Below, piece by piece: positions 1-64,000 of a stretch of DNA of 64,000 nucleotides. How positions within the stretch are numbered: position 1 is the stretch's first letter; each line of letters opens with the position of its first letter. Source of the DNA: Lachnospiraceae bacterium (lineage in GTDB: Bacteria > Bacillota > Clostridia > Lachnospirales > Lachnospiraceae); the NCBI GenBank assembly GCA_029225065.1, contig JAQXVT010000027.1, positions 1 to 64,000 on the forward strand, written 5' to 3'. A program made the translations under genes and the position numbers. The notes beneath the pieces are model-generated. The model worked only from the letters and a program-made list of their open reading frames with translations, did no database searches and was not told where the DNA came from.

Positions 1-6
1 CTGCGT

Positions 7-1203
7 TCAATTCATCTGCCTTTCTCCGGCCATTGCCGTCTGCTTCCTCGAAGCCTCACATACCGTTTTTTTATTCCAGGCAATCTCCCGCTTCATCACA
101 AACGCGCACAGCGTCACCGTAAGCGGTACGGAAAGCACGATTCCAAAACTGCCGGACAGCCCCTGCATAATCGCAATGCCGATGTTGTTGGAATTGATGA
201 TCTGCTGATAGGGAAGATCATACGCATAGTCAAGCAGCAATGTACTTGTACTCGTGCCTGCAAACGCCAGGATCAGCGTATTGCTGTCCGTTCCCATCAT
301 ATCACGCCCGACCCGCATGCCGGACAGCCACAGCTCCCGCAGCGTCAGATCCGGATTCTGCTTTGCGATCTCCTCCATCGCACTTGAGACCGACATCGCC
401 ACATCCATCGTCGCGCCAAGCGCGGAAATCAGAAGTCCCGAAAAAAGAAGTCCGCCCACCTGAATGCCGTCCGTGTTCCACAGGGTCAAAAGCGTCTCGA
501 TATCCGAGACATTGTAGCCGGAGATACCGGAGGCCTTGCTGAAAACAAGTGCCGTGATACCGGCGCACAGGATTCCCGCGATCGTGCCGCCGATCGCACA
601 GATCGTTTTTCCGGCAGTTCCTCCGATCAGATACATCGTCACAAGCGTCGTGATGAAGCAGACAAAGACGGCCGTCCAAAACGGCGAGTACCCCTGATAA
701 ATCAGCGGGATATACAGAAAGATCACACTGATAAACGTAAAGACCAGCCCCAGGCTTCCCTTTACTCCCTGCTTTCCTCCGATCACACAGAGAAGCAGCA
801 GATACAACGCTGCAAAAAAGTAAATCACCCATTCCCGGTCCTGTGTATACACGCTGGCGATCGTCGTCTCGCCCGCCACGCTCTGCATCACAATGACGTG
901 CATGCCCGGTGTGCAGCCTGCTCCAAAGAGATAGCCCGAGCTGCTGGTCACCTCCAGCGTTTCCCCTTTTCTCACACCGGTCAGCATTTTTACGGTTACG
1001 GTCTGCTGTCCGGCTCTCGAACCGTCCGCCTGAAGATTGTCGATCAGGATTTCTTCTACCGTTGCTTTTTCAAATGTCTGTCCATTTCTGCTGACAAGTT
1101 CGGTTTTGGTCACCTGGTTTACCCGGACAACCAAAACCGCAAAGAGAATCAGCATCAGGAGCGAGATCAGCTTTTTTCGATTCTTCCGAAGCATAATACG
1201 CAT
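7..1203 (-). CDS. YibE/F family membrane protein
   Basis: Integral membrane protein of the YibE/F-like family (function not established). A short cytoplasmic basic N-terminus (MRIMLRKNRKK) and a first membrane segment lead to an extracytoplasmic beta-rich part (about residues 30-120), followed by roughly seven hydrophobic segments that include the family-typical region with GLLISALGATMDVAMS. About 398 residues, normal for Firmicute members. An upstream in-frame ATG at 1278 lies inside the preceding gene and is rejected; ATG 1203 has AAAGG 7 nt upstream, and ATG 1194 (MLRKN) with AAGGA 9 nt upstream is equally possible. It starts 20 nt after the stop of the metallophosphoesterase gene, so the two are probably one operon. 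Substrate unknown. Confidence 0.85.
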   Translation of the reverse strand: MRIMLRKNRKKLISLLMLILFAVLVVRVNQVTKTELVSRNGQTFEKATVEEILIDNLQADGSRAGQQTVTVKMLTGVRKGETLEVTSSSGYLFGAGCTPGMHVIVMQSVAGETTIASVYTQDREWVIYFFAALYLLLLCVIGGKQGVKGSLGLVFTFISVIFLYIPLIYQGYSPFWTAVFVCFITTLVTMYLIGGTAGKTICAIGGTIAGILCAGITALVFSKASGISGYNVSDIETLLTLWNTDGIQVGGLLFSGLLISALGATMDVAMSVSSAMEEIAKQNPDLTLRELWLSGMRVGRDMMGTDSNTLILAFAGTSTSTLLLDYAYDLPYQQIINSNNIGIAIMQGLSGSFGIVLSVPLTVTLCAFVMKREIAWNKKTVCEASRKQTAMAGERQMN

Positions 1204-1222
1204 TCCTTTGCCTTTGTTTCTG

Positions 1223-2791
1223 TTATTTTGTCTTTGTGATCGTGAAGGTATCGTCGATGGTCTCCACACTGCCGTCATCCATGATCTGGTAAGCGTCCAC
1301 GGAGAAGGTATCCTTTGTCAGCGTAATCACAGAGTAGCTCGGCAGCCAGTTCTGGCTTCTTGCGGCAATGTAATCCTGCTGCTGTGCAATCAGCTCATAG
1401 AACTTTGATCCACTTGCCGAGTTGGCGGTCAGATACAGGATTCCCTCCGGGTCCGTCACACTGTTTCCTTCCACATCCTCGATTGTGTAGCAGAGGTTGT
1501 CCTGCTGGAATGCATCCTTTGCTGCCACTGCATCAGCGTCGCTTTCATCCGGATTCAGCTGGATTTTTTCGCCGGTCTGCGTATTTGTCGCATGCTCCCA
1601 GTCATAATCCGTTCCATCCTCTGTCAGAGAGAACTCATATTTTCCATGGGTCTGTCCGTCGCCGTAAAGCAGCTTGGAACGACTGTAGGTGTGGTCATGT
1701 CCCTGAAGTACCACATCGATATCGTTTGCGTCAAAGATCGGAGTCAGCTGTGTACGGAGAATCATCCCGTCCGTATCGGAGTGGTCCAGTCCGGTTCCGT
1801 AAATATCCTGATGCATCGTGACAATCTTCCATGCAGCGTCCGGATGAGAGGCAATGGCTTCCTCGATCGCCTGCTGATGTTCTGCCACATTGTAATTGTT
1901 TGTATTCAGTACAATGAACAACCCGTCACCGTAGGAATAATAGTAATCGCCGCCCGCTGCCGTTGTGCCAAGCTCGGTTGCATTCGGATTGTTGAAGTGA
2001 TACATATAATCCTCATTCAGAGAATCATGGTTTCCGATCGTGGTTGCAACCGCAAGTCCGGAGAGAACCTCTGAGTCAAGATAAGCTGCATACTCTTCCT
2101 CCTTCGGTTTTCCGGTCTTGTTGACCTGGTCACCGGCGGAAATCACAAAGTTCAGGTCTGTATTCTGCTCCGCCGCGGTCTGCAGGGTACGGTTCCATGC
2201 AAATCCATCATTTTCCGCTGCCGTGTTTGCTGCTCCCTCGTCATTTACAAGTTCGCCGTCGCCCTGCGGCTGTCCCTTGGAAGCACCGATCTGCGGGTCG
2301 CCCACATAGAGGATCTTTACAGTGTCCAGGCTTCCTGTTTTATATTCTACGGCCTCTGTCTGCTCGCCGTTCTTTTCTACTGTATAATAGTAAGTCGTAT
2401 CCGGTGTCAGTCCGGTAACCGTTACGTGATTGTAATCATAAGCTGCACCGCCGGTCAGATCCGTGTTTACCGCTCCGCTCTCTCCGATAAATGCTTCCAG
2501 ATTTGCCTCGTCGGTTCCAAAATGTACCACCGGTGTCGCTTCACTTCCTGTATTTTCGCTGTACCATGCGAAATTCAGCTGTGTCTCATCTGCTCCCGGT
2601 GTAATGGATACCTTCGTAAAATCAGCAGCGGTCTCCTCCCACTGATCCTGCCATGCGCTCCACGCCTCCTGCGTTCCTGTCTTGCTGGAATCGTTATAAT
2701 GATCGGTTGATGCAAATGCAGCCGGACATGATGCCATTGCTCCTGTGATGGTAAGTGCAGTGATTACAGCGATATAATGTTTTCTTCTCAT
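1223..2791 (-). CDS. Secreted metallophosphoesterase with purple-acid-phosphatase-like N-terminal domain
   Basis: Exported phosphohydrolase of the calcineurin-like superfamily, 522 residues. A signal peptide covers about residues 1-28 (basic MRRKH, hydrophobic core, AFA|S cleavage-like site). Next is a fibronectin-type-III-like domain as in purple acid phosphatases (about 60-155). The metallophosphoesterase core then shows the dinuclear-metal motifs in order: GDPQIG, SAGDQVNKTG, IGNHDS, a TMHQD block and QGHDHTYSR. The first motif reads GDPQ where GDxH/GDxQ is expected, which the family allows. It has its own sigma-A promoter about 110 nt upstream and precedes the YibE/F gene. A role in scavenging extracellular organophosphates is an inference from export and domain type. 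Confidence 0.88.
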   Translation of the reverse strand: MRRKHYIAVITALTITGAMASCPAAFASTDHYNDSSKTGTQEAWSAWQDQWEETAADFTKVSITPGADETQLNFAWYSENTGSEATPVVHFGTDEANLEAFIGESGAVNTDLTGGAAYDYNHVTVTGLTPDTTYYYTVEKNGEQTEAVEYKTGSLDTVKILYVGDPQIGASKGQPQGDGELVNDEGAANTAAENDGFAWNRTLQTAAEQNTDLNFVISAGDQVNKTGKPKEEEYAAYLDSEVLSGLAVATTIGNHDSLNEDYMYHFNNPNATELGTTAAGGDYYYSYGDGLFIVLNTNNYNVAEHQQAIEEAIASHPDAAWKIVTMHQDIYGTGLDHSDTDGMILRTQLTPIFDANDIDVVLQGHDHTYSRSKLLYGDGQTHGKYEFSLTEDGTDYDWEHATNTQTGEKIQLNPDESDADAVAAKDAFQQDNLCYTIEDVEGNSVTDPEGILYLTANSASGSKFYELIAQQQDYIAARSQNWLPSYSVITLTKDTFSVDAYQIMDDGSVETIDDTFTITKTK

Positions 2792-2815
2792 GGTCTTCCA
2801 TGAACCTCTCTTTCT

Positions 2816-2900
2816 GACTTCGGCGGTTTTTCAGACCGCTCTTTTTCTGTTCTTCTTTTCTTCTTCCTGTCATGGAGATTCACTGGCGCCTTCCGAAGTC
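2816..2900 (-). promoter_or_regulatory. Inverted repeat in the leader of the metallophosphoesterase gene
   Basis: In the leader RNA an 8-nt segment GACTTCGG (2893-2900) can pair with CCGAAGTC (2816-2823), enclosing a second small hairpin GCGGT/ACCGC (2823-2839). The structure lies between the promoter at 2916-2944 and the start codon at 2791. No recognised riboswitch class fits. Confidence 0.35.
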
Positions 2901-2915
2901 CCGATGACAGTGCGG

Positions 2916-2944
2916 AGTATAACACTGAAAAACAGACGGTTCAA
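2916..2944 (-). promoter_or_regulatory. Sigma-A promoter of metallophosphoesterase/yibE operon
   Basis: Read on the minus strand: -35 TTGAAC (2939-2944), 17-nt spacer, -10 TATACT (2916-2921). It faces the metallophosphoesterase gene, leaving a leader of about 115 nt. Confidence 0.7.
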
Positions 2945-3140
2945 TAGACTTTGCAATCATTTTAGAAAATTTTACATAGCTTACGGATATTGCTTACACA
3001 AATCAGAGATGGCCTGCACTGACCTTACAAAGCTTTGTTATTTTCCTCTCATCAGCGGCCTGTTCTTTCTGTGCTAAATGGCAATGATTCGTTTTATCTC
3101 CGCTTTACAATTCTGGTGCTTCCACCTCTAATGGACAGAA

Positions 3141-3506
3141 ATGGGGATATCCGCAGTCAAAGCAGATAGTTCTGAAATTGATGTGCGCACCTGTACCCAG
3201 AGCAGCGAAACCGACACCTCCGACGGTCCCCTGCAGCTTTTCACCGCGCAGGATGTCAACCAGCAGCGATTTTACATTGACCAGCTCTCCACCGGCAAAT
3301 ACCGCATTTCTTCCCTGAATTCCGGCTGGTATCTTTCTTCTGCTCTGCCGGATGCCGATCCTGATATAAATTCTACACTGGGAAATGTATCTCCCTCTCT
3401 TGTCGACTTCGATGCGGCAAAAAGTGAAGACGCCGTCACTTCCCTGAACTGGGCAATTCAGGATGCCGGCGACGGATACGTTTACATTTCCTGCAATCAC
3501 CGGTAG
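3141..3506 (+). pseudogene. Remnant of a ricin-type beta-trefoil lectin domain protein
   Basis: The open frame encodes about 120 residues resembling one and a half repeats of a ricin-B-like lectin domain: QRFYIDQLSTGKYRISS followed by NSGWYLSS, then NWAIQDAGDGYVYIS. Such domains occur at the ends of large secreted cell-surface proteins. There is no signal peptide, no ribosome-binding site before ATG 3141, and the frame is closed by TAA at 3129; lectin-like text (LYNSG...NGQKWGYP) continues upstream in a different frame from about 3088, indicating a frameshift. I read this as the decayed 3' part of a lost surface-protein gene. It could instead be chance similarity over a short stretch. Confidence 0.5.
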
Positions 3507-3521
3507 TTTGCTGCAATTAAA

Positions 3522-3580
3522 AAAAGTCCAGACATACTGCCTGCTGCGCTTTGCAACCTGGGCAGTATGTCTGGACTTTT
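3522..3580. terminator. Bidirectional intrinsic terminator with a perfect 20-bp stem
   Basis: Left arm 3522-3541 and right arm 3561-3580 are perfectly complementary over 20 bp with a 19-nt loop. On the minus strand the hairpin runs into a seven-T tract, so it terminates the beta-galactosidase transcript (gene end 3643); on the plus strand TTTT follows, serving the lectin remnant side. Confidence 0.92.
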
Positions 3581-3642
3581 GCTCTCTTTTTTCGGATTAT
3601 ACTATTTTTGTAAAAAGCTGCCAGAATGTACAGAATGGATAC

Positions 3643-6788
<3,146 letters not shown>

Positions 6789-6887
6789 CCGCTCTCCCTC
6801 CATACTTTTACCGTGCAATCTGCATTCTTGTTTTATCATGCTGCTTTGTTTTGCTGCAGCTACTTTTTATTAGAATACGCTAACTGC

Positions 6888-6916
6888 ATTGTAGCATCAT
6901 ACGTCTTATATGTAAA
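6888..6916 (-). promoter_or_regulatory. Sigma-A promoter upstream of the small ORF and beta-galactosidase gene
   Basis: Minus strand: -35 TTTACA (6911-6916), 17-nt spacer, -10 TACAAT (6888-6893) preceded by TG at the extended -10 position. It lies just downstream of the his-operon terminator, so it starts a new transcript. Confidence 0.7.
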
Positions 6917-6947
6917 ACAGACAGAAGATTCTAAGCGCCGCAGAAAC

Positions 6948-6997
6948 AAAAAAAATATCAGAACCAGCAAACCTCCCCGGCCTTCTGGCTCCGATAT
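6948..6997 (-). terminator. Intrinsic terminator of the his operon
   Basis: Minus-strand hairpin with 13-nt arms (6985-6997 and 6955-6967; two positions are G-U pairs), followed by eight T residues (6948-6955 complement). It follows the hydrolase remnant and closes the hisZ-to-gfo transcript. Confidence 0.85.
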
Positions 6998-7022
6998 CAG
7001 CATTTCGATCTTCTGTTTTCCG

Positions 7023-7331
7023 TCAATCTCCCGGTGCTTTCGTCGCCGCCTTATGCGGCGCGCCCTGCATGAAATCCAAGAATACCCGATTGAATTCCCC
7101 GGGACACACCGAGGGGATATCGTGCGCGTGGTCTTTCCATGCCTGGCAAACGCAGTTTGGATTCATGCGGACGAGAGTCAGGGTCGACTCGATCATGATG
7201 TCGCGCGACTCCTTCTCGCCGACCAGTGCCAGGATCGGCACATTCACCTGTGCGAACTGCGGATCCATTCCCATCTCCTTTGCTTCCTTAACACAGAATT
7301 CCCGCCACGACAATTTGCTTTTTTCGCTGCC
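7023..7331 (-). pseudogene. C-terminal remnant of an alpha/beta hydrolase
   Basis: About 100 codons directly after the oxidoreductase stop encode the end of an alpha/beta-hydrolase fold: NVPILALVGEKE (the strand before the acidic residue), then DHAHDIPSVCPGEFNRVFLDF, with the catalytic-His region (HAHDIP) and the usual C-terminal helix. The N-terminal two thirds, including the nucleophile elbow GxSxG and the oxyanion region, are missing, and the open frame enters from inside the neighbouring gene in another frame with no ribosome-binding site. It looks like what is left after an internal deletion that brought the oxidoreductase gene next to it. Confidence 0.6.
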
Positions 7332-7335
7332 TGAC

Positions 7336-8391
7336 TCAGTTAAAGTAAACCGTTTTTCCTGTTTTGGCGGATTCGTAGATTGCCTCGAGCACCCGTGTGA
7401 CCACAAGTGCCTGCTCCGGCTTTACGACAAGCTCCGTACCATCCGCCACCGCATGATAGAAAATTCTCTGCTCGATGTCGTCCGGATTCTCCGGCATGCC
7501 GGTCGTAAGATCCGGCTTTTCGATGCACTGACGGCCATGATTTACGCGGTTGATGCGAAGGCCGTCCTTCATATCCGCACCCGCCTTCGTGCCGCACAGA
7601 AGCGTCTGCGCGCCCTCTGACTCCACCATATTCAGTGCCCAGGAGGACTCCAGGATAATCGTCGCACCGTTTTTCATCTTAATAAATCCAAACGCAGAAT
7701 CCTCCACCGTAAACTTCGCAGGATCCCAGTCGCCCCAGCGGTTGCCGGTATTCGTCTGGTCGGCCAGCTTCTGAAACGTGGAGCCGGTAACGCTCTCTAC
7801 CTCATAATTATCCATCATCCACAGCGTCATGTCGAGTGCGTGCGTTCCCATATCAATTAATGGGCCGCCGCCCTGCTTGTCTTTGTCGAGAAATACGCCC
7901 CACGTCGGAACAGCTCTGCGGCGCACCGCCAGTGCCTTTGCAAAATAAATATCGCCGAGCTCGCCGTCCTCACACGCCTGTTTCAGATACTGCGCATCCG
8001 CGCGGTAACGGCACTGATAACCAATATTCAGTATTTTTCCGGTGCGCTGCGCTGCCTCGACCATTGCTTTGGCCTCCGCATACGTCTTCGCCATCGGTTT
8101 TTCACACATCACGTGCTTGCCGGATTCCATCGCCGCAATGCTGACCTCGGCATGTGTGCTGTTCGGTGTGAGCACATAAACGACGTCCAGGTCTTCCTTT
8201 AAAAGCTCCCGGTAATCGGTATAGACCCGGGCATCCGCTGTCCCGTACGTCTCCTTTGCTGCCTCTGCCCGCTCTTTGAAGAGATCACAGAACGCTGTAA
8301 TTTCAAAATTTCCATTTCTCTGGATCGCCGGAAGATGCTTGTCATTTGCGATGCCGCTGCATCCGACGATTCCTGCCTTCAGTTTTTTCAT
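7336..8391 (-). CDS. Gfo/Idh/MocA family NAD(P)-dependent oxidoreductase
   Basis: Dehydrogenase of the glucose-fructose oxidoreductase/inositol dehydrogenase family, 351 residues. N-terminal Rossmann domain with the dinucleotide motif GIVGCSGIA (about 7-15), the family-typical CEKPMAKT (about 95-102), then the alpha/beta sheet domain with DMGTHALD, whose His is in the usual catalytic position. Substrate cannot be told from sequence; sugars or cyclitols are usual. Start supported by AGAGGAAAG 4 nt upstream. It lies 98 nt downstream of hisIE on the same strand with no clear terminator between, so it probably rides on the his transcript although nothing ties it to histidine synthesis. Confidence 0.9.
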   Translation of the reverse strand: MKKLKAGIVGCSGIANDKHLPAIQRNGNFEITAFCDLFKERAEAAKETYGTADARVYTDYRELLKEDLDVVYVLTPNSTHAEVSIAAMESGKHVMCEKPMAKTYAEAKAMVEAAQRTGKILNIGYQCRYRADAQYLKQACEDGELGDIYFAKALAVRRRAVPTWGVFLDKDKQGGGPLIDMGTHALDMTLWMMDNYEVESVTGSTFQKLADQTNTGNRWGDWDPAKFTVEDSAFGFIKMKNGATIILESSWALNMVESEGAQTLLCGTKAGADMKDGLRINRVNHGRQCIEKPDLTTGMPENPDDIEQRIFYHAVADGTELVVKPEQALVVTRVLEAIYESAKTGKTVYFN

Positions 8392-8489
8392 AACTTTCCT
8401 CTTTTGGTATTGCGCATATTCAAAATCGTGATACGCACGATGATGCGCAGCCTGTAACCAATTTGCCTTGCAAATTGATTACGTTCCTC

Positions 8490-9884
8490 TTATCTCCTCG
8501 CCAGCTCCTTCGTAATATCCTCCCATGTCACGCCGCGCTCCGCCATGAGCACCATCACGTGATACAGAAAATCAGAAATCTCATACTTAATCTCCTCCGG
8601 ATCCGGATTTTTGGCAGCGATGATAATCTCCGTTGCCTCCTCGCCGACCTTCTTCAGGATCTTGTCGATTCCTTTGTCAAACAGGTAGTTCGTGTAGGAG
8701 CCTTCCTTCGGATGAATCTTCCGATCCTCAATGACGCCGTAAACATCCTCGAATACCTTCAGCGGATTCGTCTCGTCGTACTCCTTTTTCAGAATGGTAC
8801 GGTAGAAGCAGCTGCGGTTTCCGGTGTGGCATGCCGCGCCAATCTGATGCACTTTCGCAAGCAGTGTATCATTGTCACAGTCCACCTGCAGTTCCTTTAC
8901 ATACTGAAAATGTCCCGAGGTCAGGCCTTTCACCCAAAGCTCCTGACGGCTGCGGCTGAAATACGTCATTCTTCCGCTGCGGACTGTCGTCTCAAACGCC
9001 TCCTGATTCATATACGCGACCATCAGCACTTCCTGCGTCTTATAATCCTGAACCACAACCGGCACCATGCCATCGTTGTTTTTCTTCAGTTCATCCCATG
9101 AAATCGAAGACTCATACGTATTCACTGCGATGCCATTTTCTTTCAGCTGATGCTTTAATTCCATAAATTCAAACTCCGGCTTCTGGAATGCGCCGCAGCA
9201 GAGGCCAAGTGCCGCCGGAAGGCGAAGAAAGCTCTCCTCTTCCTCCGTCAGCTGCCCCAAACCGGAACCTGTTTCATCCTCCGCAGTTCCATCCTCTTTC
9301 TTCCGCACAGCGTTCGTCTGTGTCTCTTGCGCATCCGCACCTGACGCATCCCACGCCGGCACTGCAAGAACCGGCAGTTCATCGTATTCCTGCGCCGCCT
9401 CAACTGCCTTTTTGGCAAACGCCAGGTCAGACAGTGTCACGATTCCGCCGAGCAGCGGGCCGTGGCTCACTGCCTCTGCCAGTTCCTCCTGCGTTCTGAC
9501 ACAGGCAAGAATCTTTTCTTTTCCGAATTTGGAGGATACCTCATGCGTCAGCTCGACGTTTCCCTCTTTTGCATAATTTAAAAATACCTTCTGGCATCCG
9601 GCGTAGATCAGCTTTTTCACATCCTCCATCCGCCGGACGTTGCCGCCGCCGTAGATTGGAAGGTCTACCGCGCGCGCCATCTCCTTGACCTGAGCGATTG
9701 CCGCATCGTGCTGCGCGTCTCCACTTGAAAAATCAAACACCAGAATCGCATCCGCCCCGTGATTGCTGGCATCCACTGCCAGTGCAGCAGCATCCCCGCC
9801 GCCATACGGCTGATCGTCTGCCGGAGAGGCCGCTGCCTTTCCATTTTTCAGATAAACCGGTACTACCAGTTCCTTACTATACAT
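8490..9884 (-). CDS. hisIE: HisIE bifunctional enzyme with an N-terminal degenerate HisF-like domain
   Basis: Carries steps 2 and 3 of histidine synthesis: phosphoribosyl-ATP pyrophosphohydrolase (HisE) and phosphoribosyl-AMP cyclohydrolase (HisI). 464 residues, about twice a normal HisIE. Residues 1-250 align by eye with a HisF TIM barrel ([20 protein letters not shown]-terminal [13 protein letters not shown]), but the two catalytic aspartates of HisF are replaced (Tyr11 in PVYLKNG, Arg130 in ACVRTQ) and a Glu/Asp/Thr-rich insert sits at about 195-216. HisI spans about 258-362 with metal/active residues in VDCDND (335-337), ACHTG (352-353) and Cys359; HisE spans about 375-464 with EEATE and SDFLYH. 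Start 9884 has GGGAG 7 nt upstream. Good confidence for HisIE; the role of the HisF-like part is unknown. Confidence 0.93.
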
Positions 9885-9914
9885 AAAGCGCTCCCGCCTT
9901 TCTTTTTTCTCTCC

Positions 9915-9943
9915 TGTCAAAGCGGATTACCCACAGTCCGCTT
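9915..9943. repeat. Intergenic palindrome copy 2 in the his operon
   Basis: Between hisB and hisIE: TGTCAAAGCGGA, 10-nt loop, TCCGCTT. Closely resembles the palindrome between hisD and hisB at 10670-10702. The arms pair over 7 bp here. Confidence 0.55.
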
Positions 9944-10021
9944 CGCGTTTTGTCAATTGGCGCTCTTGGCCGATATAAGCATCCCATCTGCCCGCCTGGT
10001 GCCAGCGCCACTTCAGCTGTC

Positions 10022-10612
10022 TTACAGGCTGCCCTTCGTCGAAAGCACATCATGAATCCGCGGATCATAGCTCACTGCCTCGTCAAGCGCCTTCGCAAAT
10101 GCCTTGAACATTCCCTCTGCCATGTGATGATTGTTGCCTGCACTCAGCATTTTGAAGTGCAGATTCATCGCCGCACTGTAGGAAACGGCATAGAAAAATT
10201 CGCGCACCATCTCGGTATCCATCGTTCCGATGCGCTCTGCCGTAAACTCCGCGTCGCTGCGGTAATACGGGCGTCCGCCCAGATCGACCGCGCACAGTAC
10301 CAGCACCTCATCCATCGGAAGAATCCTGCTTCCGTAGCGGCGTATCCCTTTCTTGTCTCCGACTGCCTCACGGATCGCCTGTCCCAGCACAATGCCGGTG
10401 TCCTCGATCGTGTGATGGCAGTCCACCTCCAGGTCTCCGTCCACTTCCACCTCCAGATCGAACAGTCCATGCCTTGCAAACCCGTTCAGCATATGGTCGA
10501 AAAAGCCGATCCCGGTGTGGATCTGCGCCTTTCCCGTTCCGTCCAGATCCAGGCGGATCCGAATCTTCGTCTCTTTCGTATTTCTAACTACCTCGGCAGT
10601 CCGATGTTCCAT
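10022..10612 (-). CDS. hisB: Imidazoleglycerol-phosphate dehydratase
   Basis: Dehydrates imidazole-glycerol phosphate to imidazole-acetol phosphate, step 6 of histidine synthesis; cytoplasmic, manganese-dependent. 196 residues, the monofunctional length. The diagnostic metal-binding motifs are all present: GFFDHML, DCHHTIED, and near the C-terminus NNHHMAEGMFKAFA. It stands in the his operon between hisD (137 nt upstream) and hisIE (137 nt downstream); both gaps carry the same kind of palindrome. ATG 10612 follows GAAAGGGGCGAGCG, an acceptable ribosome-binding site. Confidence 0.97.
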   Translation of the reverse strand: MEHRTAEVVRNTKETKIRIRLDLDGTGKAQIHTGIGFFDHMLNGFARHGLFDLEVEVDGDLEVDCHHTIEDTGIVLGQAIREAVGDKKGIRRYGSRILPMDEVLVLCAVDLGGRPYYRSDAEFTAERIGTMDTEMVREFFYAVSYSAAMNLHFKMLSAGNNHHMAEGMFKAFAKALDEAVSYDPRIHDVLSTKGSL

Positions 10613-10669
10613 CGCACGCTCGCCCCTTTCTCGTTTATCTCATGACATTACTTAACCGAATCAAGAAAG

Positions 10670-10702
10670 TGTCAAAGCAGACCACACACATCCGCTTTGA
10701 CA
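10670..10702. repeat. Intergenic palindrome copy 1 in the his operon
   Basis: Between hisD and hisB: TGTCAAAGC (10670-10678) and GCTTTGACA (10694-10702), a perfect 9-bp inverted repeat with a 15-nt loop. No T tract follows on the transcribed strand, so it is not a terminator. A similar element occurs at 9915-9943. Confidence 0.65.
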
Positions 10703-10749
10703 GTTTTCCAGCCGCATCCGCAAAACATTGCTTCTGCTTTTTACCCGTT

Positions 10750-12042
10750 TTATTTCTCGAACCGTACCCGGATCGAATTCGCATGTGCGGTCAGCTTCTC
10801 TGCCTCCGCAAACGCAATGATATCCTGATGGATCGGTTCCAACGCCTCTTTCGAATAATAAACAATGCTCGATTTCTTAATGAAATCATCGACCGACAGT
10901 GCGGAGAAGAATTTCGCCGTGCCGTTCGTCGGAAGCACGTGGTTCGGGCCTGCGAAGTAATCGCCGAGCGGCTCACTGCTGTACTCGCCGATGAAAATCG
11001 CACCCGCATTGCGGATCTTTGTCATAACCTCAAATGGATTGCGCGTCACAATCTCCAGATGCTCGGATGCAATGGAATTGACCGCGTCGATTGCGTCCTC
11101 CATCGAATCTGCAAGCAGGATAAAACCGTACTGATCCAGTGATTTCTGGATGATCTCTGCTCTGGAAAGTGTCTTTAAGAAGCCCTCGATCTCTTTTTGT
11201 ACTTCCTTTGCAAGCTCCTCGCTCGTCGTCACAAGGATTGCAGAGGCCATCTCATCGTGCTCCGCCTGAGAGAGAAGGTCAGCTGCCACGTAACGCGGTG
11301 TCGCGCTGTCATCTGCCAGCACGAGAATCTCACTCGGGCCTGCCACAGAATCGATGCTCACATGACCGTAGACTGCACGCTTTGCAAGCGCCACATAAAT
11401 ATTGCCCGGTCCTGTGATTTTATCAGCCTTCGGAATACTCTCCGTACCATAGGCCAGCGCTGCAATTGCCTGCGCGCCGCCTACCTTGTAAATTTCATCC
11501 GTACCTGCCTCATGCGCTGCTACCAGCGTGGAAACCGGAATCTTTCCGTCCTTTCCAGGCGGTGTCGTCATCACGATCCGGCCGACACCGGCTACCTTGG
11601 CCGGAACTACGTTCATCAGAACGGAAGACGGATAGACTGCCTTTCCGCCCGGCACATACACGCCGACCGTTCCAAGCGGAGTGATCTTCTGTCCGAGAAT
11701 GGTTCCGTTTTCGGTGGTGTCAAACCAGCTGTATTTTTTCTGTTTTTCATGGTAACTGCGGATGTTCACCAGAGATTTGCGGATCACATCAAGAAGTGAC
11801 GGATCAACCTCACGATACGCTTCCTCAATCTCCTCTTTTGTGACGCGGATCGTTTCTGCCGTAATCTTTGCACCGTCAAATTTCTCCGTGTAAGAAAACA
11901 GCGCCTCATCTCCGTGCGCACGCACCTCCTGAATAATCGCGTCCACGCGAGCCTCAAATTCCCCGTAATTGTTCGGGCTGCGTTTCAGCAGATGATTCAG
12001 AATATCCTGTTTCGTTTCCTGTGTCAGTTTTACCAGTTTCAT
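10750..12042 (-). CDS. hisD: Histidinol dehydrogenase
   Basis: Oxidises L-histidinol to L-histidine in two NAD-dependent steps, the last reactions of the pathway; zinc enzyme. About 430 residues, full length. Recognisable blocks: VPGGKAVYPSSVLMN, GGAQAIAALAYG, GPGNIYVALAKR, AGPSEILVLAD, the zinc/catalytic QAEHDEMA, and FAGPNHVLPT near the C-terminus. ATG 12042 is preferred over the GTG at 12051 because GAGGGG lies 8 nt upstream of the ATG. It starts 12 nt after the hisG stop, tightly coupled in the operon. Confidence 0.97.
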   Translation of the reverse strand: MKLVKLTQETKQDILNHLLKRSPNNYGEFEARVDAIIQEVRAHGDEALFSYTEKFDGAKITAETIRVTKEEIEEAYREVDPSLLDVIRKSLVNIRSYHEKQKKYSWFDTTENGTILGQKITPLGTVGVYVPGGKAVYPSSVLMNVVPAKVAGVGRIVMTTPPGKDGKIPVSTLVAAHEAGTDEIYKVGGAQAIAALAYGTESIPKADKITGPGNIYVALAKRAVYGHVSIDSVAGPSEILVLADDSATPRYVAADLLSQAEHDEMASAILVTTSEELAKEVQKEIEGFLKTLSRAEIIQKSLDQYGFILLADSMEDAIDAVNSIASEHLEIVTRNPFEVMTKIRNAGAIFIGEYSSEPLGDYFAGPNHVLPTNGTAKFFSALSVDDFIKKSSIVYYSKEALEPIHQDIIAFAEAEKLTAHANSIRVRFEK

Positions 12043-12054
12043 TCGTCTCACCCC

Positions 12055-12714
12055 TCATTTTTCTTCGCAGATCACACGGTTCAGTTCCGACAGAAGCTTC
12101 GTGATCCGCTCATTTTCCATTCTCATGCTCACCGGATTGACCACTACGCGCGCCGACAGCGGGCACACCTCTTCCAAAACAACCAGTCCGTTTTCCTTTA
12201 AGGTCGAGCCGGTCTCCACGATATCTACAATCACCTCGGAAAGTCCGACAATCGGTGCAAGCTCGATTGAGCCGTTCAGCTTGATGATCTCCACCGTCTG
12301 ATTGCGCTGATTGTAAAAGTAATCCTTGGCGATATTCGGATATTTTGTGGCTACGCGGATCAGTTCCTGGCCGTTCAGCAGGCTGCGCGCCGACTCCGGT
12401 CCACACACGCACATCCGGCATTTTCCAAATCCAAGGTCCAGCACCTCATAGATCTTGCGGCCCTCCTCAAGAATCGTATCCTTGCCGACCACGCCGATAT
12501 CCGCCGCACCGTATTCCACATACGTCGGCACATCCGGTCCCTTCGCAAGGAAAAACCGAAGCCCAAGCTCCTCGTTTACAAAGATCAGTTTCCGCGATGC
12601 CGGATCCTTCATCTCCTCGCAGGTAATTCCGGTCTGCTCCAGAAGCTCCAGCGTTTTTTTTGCAAGCCGCCCTTTTGTAAGGGCAAACGTCAGATATCTC
12701 TTTTCCTTTTCCAT
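12055..12714 (-). CDS. hisG: ATP phosphoribosyltransferase, short form (catalytic subunit)
   Basis: Catalyses the first committed step of histidine synthesis, ATP + PRPP to phosphoribosyl-ATP. At 219 residues it is the short form lacking the C-terminal histidine-binding domain, and so needs HisZ, whose gene is directly upstream (14 nt gap). Typical blocks: FALTKGRLAKKTLELLE, AADIGVVGKDTILEE, and the PRPP-loop region EVIVDIVETGSTLKENGL. Feedback control by histidine is expected to run through HisZ. Confidence 0.97.
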   Translation of the reverse strand: MEKEKRYLTFALTKGRLAKKTLELLEQTGITCEEMKDPASRKLIFVNEELGLRFFLAKGPDVPTYVEYGAADIGVVGKDTILEEGRKIYEVLDLGFGKCRMCVCGPESARSLLNGQELIRVATKYPNIAKDYFYNQRNQTVEIIKLNGSIELAPIVGLSEVIVDIVETGSTLKENGLVVLEEVCPLSARVVVNPVSMRMENERITKLLSELNRVICEEK

Positions 12715-12728
12715 ACTCCGTCTCCCCT

Positions 12729-13907
12729 CTACAGCTCCACTACCAGCATGCAGTCCTCTGCCTTTGCATAAGCCCGGCAGTCTTCCCGCGTGCGCTCCGG
12801 CGTAATACGTACCAACTCGACATCGATGCCACGGCTGCGAAGCTCGGATGCGCGCCGCACGGCCTCCTCCAGCTTCTCATTTTCGTAAATGATCATGCAG
12901 TGGTTGGATGGCTGCGGCTGTGAAATTTTCTGGCGTGACAGCGCGTTCATCAGCTGATCGATCACCGCCACAAATCCAACGGCCGGTGCCGGTGTTCCAA
13001 ACTGCTCCAGCAGCCGGTCATAGCGGCCGCCCTTGATGACTGCGTCGCCGGTTCCAAATGTATAGCCGCGGAACACAATGCCCGTGTAATACATATAACC
13101 GCTGATCATGCCAAGGTCAAACGAAACGTACTGCTCCACACCGTAAATCTTCAGGATTCTCCAGATTTCACGGAGACGCTGCAGCGCATTTTTTGCAGCC
13201 TCATTTTCGGTCAGGCTCTCCGCCCGGTCCAGAATCTCCTCCGTACCAAACAGATTGGTCAGGGAAACAAACAGCGTCCGCAGTGATTCGCTGATTGGCT
13301 GCTGTTCCATCAGCTTTTCCACGCCAAACGTATTTTTGTTGCGCAGCAAGGTTTTAAGCTCCTCGGTTGTCTGCTCATCAAAACCGGCCTCCTGTACAAG
13401 CGCCCGGAAAAATCCGACGTGTCCGAGGCTGATCTGAAATTCCTCCAGCCCGGAAGCAAGCAGGGTCTGCACCACCAGAGCGATCACCTCTGCATCCGCA
13501 TCCGCGCTGTCGTCCCCGATCAGCTCTCCGCCAATCTGTGTCGTCTCTTTTAAGCGGCCCTGATAGCTGGAATTGTTGATAAACGTATTTCCAAGATACG
13601 TCAGGCGCACCGCCATCGGCTGATTCAGGAAATATTTTGTCGCTGCGCGCGCGATCGGCGGTGTAAAGTCCGGCCGCAGCACCAGCGTATTGCCCTCGCG
13701 GTCAAAAAATTTGTAAAGCTCTCTTGACGGAGTCGTACCGATCTCTTTGCTGAACACATCAAAAAATTCAAAGGTCGGCGTCTCGATATCATGATATCCA
13801 TAAGAACGGATCGTCGCGTGAAGACGATCCTGCAGTGCATGCTTCTGTTCGCATTCTCTGCTGTAGATATCACGCACTCCCTCAGGCGTATGTAAAATCT
13901 TCTGCAT
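12729..13907 (-). CDS. hisZ: ATP phosphoribosyltransferase regulatory subunit
   Basis: Paralogue of class II histidyl-tRNA synthetase without tRNA charging function; forms the active complex with short HisG and senses histidine. 392 residues. N-terminal TPEGVRDIYSRE, motif-2-like LRPDFTPPIARA, and a GGRYDRLLEQFG block are as in HisZ; the C-terminal portion is shorter than a true HisS anticodon domain, and the neighbouring short HisG settles the assignment. First gene of the operon, with a consensus promoter about 70-100 nt upstream. ATG 13907 follows GAGAGGAACTGTTT. Confidence 0.95.
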   Translation of the reverse strand: MQKILHTPEGVRDIYSRECEQKHALQDRLHATIRSYGYHDIETPTFEFFDVFSKEIGTTPSRELYKFFDREGNTLVLRPDFTPPIARAATKYFLNQPMAVRLTYLGNTFINNSSYQGRLKETTQIGGELIGDDSADADAEVIALVVQTLLASGLEEFQISLGHVGFFRALVQEAGFDEQTTEELKTLLRNKNTFGVEKLMEQQPISESLRTLFVSLTNLFGTEEILDRAESLTENEAAKNALQRLREIWRILKIYGVEQYVSFDLGMISGYMYYTGIVFRGYTFGTGDAVIKGGRYDRLLEQFGTPAPAVGFVAVIDQLMNALSRQKISQPQPSNHCMIIYENEKLEEAVRRASELRSRGIDVELVRITPERTREDCRAYAKAEDCMLVVEL

Positions 13908-13979
13908 AAACAGTTCCTCTCTTATTTCGCTTTATCGCTTCACAGTGATAATTCTCTACCACATGAAACAATCCACAAG

Positions 13980-14008
13980 ATTATACGAAATTTTCCATCG
14001 ATTGTCAA
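13980..14008 (-). promoter_or_regulatory. Consensus sigma-A promoter of the his operon
   Basis: Minus strand: perfect -35 TTGACA (14003-14008), 17-nt spacer, perfect -10 TATAAT (13980-13985). The -35 box overlaps the last codons of recU. The leader is only about 65 nt and shows no T-box or attenuator features, so regulation, if any, would be at initiation or by HisZ feedback. Confidence 0.9.
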
Positions 14009-14538
14009 TCCCTGGATTCCAGGTCACGCGCAAGGCCGTCGAGATACGGCACGAGCAGTCCGTTCTTCGGCTCCAGATAATAATTCTGGTCAAGCTCCAT
14101 ATAACGGAAGCTTTTTCTGCCGCCGTCCTGCGCCCGGTTCCAGAACTTTATCATATCCTTATATGGAAGATAGAAAAGCTCATTGCGCATACTGAAAAAC
14201 AGTACCAGAAACGCGATTCCGCCCTGCTTTTCAAACTCCCCCATAAACTTTACCTGATGCTCATGGATATTCTGAAGAGCAAATGTATCTGAAGTACACT
14301 CCTTCGCATCAAAGCAGACCGGAATGCCCTGCACCACACCGATGTAGTCGACGGTACTTTTCTGTTCAAAATACGCAAGCGTGATGTGGCGGTGCTCCTT
14401 GTCGATCTTTAAGGGGGTGATCGGCGTCGGAATCTTCTGGATCAGCGCCAGATTTTTTTCCAGATAAAGCTCATTTGTGCGGTTGATCAGTTCCTCGAGT
14501 GTAGAGCCTCGCAAACCGCGTGTATTCCAGGTTGCCAT
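14005..14538 (-). CDS. recU: Holliday junction resolvase RecU
   Basis: Structure-specific endonuclease that cleaves Holliday junctions during recombination and chromosome segregation in Firmicutes. 177 residues. Motifs: NTRGLRGSTLEELIN, then the catalytic core TVDYIGVVQG and CFDAKE (Asp and Glu-Lys of the PD-(D/E)xK-like site), and HEHQVKFM. ATG 14538 is chosen because GAGGAG sits 4-5 nt upstream; the in-frame extension to 14589 has no homology. ruvB lies at the other end of this window, so the partner branch-migration enzyme is encoded nearby on the chromosome. Confidence 0.94.
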   Translation of the reverse strand: MATWNTRGLRGSTLEELINRTNELYLEKNLALIQKIPTPITPLKIDKEHRHITLAYFEQKSTVDYIGVVQGIPVCFDAKECTSDTFALQNIHEHQVKFMGEFEKQGGIAFLVLFFSMRNELFYLPYKDMIKFWNRAQDGGRKSFRYMELDQNYYLEPKNGLLVPYLDGLARDLESRD

Positions 14539-14652
14539 TTTTCTCCTCTTTTCCTTCTGCAATTTCCGGACAGGCAGTAATGCAGCCACTGAACTATCCC
14601 TTTTTCACATCAGCAGAAAATACCTGCGTTTTCTCAAATACGCTCTGGTTTT

Positions 14653-15669
14653 TTAATCAGATTTCAACTGCGGAAACAGCTTCAGAAATATTCCCGGCAG
14701 CGGTGCCGTAAACGTCTTACCGGATAAATAAGAAAGCTCCCCTTTCACATCCGGAAACTCCAGCCGCCACGCATGAAGCAGCTGATGTTTTACCCCCCGG
14801 CTTTTATACCGAACATTCAGTCCCGGATCACCGTACTTGGGATCTCCAAGGATCGGATGACCGATTGAAGACAGATGTGCGCGGATCTGATGGCTGCGCC
14901 CGGTCAGAAGCAGTACCTCAAGCAAGGTCAGGTTCCCGTCTGATGCAATCACCCGATATTTTGTCTCGATCGGCTGCGCCTCCTCATTTTTCGGCAGTTC
15001 TCTTGACACACGCACCTGATTTGCGGTACCGTCCTTTACCAGATAACCCTTCAGATGCTGCGTGCCCTCCATCTTTCCTTTCACAATGCAGCAATAATAT
15101 TTATGTACACTGCGATCTCTCAGCAGCTCGCTCATCGTCTGCAGCCCCACCAGACTTTTTCCGGCAATCAGAATTCCTGTCGTATTGCGATCCAGGCGAT
15201 TGCAGACCGACGGGCGGAAGCTGCGCAGCTGCTCGCGCGTCAGACTGCCATTTTCCAGAAGATGTGCAAGGAGGTATTCCACTGCTGAAATATCCTGCGG
15301 CTGCGCCTTCTGAGAAAGCATTCCCACCGGCTTATTCAAAAGAACAATGTCATCATCCTCATAAAGAACCGGAAGCTTTTTCGAATCCGGAAGCGTCTCT
15401 CCACTTTTTGCTCCGCCAGCTCTCCCCTGTCCTGCTTCGCCCGGCATGCTGCCCTGAAATTTCTCCACCGTCTCATCGGCCAGAAAGAGCTTCAGCTCGT
15501 CGCCCACCTGCAGGATCTCATTTCCCTGCATCTTCTTTCCGTTTAGCACGATGTTCTTTTTCCGCATCATTTTATAAAGGAAGCTTTTCGGCGCTTCCTT
15601 TAAATATTTGGCAAGCAGCTTGTCTGCGCGCTGGCCCGCCTCATTTTTCGTCACTGTTATCTGTTTCAT
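14653..15669 (-). CDS. RluA/RluD-family pseudouridine synthase
   Basis: Isomerises uridine to pseudouridine in rRNA or tRNA. 338 residues: N-terminal S4-like RNA-binding segment (RADKLLAKYLKEAPKSFLYK), a Gly/Ala-rich linker at about 80-100, then the RluA-type catalytic domain with PVGMLSQ and the catalytic Asp in NRLDRNTTGI (HRLDxxTSG in most relatives, so Asn replaces the first His), and LLTGRSHQIRAHL. Which RNA position it modifies cannot be told. Start ATG 15669 is where homology begins; its ribosome-binding site is weak (AAGAAAA). The upstream ATG at 15732 lacks any Shine-Dalgarno match. Confidence 0.9.
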   Translation of the reverse strand: MKQITVTKNEAGQRADKLLAKYLKEAPKSFLYKMMRKKNIVLNGKKMQGNEILQVGDELKLFLADETVEKFQGSMPGEAGQGRAGGAKSGETLPDSKKLPVLYEDDDIVLLNKPVGMLSQKAQPQDISAVEYLLAHLLENGSLTREQLRSFRPSVCNRLDRNTTGILIAGKSLVGLQTMSELLRDRSVHKYYCCIVKGKMEGTQHLKGYLVKDGTANQVRVSRELPKNEEAQPIETKYRVIASDGNLTLLEVLLLTGRSHQIRAHLSSIGHPILGDPKYGDPGLNVRYKSRGVKHQLLHAWRLEFPDVKGELSYLSGKTFTAPLPGIFLKLFPQLKSD

Positions 15670-15858
15670 TTTTCTTATTTTTCCATTCCGACTCCGGTAC
15701 TTATTTTGCGTGCCGTAGTCTTTGTTTTCCATCGCAAAAAGGATATTTGTTGCAATTCATCTCAACACCTTAAAGGGAGGAAACTTCTTTCATTATTTTG
15801 TTGAAATCCACTATGCTGTTCGTAGAAGCCATAAGGAGTTTCCACTGAGTTCCTCCTA

Positions 15859-16704
15859 CTATGAGAGGATTTGTCCAAACTCCCAGAAAGCAACTGCGCT
15901 CGCTGCGGCCACATTCAGAGAATCCACCTCATGCGACATCGGAATGCGCACGGTATAGTCACAGCCTTCGATCGTCGCTGCTGCAAGTCCGTCCCCTTCC
16001 GTACCAAGGATAATCGCCAGGCGCTCTTCCTGCTTCAGGCGCGGATCGGAAATGCTCACGGAATCATCCCGAAGCGCCATCGACACTGTCTTATAGCCAA
16101 AGTGTTTCAGAAGCTTCAGTCCCTCTTCCGGCCAGGAAACGGTCTCATCCAGAATTGTCCATGGAATCTGAAATACCGTTCCCATGCTTACGCGCGCTGC
16201 TCTGCGGTACAACGGATTGCTGCAGTTATCACACAGCAATACCGCGTCCATATTTAATGCAGCAGCACTGCGGAAAATCGCCCCGATATTCGTTGGATTA
16301 ACCACATGCTCCAGCACCGCCACTCGTTTTGCGTCTGCAAGAAGACGCTCCGGACGCAAAAGTGGACGACGGTGCATTGCACAGAGCATTCCACGCGTCA
16401 TCGGAAATCCCGTCAGATTTCTCAGCACATCGGACGGTGCCGCGTAAACCGGCGTCTCCTTACAGCGATCCAGAATCCGATACGCATCTGCCTCCATATG
16501 CTCATCGTCCACTAAAAAAGACTGCGGCTGATAGCCGGCATTTAATGCCCTCTCGATCACCTTTGGGCTCTCCGCGATAAACATTCCTTTTTCCGGTTCA
16601 TGGCGGTTCAGAAGCTGGATCTCATTCATGCGCGCATAGACATCCAGCTCCGGCGCCTGAAAATCTGTGACTGGAATTTTGTTTAAAATCGCTTTTTGAG
16701 TCAT
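15859..16704 (-). CDS. SpoU/TrmH-family RNA 2'-O-ribose methyltransferase
   Basis: SAM-dependent RNA methyltransferase with the SPOUT knot, 281 residues. The N-terminal substrate-binding part (about 15-110) carries KGMFIAESPKVIERAL; the three SPOUT motifs follow in order: NPTNIGAIFRSAA, ILGTEGDGL and IPMSHEVDSLNVAAASAV. Likely target is rRNA or tRNA, unassigned. It begins 12 nt upstream-side from the end of the small membrane-protein gene at 16717, same strand, probably cotranscribed. Confidence 0.92.
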   Translation of the reverse strand: MTQKAILNKIPVTDFQAPELDVYARMNEIQLLNRHEPEKGMFIAESPKVIERALNAGYQPQSFLVDDEHMEADAYRILDRCKETPVYAAPSDVLRNLTGFPMTRGMLCAMHRRPLLRPERLLADAKRVAVLEHVVNPTNIGAIFRSAAALNMDAVLLCDNCSNPLYRRAARVSMGTVFQIPWTILDETVSWPEEGLKLLKHFGYKTVSMALRDDSVSISDPRLKQEERLAIILGTEGDGLAAATIEGCDYTVRIPMSHEVDSLNVAAASAVAFWEFGQILS

Positions 16705-16716
16705 CTCCCAGCCTCC

Positions 16717-17325
16717 CTACAGGCAAATCGCAAGAAGAATATGAAGCACCATCTCATCTCGTGTCAGATCCGGATAACGGGAGTCTGGCGTAAACGTAAG
16801 CCCTTCGCGCAGGTGATCCTGCTTTGCACAGATATCCTTCACACGGTTCACGTAATTTTTCATCTCTTTCATGACTTTGACCTGCACATCACCGAAACCG
16901 TTCGCCGTCAGAAGCTTCTCAATGTGCTTTTCCAGCTTTGCCGGCTCGATCTTATCATCTGCTGTGTAACACACTACATGATCGCCGCAGATCACAAGCG
17001 CGCCGACGTTCGTCGTATGCTCATACGCTGTAAAAATCATCTCGTATGCTGCAGTCAGCGTTCCGGCAGCCGCGGATGCCATCTCATAATCTGCTTTCGG
17101 AAATGGCTTCTGCATCATAATCATGAGAAAGCTCACCATCATCTGTGAAGCCGGAATGCATCCGAGAATTGCCACAAACGTAAAGAGGTTCAGCCTCGTC
17201 TTTGTCTGGATATAACCGGTGACGTAAATAATCAACGGAATCGCAAACGAGGCAAGCGTGATCAGAAGACACCGTTTGCGCTCATGCCGGATATAACCAT
17301 AGGTTCCTTTTTTTGTTTTCTTCAT
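16717..17325 (-). CDS. Conserved membrane protein of unknown function
   Basis: Not recognised. 202 residues with a basic N-terminus (MKKTKKGTYGYIRHERKR), two hydrophobic segments (about 20-40 and 49-70), then a soluble cytoplasmic C-terminal domain of about 130 residues that has mixed alpha/beta character and contains NVGALVICGDHVVCYT. The reading frame extends upstream to 17679 but that part overlaps ygiQ out of frame; ATG 17325 has AAGGA 9 nt upstream and starts 13 nt after the ygiQ stop. Sits between a radical-SAM gene and an RNA methyltransferase gene, which says little about its job. Confidence 0.8.
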   Translation of the reverse strand: MKKTKKGTYGYIRHERKRCLLITLASFAIPLIIYVTGYIQTKTRLNLFTFVAILGCIPASQMMVSFLMIMMQKPFPKADYEMASAAAGTLTAAYEMIFTAYEHTTNVGALVICGDHVVCYTADDKIEPAKLEKHIEKLLTANGFGDVQVKVMKEMKNYVNRVKDICAKQDHLREGLTFTPDSRYPDLTRDEMVLHILLAICL

Positions 17326-17338
17326 AGATAAAATCCTT

Positions 17339-19486
17339 TCATTTCTTTTTGTGAATATTCCGAATTGCCTTTTTGTGGGAATGATCAGGCGCACCATATC
17401 CTCGGCTAACCGGCTGATTTCCTGAAGCGTTCCGCCCTCCGTTCTTTCTGCCGCGCTCCTCGCTCTGTTTATGGGACGATGTGTAACTTCCAGCCTGCCC
17501 ATGCCCTCCGCTCTGCTTATAGGATGATACATAACTTCCGCCTTGCACACGTCCGCTGTTCTGTTTCCGGGACGACACATAGCTTTCAGCGTATCCTCGT
17601 TCACTTTGTGCTCCGTTATTTCTTCGATTTCCGGAACCACCTGATGTACCATGGCCCCCTGTCTTCCCAGCACCTGCATTTTTTCCTTTCAGCTGACGCG
17701 GCCGGATCAGGCACTCTTCCCCAAATCCGATCAGATCTGTTCGTCCTGCCAGACGCAGTGCTTCCTGCACCAGCTCATAGTTTTCCGGCCTGCGATATTG
17801 AATCAACGCACGCTGCAATGCCTTTCGATGCGGATTTTTTTCCACGTAAACAGGCTGCATCGTCCGCGGATCAAGCCCGGTGTAATACATACACGTCGAT
17901 ACCGTCGCCGGAGTCGGATAAAAATCCTGCACCTGCTCCGGCATATAGTGGAGGTCACGCAGGAAGCAGGCCAGCTCCACCGCTTCCTTCATCGTACAGC
18001 CCGGATGCGATGACATGAGATACGGAACCAGGAACTGATTCTTTCCGCACGCCTCATTCATCTTTTTGTAGCGCTCGGTAAATTTCTGGTATACCTCATG
18101 CCTCGGCTTGCCCATCATCGCAAGCACCGGATCTGCGACGTGCTCCGGTGCCACTTTCAGCTGCCCGCTGACATGATACTGCACCAGTTCCCGGAAAAAA
18201 GTATCGGATTTGTCTGCCATCAGATAGTCAAACCGGATACCGGAGCGGATAAATACCTTTTTTACCTTCGGAAGCTTCCGCAGCTTGCGCAGCAGCTCCA
18301 CATAATCGCGGTGATCTGCCTTCAGATTCGGGCATGGTGTCGGAAACAGGCACTGCCGGTTCTGGCAGACACCCTTCGTCAGCTGCTTATCGCACGACGG
18401 ATGGCGGAAATCCGCGGTCGGTCCGCCGACGTCATGAATGTACCCCTTGAATTCCGGGTCTTTTGTCATCTCCACCGCCTCTGCGAGAATCGACTCATGG
18501 CTTCTCGTCTGCACGATCCGACCCTGATGCATCGTAAGTGCACAGAAATTGCAGCCGCCAAAACAGCCTCTGTTGCTGACGAGACTGAATTTCACCTCTG
18601 CAATCGCCGGAATACCGCCTGCCGCATCATACATCGGATGCCATGTCCTGCAGTACGGAAGCGCATAGATATCATCCATTTCCTGCTGAGTCAGCGGTTT
18701 TGCCGGAGGATTCTGCACAACGTAAACGGTGCCGTACGGTTCCACAAGCCGCTTTGCCGAAAACGGATCTGTATTTTTGTACTGCACCGCAAAGCTCCTG
18801 GCATATGCCTGCTTATTTTCCCGGATTTCCTCATAGGACGGCAGCAACACATAATCGTATACCGAATCCAGCTTTTTTGTCTTATAGCATGTGCCGTCTA
18901 TGAATGTAATGTCTTTCACATCGATTCCGGCAGCCAGCGCGTCTGCAATCTCTACAATCGAATGCTCACCCATACCATACGAAATCAGATCTGCTCCTCC
19001 ATCCATCAAAACAGAGCGCTTCACATGATCCGACCAGTAATCGTAATGTGCCAGACGCCGCAGGCTTGCCTCGATGCCTCCGACAATCACCGGAACCTCC
19101 TTGTACACCTGCCGGATCAGGTTTGTATACACGACTACCGCATAATCCGGCCGCTTACCCATCACCCCTCCCGGCGTGTAGGAATCTGTCTGACGGTGCT
19201 TTTTTGACACAGAATAATGATTGACCATTGAATCCATATTTCCGGCGGATACCAGAAAGCCAAGCCGCGGTCTTCCAAGTGCCGTAATGCTTTCCTTGTC
19301 CTTCCAGTCCGGCTGTGCCAGGATCCCGATCGTATAGCCACGGGATTCCAACAGACGCCCGATAATCGCCGGGCCAAACGACGGATGATCCACGTACGCA
19401 TCTCCGGTGATATACACAAAATCCAGCTGGTCGATGCCCCTCTGTTTTAAATCTTCCTTTGAAACCGGAAGAAACTGATGATTCAT
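17339..19486 (-). CDS. YgiQ family radical SAM protein
   Basis: UPF0313/YgiQ protein, 715 residues, biochemical role unknown. N-terminal B12-binding-like Rossmann region (SFGPAIIGRLLESRGYTIGILAQP), then the radical SAM domain with the cluster cysteines C308, C312 and C315 in RGCFGGCNFCALT, followed by the C-terminal DUF3362-like region. The last 90 residues are low-complexity Gly/Ser/Lys/Arg-rich and contain three imperfect repeats around SYVSSRKQ, SYVSSYKQ and SYTSSHKQ, then a basic end (IRNIHKKK), perhaps for nucleic-acid contact. AAAGGAG lies 4-5 nt before the start. Confidence 0.92.
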   Translation of the reverse strand: MNHQFLPVSKEDLKQRGIDQLDFVYITGDAYVDHPSFGPAIIGRLLESRGYTIGILAQPDWKDKESITALGRPRLGFLVSAGNMDSMVNHYSVSKKHRQTDSYTPGGVMGKRPDYAVVVYTNLIRQVYKEVPVIVGGIEASLRRLAHYDYWSDHVKRSVLMDGGADLISYGMGEHSIVEIADALAAGIDVKDITFIDGTCYKTKKLDSVYDYVLLPSYEEIRENKQAYARSFAVQYKNTDPFSAKRLVEPYGTVYVVQNPPAKPLTQQEMDDIYALPYCRTWHPMYDAAGGIPAIAEVKFSLVSNRGCFGGCNFCALTMHQGRIVQTRSHESILAEAVEMTKDPEFKGYIHDVGGPTADFRHPSCDKQLTKGVCQNRQCLFPTPCPNLKADHRDYVELLRKLRKLPKVKKVFIRSGIRFDYLMADKSDTFFRELVQYHVSGQLKVAPEHVADPVLAMMGKPRHEVYQKFTERYKKMNEACGKNQFLVPYLMSSHPGCTMKEAVELACFLRDLHYMPEQVQDFYPTPATVSTCMYYTGLDPRTMQPVYVEKNPHRKALQRALIQYRRPENYELVQEALRLAGRTDLIGFGEECLIRPRQLKGKNAGAGKTGGHGTSGGSGNRRNNGAQSERGYAESYVSSRKQNSGRVQGGSYVSSYKQSGGHGQAGSYTSSHKQSEERGRKNGGRNASGNQPVSRGYGAPDHSHKKAIRNIHKKK

Positions 19487-19589
19487 GCTGCACTTTCTCC
19501 TTTATCTCTTTTCCCCGTGCAGGAAAGCAGTTTTTTCTCACCCGCATTCCCGCTTATCAGACAACACGTCTTCCGTCGTCTGCTTTTTT

Positions 19590-20246
19590 CTATCTTTGGA
19601 TCTCGTCGTAAGAAACAATGTACCCGTCCGCAAGCTCCTTAATCTTCTCCGTCTGACCGCCGGAATAAGCATCCTCCACCGCACAGACACGCATACCCGC
19701 ATTTTTTCCGGACAGAATTCCCATCGGGACATCCTCAAATACCAGGCAGGTTTCCGGTTCTACGCCGAGCAGCTCTGCCGCTTTCAGGTACACATCCGGC
19801 GCTGGTTTTCCCTTCGCCACATCGCAGGATGTCACAATGCAGTCAAAACAGTCCGCAATCCCGTTTCCTGTAAGACACGCAAGAATCAGATCACGGCTGT
19901 TGCTGCTCGCAATGCCGACACGCAGTCCCTTTTTACGGATCGCTCTCAAAAAATCGACCGCTCCCGGCTTCGGTCTTACCTCATGCGCGTACTTGTCCCA
20001 TGCCATTTTAAGCCAGTCTTCCTTGATCTTCTCAATCGAATCCGGCAGCTGAAAACGCTCTTTAAAATACTGCGCCGTCTCCGTAAATCCCATTCCTTCA
20101 ATTACCTGATCGAGTCCCGCCGGCGGCGTGTAGCCATATCTTCCAAGATATTCGATGTCGATATCACGCCACATCCACATCGAATCCATCAGCGTCCCAT
20201 CCAGATCAAAGATCACTGCTTTTCTTCCTTTCAACATATCTAACAT
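19590..20246 (-). CDS. HAD-superfamily hydrolase, beta-phosphoglucomutase-like
   Basis: Phosphatase or phosphomutase of HAD subfamily IA, 218 residues. Motif I VIFDLDGTLMDS with the nucleophilic Asp, a cap domain inserted after it, motif II IASSNS, motif III Lys in AKGKPAPDVYL and motif IV VFEDVPMGI. Substrate not predictable; small sugar phosphates are usual. The start ATG at 20246 overlaps the end of the upstream pseudouridine synthase gene by 7 nt (ATGTTAG), so translation is probably coupled. Confidence 0.9.
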   Translation of the reverse strand: MLDMLKGRKAVIFDLDGTLMDSMWMWRDIDIEYLGRYGYTPPAGLDQVIEGMGFTETAQYFKERFQLPDSIEKIKEDWLKMAWDKYAHEVRPKPGAVDFLRAIRKKGLRVGIASSNSRDLILACLTGNGIADCFDCIVTSCDVAKGKPAPDVYLKAAELLGVEPETCLVFEDVPMGILSGKNAGMRVCAVEDAYSGGQTEKIKELADGYIVSYDEIQR

Positions 20247-20962
20247 GATTCTCTCAGCCTTTCTGCCTCTTCTGCGGTCAGTTCTCGCCACTGTCCCGGC
20301 TTCAGCGCTTCATCCAGCGGTATTCCCGCCATGGAAACGCGTTTCAGATACGTCACTTTCTTTCCTCTCGCCTCAAACATCCGTTTTACCTGATGAAATT
20401 TCCCCTCACAGATCGTCAGACGAATCCTCGATGTCGGGGGAGCCTCCGTATTTACTTCCACAATCTCAAGCCGTGCCGGGAGCGTTTTTTTCTTCTCACC
20501 GATATCAATACCCTCCTCAAATGCCCTGACATCCTCCTGCGTCACTTCCCCCGCAATCTGCGCCTCATACGTTTTCGGCACGTGGTAGCGCGGAGAGAGC
20601 ATCCGATGCGAAAGTTCCCCGTCATTGATTAAAAACAGAAGCCCTTCCGTGTCAAGGTCCAGCCGGCCTACCGGAAAAAGCTCTTTTTTTCGCGGATGAT
20701 CGACGTAATCCAGTACTGTCTCCTGATAGCGGTCCTGCGTCGCCGTCACACAGCCCGCCGGCTTATGAAACATCAAACCAACAAACGACTGATACGAAAG
20801 CTGCTTTCCCTGCAGCGTAATGATATCCTTTTCCGGATCAATTTTTGTCTCCGGTTTCGATGCCACCGTGCCATTTACGGTGACAGCCCCCATTTTAAGC
20901 CATTTTTTTACTTCACTGCGGGTATTCCCGCTGCACTGCGCCAGAAATTTATCAAGCCGCAT
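20240..20962 (-). CDS. RsuA-family pseudouridine synthase
   Basis: Small-subunit-type pseudouridine synthase, 240 residues. N-terminal S4 RNA-binding domain (MRLDKFLAQCSGNTRSEVKKWL), then the catalytic domain with the active Asp in VGRLDLDTEGLLFL and the RsuA marker KFHQVKRMFEARGKKVTYLKR. Relatives modify 16S rRNA (position 516 in E. coli) or related sites. Overlaps the downstream HAD gene by 7 nt, an arrangement that indicates one transcript. Confidence 0.93.
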   Translation of the reverse strand: MRLDKFLAQCSGNTRSEVKKWLKMGAVTVNGTVASKPETKIDPEKDIITLQGKQLSYQSFVGLMFHKPAGCVTATQDRYQETVLDYVDHPRKKELFPVGRLDLDTEGLLFLINDGELSHRMLSPRYHVPKTYEAQIAGEVTQEDVRAFEEGIDIGEKKKTLPARLEIVEVNTEAPPTSRIRLTICEGKFHQVKRMFEARGKKVTYLKRVSMAGIPLDEALKPGQWRELTAEEAERLRESC

Positions 20963-21035
20963 CTGTTTTCTCTCCTCATTCTTCTGTCCATCATCGGTAT
21001 TATCACAAACCCTGATCTCACCTGAAGCCTTTCTT

Positions 21036-22604
21036 TTATTGAAGACGCCATCCCGGGTAATATTTATTCTTTACTGAATCTCCCGCGTATTTTCCCCAGC
21101 CGATCCCAAATCCGTCCACACAGATCAGGACCCAGCCCTTCTTTTTCTCCGTTTCCTCCGGCAAAAGATCGATCGTTTCCCCCTTCAGATAACGGATCAC
21201 ACGCGGATCATCCGCTGCCAGATCCAGTACCTGCGGATAATCCGACGCGCCAAGTGCCATTGCAAGCGCCTGATCCGGTTCAAACCGCGCTTTCTTCGCT
21301 GTGCCGAGCAAAAGTCCGGTGCGCAGGTAGCGCAGGCTGCCCGGAAGACGGATATCTTCCGGCACGAGAAGGTACTGATCGCCGATCTGGCGAAGCGTAT
21401 GTCCCTCAAAAAGAGACGGCGGGAGCAGGCGGAAAAATTCTTCTGCCTCTGAGGCATCGGCTGCTTCGCTCCTTCGATGGAAAGAAGCCGTTTTTGTACA
21501 ATCCGCCCCCGACTTTTTTCGATTTTTCTTCCCGAATTTTGCATTTTTTTCTGGCAGGTCCGCCTGTTTTTGTTCCAAACCGGAATAGTTTAACGACGCA
21601 AAACCGGTAGTTTCTGCCGCCTCACTGCACAGCTCTTTCTCACTGACCTCTGTTTTCTCGGCTCCCTTTTTATGCAGCAGTGCCAGAAAATGTCCCTCGC
21701 CGCAGATCCGGTGCGGCCACAGTCGAACAGCCTTTTCACACGGTGCACAGCCCCGTGCAAATCCATCCGGAGCTGCCCCGTCTGCCTCCTTTTTCCACAG
21801 ACCCGGAATCACCGGATCAATCAGCTCCAGATCTTCATGCTGCTCCAGGATCCATGCAATCACCTGCTCGTCCTCCTCCTCGGAAAAGGTGCAGGTGGAA
21901 TATAAAAGCATACCGGACGGCCGCAGCATCTTTACCGCGCAGTCCAGAATTTGCTTCTGGAGTGCCGCGTACTCCTTTGGACCGCGTTCTTCCCAGCTTT
22001 TGATAAGCCCCGCATCCTTTCGAAACATTCCCTCTCCGGAGCATGGAGCATCCACCAGGATCTTATCAAAAAAGCAGCCAAACGCTTCCTGCAGCCGCTC
22101 CGGCGTTTCCCCGGTGATCACACTGTTTTTACAGCCCCACACCGTCAGATTTTTCAAAAGTGCTTTTGCCCGGCTTGCGCTCGCATCATTTGCCACAAGA
22201 AGTCCTTTTCCTCCAAGCTTTGCTGCAAGATGTGTCGATTTTCCGCCCGGCGCCGCACACAGATCCAGAACACGGTCTCCCGGCTCTATCGGAAGTACAC
22301 TTGCGGGAAGCATCGCGCTTGGTTCCTGAATGTAATAAAGGCCTGCATAATAATATGGATGCTTTGTCACACCTGCAGCTTCACCGGAAGTATCCTCTTT
22401 TTTATAATAGAATCCGCAATCCGTCCACGGTACCGGCTCAAGTGGAAAAGGGAACAGCTCACGGAAGCGGCTTACAGAAATTTTTCCTGTGTTCACCCGC
22501 AGTCCCGCGTACCCTTCCCTTTCATAGCATGCAAGAAAATCTTCGTATTCTTCTTTTAACTGTTCTTTCATTCGTGCTTTAAAAAGCTCCGGAAGTTCTC
22601 TCAT
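21036..22604 (-). CDS. RsmB/NOP-family rRNA cytosine-C5 methyltransferase (RsmF-like)
   Basis: SAM-dependent m5C methyltransferase, 522 residues. N-terminal NusB-less region, SAM-binding LDLCAAPGGKSTHLA, the first catalytic Cys in DAPCSGEGMF and the second in YSTCTFSEEEDE. The C-terminal part (about 385-522) has the RsmF-type RNA-binding/PUA-like domain, ending with the DGFGIGWGK block. Between them is a roughly 60-residue charged linker. GAGGG lies 4 nt upstream of ATG. Confidence 0.93.
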   Translation of the reverse strand: MRELPELFKARMKEQLKEEYEDFLACYEREGYAGLRVNTGKISVSRFRELFPFPLEPVPWTDCGFYYKKEDTSGEAAGVTKHPYYYAGLYYIQEPSAMLPASVLPIEPGDRVLDLCAAPGGKSTHLAAKLGGKGLLVANDASASRAKALLKNLTVWGCKNSVITGETPERLQEAFGCFFDKILVDAPCSGEGMFRKDAGLIKSWEERGPKEYAALQKQILDCAVKMLRPSGMLLYSTCTFSEEEDEQVIAWILEQHEDLELIDPVIPGLWKKEADGAAPDGFARGCAPCEKAVRLWPHRICGEGHFLALLHKKGAEKTEVSEKELCSEAAETTGFASLNYSGLEQKQADLPEKNAKFGKKNRKKSGADCTKTASFHRRSEAADASEAEEFFRLLPPSLFEGHTLRQIGDQYLLVPEDIRLPGSLRYLRTGLLLGTAKKARFEPDQALAMALGASDYPQVLDLAADDPRVIRYLKGETIDLLPEETEKKKGWVLICVDGFGIGWGKYAGDSVKNKYYPGWRLQ

Positions 22605-22719
22605 CTTTCCCTCATATCTGTTTCTTCCATGGCCGGACGACTATCCTCTGCGCAGCCGTGTGGCAGTGCAGTTACAGCACACTGCAGAAGATGCCGATCC
22701 GATCTGTTCTCAGGTATCA

Positions 22720-23553
22720 TTATCCCTTCAGATTCAGCTCCATATCCTCTGCCGGAACTGACTGCGCCCGATATCCCTCAGAAATAATGTCCAGTTCCCT
22801 GCCAAAGCGTTTCAGCTGATCAATATCATTCAGCTCATAGATTCGATAAAACTCATCCTGAATCTTATGTACCTCCCGTTTATTTGCGATTCGGTAAAGA
22901 TTCTGAATGTTATTTAAGATATCTGCCACAATCTGACTGTGCAGCAGGGACGAATTCTGTGCATCCATAATTTCACTGCGCACTGCCGACATCTCATTAT
23001 CCAGAGAAATGATCGCATTGGCCGCATTCATCAGCTTCTCCCGAATGTGATCCGGTATATTTTTCTTATATTTATACTGAAGCGAATGTTCGATGGTCGA
23101 CCAGAAATTCATAGCAAGCGTCCGGATCTGGATTTCCACCTTGATCTTCCGGCTTCCCTCCAGTGTCTGCACTTCGTAAAGCACGATCATATGGTAGCTG
23201 CGGTAGCCGCTGTCCTTCATATGGCTGATGTAATCCCGCTCGGCAATCACTTCCATATCTGTACGTCCGCGGATGATCTCAACCACCTTCTGAATGTCCT
23301 CCACAAACTGACAGATGATCCGCACGCCCGCAATATCAGTCAGCTTTTCTTCTATCTCATCTACCGCAATTCCCTTTTTCTGTGCTTTATCCAGAATGCT
23401 CGCCACCGTTTTTACACGTCCGCTCACCTGCTCGACCGGAGAATACAAACCGCGGCTGCGATGCTCGTAGATCAGATGCTCAAATTTTACAATGAGTTCT
23501 TTCACTGCCAGGTCATATGGTGTCAGAATCTCGCGCCATAACTGTATTTCCAT
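22720..23553 (-). CDS. Small alarmone synthetase, RelQ/RelP-type GTP pyrophosphokinase
   Basis: Makes (p)ppGpp from ATP and GDP/GTP; has the synthetase domain only, no hydrolase, TGS or ACT domains. 277 residues, somewhat longer than typical RelQ. Motifs: RVKTVASILDK, DIAGVRIICQFVEDI, KDSGYRSYHMIV and the catalytic/base-binding VEIQIRTLAMNFWSTIEH. The last 100 residues are helical and probably provide oligomerisation. GGGAGAGG 4 nt upstream of ATG. Two sigma-A-type promoters lie upstream (23674-23702 and 23733-23759), so it appears independently transcribed. Confidence 0.93.
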   Translation of the reverse strand: MEIQLWREILTPYDLAVKELIVKFEHLIYEHRSRGLYSPVEQVSGRVKTVASILDKAQKKGIAVDEIEEKLTDIAGVRIICQFVEDIQKVVEIIRGRTDMEVIAERDYISHMKDSGYRSYHMIVLYEVQTLEGSRKIKVEIQIRTLAMNFWSTIEHSLQYKYKKNIPDHIREKLMNAANAIISLDNEMSAVRSEIMDAQNSSLLHSQIVADILNNIQNLYRIANKREVHKIQDEFYRIYELNDIDQLKRFGRELDIISEGYRAQSVPAEDMELNLKG

Positions 23554-23673
23554 TTAACCTCTCCCATTTCTGTTTTCCAGATATTCCGCAGCCTCTCCTT
23601 GACAGACACGCAATCGCTCCTGCGTCTGATCTATCGTTTTCTTCTCCTTCCATGCGGAATTGGTTTTCGTTAC

Positions 23674-23702
23674 ATTGTAGCACACCTGCGTGGAAGATGC
23701 AA
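23674..23702 (-). promoter_or_regulatory. Promoter P1 of the alarmone synthetase gene
   Basis: Minus strand: -35 TTGCAT (23697-23702), 17-nt spacer, -10 TACAAT (23674-23679) with an extended -10 TG. Confidence 0.7.
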
Positions 23703-23732
23703 TGAATTCTGAGCATCGACTCAGCCTCTTAA

Positions 23733-23759
23733 ATTATAATATTTAACGCGATATGTCAA
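23733..23759 (-). promoter_or_regulatory. Possible upstream promoter P2 of the alarmone synthetase gene
   Basis: Minus strand: TTGACA (23754-23759) and TATAAT (23733-23738), both perfect hexamers but only 15 nt apart, which usually weakens a sigma-A promoter. Downstream of the start region is a small palindrome CTGAG/CTCAG (23708-23723). Confidence 0.45.
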
Positions 23760-23806
23760 TACATCTTATCTTTATCAATTGCCAGGGAACCAGAGCCCTC
23801 GTGCCG

Positions 23807-24637
23807 TCAGCCGGAGCGCAAGGCTTCCGCCCAACGCAGCACCCAATATGGATTCACACTCAGCTCCTCGATCTCTTCCGTCCGAATATAAATGCCAAGA
23901 TGCAGATGTACCGCAAATTTTCCGTGCGTTCCTTCCACCCCATATCCAGTATCTCCCATCCTGCCAAGCACTTCTCCGGCCGCAACGGATTCTCCTATGG
24001 TAAAATTTCGGCTGTAGGAGTCGAGATGCGCATAATAAAAATATCCGCCTGACGGGCTTCGTATCCCAATCCTCCAGCCCCCTTTTGGAAGCCATCCAAT
24101 CTTTTCCACGACTCCATCAGTCATGCTCACAACCGGATAATAGCCGGCAATGTTTTCCGGCGGCATCAGATCCGTCCCCTCATGACCGCGCAGCCCACCG
24201 TACGTCCGCTCAAACATCCATGAATTTTCATAGCAGACACCGGAGGCAGAGACCGGAAAGCAGCGGATGTCATCCCAGACTGCCGCGTACGCCTGGCATA
24301 CGCGCTCATAACCACTCCGATTTTTCTGAAAGAAAAGCATGCGCCACGCTTCGTACCGTTCGGCTGTCCATATCTTTCCTGCTCCAAAGGAAAACTGTTC
24401 AAACGGCAGACGAATCGCAAGAACTTCCCCCGGCGAAAGTCCCGTCCACTCTGCATCGCGGCGCAGCTGCTCCATCGCATGAACGCCAAGCTGCATGCGC
24501 CGAAAGGCATCACAGTTTAGGTTTGCCCGGTTAAAATAGGCGGCGGCCGACTGCTGATAAAGATTGGCCGACTGCCGCGCACCAAGCAGTACCAGTGTAA
24601 AAAGGAGTACCGGTAACATAACAAATTTAGGCTTCAT
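23807..24637 (-). CDS. M23 family metallopeptidase
   Basis: Exported or membrane-anchored endopeptidase-like protein of the LytM/M23 family, 276 residues. N-terminal signal/anchor segment (about residues 5-20), a helical central region (25-135), and the M23 domain (about 150-265) with the zinc ligands in GHEGTDL (His, Asp) and HLHLGI (His), plus the substrate-cleft YYAHLDSY. Likely acts on peptidoglycan cross-links in growth or sporulation. Diverges from the sporulation gene ylbJ across a 215-nt gap, a hint of a spore-related role, not proof. Confidence 0.88.
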   Translation of the reverse strand: MKPKFVMLPVLLFTLVLLGARQSANLYQQSAAAYFNRANLNCDAFRRMQLGVHAMEQLRRDAEWTGLSPGEVLAIRLPFEQFSFGAGKIWTAERYEAWRMLFFQKNRSGYERVCQAYAAVWDDIRCFPVSASGVCYENSWMFERTYGGLRGHEGTDLMPPENIAGYYPVVSMTDGVVEKIGWLPKGGWRIGIRSPSGGYFYYAHLDSYSRNFTIGESVAAGEVLGRMGDTGYGVEGTHGKFAVHLHLGIYIRTEEIEELSVNPYWVLRWAEALRSG

Positions 24638-24787
24638 GGCTGCTCCGAACTACATTTCTTTTTTATTTCCATTTTTCATTCTATTTTTCAGCCATGTAAC
24701 TTATTCGAAGCTACTGCCATTTTGATCTTTTGTTTTTCGCTTACTGCGCTTTGCCGCCTGCCTGATTTTGCCTTCAAATTCTATATA

Positions 24788-24817
24788 CACATATCCCGTC
24801 CCGTTCCCTCATATATT
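24788..24817 (+). promoter_or_regulatory. Possible sigma-E-type sporulation promoter of ylbJ
   Basis: CACATATC (24788-24795), 14-nt spacer, CATATATT (24810-24817), resembling the mother-cell sigma-E consensus (-35 ATATT-like, -10 CATACAnT). Located 35 nt upstream of ylbJ; no sigma-A promoter is evident there. Match is partial. Confidence 0.4.
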
Positions 24818-24852
24818 TACTGCAAACACCATCCCCAAAAACCGGAGGCCCC

Positions 24853-25791
24853 ATGCGCCGCAAACTTCCCCTCATTCTTGGTTTCTTCGCTTTTTTCTTT
24901 TACCTCCTCGCCTTTCCGCGTCCTGCCCTTGAAAGTGCACGCCGCGGTTTGCTCCTCTGGTATCGCAGCGTCGTCCCGGTTCTCTTTCCGTTTATGCTGC
25001 TTGGCAATTTTGCACTGCGCACCGGGCTGATCTATCCGCTGACTGCTTTTCTTTACCGACCGCTGTATCTGCTGTTTGGCTGTTCACAGGCTGGCTGCTT
25101 TGCCGTTTTGTCCGGTTTTCTCTGCGGATTTCCGGTCGGTGCCAAAATCACCTCCGATCTCGCTGATCAAAATCTGATCTCTGCCGACGAGGAAAACTTT
25201 CTGCTTGGCTTTTGCAATAATCTAAGCCCTGCGTTTCTGCTCTCGTACCTTGCCTCCGATCAGCTGAATGCGCCGGAGCTTGGCCCGATCTTCCTCGGAA
25301 CCGTCCTGGGTGCTCCGTTTCTCTATGGATTCCTGTCATCCTTTTCCTTTCGAAACAAGCCTCAGCAAAAAAATCAGAAAACGGCCCCATCAAACCTCCG
25401 TTTTTCCTTTTCCATGCTTGACCCCTGCATTATGGATGCCATTCAAAATACCGTTCGCCTTGGCGGCTATCTCGTGCTCTTTTCCATTTTTGACGGCTGT
25501 ATCTCCCATCTTCTCGCAGCTGCTTTTTCCCCTTCCCATCCAGCCGGACTTCTTATGCGTGCTCTGGTTGAAGTGACAAACGGCCTTCATCTGCTCGCCG
25601 CATCGTCATTCTCATGGCCTGTAAAATTCGTCTCTCTTTCCGCCTGCGCTTCCTTTGGCGGTTTTTGCACACTGGCGCAGACGATTGGCATCGCTCATAT
25701 GAACCGAAGAAAAACATTTGCATACATAAAAAGCAGGGTGTGCATCACCCTGCTCAGTGTTCTTCTCTGTGCGGCCATTTTTTTATGGTAA
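24853..25791 (+). CDS. ylbJ: YlbJ-like sporulation integral membrane protein
   Basis: Polytopic membrane protein of the nucleoside-recognition (Gate) superfamily, related to B. subtilis YlbJ, which is needed for normal spore cortex formation. 312 residues, about eight hydrophobic segments; characteristic blocks VVPVLFPFMLLGNF, GFLCGFPVGAKI and GFCNNLSPAFLLSYLA. GGAGG 4 nt upstream of ATG 24853. Stands alone on the plus strand between minus-strand genes. A sigma-E-like promoter is visible upstream. The exact substrate is unknown. Confidence 0.8.
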   Translation: MRRKLPLILGFFAFFFYLLAFPRPALESARRGLLLWYRSVVPVLFPFMLLGNFALRTGLIYPLTAFLYRPLYLLFGCSQAGCFAVLSGFLCGFPVGAKITSDLADQNLISADEENFLLGFCNNLSPAFLLSYLASDQLNAPELGPIFLGTVLGAPFLYGFLSSFSFRNKPQQKNQKTAPSNLRFSFSMLDPCIMDAIQNTVRLGGYLVLFSIFDGCISHLLAAAFSPSHPAGLLMRALVEVTNGLHLLAASSFSWPVKFVSLSACASFGGFCTLAQTIGIAHMNRRKTFAYIKSRVCITLLSVLLCAAIFLW

Positions 25792-25852
25792 ACGTTGCCG
25801 AAAATATAACAGCCATTATCACGACTGATTTTACCTCATTTTTGATATAAAT

Positions 25853-25892
25853 AAATCCCCCGCTTATCGCTCGCAGCTAAAACAGGGGATTT
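25853..25892. terminator. Terminator between convergent ylbJ and the coiled-coil gene
   Basis: AAATCCCC (25853-25860) pairs with GGGGATTT (25885-25892), loop 24 nt. Followed by TTCAAAATCTT on the plus strand and ATTTATATC on the minus strand: a moderate, possibly bidirectional terminator. Confidence 0.6.
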
Positions 25893-25900
25893 TCAAAATC

Positions 25901-26500
25901 TTATTCTTCTGTCTTTTCTTCCGGTGTCTCCTCCGGAACCTGAGTATATCCACTCGGCTCAGTCTGCGGGGAAAGCTCCATCCGGTTTTTGTTTACAATG
26001 TCGTAGCAGGACTGAATGGAATTGATGAAGTTGTTGTACTTCGTGCCGGCCTGATCGATCGTATGGCTCATGATCTTCTCGAGATTCTCAAGCATCTCAT
26101 CGGTGTAGCGGATTGCGCTCATGCGGATCTCATTGGAATCCTGCGTCGCCTTATCGATGATCTCCTGTGCCTGTGCGTTTGTCTGCTCGATCAGCTGATT
26201 GGACTGCTGCAGCGCGGTCTGCATTACCTCGCTCTCGCTCACGATCTGCTGTGCCTTTGCATTTGCTTCGGAAATAATCGCATCTGCTTTCTGCTGTGCA
26301 TCCTCCAGAATCGCATCCTTGTTGCTGATGATCTTCTGATAACGCTTGATCTCATCCGGAGTCTTCATGCGAAGCTCACGCAGAAGCTCCTCCAGCTCTT
26401 CTTTATTTACAACGATTTTCGTGGAAGACAGCGGCTGAAACTTACAGCTGTCGACGAACTCTTCAATTTCTTCAATGATCTGTTCAATTCTGCTGCTCAT
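25901..26500 (-). CDS. DivIVA/ATPase-subunit-like coiled-coil protein
   Basis: 199 residues, almost entirely alpha-helical coiled coil (about 40-150) rich in Glu, Gln and Ala, resembling the proteins annotated as vacuolar-ATPase subunit H-like or DivIVA-like that sit next to coaD in many Clostridia. N-terminal MSSRIEQIIEEIEEFVDSC and a short basic turn (about 25-45) precede the coil; the C-terminus is Pro/Glu-rich (VPEETPEEKTEE). No membrane segment. A scaffold role in division or polarity is possible but only inferred. Cotranscribed with coaD (64 nt) and rsmD. Confidence 0.8.
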   Translation of the reverse strand: MSSRIEQIIEEIEEFVDSCKFQPLSSTKIVVNKEELEELLRELRMKTPDEIKRYQKIISNKDAILEDAQQKADAIISEANAKAQQIVSESEVMQTALQQSNQLIEQTNAQAQEIIDKATQDSNEIRMSAIRYTDEMLENLEKIMSHTIDQAGTKYNNFINSIQSCYDIVNKNRMELSPQTEPSGYTQVPEETPEEKTEE

Positions 26501-26563
26501 AGTACACTCTCCTTATTCTATTTATACAACGCCCTGCATATTTAATCTTTTTTATTTCCCTTT

Positions 26564-27076
26564 TTATTTGCCTTGCTTATTGCTTTCATTTCTCTGTCTG
26601 GATGCAATCTTTTCATATACCTGATCCACCAGCTGCTCCGGCACAAATCCGGAGATATCCCCCGCATAGGATCCAATCTCCTTTGTGATCGTCGAACTGA
26701 TATACGCATAGTTCAAATCTGTCGCAAAGAACAGCGTGTCCACCTCAGAACATAAGCTTCGGTTTGTCTGTGCCATCTGAAGCTCATATTCGAAATCGGT
26801 CACCGCCCGCAGCCCGCGCACAATAAATTTTGCCCCGCACTGCTTCGCAAATTCAACCGAAAGACCGCTGAATGACTCCACGCGTACATTTGGAATATGA
26901 CTTGTCACATCTTTTATCATCTTAACACGTTCTTCCTCAGAAAACAACGGTGTTTTTGCATTATTCTTCAATACTGCGACCACCAGCTCGTCCACCAGGG
27001 ACGCTGCCCGCTCGATAATGTCAAGATGACCTTTTGTCACCGGGTCAAAACTGCCCGGATACACTGCTGTTGCCAT
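26564..27076 (-). CDS. coaD: Phosphopantetheine adenylyltransferase
   Basis: Penultimate step of coenzyme A synthesis: 4'-phosphopantetheine + ATP to dephospho-CoA. 170 residues including a short polar C-terminal extension ([12 protein letters not shown]). Nucleotidyltransferase motif [16 protein letters not shown] and the second signature [16 protein letters not shown] are complete. Lies 13 nt downstream of rsmD, the standard rsmD-coaD pairing of Firmicutes. Confidence 0.97.
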
Positions 27077-27089
27077 AATTTATCTCCTG

Positions 27090-27644
27090 TTATTTATGCA
27101 GAAAAACATGCATATTTGTTTTGTACTCTTTCACGCGGTCTACCGTAAATCCCAGCTCTTCTGCATAGGAAAAGTCAGTTCCAAGACGTGCCTCCACGAT
27201 AATCATCGTCGAAGCATCCACAAAAGACGGATTGTGCGCTGCGATATACTCCAGCACCTCCCGCTCCAGTTCTTTTCCATACGGCGGATCCATAAAAATG
27301 ATCTGAAATGGCTTCTGGCCCTCAAGACGTCCAAGCCCTGCAAGAACATCACACTGCAGAAGCGTCGCCTGCGCATCCAGATGCGTAAACTTCAGATTTT
27401 CCTTGATGCATGCGGCTGCCGCACGGTTGTTTTCGATGAAATACGCCTCCGACGCACCTCTGCTGAGTGCCTCGATGCCGATTCCGCCGCTGCCGCTGAA
27501 AATATCAAGAAATCGGATGCCGTAGATATCATTCTGTAAAATATTAAATAACGTCTCCTTGATCCGGTCTGTCGTCGGTCTTGTGTCCAATCCCTCTATC
27601 GTCTTCAGCGGAAGTCTCCGCGCTTTTCCTGCTATTACCCGCAT
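27090..27644 (-). CDS. rsmD: 16S rRNA (guanine966-N2)-methyltransferase
   Basis: Methylates G966 (E. coli numbering) of 16S rRNA in the assembled small subunit. 184 residues. N-terminal RVIAGKARRLPL and DTRPTTDRIKETLFNIL, SAM-binding DIFSGSGGIGIEALSRGA, and the catalytic motif DPPYGK. First gene of the rsmD-coaD-coiled-coil operon with a perfect consensus promoter 36-64 nt upstream. Confidence 0.96.
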   Translation of the reverse strand: MRVIAGKARRLPLKTIEGLDTRPTTDRIKETLFNILQNDIYGIRFLDIFSGSGGIGIEALSRGASEAYFIENNRAAAACIKENLKFTHLDAQATLLQCDVLAGLGRLEGQKPFQIIFMDPPYGKELEREVLEYIAAHNPSFVDASTMIIVEARLGTDFSYAEELGFTVDRVKEYKTNMHVFLHK

Positions 27645-27679
27645 ATTGATCCCTTTCCCTTTTTTGCCTATTCCGTTAT

Positions 27680-27708
27680 ATTATAATTTTTTCCTTTCCT
27701 GCTGTCAA
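27680..27708 (-). promoter_or_regulatory. Consensus sigma-A promoter of the rsmD-coaD operon
   Basis: Minus strand: TTGACA (27703-27708), 17-nt spacer, TATAAT (27680-27685); both boxes match the consensus perfectly. Confidence 0.9.
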
Positions 27709-27765
27709 TACGGAACAGATATTCTGATTTTGCATCATAGCGACAGACAATTCCGGTTCTGTTTT

Positions 27766-27796
27766 TTACTGTTCTGAGATTGGCTCTGAACAGTAA
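27766..27796. repeat. 13-bp inverted repeat upstream of the DUF1846 gene
   Basis: TTACTGTTCTGAG (27766-27778) and CTCTGAACAGTAA (27784-27796) pair over 12 of 13 positions with a 5-nt loop. There is no adjoining T tract in either direction, so an operator or RNA hairpin is more likely than a terminator. A TATAAT box at 27842-27847 lies downstream on the plus strand. Confidence 0.55.
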
Positions 27797-27939
27797 CATC
27801 AATTTTTTGAAAAATACATAGATTTTCGCATCTTTCTATCGTATAATAAAAATAGTATGCACTTCTGTTCATTCTCTTGAACAGATCAAAGCGGATATTC
27901 TCATTCGCCTTACTGCCTACCATCTCATATGGCATTCTC

Positions 27940-27971
27940 ACTCCTTATGAGATCCACTCCTTATGATACAC
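27940..27971. repeat. Two tandem 16-nt units, ACTCCTTATGAGATCC type
   Basis: Unit 1 (27940-27955) and unit 2 (27956-27971) share ACTCCTTATGA and a 16-nt period. They lie immediately before the ribosome-binding site of the DUF1846 gene. The same unit is found three times at 56468-56515. Confidence 0.6.
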
Positions 27972-27988
27972 CAGAAAGGATTTTAAAT

Positions 27989-29464
27989 ATGAAGACAGGA
28001 TTTGATAATCAGAAATACCTGAAACTGCAGTCCGAGAAGATCCGCGAACGGATTGCCAGCTTTGACAACAAACTTTATCTTGAATTCGGCGGAAAGCTTT
28101 TTGACGATTACCACGCTTCCCGTGTACTTCCGGGATTCGAACCGTCCAGCAAGCTCCAGATGCTGCTGCAGCTCTCTGATCAGGCGGAAGTAATCATCGT
28201 CATCAACTCCGGCGACATTGAAAAAAACAAAGTCCGTGCCGACCTCGGCATCACGTATGACCGCGATGTGCTGCGTCTCATCGATGTCTACCGCAGCAAG
28301 GGACTCTACGTCGGCGGTGTCGTGCTCACCTGCTACGAGGATCATTCCAGCGTTCAGGCTTTCCGCGCCAAACTGGAAAGCCAGGGCATCCCGGTCTATC
28401 GCCATTATCGCATTGAGGGTTATCCGAAAAATATTCCACTCATCATCAGCGAAAATGGGTACGGTAAAAATGATTACATTGAGACGACCAGACCGCTCGT
28501 CATCGTCACCGCACCGGGTCCGGGAAGCGGAAAAATGGCGACCTGTCTCTCTCAGCTTTACCACGAAAATAAGCGCGGCATCCGCGCCGGATACGCTAAA
28601 TTTGAGACCTTCCCGATCTGGAATCTTCCGCTTGAGCATCCGGTCAACCTCGCCTACGAGGCAGCCACTGCGGACCTCAACGACGTCAATATGATCGACT
28701 CCTTCCATCTGAGTGCTTACGGTGTCTCCACCGTCAACTACAACCGCGATATCGAGATCTTCCCGGTGCTCAACGAAATGTTCCGCCGGATCTTCGGTGA
28801 GAGCCCGTACAAATCTCCGACTGACATGGGCGTCAATATGGCCGGCTTCTGTATTTTTGACGACGAAGCATGCCGGGAAGCCTCCAGACAGGAAATTATC
28901 CGCCGTTATTACGAGGCTCTGATCCGCCGCGCTGACCTGCTTGCTTCAGAAGATGAACTGTTTAAAATCGAATTTCTGATGCAGCAGCTTGGTCTGACGG
29001 TCGATGCACGTACCTGCACCGCCGTTGCAAATAAAAAAGCGAAAAAGCTCGGTGTTACCTGCGCAGCAATTGAGCTTGCAGACGGTTCCGTCGTCACCGG
29101 AAAAACTTCTGATCTGCTCGGTCCGTGCTCAGCCGTCCTGCTCAACGCTTTAAAGCTGCTCGCAGGCATTGATCACAGGATTCCGCTCATCTCGCCACAT
29201 GCACTTGAGCCGATCCAAACCTTAAAAACAAACTATTTCGGAAGCAAAAACCCACGCCTGCATACTGATGAGACATTGATTGCCCTCTCGGTAAGTGCTT
29301 CCGGCAATCCAACTGCAAAGCTCGCGCTCGATGCCATCCCGCAGCTTCGCGGCTGCCAGCTGCACTGCTCTGCGCGCCTCTCCAAAGTAGATCTCGATAC
29401 CCTGCGCCGTCTCGGCCTCCAGGTCACAATGGAACCGCTGCGTGAGCATGCTCCGCTGGACTGA
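27989..29464 (+). CDS. DUF1846 domain-containing protein
   Basis: Conserved cytoplasmic protein of about 491 residues, full length for the DUF1846 family, whose biochemical function is not established. Visible features: N-terminal GFDNQKYLKLQSEKIRERI, a phosphate-binding-loop-like GPGSGKMAT near residue 180, and the strongly conserved HPVNLAYEAATADL and DMGVNMAGF blocks. ATG 27989 has AAAGGA 8 nt upstream; an earlier in-frame ATG at 27929 runs through the tandem repeat and is rejected. Single-gene unit ending at a terminator (29499-29538). Confidence 0.92.
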   Translation: MKTGFDNQKYLKLQSEKIRERIASFDNKLYLEFGGKLFDDYHASRVLPGFEPSSKLQMLLQLSDQAEVIIVINSGDIEKNKVRADLGITYDRDVLRLIDVYRSKGLYVGGVVLTCYEDHSSVQAFRAKLESQGIPVYRHYRIEGYPKNIPLIISENGYGKNDYIETTRPLVIVTAPGPGSGKMATCLSQLYHENKRGIRAGYAKFETFPIWNLPLEHPVNLAYEAATADLNDVNMIDSFHLSAYGVSTVNYNRDIEIFPVLNEMFRRIFGESPYKSPTDMGVNMAGFCIFDDEACREASRQEIIRRYYEALIRRADLLASEDELFKIEFLMQQLGLTVDARTCTAVANKKAKKLGVTCAAIELADGSVVTGKTSDLLGPCSAVLLNALKLLAGIDHRIPLISPHALEPIQTLKTNYFGSKNPRLHTDETLIALSVSASGNPTAKLALDAIPQLRGCQLHCSARLSKVDLDTLRRLGLQVTMEPLREHAPLD

Positions 29465-29498
29465 GCACGCCAAAATACAATTCAGATACATATAAAAG

Positions 29499-29538
29499 CG
29501 CCCGGCTGGCACATTTCCGTGCTTCCCCGGGCGTTTTT
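29499..29538 (+). terminator. Intrinsic terminator of the DUF1846 gene
   Basis: CGCCCGG (29499-29505) pairs with CCGGGCG (29527-29533), then TTTTT. GTGC/GCAC pairing inside extends the structure. Confidence 0.85.
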
Positions 29539-29571
29539 GTTTTGTACAAAGTTACGGCAACCTGCTTCTTA

Positions 29572-30294
29572 TCATACAGACAGCACAGAATCCACCAGCT
29601 GCTTCGTATACGCTTCTTTTGGATGTGCAAGCACCTCCTGTGTCTCTCCCATCTCCACGATCTCTCCCTGATACATCACCGCCACCCTGTCACACAGACC
29701 GCTTACCAATGCAAGATCATGTGAGATAAAAAGGTAAGACATCTGCAACTCATCTGCAAGCTTTCTCAGCAGACCGATAATCTGTGCCTGCACAGATACG
29801 TCAAGTGCACTGGTTACTTCGTCACAGATCAGCAATTCGGGCTTTATCATGACTGCACGCCCGATCGCGGCTCTCTGACATTCACCGCCAGAAAGCTCAT
29901 AGCTGAATTTTTTTGCATATTCTTTTTTGAGTCCAACCTGCTCCAGCACTTCATACGCCCGTTCTTCCTGCGCTTTTCTGGTAAGCTTTGTACGATAACG
30001 GACACCTTCGCATAAACTATCCAAAATTGTCATTCTCGGACTGAAGGATGTCAGCGGATCCTGAAATACCATCTGCATATTTTTTCCGTTAAACCGAACT
30101 GCTCCGGCAGATGGTTTCAACAGGCCACTGACAATCTTTGCCACCGTACTTTTTCCGCTTCCACTTTCTCCAATCAGCCCGAAGCATTCACCGCGATGGA
30201 TGGAAAGGCTGACGTTATTTACTGCCTGGATTTCGTTCTTCCCACTGCGAAATGTTTTTTTTATATTTTCAACTGTCAGTATTTCCTCCGGCAT
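29572..30294 (-). CDS. Oligopeptide/nickel-type ABC transporter ATP-binding protein (OppF/NikE-like)
   Basis: Second ATPase subunit of the importer, 240 residues. Walker A GESGSGKST, Q-loop VFQDPLTSFSP (the DP-S motif typical of peptide/nickel ATPases), signature LSGGECQRAAIGRA, Walker B LLICDEVTSALD and switch His in ISHDLALV. It lacks the C-terminal oligopeptide-transporter extension with cysteines that many OppF proteins have, which fits the shorter nickel-type ATPase. Its start overlaps the end of the OppD-like gene by 26 nt, and AGGAGA precedes ATG 30294. Confidence 0.92.
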   Translation of the reverse strand: MPEEILTVENIKKTFRSGKNEIQAVNNVSLSIHRGECFGLIGESGSGKSTVAKIVSGLLKPSAGAVRFNGKNMQMVFQDPLTSFSPRMTILDSLCEGVRYRTKLTRKAQEERAYEVLEQVGLKKEYAKKFSYELSGGECQRAAIGRAVMIKPELLICDEVTSALDVSVQAQIIGLLRKLADELQMSYLFISHDLALVSGLCDRVAVMYQGEIVEMGETQEVLAHPKEAYTKQLVDSVLSV

Positions 30295-31150
30295 CTCTTC
30301 TGTCTCCTGTCCCAGCCCAGTGTGTCTCCGAAATTTTCGTAAACAACATTTTTTCTTTTACCGAAATGTACTCAGGCAGCTTTCCATTCATGGATGGAAT
30401 TGCCCGAATAAGTGCTCTGGTATAGGGATGGGCAGGCTCTTTCAGAATTTCCTCTCTTTTTCCCCATTCCACCAGCTCTCCCTGATACATCACACCTACC
30501 ATATCTGCCATGTGCGCAATGACTCCCATATTGTGTGTTACCAGTAAAATAGATGTGCCATATTTTTTTCGCAGCTCCATCAGTACATCTATTGTCTGAA
30601 GCTGGACGGTTACATCCAATGCGCTGGTCGGTTCATCTGCCAGCAGCAATTTGGGATTATTCGCCATCGCCATGGCAATCGCAACTCTCTGGCTCATTCC
30701 GCCGCTGAGTTCAAACGGATAGCTTTTCAGTATCCGTTCCGGATCGTTCAGTTTAAGATCCTTCAGCAACTCTTTCACCTTTTCCAGCGCCTCTTTTTTC
30801 CCCGTTCCCTGTACTTCCTTCATACATTCACAGAGCTGCGTACCCACCGTGAATACAGGGTCCATCGACAGCTGCGGATGCTGAAAGATCATGGAAATCT
30901 GTTTTCCACGCAGTTTTGTCCAGCCCTTTCGGTCTGTGCCTGTGATATTCTGACCCTGAAAGACAATCTTTCCGGATGTAATTTTTCCATTTGCAGGCAA
31001 AAGCCCGAGAATGCTTCGCACAACTGTACTTTTCCCGCTTCCGCTTTCTCCGACAAGTCCGACAATCTCCCCGGCTCCTACGGCAAAAGAAACATCTTTT
31101 ACCGTAGATACAGTTCCATAAGAAACACAAAGCTCCTTTACTTCCAGCAC
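30269..31150 (-). CDS. Oligopeptide/nickel-type ABC transporter ATP-binding protein (OppD/NikD-like)
   Basis: First ATPase subunit, 293 residues. Walker A GESGSGKST, Q-loop IFQHPQLSMDPVF, signature LSGGMSQRVAIAMA, Walker B LLLADEPTSALD, His switch VTHNMG, and a C-terminal oligopeptide-transporter region with HPYTRALIRAIPSM. Follows the substrate-binding protein gene by 15 nt. Together with its partner it energises import through the two permeases encoded upstream. Confidence 0.92.
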   Translation of the reverse strand: MLEVKELCVSYGTVSTVKDVSFAVGAGEIVGLVGESGSGKSTVVRSILGLLPANGKITSGKIVFQGQNITGTDRKGWTKLRGKQISMIFQHPQLSMDPVFTVGTQLCECMKEVQGTGKKEALEKVKELLKDLKLNDPERILKSYPFELSGGMSQRVAIAMAMANNPKLLLADEPTSALDVTVQLQTIDVLMELRKKYGTSILLVTHNMGVIAHMADMVGVMYQGELVEWGKREEILKEPAHPYTRALIRAIPSMNGKLPEYISVKEKMLFTKISETHWAGTGDRRDAGGNTDS

Positions 31151-31165
31151 GTTTTTACCCCCGGA

Positions 31166-32704
31166 TCACTCATCAATATCGATTGTATTTGTAATCAGAT
31201 AATATTCCGTAGGATTAATCTCAAATCCGGTTACCTTCTTATTATAAACGCAGATCAGCTTCTGGTTTGCAAAAAAAGCATACGCTCCATCGTTTAATAC
31301 TTCCTGCTCCATCTGTTTCATGAGATCGTTCCGCTCGTCCTTCTCATATGCCGTGGCCAGTTTTTCTGCAATTTCATCTACCTTTGCATTATCATATCCA
31401 TTATAATTGTTGCTTGCTCCCGGCAGAAAAACCATATTCAGGAAATATGCTTCACTTCCGGTCGGAGCCATCGCATAATTCAGTCCTGCAATATCGTATT
31501 CGCCTGAAGCCATAGTGTCATCCAGCACATCATACGTCTCTACCTGAAGGTCTACACCAATCTCTGCCAGCTGCGCCTGATACATATCTGCAAACTGCAG
31601 AAACTCCGTATTGTAGCTGTAGGTGACAAACCGAAGCGAAAGGTCCTCTCCGTCCTTATCTACAATTCCATTTCCATCTGTATCCTCATAGCCCGCCTCT
31701 TTTAAAAGCTCTGATGATTTTTCCGGATCAAAGGAATCCACTGCAAGCTCCAGCCCATCTGTCCCGCCGTACGGAAGTGCCGCAGAATAAACGCCATAAG
31801 AAGGATCTGCAAATCCCTTAAAGACAACATTTGCAAAGCTTTCTCTGTCAATCGCACAGCTCAGCGCATTTCTTACTCTCACATCCTGCAGCGCCGGAGT
31901 ATTCAGATTATACATCAGAAAACTGGTACGGGTCGATGTCACACTGTCCATAACAAAATTGTCATCATCTGCAAACAGATCCGTTCCTGCTGCAGGCAGC
32001 TGCGCCACCAGATCAAGTTCGCCGTTTTGAAGCGCCATATTCAGAGCATCCTGATCATCCACAATTTTCAGCTCCACCGTATCCAGTTTCGGTTCTCCGC
32101 CCCAGTAGCCCTCATATTTTTTCAGCTGCACCTCCGTCATCGCCTCAAATGCAGTGGCGATAAACGGTCCCGTGCAGGATGCTCCAAGCTCCTCGTCAAT
32201 AGGGGCTTCCGCATCGTAAACAGCCATAATCGGATCACACAGATCATTGAGCAGCGTCGGTTCCGGTATGGATGTTTTAATAGTCAGTGTCTGTCCATCC
32301 GCTTCCATCGAATCAATAGAAACCGTATCTGCAAAACGTGCATTCTGCTCTGCTGTACGTTCAAAGCATTTTTTTACGGTGTCTGCCGTCATCTTATTAC
32401 CGTTTGAAAATGTTACATCATCACGCAGTGTCAGGACCCAGGTGAGATCATCTGTATTTTCCCAGGACTCGCAGAGCCATGGCTGCGGCTCAAAATTGTT
32501 GTTAAGCCGGAACAGATTTTCGGTGATTCCATAAATGGACATAATCCAGCTGTCCCAGTTGTAGGCCGGGTCCAGACTTTCTGCTCCGAAAAATCCTGTT
32601 GTTGCTCCTGCTGTCAGATGCTTGCCTTCCTCTGCGCATGCCGCGCTTCCTGCCGACAACACCACCACCAGTGAAAGAATTGCTGCTACTGTTCTCTTTT
32701 TCAT
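31166..32704 (-). CDS. ABC transporter substrate-binding protein, family 5 (peptide/nickel type)
   Basis: Extracellular solute receptor of 512 residues with an N-terminal export signal; SAAC at about residues 20-23 could be a lipobox although Leu is missing at -3. Family-5 landmarks: ESLDPAYNWDSW, PWLCESWE, LRDDVTFSNGNKMTADTVK, DVRVRNALSCAIDRE. The ligand cannot be read from sequence: nickel chelates, short peptides or another cationic metabolite are possible. Gene order is permease B - permease C - receptor - ATPase D - ATPase F, all minus strand. Confidence 0.9.
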   Translation of the reverse strand: MKKRTVAAILSLVVVLSAGSAACAEEGKHLTAGATTGFFGAESLDPAYNWDSWIMSIYGITENLFRLNNNFEPQPWLCESWENTDDLTWVLTLRDDVTFSNGNKMTADTVKKCFERTAEQNARFADTVSIDSMEADGQTLTIKTSIPEPTLLNDLCDPIMAVYDAEAPIDEELGASCTGPFIATAFEAMTEVQLKKYEGYWGGEPKLDTVELKIVDDQDALNMALQNGELDLVAQLPAAGTDLFADDDNFVMDSVTSTRTSFLMYNLNTPALQDVRVRNALSCAIDRESFANVVFKGFADPSYGVYSAALPYGGTDGLELAVDSFDPEKSSELLKEAGYEDTDGNGIVDKDGEDLSLRFVTYSYNTEFLQFADMYQAQLAEIGVDLQVETYDVLDDTMASGEYDIAGLNYAMAPTGSEAYFLNMVFLPGASNNYNGYDNAKVDEIAEKLATAYEKDERNDLMKQMEQEVLNDGAYAFFANQKLICVYNKKVTGFEINPTEYYLITNTIDIDE

Positions 32705-32748
32705 TTTAAAATCCTCCTTATGCTATTTACAGGCTCTCTGCATTTGCT

Positions 32749-33564
32749 TCACCCGTTCTTCTTCTCCAGCCCATCTCTTACGCTGTCTCCAAACAGGTTA
32801 AACACTGTCACTACCAGAAACAGGGCAAGTCCCGGGAAAAAAATGATCCACGGCGCTGTCTGTATATAATTTCGAGCTTCGCTCATCATCACGCCCCACT
32901 CTGCGGTCGGCCGCTGAGCACCAAGCCCAAGAAATGAAAGACCTGCCATACTCAGAATCACACTTCCCACATCCAGTGCGGCCGTCACAACCAGCGGCGA
33001 GATTACATTCGGCAGAATATATCGGATTATAATTGAGCGTCGGTTCGCACCGCACAGCTTTGCTGCCTGAATATACGTGATATCTTTCATCTGAAGCACA
33101 AGGCTTCTGGCCAGTTTTGCATACGTGGTCCAGTAAACCGCGCACAGAGAAATCATTCCATTTGTCATTCCGGCACCGAGCATTCCGGCTACTGCTACCG
33201 CAAGAATAAAGCCCGGAAACGCCTGAAAAATAACAATCACCTTCCCGATTACCGCATCCGGCCATCCACCCAGATATCCGGCTGCCACCCCCAGAAGCGT
33301 ACCAGTCAAAAATACTACTGCCACCACACACAGCGCAGCGTACAGAGATGTCTGGCTTCCCTGAAGCACTCTTGAAAAAACATCCCGTCCCAGATTATCT
33401 GTTCCAAACCAGTGTGAGGAGGACGGTGGAAGTGCCGCTTCTGCCATATTTGTCTTAAATGGATCATACGGAAGCATGTACCGGCAGAAATGAGCCGCCA
33501 GAATAATCAAAATAACCATTCCTGACATAATCTTCCGTTTCATTCCAAGCTCCCAGCCTTTCAT
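32749..33564 (-). CDS. ABC transporter permease (OppC/NikC-like)
   Basis: Inner-membrane permease, about 271 residues with six hydrophobic segments. N-terminal region has the family marker PHWFGTDNLGRDVFSRVL-like text (HWFGTDNLGRDVFSR); the EAA cytoplasmic loop is YIQAAKLCGANRRSII. Start at 33564 gives an ATGA overlap with the upstream permease gene; a downstream ATG at 33543 with GGGAG is an alternative. A longer frame to 33660 lies within the neighbour and is not used. Confidence 0.9.
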   Translation of the reverse strand: MKGWELGMKRKIMSGMVILIILAAHFCRYMLPYDPFKTNMAEAALPPSSSHWFGTDNLGRDVFSRVLQGSQTSLYAALCVVAVVFLTGTLLGVAAGYLGGWPDAVIGKVIVIFQAFPGFILAVAVAGMLGAGMTNGMISLCAVYWTTYAKLARSLVLQMKDITYIQAAKLCGANRRSIIIRYILPNVISPLVVTAALDVGSVILSMAGLSFLGLGAQRPTAEWGVMMSEARNYIQTAPWIIFFPGLALFLVVTVFNLFGDSVRDGLEKKNG

Positions 33565-34517
33565 TCCATTTTTTCCTTTCCCCTGCGAATCCTCGGATCC
33601 ATCAAAGAATATGAACATTCCACGAGCATGTTGAGAAGCAGAAAAATGCCCGCCATCCAAACGACATATCCCTGAATCACCGGATAATCTCTGGAGGTGA
33701 TCGCATCGACCGCCATTTTCCCTACTCCCGGCCAGGTAAAAATACTTTCCACAATCGTCGATCCTCCAAGCATGGTTCCGAATGAAATACCAAGGAGTGT
33801 CACAAGCGGTGTCAGGCAGTTCCGCAGTACATGATGGAACAGAATTTTTCGCTCCGACACACCCCTTGCAAGAAGCCCGTCAATATATTCCTTTTCCAGC
33901 TCCTTCAAAACAATTGCCCTCACCTGACGGATATACCATGAGGCAAGTGTCAGAGAAAGAACCAGCGCAGGCATCACAATTCCATTTTTATTGCCTTTTG
34001 CGATCACAGGAAACAGTTTCAGCTTCAGCGACAGGAAATACATCAGCATCAGCGCCAGAAAGAAGGAAGGAAGCGACGAAAAAATGCAGGTAATAAAACG
34101 CATAAGATGATCCAGAAGCCTGTCCTTATATTTTGCGCACAAAATGCCAAGCGGCGTCGAGATCAATACCGTAAGAATCATCGAAAGCAGCGTCAGCCTG
34201 ATCGTATAGGGAAGACACTTTTTGATTTCTGTCAGAACCGGTTTGTTAGATTTGTAGGAAATTCCAAAATTCCCTTTTGCAATCCCACTCAGCCATTTCA
34301 TATACTGTATCATCATCGGCTGATCCAGTCCGAGTTCTTCCCGCTTCTGCTGAATTACCTCTTCTGAAACCATGCCGCCTTTTTTCTTCATCATTATCTC
34401 AACAGGATCGCCTGGTGAAAGATAAGACAACAGAAACGACAGAAAGGTAATCCCGATCAGAACTGCCAGAAAAGAACCTGCTTTTTTTATGTAATATTTC
34501 CCCTGTCTTATATTCAT
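33561..34517 (-). CDS. ABC transporter permease (OppB/NikB-like)
   Basis: Inner-membrane permease of 318 residues, first gene of the importer operon. N-terminal SYLSPGDPVEIM matches the OppB/NikB motif, six hydrophobic segments follow, and the EAA loop reads EYIDGLLARGVSERKILFHHVLRN. GGGAGA precedes ATG 34517 at good spacing. A sigma-A promoter at 34580-34608 drives the operon. Confidence 0.92.
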   Translation of the reverse strand: MNIRQGKYYIKKAGSFLAVLIGITFLSFLLSYLSPGDPVEIMMKKKGGMVSEEVIQQKREELGLDQPMMIQYMKWLSGIAKGNFGISYKSNKPVLTEIKKCLPYTIRLTLLSMILTVLISTPLGILCAKYKDRLLDHLMRFITCIFSSLPSFFLALMLMYFLSLKLKLFPVIAKGNKNGIVMPALVLSLTLASWYIRQVRAIVLKELEKEYIDGLLARGVSERKILFHHVLRNCLTPLVTLLGISFGTMLGGSTIVESIFTWPGVGKMAVDAITSRDYPVIQGYVVWMAGIFLLLNMLVECSYSLMDPRIRRGKEKME

Positions 34518-34579
34518 CTTTCTGTCTCCCGGTTTTCTTTTGTAAAGCGGACATTCACAATCCTCTTCACATGGCAGTC

Positions 34580-34608
34580 AGTTTATCAGAAACCATTTTT
34601 CCGCGCAA
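34580..34608 (-). promoter_or_regulatory. Promoter of the peptide/nickel-type ABC operon
   Basis: Minus strand: -35 TTGCGC (34603-34608), 17-nt spacer, -10 TAAACT (34580-34585). A GC palindrome CCCCGGGG (34614-34621) lies 5 nt upstream of the -35 box. Confidence 0.6.
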
Positions 34609-34612
34609 CCCA

Positions 34613-34621
34613 CCCCCGGGG
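34613..34621. promoter_or_regulatory. GC-rich palindromic element next to the ABC-operon promoter
   Basis: CCCCCGGGG in an A/T-rich intergenic region. A similar element (34692-34700) occupies the matching position at the divergent methyltransferase promoter, so it may be a shared regulator site. Confidence 0.4.
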
Positions 34622-34691
34622 TTATTTCTGTATTCTTTTTTGTATTTCTATCCAAACGTTCTTCCCACTTTTATTTTTTTGTCATTTTTAT

Positions 34692-34700
34692 CCCCCCGGG
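34692..34700. promoter_or_regulatory. GC-rich palindromic element next to the methyltransferase promoter
   Basis: CCCCCCGGG, 4 nt upstream of the -35 box at 34705. Counterpart of the element at 34613-34621. Confidence 0.4.
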
Positions 34701-34704
34701 AGGC

Positions 34705-34732
34705 TTGTCCTCAAAAAAATTTCTGGTAAAAT
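34705..34732 (+). promoter_or_regulatory. Promoter of the tandem methyltransferase genes
   Basis: -35 TTGTCC (34705-34710), 16-nt spacer, extended -10 TGGTAAAAT (TAAAAT at 34727-34732). Leaves a leader of about 160 nt containing ATTTGCAAAT (34759-34768) and the stem-loop at 34822-34858. Confidence 0.65.
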
Positions 34733-34821
34733 GATCTCAGCACGAAAGTGCAGCGCAAATTTGCAAATACCTCCAATCAATATGCAAATTTTTTGCCGCA
34801 AAATTTAAAATCACCCAATTT

Positions 34822-34858
34822 TTAGAGAGAAACGTACTCTTCCTTCGTTTCTCTCTAA
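34822..34858 (+). repeat. Perfect 13-bp inverted repeat in the methyltransferase leader
   Basis: TTAGAGAGAAACG (34822-34834) and CGTTTCTCTCTAA (34846-34858), loop 11 nt, ending 40 nt before the start codon. No T tract follows directly (the nearest is TTTTTT 17-23 nt later), so it could be an operator, an RNA-stabilising hairpin or an attenuator. Confidence 0.75.
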
Positions 34859-34898
34859 CATGTATTGGGATTACAAATTTTTTACAGTAAGGAATTTT

Positions 34899-35660
34899 AT
34901 GATGAATCGACAAATAGAAAAACTGGAACAGTACTGGAGCGGCCGCGCAGAAGGCTACTCTCTTGTAAATCAGCAGGAGCTCTCCGGCGAACAGCATCAG
35001 AAATGGTTTCGTTACCTGCAGTCCCGTTTTCCGAAAAAAAGCCCGGACGAAATCTCCGTGCTTGACATCGGAACCGGTCCGGGATTCTTTGCAATTATTC
35101 TTGCTGAGGCAGGCTATCGTGTCACCGCAGTTGACTATACCGCAGAAATGCTCGAACAGGCAAAACAAAATGCCGGCGCCCTGGCAGATAAAATCACCTG
35201 GCTGCAGATGGACGCGCAGAATCTTGCTTTTTCTGATGAACAGTTTGATGTCATCGTATCAAGAAATCTCACGTGGAACCTTGATGATCCAAAGAGTGCC
35301 TATCAGGAATGGCACCGTGTACTTCGGAAGGATGGCATTTTGCTCAATTTTGATGCAAACTGGTACGCCTATCTCTTTGATGAAGAGAAAAGACTTGCAT
35401 ACGAAGCAGACCGTCTCAACGTGGCCCGCCTGAATCTTGAAGATCAGTATACGTGTACCGATATCGATACGATGGAAGCACTCGCACAAAATATGCCGTT
35501 GTCTGCCACACTGCGTCCGGTATGGGATCTCGACATCCTTACGTCCATTGGTTTCTCCTCCACCCGAGTTGAAGAAAACATCGACAAACACGTTTACAGT
35601 TTTATGGAAAGGATCAATAACGCTGCAACTCCCATGTTTTGCATACAGGCGTGTAAATAA
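34899..35660 (+). CDS. Class I SAM-dependent methyltransferase (first of a tandem pair)
   Basis: Small-molecule methyltransferase of the UbiE/Methyltransf_11 type, 253 residues. SAM-binding motif I VLDIGTGPGFFA (about 50-61), acidic end of strand 2 VDYTAEML, motif SRNLTWNL where many relatives have a catalytic or substrate loop, then LRKDGILLNFDANW. No membrane segment or RNA-binding domain. ATG 34899 follows AAGGA; the ATG at 34860 has no ribosome-binding site. Paralogue of the next gene, 5 nt downstream. Divergent from a peptide/nickel-type importer, so the substrate may be the imported compound or its product; unproven. Confidence 0.85.
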   Translation: MMNRQIEKLEQYWSGRAEGYSLVNQQELSGEQHQKWFRYLQSRFPKKSPDEISVLDIGTGPGFFAIILAEAGYRVTAVDYTAEMLEQAKQNAGALADKITWLQMDAQNLAFSDEQFDVIVSRNLTWNLDDPKSAYQEWHRVLRKDGILLNFDANWYAYLFDEEKRLAYEADRLNVARLNLEDQYTCTDIDTMEALAQNMPLSATLRPVWDLDILTSIGFSSTRVEENIDKHVYSFMERINNAATPMFCIQACK

Positions 35661-35665
35661 CTGCT

Positions 35666-36424
35666 ATGGAATTTAAAGAAACACTTCACCCGGAATCCGG
35701 GGAACTGAAAAACCGAATTGTCACTTACTGGAGTAAACGAAGCCACGACTTTGGCTGCCAGCGTGAAAAAGAACAGGTGTCTGAAACCGGCGAGGCCTGG
35801 CTGAACGAAATCCTGCAGCACCTTCCGGCCGGAAAAAGCTTAAACATTCTGGATGTCGGCTGCGGAACCGGCATGTTTTCTCTGATGCTCTCAAAGCTCG
35901 GACATACGACAACCGGCATCGACCTGACGAATCATATGATTCTGCACGCAAAGGAACTGGCAAAGAAACAGCATTCATCTGCGCGTTTTTTCTGCATGGA
36001 TGCAGAGCGTCCCGATTTTCCGGATGAGACCTTTGATGTCGTTCTCACCAGAAACCTCACCTGGACGCTTCCGCACCCGGAGCAGGCTTATAAGGAGTGG
36101 TTCCGTGTCCTCAAAAAAGGCGGCATCCTCCTGAATTTTGATGCCGATTACGGTCATGACAGCTGCAACAAAGATGCTTCCTCTCTCCCGCCCACACATG
36201 CGCACTGCACCATGGCACGTGAAATGCTGCAGGAATGCGAGGATATTAAGGAGCAGCTCTCCATCAGCAAAAATGTCCGTCCTACGTGGGACGCGGCCCT
36301 TTTAAATCAGATCGGATATCAGAATGTCTGTACCGACACGCAAATTTCCTCCCGCATCTATAAGCACTGCGATGAATTCTATAATCCAACACCGATGTTC
36401 CTGATCTGTGCACATAAGCTTTAA
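35666..36424 (+). CDS. Class I SAM-dependent methyltransferase (second of a tandem pair)
   Basis: 252 residues, same fold and layout as its upstream neighbour: ILDVGCGTGMFSLML, GIDLTNHM, TRNLTWTL, LKKGGILLNFDADYG, and a shared C-terminal ending TPMFLIC. A Cys-, His- and Asp-containing stretch (about 168-192) replaces the LFDEEK region of the paralogue, so substrate binding probably differs. The gap of 5 nt and absence of a clear ribosome-binding site suggest translational coupling. It converges on the kinase gene at 36441 with only 16 nt between and no obvious terminator. Confidence 0.85.
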   Translation: MEFKETLHPESGELKNRIVTYWSKRSHDFGCQREKEQVSETGEAWLNEILQHLPAGKSLNILDVGCGTGMFSLMLSKLGHTTTGIDLTNHMILHAKELAKKQHSSARFFCMDAERPDFPDETFDVVLTRNLTWTLPHPEQAYKEWFRVLKKGGILLNFDADYGHDSCNKDASSLPPTHAHCTMAREMLQECEDIKEQLSISKNVRPTWDAALLNQIGYQNVCTDTQISSRIYKHCDEFYNPTPMFLICAHKL

Positions 36425-36440
36425 CGGGAAAAATCCAGCT

Positions 36441-37088
36441 CTACTGCTTTCTCTCCAGCGTTCGCCCGATCCGTTTCTCAATGTATTCACAGATCAGATC
36501 CACGCAGCCCTGGTAGCCAAGCACATCCGTGCGCAGACAAAGGTCATAATTTTCCGGATTTTTCCATTTCTTTCCGGTATGATAACGATAGTAATCGCTT
36601 CGGTAGCGGTTGATGCTGTTTATATGACGGTTTACTCCGAATGCATCCATTTGCATAATCTCTTTTTCCCGTGCAAAGCAGGCTTCCTCCGACGCACTCA
36701 AAAAAATGCTGACCGCATTCGCTTTGTCCTTCAGCACAAAATCAGCCGCACGACCAAGCACCACATAACTTTCTTTTTTCAAAAGCTCCCGTAATACTTT
36801 TGCCTGATATTCAAACAAACTGCGATCCGAAAGAAAATTTCCACTCTCCGGCGGGATGACTTCTCCACTGTAAACCGCTTTTGAAACCTTATAAAGCAAT
36901 GTTTTTTTGGTATCCTGATCCGCTTTTGCAAAAATTTTCTCGTTGATTCCGGAATCCTCGGAAGCCAGCCGCAACAGCTTCCGGTCATACAGGTCAATCC
37001 CCAGCTGCTTTGACAGCATCTTTCCAATTTCCGTTCCACCCGAACCACAGGTTCGTGTAATACAGATGGCAAAATGTTCGTTTTTCAT
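36441..37088 (-). CDS. Cytidylate kinase-like family protein
   Basis: P-loop kinase-like protein of the cytidylate-kinase-like family common in Lachnospiraceae, 215 residues. N-terminal ICITRTCGSGGTEIGKMLSKQL is the nucleotide loop variant (GSGGTEIGK), followed by YDRKLLRLA and VLGRAADFVLKD; a lid-like basic segment NRHINSINRYRSDYY lies at about 155-170. True Cmk activity is not assured. Start 37088 has GGAG 6-7 nt upstream; the longer frame to 37136 is rejected. Confidence 0.85.
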   Translation of the reverse strand: MKNEHFAICITRTCGSGGTEIGKMLSKQLGIDLYDRKLLRLASEDSGINEKIFAKADQDTKKTLLYKVSKAVYSGEVIPPESGNFLSDRSLFEYQAKVLRELLKKESYVVLGRAADFVLKDKANAVSIFLSASEEACFAREKEIMQMDAFGVNRHINSINRYRSDYYRYHTGKKWKNPENYDLCLRTDVLGYQGCVDLICEYIEKRIGRTLERKQ

Positions 37089-37154
37089 ACTCTGCTCCGT
37101 TTCTCCATCTGACGCTTTCTCCGTCAGGCGGTTCAAAATTCATTCCATTGTTCG

Positions 37155-37859
37155 TTACTGCCCAAGATAAGCCTTCTTCACGCGTTCATCCTTCAAAAGC
37201 TCCTGCGCATCTCCGCTGATAGAAATTGTGCCGGTCTCCAGCACATACGCACGGTCTGCAATTGAGAGCGCCATCTTTGCATTCTGTTCATTCAAAAGCA
37301 CTGTGATGCCAGCCGCATGAATCTCCTTTATAATTGCAAAGACCTCCTTTACCAGCAGCGGAGAAAGTCCCATGGAAGGCTCATCCATCAAAATAATCGA
37401 CGGCTTTCCCATCAGCGCACGCCCTACCGCTACCATCTGCTGCTCACCGCCGGAAAGAGTGCCCGCCAGCTGTCTTCGTCGCTCTCTCAGTCTCGGGAAT
37501 TTTTCATATACGTCCTGCATCGTCGCCGCAGTTTCTTCCTTATTTTTACTTATAAACGCTCCCATCTGCAGATTTTCCTCCACAGTCATCTCCGGAAACA
37601 CATGGCGTCCCTCCGGCACATGCGCAATTCCAAGCGAAATCATCTTTGATGGGTCTGTTTTCTGCAAATCCGTTCCATTATACGTGATACTTCCACTTTT
37701 TGCTTTAATCAGACCTGAAATCGTATGAAGTGTCGTCGTCTTTCCTGCTCCATTCGCGCCGATCAGCGTCACAATTTCGCCCGGGCGGACCGTAAAGCTG
37801 ATTCCTTTAATCGCCTCAATGGCTCCGTAATTTACATAAAGATCTTTTACTTCCAGCAT
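37155..37859 (-). CDS. livF: Branched-chain amino-acid-type ABC transporter ATP-binding protein
   Basis: Second ATPase of a Liv-type importer, 234 residues, full LivF length. Walker A GANGAGKTT, the LivF feature HVPEGRHVFPEMTVEENL, signature LSGGEQQMVAVGRA, Walker B IILMDEPSMGLSP, then LLNEQNAKMAL in the His-switch region. Last gene of the livJ-H-M-G-F operon, 11 nt after livG. Confidence 0.93.
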   Translation of the reverse strand: MLEVKDLYVNYGAIEAIKGISFTVRPGEIVTLIGANGAGKTTTLHTISGLIKAKSGSITYNGTDLQKTDPSKMISLGIAHVPEGRHVFPEMTVEENLQMGAFISKNKEETAATMQDVYEKFPRLRERRRQLAGTLSGGEQQMVAVGRALMGKPSIILMDEPSMGLSPLLVKEVFAIIKEIHAAGITVLLNEQNAKMALSIADRAYVLETGTISISGDAQELLKDERVKKAYLGQ

Positions 37860-37870
37860 TTCCGTCCCTC

Positions 37871-38650
37871 CTACTCCTCATCCTTTCCAAGGTATGCCTC
37901 GATTACTCTTGGATGATTTGCAATCTCCCCGGGTGTTCCGCTTGCAATCGTCACACCATAATCAATCACCTGAATCCGCTCACAGATTTTCATCACAAGC
38001 GACATATCGTGCTCGATCAGAAGCACGGAGACATGAAAGCGATTTCGGATATCATTAATGATCTCCAGAAGCTCCGCTGTCTCTGTCGGATTCATACCAG
38101 CTGCCGGCTCATCCAGAAGCAGAAGCTTCATCCCCGTGGCGAGTGCCCTGGCGATCTCCAGTCTTCTCTGCTGTCCATAAGGAAGATTTTCTGCCACATA
38201 ACCAGCCTTATCCTCCAGGTGTACGATACGCAGCAGCTCCAGAGCCTTTTCATCGGTCTCCTTTTCCTCCGCCCAGTAACGTCCACTGCGGAAAATCGCG
38301 TCCACCATTGAATACTTCATCGTTCTGTTCATGGAAATCTTGACATTTTCCAGTACCGTCAGCTTTTTAAAAAGGCGAATATTCTGAAAGGTTCGTGCCA
38401 CACCAGCCGCTACGACCTGATGTGGTTTTTTCCCGTTCATTTTCTCGCCGCACAGGTAAAAAGCCCCCTCTGTCGGCTGATAAACACCGGTCAAAAGGTT
38501 GAATACCGTTGTTTTTCCTGCTCCGTTCGGACCGATCAGGCCAATCAGCTCCGATTCTCCGATTTCCATATTAAAGTCATCCACTGCTTTCAGCCCGCCG
38601 AAGGAAATACCGAGATGGCTTGCTTTTAATACAGGTATTTTCTCACTCAT
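37871..38650 (-). CDS. livG: Branched-chain amino-acid-type ABC transporter ATP-binding protein
   Basis: First ATPase of the Liv-type importer, 259 residues. Walker A GPNGAGKTT, GVARTFQNIRLFKKLTVLENV, signature LPYGQQRRLEIARA (the LivG form), Walker B LLLDEPAAGMNPTE, IEHDMSLV. Overlaps the end of livM by 8 nt. Confidence 0.94.
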   Translation of the reverse strand: MSEKIPVLKASHLGISFGGLKAVDDFNMEIGESELIGLIGPNGAGKTTVFNLLTGVYQPTEGAFYLCGEKMNGKKPHQVVAAGVARTFQNIRLFKKLTVLENVKISMNRTMKYSMVDAIFRSGRYWAEEKETDEKALELLRIVHLEDKAGYVAENLPYGQQRRLEIARALATGMKLLLLDEPAAGMNPTETAELLEIINDIRNRFHVSVLLIEHDMSLVMKICERIQVIDYGVTIASGTPGEIANHPRVIEAYLGKDEE

Positions 38651-39647
38651 TCTCCGGCACCTCCTTCTTTGATTTGCCCGTCAGACGATCCAGCGCTCTT
38701 CCAAGTGAAAATTCCCAGGTGCCAAAAATTCCGCCCGGACGGAAAATCATAATCAGCACCAGCACCACCGAATATCCGAGCATACGATATTTTGCAAATG
38801 TACGCATTGCCTCAGGAAGTGCGGAAAGGAATGCTGCTCCGATGATGGAGCCAGTCATCGATCCGGTTCCACCGATGATAACCTCCGTCAGAAATTCTGC
38901 AGAATAATTAAAGTTGAACGAAGTCGGAATCATAGCCGTCATATAATGTGCGTAAATTGATCCTGCAATTCCTGCAAAAAATGCAGAGATCGTAAAGGTC
39001 ATTACCTTATAAAATGTCACATTGACACCAGAGGCCTCTGCTGCAATATAATCCTCCCGAATTGCCTTTACCGTACGTCCAAATCTGGAACGGATAAACA
39101 GATACATTACTGTCACACAAATCACCGTCACCCAGAATACCCAGTAAAAATTAGACAGCTTTGCAATACCGGACATAACACGTCCGCCACCGGTAATCTG
39201 AAAATTTGTAAAAGCCACACGGATAATCTCTGCAAATGCCACGGTAACAATTGCAAGATAATCTCCTCGAAGCTTCAGTGTCGGAATGCCGACCAGTACA
39301 CCCATAATCCCGGCTGCTACCCCGCCTGCGAGCAACGCAATTAAAAACAGTCCAAACGTCGGAATTTTCTGATCTGCCAGCGCATTTGTCACAATTGCCG
39401 ATGCATAGGCGCCCACCGACATGAAACCTGCATGCCCGAGTGAAAACTCACCGAGAATACCAACCAGCAGGTTTAATGAGGTTACCATGATGATAGTATA
39501 GCAGGCTGTCGTCGCAATCCCCATAAAGTAGCTGCTCCGTGACCCAAGCACCCCCGTTTCAAACAGTGCAAACAGTGCAAAAAACAGCAAAAGTACTCCG
39601 AGCAGATTCAGCATATAATTTCGTTTTATTTTCTTCGGCATACTCAT
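38643..39647 (-). CDS. livM: Branched-chain amino-acid-type ABC transporter permease
   Basis: Permease of 334 residues with about nine hydrophobic segments. Family marker GEFSLGHAGFMSVGAYASAI and LRGDYLAIVTVAFAEIIR; the C-terminal loop is GGTGSMTGSIIGAAF. ATG 39647 has GAGGTGAG 4-5 nt upstream; the frame continues to 39686 but that part overlaps livH. Works with LivH as the membrane channel. Confidence 0.93.
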   Translation of the reverse strand: MSMPKKIKRNYMLNLLGVLLLFFALFALFETGVLGSRSSYFMGIATTACYTIIMVTSLNLLVGILGEFSLGHAGFMSVGAYASAIVTNALADQKIPTFGLFLIALLAGGVAAGIMGVLVGIPTLKLRGDYLAIVTVAFAEIIRVAFTNFQITGGGRVMSGIAKLSNFYWVFWVTVICVTVMYLFIRSRFGRTVKAIREDYIAAEASGVNVTFYKVMTFTISAFFAGIAGSIYAHYMTAMIPTSFNFNYSAEFLTEVIIGGTGSMTGSIIGAAFLSALPEAMRTFAKYRMLGYSVVLVLIMIFRPGGIFGTWEFSLGRALDRLTGKSKKEVPENE

Positions 39648-39657
39648 TTTTCTCACC

Positions 39658-40545
39658 TCACACTTTCTCGCCTGTATTCTTTCCAAGAATGCCGGACGGC
39701 TTAATCAGCAGCACCACAATCAGAATTCCGTACGTGATTGCTTCATACCAGCCAGGTGCAAGATAAACCTTTACCAGAATCTCGATCAGTCCAACAATAA
39801 TGCCTCCAAGCATCGCGCCCGGAATAACACCAATGCCTCCAAGCACCGCTGCAATAAATGCCTTGATACCCATCATGGAACCCATGTCCGTCGTACAACG
39901 CGGATAGGTGGAAACATACATCATGGCAGCCACTGCCGCCAGCGCAGATCCGATTGCGAACGTAATCGTAATGATCCGGTCAACATTGATCCCGACAATC
40001 GTAGCTGCCTCCCGGTCCTGCGGAACGGCACGCATCGCTTTACCAAGCTTTGTCATTCGTACAAACAACGTCAGCGCCACCATAATTGCCAGTCCAATTC
40101 CCAGTGTCAGCAGATATTTCATCTGAATCTTTGCGCCAAACACCTCAATCATTGGAAGATCAAAAATCTTTGTCACCGTTTTTGGATTTCCTCCAAACAG
40201 CACCATCGCCAGGTTTTCAAGAAACAGGCTCATCGCCAATGCAGTAATCAGCGCTGAGATCGAACCGGAATTTCTTACCGGCTTGTAGGCAATTCGCTCT
40301 ACCAGTACGCCTACTGCCGTGCAGACCGCAACTGCCGCAACTACGGCCAGCCACGCCGGCATTCCATAGCTCACCATCAACGGAACTGTATAAAACATGG
40401 TATATGCACCAACCATAATAAAATCGCCATGTGCGAAATTAATCATTCGAAGAATTCCATATACCATCGTATAGCCAAGTGCAATCAGTGCATAAATTGC
40501 CCCCTGATTCAGGCCATTTACAATACTCTGAATTAATATGGACAC
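39658..40545 (-). CDS. livH: Branched-chain amino-acid-type ABC transporter permease
   Basis: Permease of 295 residues, about eight hydrophobic segments. Typical N-terminus NGLNQGAIYALIALGYTMVYG, then NFAHGDFIMVGAY and the C-terminal GGIGVIPGAMLGGIIVGLIE. Separated from livJ by 161 nt that hold a stem-loop, as is common after receptor genes. Confidence 0.94.
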   Translation of the reverse strand: MSILIQSIVNGLNQGAIYALIALGYTMVYGILRMINFAHGDFIMVGAYTMFYTVPLMVSYGMPAWLAVVAAVAVCTAVGVLVERIAYKPVRNSGSISALITALAMSLFLENLAMVLFGGNPKTVTKIFDLPMIEVFGAKIQMKYLLTLGIGLAIMVALTLFVRMTKLGKAMRAVPQDREAATIVGINVDRIITITFAIGSALAAVAAMMYVSTYPRCTTDMGSMMGIKAFIAAVLGGIGVIPGAMLGGIIVGLIEILVKVYLAPGWYEAITYGILIVVLLIKPSGILGKNTGEKV

Positions 40546-40569
40546 GCTTCCTTCCTCCCTTTTACTGTC

Positions 40570-40632
40570 ACAATAAAAAGCAAAGGATTCCTATCTTTGG
40601 TACATGATTGTACCATGACAGGAATCCCCTTT
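40570..40632 (-). terminator. Intra-operon stem-loop between livJ and livH
   Basis: Minus-strand RNA: AGGGGATTCCT (from 40620-40632) pairs with AGGAATCCTTT (40582-40592) with an inner hairpin TGGTACA/TGTACCA (40598-40615), then GCTTTTTATT. Probably a partial terminator or stabiliser that raises livJ over livHMGF. Confidence 0.7.
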
Positions 40633-40706
40633 ATCTAATTATCGCTGATGCTGTTTCTTCCTATATTAATATTACCGGACGAAACAGTTCTTTCTGTTAC
40701 CGGTTC

Positions 40707-41849
40707 TTACTCTTCCGGCGCGATTGTCTTCAGCCATTTAATCTGACCATCCTCATACGTGTTGACAACCACCGGTTTGATCGCATCTCCATTCTCATCG
40801 AGGTAGATATCACCGGCTACGCCGCTGAATTTCATTCCTGTCATTCCCTTCACCAGAGACGCGGTATCGGAACCGCCGCCGTTCACCGCAGCTTCCTCAA
40901 GCATGTACATTGCATCGTAATACAGTGCTGCACATGCATTCAGGCTGTCAGAACCGTATTTCTCTGTATATTTGGATACGAATTCCTGTACCGCCGGCGC
41001 AGTATCCTCGGACGAATAGTGATTTGTAAAATAACAGTTCTCAAAATAATCCTCAAGACCTGTCGTATCAGCGCCGTCCCAGCCGTCGCCTCCCATGATC
41101 GCACCCTCAAATCCTGCATCTCTTACCTGCTGTACAAGCAGCGGAACGGTATCAAGGAAGCATGGATAGAACACGAAATCCGCATCGCTTCCGACTGCCT
41201 GTGTTGCCTGCGCCGTAAAATCGGTATCGGTTGTCGTACATTCTCCGACATATACAACCTCGATTCCATTTGCTTCTGCACTTTCCACAAACGCATCCTT
41301 CAGACCATTGGAATAATCATCATCCTTTGCGTAAATGATCGCTGCCTTTGTATAGCCCTGATCCTTTGCAAATGCAGCCGCCATCTTGCCCTGATACGGG
41401 TCGATAAAGCAATTTCGGAAGATCGTCGGGCCAATCTGCGTTACCTGATAATTTGTTGCTCCGGTTGCCAGGAGAAGCATATTGTCATCCGCCGCAAGCT
41501 CTGCCATTGGAAGGGTTACTGATGAGAAGAAGGAACCAACAATTGCTTCCGGCTCTTCTGCCATCAGGGAATTGTAAGCATTAACGGCCTGCTTTGCATC
41601 CTTTGCATCATCTGCAACCTTTCCGCCGTTGATGATCTCAATTTTGTACTCTGCATCAGAAGCATTAATCTCTTCTACTGCCATATCAATCGCATTCTGT
41701 GCACCTTCTCCATATACTGCAGAGCCACCTGTCATCGCACATACTGCTCCGACCCGAATCACCTGATCCTCTTCTGCCCCTGCCGTCATTGCTCCAAGAG
41801 ATACTGTCATTGCGAACACCAGCATTGCACTTACCATTTTCTTTTTCAT
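40707..41849 (-). CDS. livJ: Liv-type ABC transporter amino-acid-binding protein
   Basis: Extracellular receptor of the periplasmic-binding-protein type I fold, 380 residues. Signal peptide about 1-24 (MKKKMVSAMLVFAMTVSL...), then RVGAVCAMTGGSAVYGEG and AIDMAVEEINA, the usual Leu/Ile/Val-receptor start; GATNYQVTQ contains ligand-carboxylate-binding residues. The natural ligand may not be a branched-chain amino acid: the gene diverges from a 5-oxoproline/D-glutamate cassette. First gene of its operon with GGAGGAG before ATG 41849. Confidence 0.9.
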   Translation of the reverse strand: MKKKMVSAMLVFAMTVSLGAMTAGAEEDQVIRVGAVCAMTGGSAVYGEGAQNAIDMAVEEINASDAEYKIEIINGGKVADDAKDAKQAVNAYNSLMAEEPEAIVGSFFSSVTLPMAELAADDNMLLLATGATNYQVTQIGPTIFRNCFIDPYQGKMAAAFAKDQGYTKAAIIYAKDDDYSNGLKDAFVESAEANGIEVVYVGECTTTDTDFTAQATQAVGSDADFVFYPCFLDTVPLLVQQVRDAGFEGAIMGGDGWDGADTTGLEDYFENCYFTNHYSSEDTAPAVQEFVSKYTEKYGSDSLNACAALYYDAMYMLEEAAVNGGGSDTASLVKGMTGMKFSGVAGDIYLDENGDAIKPVVVNTYEDGQIKWLKTIAPEE

Positions 41850-41924
41850 AACAAATCTCCTCCTTTATTTTTTCTATGCGGATACTGTGATTGCCTTCTC
41901 ACCTGCATCCGATAACAGTTACCA

Positions 41925-41985
41925 CCGGAAGGGAGTTTCCGGAAAACAAAAAAAGCGCCGGCAGTCTTACGGCTGCCCAACGCCC
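41925..41985 (-). terminator. Promoter-proximal intrinsic terminator and second hairpin in the livJ leader
   Basis: Minus-strand RNA begins near 41998. Within it, GGGCAG... pairs with CTGCC and flanking GCG/CGC (arms 41973-41985 and 41955-41964) and is followed by seven T (41948-41954). A second hairpin CCGGAA/TTCCGG (41925-41942) follows. Terminator geometry about 50 nt from the transcription start implies attenuation. Confidence 0.75.
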
Positions 41986-42004
41986 TTGTTTGTCTATGCG
42001 TCAG

Positions 42005-42033
42005 ACTATAACCCAAACCTTCAAGCCTGTCAA
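42005..42033 (-). promoter_or_regulatory. Sigma-A promoter of the liv operon
   Basis: Minus strand: perfect -35 TTGACA (42028-42033), 17-nt spacer, -10 TATAGT (42005-42010). Back-to-back with the pxp promoter; 48 nt of T-rich sequence lie between the two -35 boxes. Confidence 0.85.
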
Positions 42034-42081
42034 GCCCCATTTTTTATTTTTGCTGTTTTCGCTGTTTTTATTTTTGCGTTC

Positions 42082-42110
42082 TTGACTTTTTCCTACTTCC
42101 GCTATACAAT
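42082..42110 (+). promoter_or_regulatory. Sigma-A promoter of the pxp/D-glutamate-cyclase operon
   Basis: -35 TTGACT (42082-42087), 17-nt spacer, -10 TACAAT (42105-42110). Confidence 0.8.
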
Positions 42111-42116
42111 CATTGC

Positions 42117-42199
42117 GAAGACGACAAAGAAGCCGTGTGTTTCTTTGCTGTCTTCTTTTTTATTTTCTGCGGCGGTCTGTAAGCTGGATGGCCGACCGC
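42117..42199 (+). terminator. Promoter-proximal intrinsic terminator and second hairpin in the pxp leader
   Basis: GAAGACGACAAAGAA (42117-42131) pairs with TTCTTTGCTGTCTTC (42141-42155) at 13 of 15 positions, followed by TTTTTT (42156-42161). The predicted start of transcription is about 42117, so the hairpin forms at the very 5' end. A second hairpin GCGGTC/GACCGC lies at 42172-42199, before the ribosome-binding site. Confidence 0.75.
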
Positions 42200-42221
42200 A
42201 ACAAACTAAGGGGGCGCATCT

Positions 42222-42959
42222 ATGAAAACAGATCTGAGGCTTCTGCCCGCCGGTGACAGCGGCATTGTGGCAGAGTTTGGAAATACAATTGATCCACTTG
42301 TTAATGATCAGGTTCAGGCGCTGGCGGACGCAATTCACAGCACCGGCCTTTCCGGGATCCGGGAACTGATTCCTTCTTTTCGATCCCTGCTGATTCTCTA
42401 TGATCCTGGAATTCTTTCTTATCAGAAGCTGACTGAGACACTGAAGCAGCTCTCTTCCTCCCTCTCCTGTGGAGTACAGAAGGAGAAACGGATTCATCTC
42501 ATCCCATGCTGCTACGGTTCCCATTTCGGCCCCGATCTTTCCGACATGGAAAAAGCTACCGGCCTTTCCAGAGAAGAAATCATCGCCATTCACAGCGGTG
42601 TCGATTATCGCATCTATATGCTTGGCTTTCTTCCCGGTTTTGTTTACCTCGGCGGTCTGGATAAACGGATCGAGATGCCGCGTCTTTCCACGCCGCGTGT
42701 AAAAATTCCGCAGGGCGCCGTCGGAATCGGCGGAAGTCAGACCGGTGTCTATCCTCTCGATTCCCCTGGTGGCTGGAGACTCATCGGAGGAACTCCGGTT
42801 GATTTTTATGATCCGAACCGTCCGGAGCCGGTCCTTTGCAAGGCCGGGGAATACATCCGCTTCGTTCCGATCTCATCATGCGACTATTACGACATCCGGC
42901 AGCAGCAGGCAAAAGGTCTTTATCAGCCGGAAATACGAACAGAAACGGAGGCGGTTTAG
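42222..42959 (+). CDS. pxpB: 5-oxoprolinase subunit B
   Basis: Subunit of the ATP-dependent prokaryotic 5-oxoprolinase that opens 5-oxoproline (pyroglutamate) to glutamate; also known as KipI, an allophanate-hydrolase-subunit-1-like protein. 245 residues. N-terminal LPAGDSGIVAEFG, conserved core YMLGFLPGFVYLGGLD and GAVGIGGSQTGVYPLDSPGGWRLIG. GGGGG 7 nt before ATG 42222. Next gene begins right after its stop. Confidence 0.95.
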   Translation: MKTDLRLLPAGDSGIVAEFGNTIDPLVNDQVQALADAIHSTGLSGIRELIPSFRSLLILYDPGILSYQKLTETLKQLSSSLSCGVQKEKRIHLIPCCYGSHFGPDLSDMEKATGLSREEIIAIHSGVDYRIYMLGFLPGFVYLGGLDKRIEMPRLSTPRVKIPQGAVGIGGSQTGVYPLDSPGGWRLIGGTPVDFYDPNRPEPVLCKAGEYIRFVPISSCDYYDIRQQQAKGLYQPEIRTETEAV

Positions 42960-43871
42960 ATGGCAGTCAAAGTAATTCAGCCAGGCGCACTGACTACCGT
43001 TCAGGATCTTGGCCGGTTCGGTTATCAGGAATCCGGCATGCAGCCCTGCGGTGTAATGGATCAGCGTTCTTATGCGATTGCAAATACACTTGTGGGAAAC
43101 CAGAATGGAGAAGCCGCTTTGGAGCTGTCTTTATTTGGAGGCAGCTATCAGTTTGATGCTCCCTGCATCCTTGCACTTACCGGAGCTGACATGGCACCAT
43201 CCCTCAACCGGAAGCCCTGTCCGATGAACCGGGCCGTCCGTATAAAATCCGGTGATGTGCTCACATTCGGTTTTGCAAAAAGCGGATGCCGGACTTATCT
43301 TGCCGTATCCGGAGGCATTGATGTACCGCCAGTGATGGGCAGCCGTTCTACCAATCTGAAATGCCGGATCGGCGGTTTTTTCGGCCGGGCACTTAAGGCC
43401 GGGGATGTACTGCCGGTGGGAAGAGACGATTCTGGATTTGAAGAATTAAAGGAGCTCTGGTACTCCCAGCCGGAATATCCGGATCACGTGACGCTCCGTG
43501 TTGTGGAGGGACCGCAGGCAGATTATTTTACCTCATCCGGACTGGATACCTTTTATTCTGAAGCTTATACCGTTACGCAGGAAAGTGACCGAATGGGCTG
43601 CCGCCTCGATGGGCCGGCAATCACCATCTGTCACGGAAGCGATATCATCTCCGATGGAATCGTGTTCGGCTCTATTCAGATCACCTCCGCCGGCAGACCG
43701 ATCATTCTTATGGCAGACCGGCAGACTACAGGCGGATACGCAAAAATCGGAACAGTATGCACTGCCGATCTTCCTGTGATTGCCCAGTGTCAGCCAGGGG
43801 CCGTCATTCATTTTAAGAAAATTTCCGTGGAGGAAGCGCAGAAGCTTCTGCAAACCTCCCGTACCATTTAA
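42960..43871 (+). CDS. pxpC: 5-oxoprolinase subunit C
   Basis: Partner of PxpB (KipA, allophanate-hydrolase-subunit-2-like), 303 residues. Typical GALTTVQDLGRFGYQ, GVMDQRSYAIAN, and C-terminal GGYAKIGTVCTADLPVIAQ. Starts 0-1 nt after the pxpB stop (TAG ATG), indicating equimolar, coupled synthesis of the two subunits. Confidence 0.95.
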   Translation: MAVKVIQPGALTTVQDLGRFGYQESGMQPCGVMDQRSYAIANTLVGNQNGEAALELSLFGGSYQFDAPCILALTGADMAPSLNRKPCPMNRAVRIKSGDVLTFGFAKSGCRTYLAVSGGIDVPPVMGSRSTNLKCRIGGFFGRALKAGDVLPVGRDDSGFEELKELWYSQPEYPDHVTLRVVEGPQADYFTSSGLDTFYSEAYTVTQESDRMGCRLDGPAITICHGSDIISDGIVFGSIQITSAGRPIILMADRQTTGGYAKIGTVCTADLPVIAQCQPGAVIHFKKISVEEAQKLLQTSRTI

Positions 43872-43885
43872 AGGAGGATTTTATC

Positions 43886-44671
43886 ATGGATTATACAACA
43901 ATGTCTCCGAAGGAGGTTCGTGCTCTTATCGCAAAAGGTGAGATTACAGGACCCACTGCCGGCATGTGTGCCGGATATGCACAGGCCAATCTTGTCATCC
44001 TTCCAAAGAATCTGGCCTATGATTTTCTGCTTTTCACACAGCGCAATCCCAGATCCTGCCCGCTTCTTGAGGTTTCTGATACAGGAAGCCGTTTTCTGCA
44101 CACGATCGCAAAGGATGCGGATATCGCCACAGAAATTCCGCGTTACCGCATCTACCGTGATGGCGTATTAGATGGAGAATATACCGATATCTCCTCCTTC
44201 TGGCAGGATGATTTTGTCAGCTTCCTGATTGGCTGCAGTTTTTCTTTTGAATCAGCCATGCTTGAGGCAAACGTCCCGGTTCGCCACATCGAAGAAAGCT
44301 GTAATGTTCCTATGTATAAGACAAATATTCCCTGCGAATCAGCCGGCGTCTTCCACGGAAACATGGTGGTAAGCATGCGCCCCATCCCTTATGAGCTGAT
44401 TCCGCGCGCTGTACTCATTACCGGTGAGATGCCGCGCGTACATGGCGCACCAATCCACATTGGAAATCCGGAGCATATCGGCATTCACGACCTCATGCAT
44501 CCGGATTTCGGTGATATGGTTACCATCCGCGAGGGCGAGGTTCCGGTCTTCTGGCTGTGCGGTGTCACTCCGCAGAATGTCGTGATGGAGTCCCGTCCTT
44601 CGCTTGCCATCACCCATGCACCGGGCCATATGCTTATTACTGATGTAAAAAATGTTGAATTAAAATACTGA
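43886..44671 (+). CDS. DUF1445 (YcsI-type) putative hydro-lyase, D-glutamate-cyclase N-domain homologue
   Basis: 261 residues, full length for DUF1445/UPF0317 proteins such as YcsI, which is encoded with pxpABC in B. subtilis. Blocks: TGPTAGMCAGYAQANLVILP, CSFSFESAMLEANVPVRHIE, and the C-terminal THAPGHMLITD. In the mammalian mitochondrial D-glutamate cyclase this domain is fused to DUF4392, whose homologue is two genes downstream here. GGAGG 8-9 nt upstream. Function proposed: conversion of D-glutamate to 5-oxo-D-proline together with that partner. Confidence 0.88.
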   Translation: MDYTTMSPKEVRALIAKGEITGPTAGMCAGYAQANLVILPKNLAYDFLLFTQRNPRSCPLLEVSDTGSRFLHTIAKDADIATEIPRYRIYRDGVLDGEYTDISSFWQDDFVSFLIGCSFSFESAMLEANVPVRHIEESCNVPMYKTNIPCESAGVFHGNMVVSMRPIPYELIPRAVLITGEMPRVHGAPIHIGNPEHIGIHDLMHPDFGDMVTIREGEVPVFWLCGVTPQNVVMESRPSLAITHAPGHMLITDVKNVELKY

Positions 44672-44696
44672 TAACAAAAGAAAAGAGGAACTTCAC

Positions 44697-45473
44697 ATGA
44701 AAACTGTAGATTTAAACTGTGATCTCGGAGAAAGCTTCGGAAATTATAAATGTGGTATGGATGAAGAGATTCTTCCTTTTATCACTTCTGCCAATGTAGC
44801 CTGCGGATTCCATGCATCAGATCCGGTTGTCATGAGCAAAACTGTAAAAAGTGCCGTAAAAAATCAGGTCCGCATCGGTGCACATCCGGGTTTTCCTGAT
44901 CTCGTCGGATTCGGACGTCGGAAAATGGACCTTTCACCGGCTGAGATCACTGCAATTACCCAGTATCAGATCGGCGCTTTAAAAGCCTTCTGCACAGCGG
45001 AAGGTACCACACTCCAGCACGTGAAGCCGCACGGTGCGCTTTACAATATGGCAGTAAAAGATGCCAAAATTGCGCAGGCAATCTGTGAGGGAATCGCTTC
45101 AGTCGATTCCTCCCTGATTCTCCTCGCTCCGGGCAGCAGTCAAATGACGATCGCCGCAAGGCAGATCGGCCTGAAAACGGCCAGTGAAGTGTTTGCCGAC
45201 CGCGCCTACGAGGAGGATGGTTCTCTCGTTGCCAGAAGCAAGCCGGGCGCAATGATCACCGATCCGGAGCTTGCAATCAGCCGGGTACTCCAGATGGTAG
45301 AAAAAGGCACCGTCATTTCCATCACCGGCAAAGAGATCGAACTTGCTGCAGATTCCATCTGCGTACACGGTGACAGCCCGGCCGCACTTACCTTTGTAAA
45401 AAATATCCGTCAGGCACTGGTTGATCATGGTATCCGCATCGCGTCGATTGAGGAAACTCTGCGGCAGCACTGA
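44697..45473 (+). CDS. pxpA: 5-oxoprolinase subunit A
   Basis: LamB/YcsF family subunit, 258 residues, required with PxpB and PxpC for 5-oxoproline hydrolysis. Diagnostic DLNCDLGESFG, ANVACGFHASDP, HPGFPDLVGFGRR and HVKPHGALYNM; the conserved Asp/His cluster suggests a metal-dependent deacetylase-like fold. GAGGAA precedes ATG 44697. Its presence makes the pxpA/B/C set complete. Confidence 0.95.
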   Translation: MKTVDLNCDLGESFGNYKCGMDEEILPFITSANVACGFHASDPVVMSKTVKSAVKNQVRIGAHPGFPDLVGFGRRKMDLSPAEITAITQYQIGALKAFCTAEGTTLQHVKPHGALYNMAVKDAKIAQAICEGIASVDSSLILLAPGSSQMTIAARQIGLKTASEVFADRAYEEDGSLVARSKPGAMITDPELAISRVLQMVEKGTVISITGKEIELAADSICVHGDSPAALTFVKNIRQALVDHGIRIASIEETLRQH

Positions 45474-45601
45474 AACATTCATCGAAGCTTCTTAATCCAT
45501 TACACGCCCCGCTCAGGAGCCTGTTCCCTGTAACTTTACAGGTCGATTCTTTAGGCATCCCGGGTCAATTTATTTCATTACATTCCAGGAGGTACCGTAC
45601 T

Positions 45602-46477
45602 ATGAGCCACACACTTGCATCTGCATCCATCAGCCCTGTCACAGAATCCATTGAGGATATCGTCCTGCGTCATTCCGGGCGCGGCATGAATATTCTCCAG
45701 AATTATCTGGACGCTCATTACTGCCGCCATGCAGCACAGCAGATCCTCTCTCTTCCAAAAGGGAACATTCTGCTTACAACGGGCTTTTACGTTGCCGGAC
45801 ACCCGGAAACAGACGGCCCTCTCGGTACGATCGCTCTTGCCAAAGCACTCGAGCGGCTTGGCTATACACCGGTCATCGTCACAGACCGCATCTGCAGCGG
45901 ACTTTTTGAGCCGGAAAATCTTTCCGTGGAATATGTTTCGGTTCATTCGGATGAAAAGGACTACTCGATGATCCTTGGAAAGTATGCTCCGGTATGCCTG
46001 ATCTCCATTGAGCGTTGCGGCCACAACCTCCAGAATGACTACGCAAATATGCGCGGAATCAGCATCTCCGACCAGACCGCCCCCATCGACAAAATGTTTG
46101 AGCTCGCTGCCGCATCCTCCATCCTCACAATCGGCATTGGAGACGGCGGAAACGAGATCGGCATGGGAAATTTAAAGGATATCATTTCTGAAAAGCTTGA
46201 TCTCGTTCCATGTACGGTTCCGGTGGACGATCTGATCATCGCGACAACCTCCAACTGGGGGGCCTATGCACTTGTGGCATATCTCGCACTCCTCTCGCAG
46301 TACGATCTCTTCCCGACGTATGAAAAGATTGCAGACTGCCTTTCCCGCATGGTATCACTTGGATGCGTCGACGGCGTTACCAAAAAGCCGGAAACCAGTG
46401 TGGATGGCTTCCCGCCGACAATCGAGAAAGAAATTGTGGAGGCACTGCTTGATGCTGCCATGGTTGGAGCTGCATAA
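45602..46477 (+). CDS. DUF4392 glutamate-cyclase-domain protein
   Basis: 291 residues resembling the C-terminal DUF4392 domain of eukaryotic D-glutamate cyclase. Blocks: LLTTGFYVAGHPETDGPLG, SIERCGHN, GIGDGGNEIGMGN and TTSNWGAYALVAYLA. GGAGG 6-7 nt upstream of ATG. Preceded by a 128-nt gap after pxpA without an obvious terminator, and followed by the operon terminator at 46504-46530. Interpretation as one half of a split D-glutamate cyclase is inference from domain pairing. Confidence 0.88.
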   Translation: MSHTLASASISPVTESIEDIVLRHSGRGMNILQNYLDAHYCRHAAQQILSLPKGNILLTTGFYVAGHPETDGPLGTIALAKALERLGYTPVIVTDRICSGLFEPENLSVEYVSVHSDEKDYSMILGKYAPVCLISIERCGHNLQNDYANMRGISISDQTAPIDKMFELAAASSILTIGIGDGGNEIGMGNLKDIISEKLDLVPCTVPVDDLIIATTSNWGAYALVAYLALLSQYDLFPTYEKIADCLSRMVSLGCVDGVTKKPETSVDGFPPTIEKEIVEALLDAAMVGAA

Positions 46478-46503
46478 AAAGTATTTCGTTCCGTACATAA
46501 AAA

Positions 46504-46530
46504 GCGGCCGTTTTTGCGGCCGCCCTTTTT
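46504..46530. terminator. Bidirectional terminator between the pxp operon and the spore protein gene
   Basis: GCGGCCG (46504-46510) pairs with CGGCCGC (46517-46523); T-rich on the plus strand (TTTTTCTTTT) and TTTTT on the minus strand as well. Confidence 0.9.
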
Positions 46531-46548
46531 CTTTTGTATTTTCGGTTG

Positions 46549-46836
46549 TTACTGCTGCATGCCGGAGCTCATCTGGCTGGTGCCGCCCATCTGACTGGAG
46601 CCACCCATCTGACTGGTGCCGCCCATCTGACCGTTTCCGGACATCTGGCGTTCCTGGTTTTCGATCATCTTTTTCACCATATAGCCGCCCACAGATCCGT
46701 TCTGCTTTGAGGTCAGGTTTCCGTTGTAGCCATCAGTAAGCGGTACTCCAAGCTCGCTTGCCACCTCAAATTTAAAACGATCCAGTGCTCCCTTTGCTTC
46801 CGGTACTGCTGCTGTGTTGGATGAACGATTTGTCAT
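46549..46836 (-). CDS. Alpha/beta-type small acid-soluble spore protein
   Basis: DNA-coating protein of dormant spores, 95 residues. Core signatures: ALDRFKFEVASELGV with the germination-protease site (E-V-A-S-E-L-G-V), then NGNLTSKQNGSVGGYMVKKMIE, the DNA-binding helix. Unusual C-terminal tail of about 28 residues with repeated GGTSQM/GGSSQM units. Perfect AAAGGAGG 9 nt before ATG 46836; the longer frame to 47013 is upstream noise. A sigma-G-like promoter lies 75-105 nt upstream. Confidence 0.95.
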   Translation of the reverse strand: MTNRSSNTAAVPEAKGALDRFKFEVASELGVPLTDGYNGNLTSKQNGSVGGYMVKKMIENQERQMSGNGQMGGTSQMGGSSQMGGTSQMSSGMQQ

Positions 46837-46911
46837 TGTAAAACGCCTCCTTTGTTTTCTTCTCTGATTTTTTATCGGTCTGGTGATTTGCAGCTTTTTC
46901 TGCTGCACTCC

Positions 46912-46940
46912 TAGTATGTGCAGGATCAGAAGATCTAAAC
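46912..46940 (-). promoter_or_regulatory. Sigma-G/F-type forespore promoter of the spore protein gene
   Basis: Minus strand: GTTTA (46936-46940), 17-nt spacer, CATACTA (46912-46918), which matches the forespore -10 consensus CATnnTA; the -35 matches at 4 of 5 positions. Confidence 0.55.
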
Positions 46941-47053
46941 TGGAAAAAATATACTGCGGATCTATCATACCGACAGAGTCCGCACCGTTTTGGAGATTAC
47001 TTCCAAGCAGCACTATTTATATAGCACTATTTCTAAAAAAACAAAAATAATGA

Positions 47054-47081
47054 TTGATTTTTTAGAAGCTTTTGCTATAAT
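47054..47081 (+). promoter_or_regulatory. Promoter of the methylglyoxal synthase homologue
   Basis: -35 TTGATT (47054-47059), 16-nt spacer, -10 TATAAT (47076-47081) with an extended -10 TG. Confidence 0.7.
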
Positions 47082-47121
47082 AGAATTGATATTTTAGGAA
47101 TTCAGAAAGGTTGGTACGAGG

Positions 47122-47532
47122 ATGAACATCGGTTTTATCGCACATAACAGCAAAAAAACCCTGATGGAGAATTTTTGTCTCGCTTATAAATATATCTTAT
47201 CAAAACACAATTTATACGCAACAGGGATTACAGGCAGAAGAATTGAAGAAGTTACAAACCTCCACGTATACAAGTTTCTTCCTGGAAGCGTCGGCGGAGA
47301 TAAACAGTTTATGGATATGATCGAGCGGAACTGCATGGATATGGTTATTTTCTTTTACAATCCGCTCATTACCAGCCCAAATACCGCAGATATCTACGCG
47401 ATCTCGCGCTGCTGCGACCAGTACAACATTCCGATGGCAACCAATATCGCCACCGCAGAGTCCCTGATTCTCGGACTTTCCCGCGGCGATCTCGACTGGC
47501 GTCTGAATATCCGCTCAAAGGATATGGATTGA
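47122..47532 (+). CDS. Methylglyoxal synthase homologue with altered active-site residues
   Basis: 136 residues, normal length for MgsA, which turns dihydroxyacetone phosphate into methylglyoxal and phosphate. Fold markers are clear: FIAHNSKK, LYATGITG, GSVGGDKQ, NIPMATNIATAES. The catalytic Asp of GGD is kept, but compared with E. coli MgsA three other acting positions read Asn: AHN for AHD (Asp20), YNPL for WDPL (Asp91) and PNTAD for PHDPD (His98). Activity may therefore be changed or lost. AAAGG ahead of ATG 47122; own promoter and terminator. Confidence 0.85.
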   Translation: MNIGFIAHNSKKTLMENFCLAYKYILSKHNLYATGITGRRIEEVTNLHVYKFLPGSVGGDKQFMDMIERNCMDMVIFFYNPLITSPNTADIYAISRCCDQYNIPMATNIATAESLILGLSRGDLDWRLNIRSKDMD

Positions 47533-47572
47533 GCCTGCAGAGACTGTTTTTTCGATTTAACAGAAGATAAAT

Positions 47573-47632
47573 AAAAAATTCCTGACCGAATCAATTCTGA
47601 TGTACGAATTGCTTTTCTGTCAGGAATTTTTT
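47573..47632. terminator. Bidirectional terminator with perfect 14-bp arms
   Basis: Arms 47573-47586 and 47619-47632 are perfectly complementary (AAAAAATTCCTGAC/GTCAGGAATTTTTT), giving six T on either strand; an inner CAATTC/GAATTG pairing sits in the loop. Ends the mgsA-like gene. The next 180 nt up to 47811 hold no gene that I can support. Confidence 0.9.
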
Positions 47633-47810
47633 CTTCTATTATTTATTATATATAGTATAGAATATAGACATCCTTTTATTGTCTCGATATGCCTTCCATA
47701 TACCGCTGCCACATCATCTTCAGTACAGTCCGTCGAATTTCTGAATCAGTCTGCTGAAGCGCCCCTGTTTCTGTCAGACACTCGTTTTCAGCATACTGCT
47801 TTCATATAGA

Positions 47811-48233
47811 TTACATATCAATGCTTCCAGTTACTTCCTCGTTGATTACGTAGTAAGCTTTGTTCTCTTCCGGCTTGAGGTACAGGGTTACGCTCTTCAT
47901 ATCGCCGACTTTATTCTTCAGCTCTTTTGTCCAGATCTCTTTTACCTGCTTCATCAGATCCTCTTTGTTGATCTCTTTTCCAAGATACTGAAGATATACC
48001 GTCTCAGCAACGGCCTTCTTTGCAGTGGTCGTTTTCTTCTTTGCCGGAGCCTGCTCTACTGCTGTCTCTACAGCCTTTACAACTTCCTCTTTTACCTTCT
48101 CAACCGGAGCTGCTGCTGCCTTTACCGTCTCAGTTGCTGCCTCTGCTACTTTCTCTACGGTCTTTACAGCTGCCTCTGCAGTCTTTGCTGCTTTCGTCTT
48201 AGCTGCTGCCTTAGTTGTTGACGTTTTTCTCAT
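47811..48233 (-). CDS. DUF6465 family protein with Ala/Lys-rich N-terminus
   Basis: 140 residues. The first 70 are an Ala/Lys/Thr/Glu/Val repeat region (AAKTKAAKTAEAAVKTVEKV, TETVKAAAAPVEKV) reminiscent of phasin- or histone-tail-like segments; the last 70 form a small conserved domain with VYLQYLGKEINKEDLMKQVKE and SVTLYLKPEENKAYYVIN. No signal peptide. GAGGAGG 8 nt upstream of ATG 48233; the longer frame to 48314 is rejected. Function unknown; DUF6465 proteins are widespread in Lachnospiraceae. Confidence 0.85.
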   Translation of the reverse strand: MRKTSTTKAAAKTKAAKTAEAAVKTVEKVAEAATETVKAAAAPVEKVKEEVVKAVETAVEQAPAKKKTTTAKKAVAETVYLQYLGKEINKEDLMKQVKEIWTKELKNKVGDMKSVTLYLKPEENKAYYVINEEVTGSIDM

Positions 48234-48290
48234 AATAAATTTCCTCCTCATAATTCTACTCGTCCAGTCTTTCCTTTTTATGTCAATTGA

Positions 48291-48319
48291 ATCATATAAC
48301 AATTCAGGGGACATTGCAA
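48291..48319 (-). promoter_or_regulatory. Promoter of the DUF6465 gene
   Basis: Minus strand: TTGCAA (48314-48319), 17-nt spacer, TATGAT (48291-48296). Confidence 0.65.
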
Positions 48320-48411
48320 GCCAAAAATTTCGCGTAAAATCAGCGTTTTCGGTGTATTCTGCCTAATATGACGCAGCGACTTTTCCCGATTTTTTGCAAA
48401 AAGTGACAAAT

Positions 48412-50469
48412 TTACAGACTGATTCGTCCTTTTTGACGCTGTAAGAGCTGGTCATACCGTCTCTTAAGCGAGGCATTCTCTTCTCGCTTAAGTTTCGGGT
48501 CCTCCTTCAGGAGTCTGCCGACCGCTTCGTTCGCCTGCTGCAAAGTGTCCGCATCTGAATAAATATCCGCCAGCGCAAAATCCAGCATACCGCTCTGACG
48601 CACGCCGAACAGATCTCCCGGTCCGCGCAGCTGCATATCGCGGTTCGCAATCTCGAATCCGTCGTTCGATTTGCACAGAATATCAAGCCGCTCGCGGATG
48701 TGCTTTCCATCGAGCTTGTGCATAAAAATACAATACGACTGTGCGCCTCCGCGGCCGACGCGCCCCCGCAACTGGTGCAGCTGCGCCAGACCGAACCGCT
48801 CGGAATTCTCCACCATCATCACCGTCGCATTCGGCACATTGACACCGACCTCGATGACCGTCGTCGATACGAGTACCTGAATCTCATTTGCCAGGAAGCG
48901 CTCCATGATCTCATTTTTTTCCTTCGGCTTCATCTTCCCATGCAGATACTCGATGCAAAACGCCGGCGGAAGCTCCGTGCGCAGCACCTCCGTGTACTCC
49001 ACCACGTTCTCCGCATCCATCGCTTCGCTCTCCTCCACCATCGGGCAGATGACGTACGCCTGATGGCCCGCCTCGACTTCTTTTCGGATAAATTCATACG
49101 CCTTTTTCCGAAAAGAAACGTCTACAACACAGTTTTTAATCGGAAGACGGTTTGCCGGCATCTCGTTGATGACAGAGATGTCCAGATCACCGTAGAGAAT
49201 CACGGCGAGGGTCCGCGGAATCGGCGTCGCACTCATGACGATCGTATGCGGAAAGATCCCTTTTTCGGACAGCATCTCCCTCTGCCGCACACCAAAACGA
49301 TGCTGTTCATCGGTGATGACAAGTGCCAGAGAATGGTAATTCACCTTCTCCTGAATCAAGGCATGCGTTCCGATGATTATAGAAGCCTCTCCGGACTCAA
49401 TTTTTGCATAGGCTTCCCGCTTCTGCTTCGCGGTCATCGAACCTGTCAGCAGCACCGCCTGAAATGCAAAGCCGTTTTTCTCCATCAGCTCCTGAAACGA
49501 CGCATAATGCTGTCTTGCGAGCACCTCCGTCGGAACCATCAGTGCACTTTGGAATCCGTTCGCCGCCGTCATCACCATGGCCAGAATCGAGACGATCGTC
49601 TTGCCGGATCCTACATCTCCCTGAATCAGCCGTGCCATCACGGTGTTTTGCTGCAGCTCTTCCCGGATCGTCTCCCAGACGCGTTTCTGCGCCCCGGTCA
49701 GCGAATACGGCAAACTCTTAATCAATGTCTCCGGCTCCGGCACTTCATGGATCTCAAACTGATTCTGCTCCTTCTGGCGGGCATCCTTTAAGCCGCGCAG
49801 CTGTAATAAAAAGAAGAAAAACTCATCAAACACCAGACGCTTCCTCGCCTCGCGCAGCCCCTCCTCTGACTTCGGAAAATGAATCTGCTCCAGGGAGAAA
49901 TTGTACTCTGCCAGCTGGTATCTTTCCCGGATTTCCTCCGGAAGATGTTCCGCCAGAAGTCCGCGGTGCTCCAGCACCTGTCGGATCGCTTTTGTGACCA
50001 TCTGGTTTGTCATTCCCTTCACCAACGTATAGACCGGCAGCATCGTCCCAAGCACTGCCTGATACTGTTCCGGCTTAAAGACAGATGGCTGCTCCAGTGT
50101 AAGGCGGTTCTTCGCCTTGATCCTTCCACGGAAAATGTAGGGAACCCCGCTGCGCAGTGAGTTTTTCAGATACGGCATATTAAACCAGCTGACCAGAATC
50201 GTCTCCATTCCGTCGCCAAACAGCCCTGTCGTGATCGAGAGGCCTCTTACGTACCGCGTCTGCAGCGGAGAGGCCAGGCGGCCAAATACGGCCACGTACA
50301 TCCCTTCTTTTAATTCTGCAACCGGAACCGGCGTCTCGTACCGTTCATACTCACGCGGATAATAATGAACCAGGTCTTCCAGCGTCTCGATTCCCGCCTT
50401 TTCAAAGGTCTGCTTTGTCTTTGCCCCGATCCCCTTTAAGGAATCGATCGGTGCATCCAGATTCGTCAT
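48412..50469 (-). CDS. recG: ATP-dependent DNA helicase RecG
   Basis: Branch-migration helicase that remodels stalled forks and Holliday junctions, 685 residues. N-terminal wedge/OB domain (LKGIGAKTKQTFEKAGI ... GMYVAVFGRL), then superfamily 2 motifs: LIQGDVGSGKTIVSILAM (Walker A), ITDEQHRFG (the DEQH box), MSATPIPRTLA, STTVIEVGVNVPNA and QLRGRVGRG. AAAGGAATGAGAG precedes ATG. Downstream of fakA with a hairpin in the 131-nt gap. Confidence 0.97.
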   Translation of the reverse strand: MTNLDAPIDSLKGIGAKTKQTFEKAGIETLEDLVHYYPREYERYETPVPVAELKEGMYVAVFGRLASPLQTRYVRGLSITTGLFGDGMETILVSWFNMPYLKNSLRSGVPYIFRGRIKAKNRLTLEQPSVFKPEQYQAVLGTMLPVYTLVKGMTNQMVTKAIRQVLEHRGLLAEHLPEEIRERYQLAEYNFSLEQIHFPKSEEGLREARKRLVFDEFFFFLLQLRGLKDARQKEQNQFEIHEVPEPETLIKSLPYSLTGAQKRVWETIREELQQNTVMARLIQGDVGSGKTIVSILAMVMTAANGFQSALMVPTEVLARQHYASFQELMEKNGFAFQAVLLTGSMTAKQKREAYAKIESGEASIIIGTHALIQEKVNYHSLALVITDEQHRFGVRQREMLSEKGIFPHTIVMSATPIPRTLAVILYGDLDISVINEMPANRLPIKNCVVDVSFRKKAYEFIRKEVEAGHQAYVICPMVEESEAMDAENVVEYTEVLRTELPPAFCIEYLHGKMKPKEKNEIMERFLANEIQVLVSTTVIEVGVNVPNATVMMVENSERFGLAQLHQLRGRVGRGGAQSYCIFMHKLDGKHIRERLDILCKSNDGFEIANRDMQLRGPGDLFGVRQSGMLDFALADIYSDADTLQQANEAVGRLLKEDPKLKREENASLKRRYDQLLQRQKGRISL

Positions 50470-50559
50470 TTTCTCTCATTCCTTTCCCGTCATTGAGCCA
50501 CGCAGCCTTGCAGAAAACTTTCCTGACTCGGCTAAAAGGACTGCCTGATTTGCCGAAAA

Positions 50560-50593
50560 TGCCCCGGGCTTTCCTTTTTGAAAAGCCGGGGCA
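50560..50593 (-). terminator. Hairpin between fakA and recG
   Basis: TGCCCCGG-CTTT type stem: arms 50582-50593 and 50560-50572 (one bulged base). Followed on the minus strand by TTTT only, so probably a leaky terminator that reduces recG expression. Confidence 0.6.
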
Positions 50594-50600
50594 CATTCTC

Positions 50601-52289
50601 TTACTCTACACTGATAATATAATAATAGATCGGCTGGCCGCCGTAATTCAGCTCAACGTCGCAGTCCGGATATGCCTTCGCAATGCGCTCATGAAGTGCT
50701 TCTGCCTCTTCCTCTTTCATGTCCTCGCCGTAATAAATACTGATCAGCTCAGATTCATCATCCATCATCAGCGCAACGGTCTCTTCCGCTACCGGATCAA
50801 TGTCCTTGCCGACCGCAAGAATCGCATGATCACCGACACCCATGATATCACCTGCGTGGATCACCTTCTCATCGATATGCGTATCTCTTACCGCATACGT
50901 CAGCTGGCCGGTCTTCACATGGCTGATCTCCTCTTCCATCGCCTGTGCATTCTCCTCCGGTGTCTTCTCCGGAACGTAATTGATGACCGCGGTGATCCCC
51001 TGCGGCACCGTCTTCGTCGGCACGACGATGATCTTCTTATCCTCGGTCAGATCACGCGCCTGATTTGCTGCGAGAATGATATTTTTGTTGTTCGGGAAAA
51101 TGAAGATCGTATCTGCATTCACCTTCTCAATCGCATTGAGCATATCCTCAGTGCTCGGGTTCATCGTCTGTCCGCCCTCGATCAGGTAGTCTACACCGAG
51201 ATCCCGGAAGATCTCTGCGATTCCCTCACCGATCGAAACTGAAATGAAACCAACCGGCTTACGCTCTTTTACTTCCTGCTCCGCTTTTTCCTGTGCGGCT
51301 TTCTTCTCCGCCTCTTTTTTCTCGGACTCTTTAAACAGCTTCTCCTTGTGCTCCTCGCGCATGTTGTCGATCTTCATGCTGGTGAGGGAGCCGTAGGTCA
51401 GCGCTTTCTGGATTGCAAGTCCCGGATCATTTGTATGCACATGTACCTTTACAATACCGTCATCGGAAACAACCACGATCGAATCTCCGATGGACTCAAG
51501 ATACGCCTTGAAAGAAAGCTCTGTCTCATGCGTGTACTCTTTTTCCAGTAAGATGATAAACTCGGTACAGTAGCCATACCGGATCTCTGCCGGAGCCTCC
51601 GCCTCAGCAGCCTTTTCCGCACCTGCCTTCGCGCCGCTGCCCGCTTCGATCGTATAATCTACCTCTTTGCCGCAGAACGCGTCATAAGCACCTTTCAGCA
51701 CCTGGAGCAGTCCCTGTCCGCCGGAATCCACAACGCCCGCCTCTTTTAATACCGGGAGCATTTCCGGTGTCTGATTCAGCACTTCTTCGCTGCGGCGGAT
51801 GACTTCCTTCAGCATCGTATCCAGATCAAGATCCGGATTTTCCTCCAGAAGCGCTACCGCACGGTCTGCGCCGCCGCGCGCTACAGTAAGGATTGTTCCC
51901 TCCTTCGGCTTCATAACAGCCTTATATGCCGTCTCAACCGCCTTCTGGAACGCAGATGCAAGAACAACGGTATCGATCTCCTTTTCGCCGCGGATGATCT
52001 TCGTAAATCCACGCAGCAGCTGGGAAAGAATAACGCCGGAGTTTCCGCGCGCACCGCGCAGGGAACCCGAGGATACCGCTTTTGCAAAGGTCTCCATCGT
52101 AATATTCTCAAGTCCTGCTACTTCTTTTGCCGCGGACATGATCGTCAGTGTCATGTTTGTACCGGTATCGCCATCCGGCACCGGGAAAACGTTCAGTTCA
52201 TTAATCCACTCTTTTTTTGCTTCCAGATTTTTCGCACCTGCAAGGAACATCCTTGCGCACAATGATGCATCAATCGTATTTATCTTCAC
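50601..52289 (-). CDS. DAK2/FakA-type kinase domain protein (YloV-like)
   Basis: 562 residues. N-terminal DAK2 (dihydroxyacetone-kinase-like) ATP-binding domain (about 10-210) with FPVPDGDTGTNMTLT and GARGNSGVILSQLLRG; the remainder is the FakA C-terminal/DegV-like half, with SVGEGIAEIFRDLG and NKNIILAANQA. FakA phosphorylates fatty acids presented by a FakB (DegV family) protein; no fakB is in this window. A Lys/Glu/Ala-rich charged linker lies at about 330-350. Starts 14 nt after asp23. Confidence 0.93.
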   Translation of the reverse strand: MKINTIDASLCARMFLAGAKNLEAKKEWINELNVFPVPDGDTGTNMTLTIMSAAKEVAGLENITMETFAKAVSSGSLRGARGNSGVILSQLLRGFTKIIRGEKEIDTVVLASAFQKAVETAYKAVMKPKEGTILTVARGGADRAVALLEENPDLDLDTMLKEVIRRSEEVLNQTPEMLPVLKEAGVVDSGGQGLLQVLKGAYDAFCGKEVDYTIEAGSGAKAGAEKAAEAEAPAEIRYGYCTEFIILLEKEYTHETELSFKAYLESIGDSIVVVSDDGIVKVHVHTNDPGLAIQKALTYGSLTSMKIDNMREEHKEKLFKESEKKEAEKKAAQEKAEQEVKERKPVGFISVSIGEGIAEIFRDLGVDYLIEGGQTMNPSTEDMLNAIEKVNADTIFIFPNNKNIILAANQARDLTEDKKIIVVPTKTVPQGITAVINYVPEKTPEENAQAMEEEISHVKTGQLTYAVRDTHIDEKVIHAGDIMGVGDHAILAVGKDIDPVAEETVALMMDDESELISIYYGEDMKEEEAEALHERIAKAYPDCDVELNYGGQPIYYYIISVE

Positions 52290-52303
52290 TTGGCAGCTCC
52301 TCC

Positions 52304-52660
52304 TTAATCAATCACTCTGACGCCTTCGACGTACATGTTGATCTTCTCTACTTCCATTCCAGTAAACTCTTCCACCCGGTATTTTACACTGCCAAACAGA
52401 TTGTCCGCTACCGCTGAAATGCTGACTCCGTAAGAAACGATTACGTGAAAATCGATTGTGATCTTATTGTCCTCGATCTTTACGTTCAGGCCTCTTTCCA
52501 GGCTGTCCCTTTTCAGAAGGCGCACCAGTCCATCCTTTACATTGACAATTGCCATTCCGACAATTCCGAAGCACTCAACAGCAACGCTTCCCGCATACGT
52601 AGCGATTACGTTCGGGTCAATTACGATTGAGCCAAGCTCATTGCTCATACGTCCTTTCAT
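52304..52660 (-). CDS. Asp23/Gls24 family envelope stress response protein (YloU-like)
   Basis: 118 residues; Asp23/Gls24 domain with GSIVIDPNVIATYAGSVAVE, KITIDFHVIVSYGVSISAVA and the C-terminal VNMYVEGVRV-like end (INMYVEGVRVID). Membrane-proximal scaffold in other Firmicutes; exact role unknown. Always next to fakA and opposite rpmB in this phylum, as here. Start 52660 is chosen because GGAGG lies 9 nt upstream. Confidence 0.93.
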   Translation of the reverse strand: MKGRMSNELGSIVIDPNVIATYAGSVAVECFGIVGMAIVNVKDGLVRLLKRDSLERGLNVKIEDNKITIDFHVIVSYGVSISAVADNLFGSVKYRVEEFTGMEVEKINMYVEGVRVID

Positions 52661-52824
52661 AGACAGAAACCTCCATTTATCATTATTCATCCTTACTTCT
52701 GCGCGGCATGTAGCATCAGCCAGAGCCGTTTTGGCACACAGCCATTCTTTGCTGTCTGATTCTGCCCCGTTTCTTATCTCCCGCCACGCACAGTATGTCT
52801 ATATTAACAGGATAATTCCTATCC

Positions 52825-52852
52825 ATTTTACCAGAAATACACATAAATGCAA
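52825..52852 (-). promoter_or_regulatory. Promoter of the asp23-fakA operon
   Basis: Minus strand: TTGCAT (52847-52852), 16-nt spacer, extended -10 TGGTAAAAT (TAAAAT at 52825-52830). The remaining intergenic sequence to 52661 is a leader of about 155 nt in which I see no known riboswitch. Confidence 0.7.
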
Positions 52853-52900
52853 TGAAATATTTGTTTCTTTTAAAAATATTTGAGTTTTTGAAATTTTTGC

Positions 52901-52929
52901 TTGCAAAAACAAATCATATCTGATAGAAT
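52901..52929 (+). promoter_or_regulatory. Promoter of rpmB
   Basis: -35 TTGCAA (52901-52906), 17-nt spacer, -10 TAGAAT (52924-52929). Confidence 0.75.
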
Positions 52930-52992
52930 ATCTTTGCTGTGAGTCTGAATATCGTGTTTTTCGGACTTAATAATGATCAAGGAGGTGCAATC

Positions 52993-53181
52993 ATGGCTAA
53001 ATGTGCTATTTGTGATAAAGGTGTTCATTTCGGAAATAATGTGAGTCATTCACATAGAAGAAGCAACAAGATGTGGAGATCCAACATCCAGCATGTAAAG
53101 GTGAAAACCGAATGCGGAGCTGCTAAGAAAATGTACGTTTGTACTTCTTGCTTAAGATCCGGAAAAGTTGAAAGAGCTTAA
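52993..53181 (+). CDS. rpmB: Large-subunit ribosomal protein bL28
   Basis: 62 residues. Zinc-binding form with CxxC pairs (KCAICDKG and VCTSCLRSG) and the family markers FGNNVSHSHRRSNK and WRSNIQHVKV. ATG 52993 has AAGGAGGTG 6 nt upstream; the ORF upstream to 52939 is not used. Divergent from asp23-fakA-recG, the standard arrangement; single gene closed by the terminator at 53198-53230. Confidence 0.98.
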   Translation: MAKCAICDKGVHFGNNVSHSHRRSNKMWRSNIQHVKVKTECGAAKKMYVCTSCLRSGKVERA

Positions 53182-53197
53182 TTTTGTTTATACAAGG

Positions 53198-53230
53198 CAG
53201 GTTATCATGAATATGATAACCTGTTTTTTT
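53198..53230 (+). terminator. Intrinsic terminator of rpmB
   Basis: CAGGTTATCAT (53198-53208) pairs perfectly with ATGATAACCTG (53213-53223), loop 4 nt, then seven T. Confidence 0.97.
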
Positions 53231-53334
53231 CTGTCCGAAACCGCCAGCTGCTCTTGCTTCCCAAAATATCCCGATATCCGCTTTTTCAGAACATATCTCT
53301 GTTTCAGCTTTCAAAGCCGATTCCAGATCCCTTT

Positions 53335-53472
53335 TCAGCAGCAGAACAAATTATAACCGATTAAGAAGAACAGCAGAATCACCAGAATACACCAGAAGAT
53401 GTCCGCGACAATCAGCCCGATAAAAATACCGGCTGCCATACAGAAAAGGGAATAACCGATCAGTCTTCTCAT
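53335..53472 (-). CDS. 45-residue hydrophobic membrane peptide
   Basis: Short gene with ATG 53472 and TGA 53335, preceded by GAAGGTG. The product starts MRRLIGYSLFCMAAG and ends LLFFLIGYNLFCC: two hydrophobic stretches (about 8-24 and 28-43) with a short WC turn between and a double Cys C-terminus, so a small two-pass or hairpin membrane protein. Similar tiny proteins are common in Lachnospiraceae but have no assigned function. Isolated between rpmB and gerW; the 147 nt between it and gerW contain no other feature I can support. Confidence 0.7.
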   Translation of the reverse strand: MRRLIGYSLFCMAAGIFIGLIVADIFWCILVILLFFLIGYNLFCC

Positions 53473-53619
53473 CTCACACCTTCGGTCTCTTTTCTATATT
53501 TTATGCAGCCGGCACATGCCTGATTCACCAATAGCAAAACCTGCCCCTTCCTTTCTCTGCCTGATTCAAATTTCATGCCAGACGCCAAAGAAAGTATCAG
53601 AGCTTATCTGAAAAATGTT

Positions 53620-54018
53620 CTAAAATTTTTTCTCGTCCTCTGACGCCTCATGAATTGCGGCGTCCACCTCCGGGTCTGTCTCCTCACGGCTGCCCGGCAT
53701 AAATTTATTCACGAGATCCGGTACCATGTCAAGGATCTTCGTCACGCTGTCCTGATTCTTTACATTGACCAGCCGCGTTGTGCCGTTTGAAATGACGAGT
53801 ACCGCGCTCGGAGAGATTTTTCCACCCATTCCGCCTCCGCCGCTGTTTTTCTTATCCTCTGTCTTTGCGGAAGCTCCTACACCGAACGATACGTCCACAA
53901 GTGGAACGATGATTGTATCTCCAACCGTCACCGGGTCACCGACAACGGTCTTCGTTGTAATAAATTCTTCCATTCCTTTAAACAGGGCACCTACCGTGTT
54001 CTGAAAGTTTTCTGCCAT
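53620..54018 (-). CDS. GerW family sporulation protein (YtfJ-like)
   Basis: 132 residues. N-terminal helix MAENFQNTVGALFKGMEEFITTKTVVGDPV, then VGDTIIVPLVDVSFGVGA, Gly-rich GGGGMGGKISPSAVLVI and a polar, acidic C-terminal tail. Relatives in Bacillus are required for efficient germination. Begins 2 nt after the DUF2953 gene, the standard ytfI-ytfJ pair. Confidence 0.94.
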   Translation of the reverse strand: MAENFQNTVGALFKGMEEFITTKTVVGDPVTVGDTIIVPLVDVSFGVGASAKTEDKKNSGGGGMGGKISPSAVLVISNGTTRLVNVKNQDSVTKILDMVPDLVNKFMPGSREETDPEVDAAIHEASEDEKKF

Positions 54019-54020
54019 TT

Positions 54021-55358
54021 CTATTCTCCTTTCTTTCTCAGCTTCCGGATCAGCCGTTTCAGTTTCTTATTCCGGAGCAGGTGATATGCCGTCACAAGCA
54101 GATGAATGCTTCTGATGTGTCCTGAAAACTCTGTCTCTGTCTCAAACTGTGTCTCTTCAAAATCCGGAAGGATCTCATACTCCTGTGTCGGAAGCAGCAG
54201 ATACAGCACTCCTGTCAGTTCTCCTGTCTGCGCTGGATCTCCGGTACCAAATTTCAAATAACCACTAAGATGACGCGGCCGGTAATGGCCAAGCAGCGTA
54301 AAAAGTTCGCTCTTTACCGCATCAAGCACCTCGCCGACCTCATATTTTTCCCAGAACTGCAGGAATATAGCCGGCTGATGCAGGATGTGTCGGATCTTTT
54401 CGATCAGTTTTGGCACTGCTGCTCGAATGCTCTGTGCCGCCTTCAATCCTCCGCCTGCGATTTTTTTCAGGAGCCTGAAGATCTGAACTACCTTTTGCGG
54501 AAGACCTGACAGAAATCCACGGATACGCGTCAGGATCTTCGAGAAGCGGCCTGCCTCGTTTTGTGCCTGCTCCTCTTCCGCTTTTTCCCTCTGAGCTGTT
54601 TTCTGTGTTTCTTTTAAATTCTTCGATTGTTTATCCGTCTGTTCACCGGTAAAACCTTGTCCTGAATTTTCAATTTTTACAGGTCCAGGCAAATTCGATT
54701 CGGCTATCTTATTTTCTGCTGTCTCAGAGATATCTGTCTCGCACGCTTCCTTTTTTAAACTCTCAGGAAGCTTTTGAATCTGTTCCGCAGCACAGGTATT
54801 TTTCCGCTCTTCCTCTGTCTTATCTTTGTCATCTGTTATGTCCGTCGAAGTTTCTGCCGATCCTGTTTTTTTCACCTCTTCCGACCTGACACTATTCTCT
54901 TTCGGAATTTTCGGTTTCTCTTCAGGATTCTGATGACTCTTCCCGGTTTTCATCGGACTTTCCTTCTGTGTACGCTTCACACCTTTTGCAGCGCCCTCTC
55001 GCTTTTTCCTGCTCGTTTCCAAAGACTCCGGTTTTGCTTTGCCGCGTTTTTTTCGCTTGCACCGCTTCAGAAGTGCACGCCACGCTTCCAGCGTCCGCCC
55101 GAAAATGCGGATCTCCAGGCTTCCGCCGCCTGCATCAACCGCCGCTTCCACCGCGAGCAGGCGCAAAAGCCAAGTCACCGACAGCTGCGCTTCCAGCTTT
55201 TCCGCCGTCTTTTTGCCCCGGCCGCGATAGCGCACCGGCACCAGCAGCACGACAGCCAAGAGCAGCAGCGCAAGCAACAAAAGGATGAGCAACAAAATTC
55301 CCAGCCATTTTAATATCGTCAATAGAATGGTCAGTATGCCAAGAATAATATGTAGCAT
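54021..55358 (-). CDS. DUF2953 domain-containing membrane protein (YtfI-like)
   Basis: 445 residues. A long N-terminal hydrophobic segment (about 5-45, Leu/Ile-rich), a small domain to about 95, then about 200 residues of Lys/Glu/Thr/Ser-rich low complexity, and the DUF2953 core at about 330-440 with FTLLGHYRPRHLSGYLKFGTGDPAQTG. DUF2953 proteins usually have no such large charged insertion. Sporulation link is through the neighbouring gerW; function unknown. Confidence 0.88.
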   Translation of the reverse strand: MLHIILGILTILLTILKWLGILLLILLLLALLLLAVVLLVPVRYRGRGKKTAEKLEAQLSVTWLLRLLAVEAAVDAGGGSLEIRIFGRTLEAWRALLKRCKRKKRGKAKPESLETSRKKREGAAKGVKRTQKESPMKTGKSHQNPEEKPKIPKENSVRSEEVKKTGSAETSTDITDDKDKTEEERKNTCAAEQIQKLPESLKKEACETDISETAENKIAESNLPGPVKIENSGQGFTGEQTDKQSKNLKETQKTAQREKAEEEQAQNEAGRFSKILTRIRGFLSGLPQKVVQIFRLLKKIAGGGLKAAQSIRAAVPKLIEKIRHILHQPAIFLQFWEKYEVGEVLDAVKSELFTLLGHYRPRHLSGYLKFGTGDPAQTGELTGVLYLLLPTQEYEILPDFEETQFETETEFSGHIRSIHLLVTAYHLLRNKKLKRLIRKLRKKGE

Positions 55359-55361
55359 CGC

Positions 55362-55673
55362 TTATTTCCCTTCAAAATACTGCCGTACCTGCGCGTTTCC
55401 GGTTTTTGTGTAGACATCCTCCACGATCACCCGCACCACTTCCTGTGCCTCGTTCCATCCGCGTGCCACACCAAGAATCAGCGGTTCTTCGTTTCTCCCT
55501 GCCTGATTTTTATAATACGCAGGTGTCAGAATTTCCATCTGATTGACCGGGGTCTGCGCAAGTGTAATCAGATATGTGAACATCCGATTCTCTCCCGCCT
55601 CGATCTGTTTTATGATCGTGTCTTTTTTCTTTTCTGCAGTTTTCCCAAAATACAGATTCTGATACCAGTTCAT
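55362..55673 (-). CDS. Conserved hypothetical protein
   Basis: 103 residues, not a family I can name. Soluble, predicted mixed alpha/beta; N-terminus MNWYQNLYFGKTAEKKKD, central TYLITLAQTPVNQMEILTPAYY, C-terminal VVRVIVEDVYTKTGNAQVRQYFE. Start 55673 has GGGAGG 6 nt upstream; longer frame to 55715 rejected. Four nt upstream of the DUF2953 gene, so the first gene of a three-gene unit with DUF2953 and gerW, which hints at a sporulation link. Confidence 0.8.
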   Translation of the reverse strand: MNWYQNLYFGKTAEKKKDTIIKQIEAGENRMFTYLITLAQTPVNQMEILTPAYYKNQAGRNEEPLILGVARGWNEAQEVVRVIVEDVYTKTGNAQVRQYFEGK

Positions 55674-55783
55674 TGCCGCACCTCCCGACATTGTCCTGCA
55701 CTTTCCTGTTTTCACATTAACATCTGAAAATTCCCCTCACCATCTGAGCAGGGATGGACTTCCCATATTTATCTTATGAAAAC

Positions 55784-55819
55784 AATGCCGACATCCCGCA
55801 TTCACGGAATCCCGGCATT
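55784..55819 (-). terminator. Terminator of the Nudix gene
   Basis: AATGCCG (55784-55790) pairs with CGGCATT (55813-55819), with internal partial pairing; GTTTTC follows on the minus strand. Weak T tract. Confidence 0.55.
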
Positions 55820-55825
55820 TTGTGG

Positions 55826-56278
55826 TCAAAAGTATTTTCGGTTTCCCCAAAGATTATTTTTTTTGAGATTCAAATACTCATTGTAGGCTTTTTCCAGAAT
55901 CATCTTCTCATTGGAAAATTTCAGGAGATGATAAGCCTCATGAAATTTGTAATACCCTGAATCAATAAAATACTCCTCTCGCTGTGGTTTGCTGTAATAG
56001 CTGTCCGCCATCATCAGATACCAGTGAACATCCTTTGAAACTGTATCTTCCGGCACATTGAACGTGTACTGGCTCTTCCCGATGTATTTGATAATCGATG
56101 CACGTACACCAGTCTCTTCAAGTACCTCTCTTGCAGCAGTCTCTTTAAAATCCTCTCCGGCCTCTACGGTTCCTTTCGGAAGCACCCAACCTTCATACTT
56201 GTTTTTGTAGCTCTTGTATAAAACAAGTATCTTTCCTCTGAATATCACCACACCGCCACAGCTTGTTGCCTCTATCAT
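55826..56278 (-). CDS. Nudix hydrolase
   Basis: 150 residues. The Nudix box (GTVEAGEDFKETAAREV then LEETGV) fits the Gx5Ex7REUxEExGU pattern completely, and the surrounding fold is ATSCGGVVIFRGKILVLYKS and WVLPKG. Hydrolyses a nucleoside diphosphate linked to another group; substrate not predictable, but the small diadenosine-polyphosphate/ADP-ribose-type hydrolases look similar. Own promoter at 56326-56354. Confidence 0.93.
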   Translation of the reverse strand: MIEATSCGGVVIFRGKILVLYKSYKNKYEGWVLPKGTVEAGEDFKETAAREVLEETGVRASIIKYIGKSQYTFNVPEDTVSKDVHWYLMMADSYYSKPQREEYFIDSGYYKFHEAYHLLKFSNEKMILEKAYNEYLNLKKNNLWGNRKYF

Positions 56279-56325
56279 TGCAATCCCTCCTGTCCGCGTT
56301 GTGAATCTTTAAAATCACTGCCACA

Positions 56326-56354
56326 AGTATAACTCTTTTTTCCGGTTCCCGCAA
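56326..56354 (-). promoter_or_regulatory. Promoter of the Nudix gene
   Basis: Minus strand: -35 TTGCGG (56349-56354), 17-nt spacer, -10 TATACT (56326-56331). Confidence 0.65.
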
Positions 56355-56440
56355 CCAAAATTTCCATAATCCAGTCATTCCCGGAATCCGTCTGCTGCCA
56401 TTCGGCATTAGACGGAAAACGATTTCGATGCAGGCGGCTT

Positions 56441-56475
56441 ATAAGGAATCCTCCCGCAAGCGGGTTCCTCCTTAT
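56441..56475. repeat. Interrupted palindrome downstream of the PBP gene
   Basis: ATAAGGA (56441-56447) pairs with TCCTTAT (56469-56475), enclosing CCCGC/GCGGG (56453-56464). No T tract, so uncertain as a terminator; it is continuous with the tandem 16-nt repeats. Confidence 0.5.
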
Positions 56476-56515
56476 GGGATTCCCTCCTTATGAGATTCCC
56501 TCCTTATGAGATTCC
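56468..56515. repeat. Three tandem 16-nt units, CTCCTTATGRGATTCC
   Basis: Units 56468-56483, 56484-56499 and 56500-56515 are identical except one G/A. The last unit contains the stop codon of the PBP gene (56504-56506). Same unit type as 27940-27971. Confidence 0.85.
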
Positions 56516-58075
56516 CTTCATGCTGTAATATGCCTGAAATACCTGCGCTGCGATCGGAACCGCCGTCTGGCTTCCGGTACCGCCGTCTTCTGCAATTACC
56601 GCAACCACGAGATCCGGATCATCCACATTGGAAAATCCGACAAACCAGGAATGCGTACCCTCCACGCCATTTGCACCGTACTCCGCAGAACCTGTCTTTC
56701 CGGCTGCCGAGAAACCATAACCGTTCAACGCAGTACCCGTACCGCTTGACACCGTTTCTTTCATATACTCGGTAAGAATCTTTGCCTCCTCCGTCGTCAT
56801 CAGGCGCTTGTACTTGGACGGACTGTTTTTCGATACCATCGTGCCGTCGGATGCTTCAATATGGTCCACCATATATGGCTTCATCATAATTCCGCCGTTT
56901 GCCACTGTCGCTGTAATCAGTGCCATATGAAGCGGCGTCACGAGCGTATCACCCTGACCGATCGCGGTCGTCATCTGCTCTCCGTAAGAAGAATCCGCAG
57001 TCAGCGCGAACTGTGAGGTGCTGTGCTGCATTGTGGTTGGCAGCGACTTGTTAAATAAAAACTCCTCGCACATCGACCGGAAATCTGCATTATCCAGATC
57101 CAGCCCGATCTGTGCAAAGGCTGTATTGCAGGAATGCGCAAACGCACCCTTGAGATCTTCCTCACCGTGTGCATTTCCGTTGTAGCAGTTGATCGTCACA
57201 TCATCTACGGTCAGCTGAGAATTGCAGGTAAAATCAAACGTTTTATATGCCGTTGGCTGCTGGCGGATAAAGGATAAGGTCGTCAGAATCTTAAACGTTG
57301 ATCCCGGCGGGTAGAGACCCTGTGTCGCACGGTTTAAAAGCACACTGCTTGAACTGTCCGTGACCACGCTCTCCCAGATCTCCTCAATCATATTCGGATC
57401 ATAATCCGGCTTCGATACCATCGCAAGAATCTTTCCGGTCTTCGGCTCCAGTGCCACAACGGCTCCATTGTAGCCGCCAAGCGCCTGATACGCCGTATTC
57501 TGCAGTGTTGTATTGAGCGTCACCACAACGGAATCGCCAGGCATCTTTTCATTCTCATCCTCTTTTTGCAGCTGCGAGAGCACCGATGCATGAGAGTCCA
57601 GCAGATCGTAATTGCAAGCTGCCTCAAGGCCGGATTTTCCGTTTGACGCATAGCCAATCGCGTGTGCAAATACATTGGCATACGGATAGATCCGCGTCTC
57701 TGTCCCATCCTCTGCTACCTGTGTCTGTGCCAGCACATTTCCATCTGACGAAACGATGGAACCGCGGATATACTTATCTGTATTTGCATCCTGTTTCGTA
57801 TTATAGGCGTTTGAATTTAACTCAGATGCCTTGAATACATTGAGATAAGTCAGATACCCGACCATCAGCAGAAACAGAAAGACAAAAGTGTAGGTCACGA
57901 TACCAAGCTCTGTATTTCTGCCCTTTCCCTCGACCGGCTCCGGCTCCTGCTCAAAACGGATTTCCCGCACGTGAAGCGGGATCTTACTTTTACTTTTTGT
58001 TTCTTCTGAAGAATGCTTTTCTTCGTCTCTTTCTGTCTTCTCCACTGTCGTACGGGTCGTTTTCTTTCTGCTCAT
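56504..58075 (-). CDS. Penicillin-binding protein, class B transpeptidase
   Basis: Cross-links peptidoglycan. 523 residues: charged cytoplasmic N-terminus (1-55), one membrane segment (about 58-77), a dimerisation/pedestal part, and the transpeptidase domain with SxxK Ser259 in PPGSTFK, SxN at 315-317 (SCN) and KTG at 460-462. At about 520 residues it is a short class B PBP of the PbpA/FtsI-like type found beside FtsW/RodA genes. Start 58075 has GGAGG 5 nt upstream, inside the ftsW coding region: the two genes overlap by 86 nt in different frames. Confidence 0.94.
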   Translation of the reverse strand: MSRKKTTRTTVEKTERDEEKHSSEETKSKSKIPLHVREIRFEQEPEPVEGKGRNTELGIVTYTFVFLFLLMVGYLTYLNVFKASELNSNAYNTKQDANTDKYIRGSIVSSDGNVLAQTQVAEDGTETRIYPYANVFAHAIGYASNGKSGLEAACNYDLLDSHASVLSQLQKEDENEKMPGDSVVVTLNTTLQNTAYQALGGYNGAVVALEPKTGKILAMVSKPDYDPNMIEEIWESVVTDSSSSVLLNRATQGLYPPGSTFKILTTLSFIRQQPTAYKTFDFTCNSQLTVDDVTINCYNGNAHGEEDLKGAFAHSCNTAFAQIGLDLDNADFRSMCEEFLFNKSLPTTMQHSTSQFALTADSSYGEQMTTAIGQGDTLVTPLHMALITATVANGGIMMKPYMVDHIEASDGTMVSKNSPSKYKRLMTTEEAKILTEYMKETVSSGTGTALNGYGFSAAGKTGSAEYGANGVEGTHSWFVGFSNVDDPDLVVAVIAEDGGTGSQTAVPIAAQVFQAYYSMKGIS

Positions 58076-59822
58076 AGACGCCTCCGTTCTCGTATCCGTA
58101 ATTTCTGCTTTGTCCATAGCTGCCGTCTTCGTATCCTATCTCACCGTAGGACTCGTCCTCTGCGCGGTATCCGCGGTCATACGGGCCGTAATCCTCCTCC
58201 GGCGTATCATAATCATAATACCCATCACCATTCGAACCATCCTGATAATAGCCGTTATTTTCCTGCGGCTCATCCGCATAGGGAGCCCCGTTCCCGTAAT
58301 AGCCATTCTCCGGTACATTTTCACCATAATAGCCCGGTGCATTTTCTCCGTCACGCCCATAGTACGCTCCGCCGTTTCCGGCGTTATCGTAATAGCCGTC
58401 TTCCTCCGGTGCACCGTAATAGCCATTTCCGTCAAATCCTTCGTCTCTTCCCATCTGACCGTAGGATGGTGCAGTCTGAGCATACGGCTGCCCCTGCAGA
58501 TACCGCTCTTCTTTTTTTCGCTCTTCATCCCGCTGAAGCATGTAGAGTCCCTGCACAATCGCAAACATAATCATCGTACTGAGCAGTGAGCTGCCTCCGT
58601 AGCTCACAAGCGGCAATGTCACACCGGTCATCGGAATCAGCTTGATGCCGCCTCCGATCGTCAGAAAAATCTGCGCCGCATACGTGCTGCCAAGTCCGAC
58701 TGCCACAAGGCGGTAAAAACGGTTCGTCAACTGCATCGCAATGTTCACAAACATGATAAAGCAGCTCATGCACACGAGAATCAGGCAGATGCCAAAAATA
58801 CTGCCGAGTTCCTCCGCGATCGCAGAAAACATAAAATCCTGCTCCACAAACGGAATCGCTTCCGGCGATCCCTGCCCCAGTCCGGTACCGAACCAGCTTC
58901 CGGCACTGATGGCAAACAGGGACTGGCAAATCTGATAGCCGCCGCCCTGATAATCCTTAAACGGATCCTTCCAGGCCTGAACACGGACACGCACATGGCT
59001 GAACAGGAAATACGCCCCCACCGCCGCACCGGAGCCTGCAAAGATTCCGGTCAGCACCAGAAACGGATTGCGCGTGCTCACAAACAGCATGACCAGATAC
59101 GTCACAAAAAAGATCATCGCACTTCCAAGGTCTTTCGACACCACAAGAATCAGCACATGAAGTGCGGCCAGTCCGGTCGCAATCACGATGCGCTTGAAAT
59201 CCCGCGCGTTCGACAGAAGGCCGGCAATCGCAAACACATAAATGATCTTGACAAATTCCGACGGCTGAATCGAAATGCCCCCAACCGTAAAAGAAAGCTT
59301 CGCACCGTAGGTAACGGTCGCTGCGATCGCCACAAGGCCGAGCAGTCCGATTCCCATCAGCGCATACAGCCAGTACATCTTCGTGATAAACCGCAGCTTC
59401 CGAATAATGACCGGAATCAACAGCGCGATTACTGTCGCAATCACCGCAATCTTAAACTGCTTGACACCGCTGTCGTATTTCAGCCGCGTAATCATAATGA
59501 AGCCAATGCTGATCAGCATACACATGTTGTTGATCAGAAGCTTCGACGCGAGCGGATACAGATTTCGGAACAGCACCAGTACCGCCGCAAGATAAATCAC
59601 CTGCGCGCCGTAAAACAACAGCACGGACAGCTCCGGCTTTTCCAGATACAGCACCGTATATGCGACAAAATGCATGGCAAACATCAGCATATTCTGACGC
59701 AGGAACAGATACTCCCGCGCCTCGTCGTCCTTTTTCTGAAAAACCGTAAAGCACTGAAAGGTATACAGCGCCATCAAAATAATAATCAGATATTTGGAAA
59801 TCTGTATGATAAGATTCGTCAT
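57990..59822 (-). CDS. FtsW/RodA/SpoVE family peptidoglycan glycosyltransferase
   Basis: SEDS-family lipid-II polymerase, 610 residues where 380-430 is usual. About ten membrane segments in the first 420 residues, with PSEFVKIIYVFAIAGLL, KDLGSAMIFF and the C-terminal MTGVTLPLVSYGGSS signature. The extra 170 residues are a hydrophilic tail made of Gly/Tyr/Asn/Asp/Glu-rich repeats (NGYYG, EDGYYD, GAYYG, PGYYG) and end in a basic stretch DRKRRRKAFFRRNKK. The partner PBP gene overlaps its 3' end by 86 nt; 3 nt separate it from the U32 peptidase gene upstream. Confidence 0.95.
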   Translation of the reverse strand: MTNLIIQISKYLIIILMALYTFQCFTVFQKKDDEAREYLFLRQNMLMFAMHFVAYTVLYLEKPELSVLLFYGAQVIYLAAVLVLFRNLYPLASKLLINNMCMLISIGFIMITRLKYDSGVKQFKIAVIATVIALLIPVIIRKLRFITKMYWLYALMGIGLLGLVAIAATVTYGAKLSFTVGGISIQPSEFVKIIYVFAIAGLLSNARDFKRIVIATGLAALHVLILVVSKDLGSAMIFFVTYLVMLFVSTRNPFLVLTGIFAGSGAAVGAYFLFSHVRVRVQAWKDPFKDYQGGGYQICQSLFAISAGSWFGTGLGQGSPEAIPFVEQDFMFSAIAEELGSIFGICLILVCMSCFIMFVNIAMQLTNRFYRLVAVGLGSTYAAQIFLTIGGGIKLIPMTGVTLPLVSYGGSSLLSTMIMFAIVQGLYMLQRDEERKKEERYLQGQPYAQTAPSYGQMGRDEGFDGNGYYGAPEEDGYYDNAGNGGAYYGRDGENAPGYYGENVPENGYYGNGAPYADEPQENNGYYQDGSNGDGYYDYDTPEEDYGPYDRGYRAEDESYGEIGYEDGSYGQSRNYGYENGGVYEQKENDPYDSGEDRKRRRKAFFRRNKK

Positions 59823-59825
59823 CGT

Positions 59826-62333
59826 TTACTCGACCCCTCTTCTGAAATGTCCTCTGGTTCCTCCTGTGTCGCCCTGCCGCAGTCCTGCTTTGCCAAAACG
59901 TTCCAGAACTGCTCCCATCTCTTCTCCGTTCTCAATTGTAAAAGAAAGACGCAGGCTTTCCGGTGCGAGTGCCTGAATCTCTTTCTCACATCCGCCAAGA
60001 TCCAGTGGCAGCGCATTGTAAATCGTATTGCAGCAGGTCACGCATCGATTTCTCACCGGAAGAAGCGACTGCTTACGGTCCTTCATCCACAAAACCTCTG
60101 GATGCGCCGTACATCCGGATGTATTTTTGAACACACACTGAGCAGAATGCATAAATGCCTGATACCCGTACACGATAAGCTCACTGCCGCAGGTATCCAG
60201 CGTCTGCAGCTCTCTTGCGTTCAGTTCCGCAGGCAGTGTAAGCTGTGAAATGCCGTGTTCCCGCAGAAACTGCTGCGCCCTGCGATTGTATGCATAAAAC
60301 GTATCATCGGAAACCACGAATGCCCCCGGGAAAACGCGCTGTACAAAGCCAAGCTCGTCCAGCGTGTGAACCAGAAATCCATCAGCATCTTTCAATGCCT
60401 CCCGGATTTCTTCCTGCTCAAGCAGTGTCCGATCTCCCTGCCGCAGCACCGGCGGCAGATTGATCCGGCAGGTCAGGTTAGATGCTTTAACCGACTGAAT
60501 ATAAACGTGCAGCTGTGCTGCATCTGCCTGATATCTTCCCTTCGCTGCAATCAGAAGATCCAGATAAATCGTCCGGATGCGGTTCTCCTGTACAGAATTT
60601 ACATAGTTTAATACTGCCTCCAGCTGCTCCTTCGTCATGACGGATACAGAGTAAGAAAATTCGGAAGGTTCCTTTTCTTCCCCGGCGCTGTATTTCTCAT
60701 CTGCAAACTGTCCCGCTTTTCTTTCCATCTCATCAGCACTGCGGACTCCATTTTGACAAGCAGCCTGTGCCTCCGAAGATGATTTTCTCTTCTTTGCGCT
60801 GCAGAACACATCATCTGTCTGCTGCATGTTTTCGTCCACATCGCAGCGCCTGTCCCGCTCCGGCAGTGATTTTTCAAGCTGCCCCAGTGCACGCCGTCTC
60901 AGCTCATTGATCTCACGCAGCGGAAAGAACAGCTCTCCCTCCATCGTGACATCCAGCTGTTCAAATACAAATGGCGTATTTCCGGTCTTTTCCATCTGCC
61001 TGCGAATATCCGCTTCCTGCACCGGGCGCGTCTGCGCTGCTGATGCAGTCTGCTCCGAACAGACAGTGACCGTCTCTTTGCCGCACGATACGCTTAGTAT
61101 AGCAGGCCTTCCGATGGAAATCATTAATTCACCCTTAATTTTTTCCTGAATTCCTCTTTTCAGATACTGCTCCTCCAGTGATTCCAGAAGATGCGCGCAT
61201 TTCGTCCGGTAAAGCGTGCTGCCGACACGGCACCTGATCCCGGCCGCGCGAAGAGATACGGTCTTTCCTTTTCGCACTTCCTGTCCAAGTGTGAGCATGC
61301 CCTCACTGTCATGGAGTTCCAGCACATCCCCTTTATAAAGCGGCTCAAGCGCCTCGAGCACAAGCATCCCCTTTTTCTCTGAAAGCACCTTTGCCGCCGC
61401 CGTGCCGAAATGATTCGGCCGCTCCATCGACATCTGCTTCGGTCCGTTGTACTGATGATAATAGCCGTTCGAAAAGCCGCCGCGGTTGTAAAGATCCAAC
61501 AGGATACGATGCTCCTCCTCCGGTACCGGGCGCTTCTTCCCGGTCTCCAGATACTGATCGATCCGTCTGCGATAGACACTCACTACACCCGCGGTATACT
61601 CCGGACGTTTCATCCGCCCCTCGATCTTGAAGGATGTGATCCCGGCATCGATCAGCTCTCCGATGCTCTCATCCACACACATATCCTTCATGCTCAGCAC
61701 ATACGACTTCTTTTTATCTGTACTGCCCTGCAGCTGATACGGCAGACGGCACGGCTGTGCGCACCGTCCGCGGTTCCCGCTCCGTCCTCCGATCATACTG
61801 CTGAACAGACACTGCCCGGAATAGCAGTAGCACATCGCGCCATGGATGAACGTCTCCACCTCCAGCCCGGTCTTCGTGATAATGTCGCGGATCTCATCAA
61901 GCGACAGCTCCCTGGCCGGTACGATGCGCGTCAGCCCTTCTTTTTTCAAAATCTCTGCTCCGTCAGCCCCGGTCACGGTCATCTGTGTGCTTGCATGGAT
62001 CGGAAGCTGTGGAAAATACTCTTTCAGGAAACGCACCACACCGAAATCCTGTACAATCACGCCGTCCAGTCCCTCACAGTAATACGGGCGGATATAATTA
62101 TACAGCTGCTCCTCCAGCTCTCTTTCCTTCAGAAGTGTATTCACGGTCAGATACAGTTTTCTTCCATGCAGATGACAGTAATCGATCCCGCGCAGCAGCA
62201 CGTCTTCCTCCGGGTTATCCGCATAAGCTCTGGCCCCAAATCTGCTGCCGCCAATATAGACAGCATCCGCTCCCGCATTTACCGCCGCATACAGGCTCTC
62301 ATAGCTTCCCGCAGGCGCAAGTAATTCTACCAT
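59826..62333 (-). CDS. U32 family peptidase with DUF3656
   Basis: 835 residues. N-terminal U32 domain with AGADAVYIGGSRFGARA and the family pattern TFIHGAMCYCYSGQCLFS, GNRGRCAQPCRLPY (conserved Cys for an iron-sulfur cluster). The middle (about 390-530) matches DUF3656, and the C-terminal part repeats a barrel-like region ending in a second Cys-rich QSLLPVRNRCVTCCNTIYN. Some U32 proteins (RlhA type) hydroxylate 23S rRNA rather than digest protein, so the enzymatic label is open. Start 62333 has GGAGGAAAG 2-3 nt upstream. Confidence 0.92.
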   Translation of the reverse strand: MVELLAPAGSYESLYAAVNAGADAVYIGGSRFGARAYADNPEEDVLLRGIDYCHLHGRKLYLTVNTLLKERELEEQLYNYIRPYYCEGLDGVIVQDFGVVRFLKEYFPQLPIHASTQMTVTGADGAEILKKEGLTRIVPARELSLDEIRDIITKTGLEVETFIHGAMCYCYSGQCLFSSMIGGRSGNRGRCAQPCRLPYQLQGSTDKKKSYVLSMKDMCVDESIGELIDAGITSFKIEGRMKRPEYTAGVVSVYRRRIDQYLETGKKRPVPEEEHRILLDLYNRGGFSNGYYHQYNGPKQMSMERPNHFGTAAAKVLSEKKGMLVLEALEPLYKGDVLELHDSEGMLTLGQEVRKGKTVSLRAAGIRCRVGSTLYRTKCAHLLESLEEQYLKRGIQEKIKGELMISIGRPAILSVSCGKETVTVCSEQTASAAQTRPVQEADIRRQMEKTGNTPFVFEQLDVTMEGELFFPLREINELRRRALGQLEKSLPERDRRCDVDENMQQTDDVFCSAKKRKSSSEAQAACQNGVRSADEMERKAGQFADEKYSAGEEKEPSEFSYSVSVMTKEQLEAVLNYVNSVQENRIRTIYLDLLIAAKGRYQADAAQLHVYIQSVKASNLTCRINLPPVLRQGDRTLLEQEEIREALKDADGFLVHTLDELGFVQRVFPGAFVVSDDTFYAYNRRAQQFLREHGISQLTLPAELNARELQTLDTCGSELIVYGYQAFMHSAQCVFKNTSGCTAHPEVLWMKDRKQSLLPVRNRCVTCCNTIYNALPLDLGGCEKEIQALAPESLRLSFTIENGEEMGAVLERFGKAGLRQGDTGGTRGHFRRGVE

Positions 62334-62397
62334 ATCTTTCCTCCGTCTTTTCATAACAGCCAAGCTGTAACCGTTCCCTCTTCCGTATGGAATAAAT

Positions 62398-62449
62398 GTA
62401 CTCCCGAAATCTTTTTGTGCCTGATTTTGTGCGAAGATTCCGAGAGTAC
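62398..62449 (-). repeat. Long stem-loop between zapA and the U32 peptidase gene
   Basis: Arms 62398-62413 and 62434-62449 pair over 16 bp (two G-U pairs in the minus-strand RNA), loop 20 nt. It is followed by ATTTATT rather than a solid T run, so it may be a weak terminator or an RNA-processing site inside the operon. Confidence 0.6.
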
Positions 62450-62482
62450 CTGTCATGCAGCTTTTCTGCACCTTACCTGTTT

Positions 62483-62893
62483 TTACTTAACTTCCGTTTT
62501 ATCCGTCTGCGCCCGAAGCCGGATCAGTTCTTCCTGAAGCTGTGCATTTTTCTCTTCCAGCGCATTTTTTTCTTTTTCTGCATTTTCAAGCCGAACCTGT
62601 GTCGTGATCATCTCGTGCCGAAACTCGTATAACTCTTTTTCCTTCTCCGACAGCTCGTCCTCCAGCTCGCCAATCTTTTTGCGCACCTTAAAGTAATCAT
62701 CCGCTATATTCAGATTCAGAAGGATCGACCGCATCTCCTGTGACAGCCTGTGGTATCCGTCCATTCCTCTGAATTCTGTAATCTTTCCGTTGAGATAGGC
62801 CGCTACCTTCTGCAGATATTCCTCGCTCTCATAGCCGCTCAGCGTGTAGATTTTTCCTGCAATAATTACCTGTGTTTTATTTTTGGATGACAT
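62483..62893 (-). CDS. zapA: Cell division protein ZapA
   Basis: Promotes FtsZ bundling. 136 residues: N-terminal ZapA domain (about 5-70) with QVIIAGKIYTLSGYESEEYL, then a coiled coil (about 75-130) rich in Glu, Lys and Leu, longer than in B. subtilis ZapA (about 85 residues). Lies between ruvB and the U32 peptidase gene as in many Clostridia. Confidence 0.92.
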   Translation of the reverse strand: MSSKNKTQVIIAGKIYTLSGYESEEYLQKVAAYLNGKITEFRGMDGYHRLSQEMRSILLNLNIADDYFKVRKKIGELEDELSEKEKELYEFRHEMITTQVRLENAEKEKNALEEKNAQLQEELIRLRAQTDKTEVK

Positions 62894-62950
62894 AAAGTCC
62901 TGTTCCTTTCGCTGTAAATTCCCCTTTGTACGTAAACCATATCATAAAAC

Positions 62951-62978
62951 ATTATAAACAATTCTCAGGGAATTACAA
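62951..62978 (-). promoter_or_regulatory. Promoter of the zapA-U32-ftsW-PBP operon
   Basis: Minus strand: -35 TTGTAA (62973-62978), 16-nt spacer, -10 TATAAT (62951-62956). The -35 box contains the stop of ruvB. Confidence 0.75.
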
Positions 62979-63974
62979 CCTTTTTCTTTCCAGGTGCTCG
63001 TAGGCAAGATCTGTCGCCACCCGTCCCTTCGGCGTGCGGTTGATAAAGCCATTCTTGATCAGATACGGCTCGTAGACATCCTCGATCGTCCCGGAGTCCT
63101 CTCCAATCGCAGCCGAGAGTGTATCAAGCCCGACCGGTCCCCCTGAAAATTTGTCGATAATCAGCTCCAGAATTGCGCGATCCGTGCGGTCCAGCCCATG
63201 ACGATCCACCTCCATCAGATCAAGCGCTTCCGATGCGATCGGCGCGGTGATCCTTCCATCGTAACGCACCTGCGCATAATCGCGTACGCGCTTTAACAGG
63301 CGATTCGCGAGACGAGGCGTACCACGCGAACGCTTTGCGATCTCGAGTGCACCGCGGTTGTCAATCTCGACCTGCAGCACCTTAGCAGAGCGGTTCACGA
63401 TCGTCTGCAGCTCCTTTTCTGTATAAAATTCCAGATGATGAACCACGCCGAACCGGTCACGCAGCGGAGCCGTCAGCATTCCGGCCCGCGTCGTCGCCCC
63501 GATCAGCGTAAACTTCGGCAGATCCAGGCGAATGGAACGGGCCGCCGGGCCCTTGCCGATCATGATATCGATCACAAAGTCCTCCATCGCCGGATAAAGT
63601 ACCTCCTCCACCTGACGGTTCAGCCTGTGGATCTCATCGACAAACAGCACATCTCCCTCCTGCAGTCCGTTTAAAATCGCCGCAATATCACCCGGCTTCT
63701 CAATCGCAGGCCCGGAGGTGATCTTGATGTTGACGCCCATCTCATTTGCCACAATCCCGGCAAGCGTCGTCTTGCCAAGTCCCGGCGGGCCATACAGCAG
63801 CACGTGATCCAGCGAATCATGGCGCTGCTTTGCCGCCTCAATAAAGATTTTCAGCGTACTCTTTGCTTTTTCCTGCCCGATATAATCCGCCAGACGCTTT
63901 GGCCTAAGTCCCGGCTCGATCCGAATGTCATCCTCCGTGACGTCTGTCGTAATAATTCTCCGTTCTTTGCCCAT
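62973..63974 (-). CDS. ruvB: Holliday junction branch migration helicase RuvB
   Basis: AAA+ motor that with RuvA moves Holliday junctions, 333 residues, complete. Walker [12 protein letters not shown], Walker [10 protein letters not shown], sensor 1 GATTRAG, arginine finger region LRDRFGV, C-terminal winged helix with [16 protein letters not shown] and [15 protein letters not shown] precedes ATG 63974. The 26 nt beyond the start show a TAA (63985-63987) that could end ruvA, but too little sequence remains to say. RecU and RecG are the other recombination genes of this window. Confidence 0.98.
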
Positions 63975-64000
63975 AGTTTCTCCTTACAGAAAAGCCAGCT

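Follow-up and report, generated by a model that had tools for sequence, protein, structure and literature searches.

Divergent liv and pxp leaders of a Lachnospiraceae genome as probable single-hexaloop ANTAR attenuators of a nitrogen regulon

The liv and pxp operons of a Lachnospiraceae bacterium are read from back-to-back promoters, and we propose that the leaders of both are attenuators of the ANTAR type, in a variant with a single hexaloop at the 5' end of the transcript, which gate a nitrogen regulon (probability of roughly 0.8). The proposal is built from sequence, namely promoters, terminators, overlapping hairpins, their conservation, the co-occurrence of ANTAR genes and the content of the regulon. 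The window, i.e. the whole stretch of 64,000 nucleotides that was analysed, belongs to a genome of 3.18 Mb. A first-pass annotation of this DNA had suggested that one antitermination or attenuation mechanism serves both operons, and shared antitermination is well supported by the comparative evidence presented below.

Promoters and terminators between liv and pxp

On the reverse strand, the liv promoter (TTGACA-17-TATAGT, 42005 to 42033, 11 of 12 consensus matches, predicted start at about 41998-41997) precedes an operon whose first gene (40707 to 41849, reverse strand) encodes a livK-like periplasmic binding protein (Pfam Peripla_BP_6). The pxp promoter (TTGACT-17-TACAAT, 42082 to 42110, forward strand, 10 of 12 matches, predicted start at about 42117) lies 48 nt away, counted between the two -35 boxes, and is followed on the same strand by pxpB (42222 to 42959, a 5-oxoprolinase subunit, Pfam CT_C_D), pxpC (42960 to 43871, CT_A_B), a gene for a D-glutamate cyclase family protein (43886 to 44671, D-Glu_cyclase) and pxpA (44697 to 45473, LamB_YcsF). 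Each promoter runs at once into an intrinsic terminator. The one on the liv side (41948 to 41987, reverse strand) has its stem at about 41955-41987 and seven T at 41948-41954, while the pxp terminator (42117 to 42161, forward strand) consists of a stem at 42117-42155 and six T at 42156-42161. The 54-nt liv leader folds at -21.9 kcal/mol (z -3.9) and the 50-nt pxp leader at -19.1 kcal/mol (z -5.1), values that none of 200 shuffles equalled in either case. A simple consensus scan of positions 41000-43200 returned six terminator-like sites (2.4 ± 1.6 in shuffles) and three promoter-like sites (2.8 ± 1.8 in shuffles), and by itself it is no proof; the real support comes from conservation in relatives.

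To follow the liv leader through the genus, livK was matched at E ≤ 1e-40 in 25 of 47 genomes, own genome included, and 16 of the genes found, the window's among them, had at least 80% identity. Upstream sequence was available for 15 of these (the window and 14 relatives), and all 15 carry the TTGACA-17-TATAGT promoter with 11 of 12 matches and a terminator 13-22 nt further on. The scanned stretch before more distant homologs at 61% (L073, L074) and 42% identity (L075) held no such leader; five paralogs (L076-L079 and L082) have a promoter and a terminator with different hairpins, L080 has a weak, distant site alone and L081 has none. On the divergent side, promoter and terminator are present in all 13 leaders with enough sequence (the window and 12 relatives), 12 of which, the window's included, were recovered by the detector and one (L063), with its terminator behind an insertion, by eye. 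A comparison of the whole intergenic DNA against 98 genomes was set aside: 17 matched at E ≤ 0.01, own genome included, and the others, of 22-47 nt, were judged to be chance.

The coordinates, the folding and the conservation thus confirm the divergent promoters with immediate terminators that the first-pass annotation had described, and the stems, whose lack of conservation in relatives it had named as grounds for refutation, are kept in 15 of 15 livK and 13 of 13 divergent leaders. A further part of that description, a second and smaller hairpin on each side, does not hold as a conserved element. The liv one (CCGGAA...UUCCGG, 41925 to 41942, reverse strand) lies in a region past the terminator that folds better than shuffles (z -3.0), and inspection by eye found none in the relatives' leaders; the pxp one (42168 to 42200, forward strand), upstream of the ribosome-binding site, is not above chance (z 0.09).

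Hexaloop hairpins and the terminators they overlap

Alignment of the liv leaders places their invariant bases in a cluster, AC-RARGGY-GUU (15 of 15, window included), able to fold into a short stem topped by a loop of six bases, and the divergent leaders share CG[AG]C-A..G..-G (12 of 12, window included). In the window, the candidate ANTAR sites are a liv hairpin, AAC[AAGGGC]GUU (41979 to 41990, reverse strand, 3 bp, +1.3 kcal/mol), which would be the antiterminator, and a pxp hairpin, ACGAC[AAAGAA]GCCGU (42121 to 42136, forward strand, +0.3 kcal/mol), which has an A.C mismatch in its second pair. These are the weakest of the five hairpins computed, the other three ranging from -1.1 to -3.1 kcal/mol. 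The glnA leaders of the genus belong to the same design, and in the window's genome the string ACAAGGGCGTT is common to the glnA and liv leaders. For this comparison the glnA side was taken from 20 of the 46 other genus genomes plus the own genome, and 19 leaders were readable, the unreadable loci being one contig without glnA and one without its start. The hexaloop occurs in 18 of the 19, and 16 combine it with a terminator, 14 of these directly behind a promoter.

The fourth loop base is G in 15 of 15 liv, 13 of 13 divergent and 18 of 19 glnA leaders, window included. These counts are the unbiased ones, since in a wider set of 77 leaders (78 loci entered, 77 left after loop location and duplicate removal) the loop finder itself demands G4, which is therefore there by construction. 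The first loop base is A in all 13 leaders of the pxp type, whereas of the 77 leaders of the liv/glnA type 42 have A there and 35 have G; both window leaders have A. The loop is closed by a C:G pair in 31 of 31 liv/glnA and 13 of 13 pxp-type leaders, and the wider set retains the closure in 76 of 77 and a stem of at least 3 bp, G-U allowed, also in 76 of 77. The window's pxp copy is an exception, its A.C mismatch leaving no three unbroken pairs. Published targets of EutV and NasR share both G4 and the C:G closure (PMC8934654, PMC7496416).

Covariation was assessed in an alignment of 31 leaders (15 liv and 16 glnA), which leaves out three glnA leaders, two having a hexaloop and no passing terminator (L126, L131) and one having no hexaloop (L130). 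The terminator consensus comprises 13 pairs, 8 of them with compensatory changes. For the hexaloop stem, 89.0% of cells are paired, against 32-50% when the stem is slid along the alignment and 85.8% after shuffling (16 of 500 shuffles reach the observed value), with a covariation score of 0.349 against 0.297 in shuffles (15 of 500). The stem is rich in G-U pairs, which suits an RNA hairpin better than a DNA palindrome. In the 13 divergent leaders, the pxp-type stem is paired in 90.4% of cells against 6-54% when slid; by none of the measures does it surpass shuffles (319 of 500), because its sequence hardly varies. Beyond sequence conservation, support for the short hexaloop stem is thin.

The two folds compete for the same bases. 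In the liv type, the 5' arm of the terminator is made of the hexaloop and the 3' strand of the hexaloop hairpin, and in the pxp type the terminator uses the 5' strand and the loop, so that in both types one fold excludes the other. The terminator stem does not include the closing C (column 7), which is kept in 31 of 31 leaders and is therefore not explained by terminator function alone. When 354,543 bp of the window's genome were scanned with a strict hexaloop rule, the liv and glnA leaders alone were recovered; the pxp leader was missed, as the rule requires three unbroken pairs. Reversed sequence gave 0 matches and three local shuffles gave 0, 1 and 2, which means that the rule alone is not specific and that conservation carries the case.

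Leaders with a second hexaloop upstream were also sought. P1-like hairpins are not enriched (10 of 77 leaders against 8.1 ± 2.7 in shuffled sequence), and in those leaders whose promoter was detected (50 of 77) the distance from the end of the -10 box to the start of the loop has a median of 16 nt (9 to 58). With a start about 7 nt past the -10 box, most leaders would have no room for P1. Given the missing P1 enrichment, a canonical dual-hexaloop ANTAR leader was ruled out. Promoter and hexaloop are about 70-80 nt apart in the divergent leader L063 (hexaloop 86 nt downstream of the -10 box) and in the glnA leader L128; both keep hexaloop and terminator despite this spacing, and the extreme 5' position is thus not strictly required.

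The ANTAR gene and the genes behind matching leaders

The first-pass annotation had seen no gene for an antiterminator protein, and this has to be revised: according to Pfam, the window's genome has a single ANTAR gene, on another contig and directly downstream of glnA. Since the glnA leader is of the same design, the system probably regulates itself. Pfam ANTAR was found in 47 of 47 genus genomes against 0 of 14 control genomes, and among further loci of the family, the 29 with the best ANTAR scores include 28 at which glnA is present as well. NitR of Clostridium acetobutylicum is likewise linked to glnA.

A phmmer search with the local ANTAR protein returned EutV (6wsh), Rv1626 and NasR. The residues by which EutV contacts RNA were compared in 50 ANTAR proteins (21 genus loci and the 29 best-scoring family loci), where Lys149 and Glu160 are kept in all 50 and Met172 in 49, and where Tyr164 is replaced by His in 46, Arg168 by Gln in 47, Arg175 by Gly in 45 and Arg177 by Asn in 31. 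At the position of EutV Asp54 the window's protein has Gly (alignment read by eye), and the 37 gapless alignment rows have Gly in 34, Ala in 2 and Thr in 1; Pfam gave no match to a receiver domain in the window's protein. The absence of the phospho-acceptor Asp makes phosphorylation unlikely and points to a protein partner, for which glutamine synthetase is a plausible candidate, so that the signal is more likely to come in through such a partner than through a kinase.

To map the regulon, a covariance model termed R1 was run over the genus and the family with Infernal's stricter filters, at which weak matches are lost. The liv leader matches it at E 1.3e-5, its sequence belonging to the model's own alignment. 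At E ≤ 0.01, 45 of the 47 genomes of the genus have R1 leaders, the own genome with five matches. We read 20 genus loci, chosen mostly away from the known glnA and liv matches and with Pfam run on three: nine precede GSIII, three an operon with a circularly permuted ATP-grasp protein, five a small-RNA candidate, one liv and one an amino-acid transporter with tandem attenuators, and one is a false match. Three of the 20 come from the own genome, namely a GSIII leader, a small-RNA leader and the false match (L181, G000:C79), which is an ordinary 3' terminator with no promoter and was rejected; L225 and L283 look like it. The tandem case (L196, G018:C125:11067-11113 and 11158-11207) has two single-hexaloop attenuators in a row before an amino-acid ABC transporter gene (SBP_bac_3). 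An imperfect palindrome like TTTCGGAAAATCTACCGAAA, seen by eye upstream of the GSIII promoter at L183, L186 and L193, is perhaps a site for a DNA-level regulator.

Across the family, R1 matched 139 of 299 genomes at E ≤ 1e-3. Of the best loci, 28 that were new to the analysis were classed by translation, five with a Pfam check, and 23 of them are nitrogen-related, with glnA at six, GSIII at six, P-II/amtB or amtB at five, glutamate synthase at one, amino-acid ABC transporters at two, a PucR regulator at two and peptidase C26 at one; the remaining five (L207, L213, L218, L225 and L227) were not classed or are apparently unrelated. ANTAR occurs in 265 of 299 family genomes, and in 137 of 139 R1-positive against 128 of 160 R1-negative ones (Fisher p 7.5e-8, a test that ignores shared ancestry), while 2 of the 34 ANTAR-negative genomes are R1-positive. 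In a class-wide draw of 245 genomes, 14 had R1 matches at E ≤ 2e-4, of which 11 lie outside the family, and 8 of the 13 loci from these 11 genomes precede GSIII, glutamate synthase, amtB or glnA (by translation, with Pfam on L286 and L285). General nitrogen or glutamine status is a likelier common signal than the glutamate or pyroglutamate offered by the first-pass annotation, because glnA, GSIII, P-II/amtB and glutamate synthase are all preceded by the same leader.

Leaders of the pxp type were located with a pattern of promoter plus hexaloop, which matched 19 of 47 genus genomes at 20 sites in total and, when reversed, matched nowhere. Twelve of the sites are the leaders from which the pattern was designed and eight are new. 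Ten loci (the eight new and two old) were read, with Pfam checks on one aminotransferase and one Lrp/AsnC regulator: a gene for a class IV aminotransferase and then a pxpB-like gene follow in six, an Lrp/AsnC regulator in three and a nitrilase-like gene in one. In the six (L258, L259, L260, L263, L270 and L276) the aminotransferase gene lies between leader and pxpB, so the leader belongs to an aminotransferase-pxp operon; the window and its relative L061 have no aminotransferase gene at this place and carry the leader directly on pxpB. At L262, L267 and L268 the leader is ahead of the Lrp/AsnC regulator gene, which may link amino-acid sensing to this circuit. At 37 pxpB loci (L020-L056, some with partial upstream sequence), the detector found a promoter and a terminator within 350 nt upstream in four, among them the window itself (L027), the one relative with the motif (L021) and a weak, distant case (L051). 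The fourth, L035 in another family genome, has a different strong promoter-proximal hairpin with a terminator upstream of pxpB, and its stem also allows an A1/G4 hexaloop.

The five small-RNA loci (L182, own genome, G000:C73:54246; L184; L187; L189; L195) have the attenuator and behind it a CACACA...GGGC-hairpin-GCCCGCCCCCTC-like element that is conserved, if with a looser match at L187. They have no convincing reading frame of their own, and in at least four of them the listed frames of at least 90 aa are on the strand opposite a converging gene. We regard the attenuator-headed element as a candidate ANTAR-controlled small RNA. In the own genome, its stretch CGCCCCCT is complementary to AGGGGGCG at the ribosome-binding site of pxpB (window positions 42209-42216), which may be chance.

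Proposed mechanism, alternatives and known systems

The mechanism that we infer leads from the predicted start sites through protein binding and readthrough to a nitrogen signal, with glutamine synthetase as a plausible partner. RNA polymerase leaving the strong promoter would meet the intrinsic terminator within about 45-50 nt and by default would release a short dead-end RNA. Under nitrogen shortage, the glnA-linked ANTAR protein would bind the hexaloop hairpin (for liv and glnA C-[R A R G R N]-G, for pxp C-[A N N G N N]-G) into which roughly the initial 20 nt of the RNA fold, and the bound hairpin would occupy bases that the terminator needs, so that no terminator forms and the operon is read.

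Control of the same hairpins by some other RNA-binding protein, or by an RNA sensor of a small molecule, is improbable. It would fit one hairpin in place of the canonical pair, the altered contact residues of the local ANTAR protein and a first loop position that is not strictly A; against it stand the G4 and C:G closure of the hexaloop, the association of the leaders with ANTAR-bearing genomes and a glnA leader of the same design that adjoins the ANTAR gene. The stretch of RNA ahead of the hairpin is so short that it leaves hardly any space for a sensing domain, and Rfam 15 gave no match at or above the gathering score in the window or in nine other loci, with only weak sub-threshold matches of unrelated kinds at E up to 5.

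We consider it very improbable that the 5'-terminal hairpins have no role beyond mRNA stabilisation or insulation between the divergent promoters, readthrough being constitutive. Stem-loops close to a 5' end can stabilise mRNAs, and here the hairpin begins within a few nucleotides of the predicted start, in a divergent layout that could favour insulation. Such a role leaves unaccounted for the T-rich tail behind the stem of the 31 aligned leaders (broken in a few, e.g. L059 and L061), the closing C outside the terminator stem in 31 of 31 and the presence of the same leader ahead of many single nitrogen genes. That the inverted repeats are DNA operators for a repressor, their likeness to terminators being coincidental, is extremely improbable: the repeats do sit just past the -10 boxes, but several stem positions keep their pairing via G-U in 6 to 17 of the 31 sequences, the loop length varies and the sense strand carries the T run. 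Reiterative-transcription attenuation, as at pyrG, was dropped, the predicted transcripts starting without a G run.

ANTAR attenuation through one hexaloop thus remains our preferred reading of the two leaders. A more far-reaching version, to which we give slightly less than even chances, is that a distinct ANTAR subfamily with a non-phosphorylatable receiver-like domain, encoded next to glutamine synthetase, runs the general nitrogen regulon of Lachnospiraceae and some other Clostridia, that a single hexaloop suffices because of its place at the 5' end of the RNA, that glutamine synthetase is the sensor, holding or releasing the ANTAR protein, and that the regulon includes liv, pxp and the small RNA. 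If the leaders do work with one hexaloop, the two-hairpin rule would not be general, and a major nitrogen-control circuit in a large family of gut bacteria would tend to escape searches for dual motifs. Compact leaders of this kind also suit the question of how a promoter-proximal hairpin beats a terminator.

In the literature, among the matches listed, the titles and abstract openings of open-licence papers named neither single-hexaloop attenuators nor this nitrogen regulon, and the closest work was Walshe 2022 (PMC8934654) and an actinobacterial survey (PMC8164766), which in the portion available keeps to dual stem-loops. The leaders resemble the BglG/SacY RAT system in that a single RNA hairpin excludes the terminator, but RAT, at ~29-30 nt, is the target of another protein family (PMC3369931). 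With NitR of Clostridium acetobutylicum they share an antiterminator protein for ammonia assimilation in a clostridium, while NitR was described together with an antisense RNA (PMC4676874). The likeness to NasR/nasF of Klebsiella extends to the C:G closing pair, G4, the overlap with a terminator and the nitrogen genes, and SELEX for NasR selected the terminal C:G pair, A1 and G4; NasR differs in its two-hairpin target and its nitrate-sensing domain, and it binds the single P2 hairpin too, with a poorer affinity of ~12 uM (PMC7496416).

In ANTAR leaders both hairpins were reported as essential, with most targets being nitrogen genes (Ramesh 2012, PMC3369931). EutV and the eut leaders of Enterococcus faecalis share with the present system a G4 hexaloop, the terminator overlap, an ANTAR antiterminator and several leaders per genome, whereas the eut leaders have two hexaloops, both required (PMC3369931, PMC8934654), and those described here have one, near the 5' end. 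EutV is phosphorylated at Asp54 and uses Tyr164 (PMC8934654), where most copies here have Gly and His. ANTAR hexaloops have A and G at positions 1 and 4, with G4 stacking on Tyr164 and A1 uncontacted (Walshe 2022, PMC8934654). In the same paper, an additional single hexaloop is noted in EutX, mycobacterial stem-loops are not all of the dual-motif kind, the minimal ANTAR binding motif is redefined as one hexaloop and single-hexaloop usage is flagged for study (Walshe 2022, PMC8934654), for which the leaders described here, conserved at many loci, would be natural candidates.
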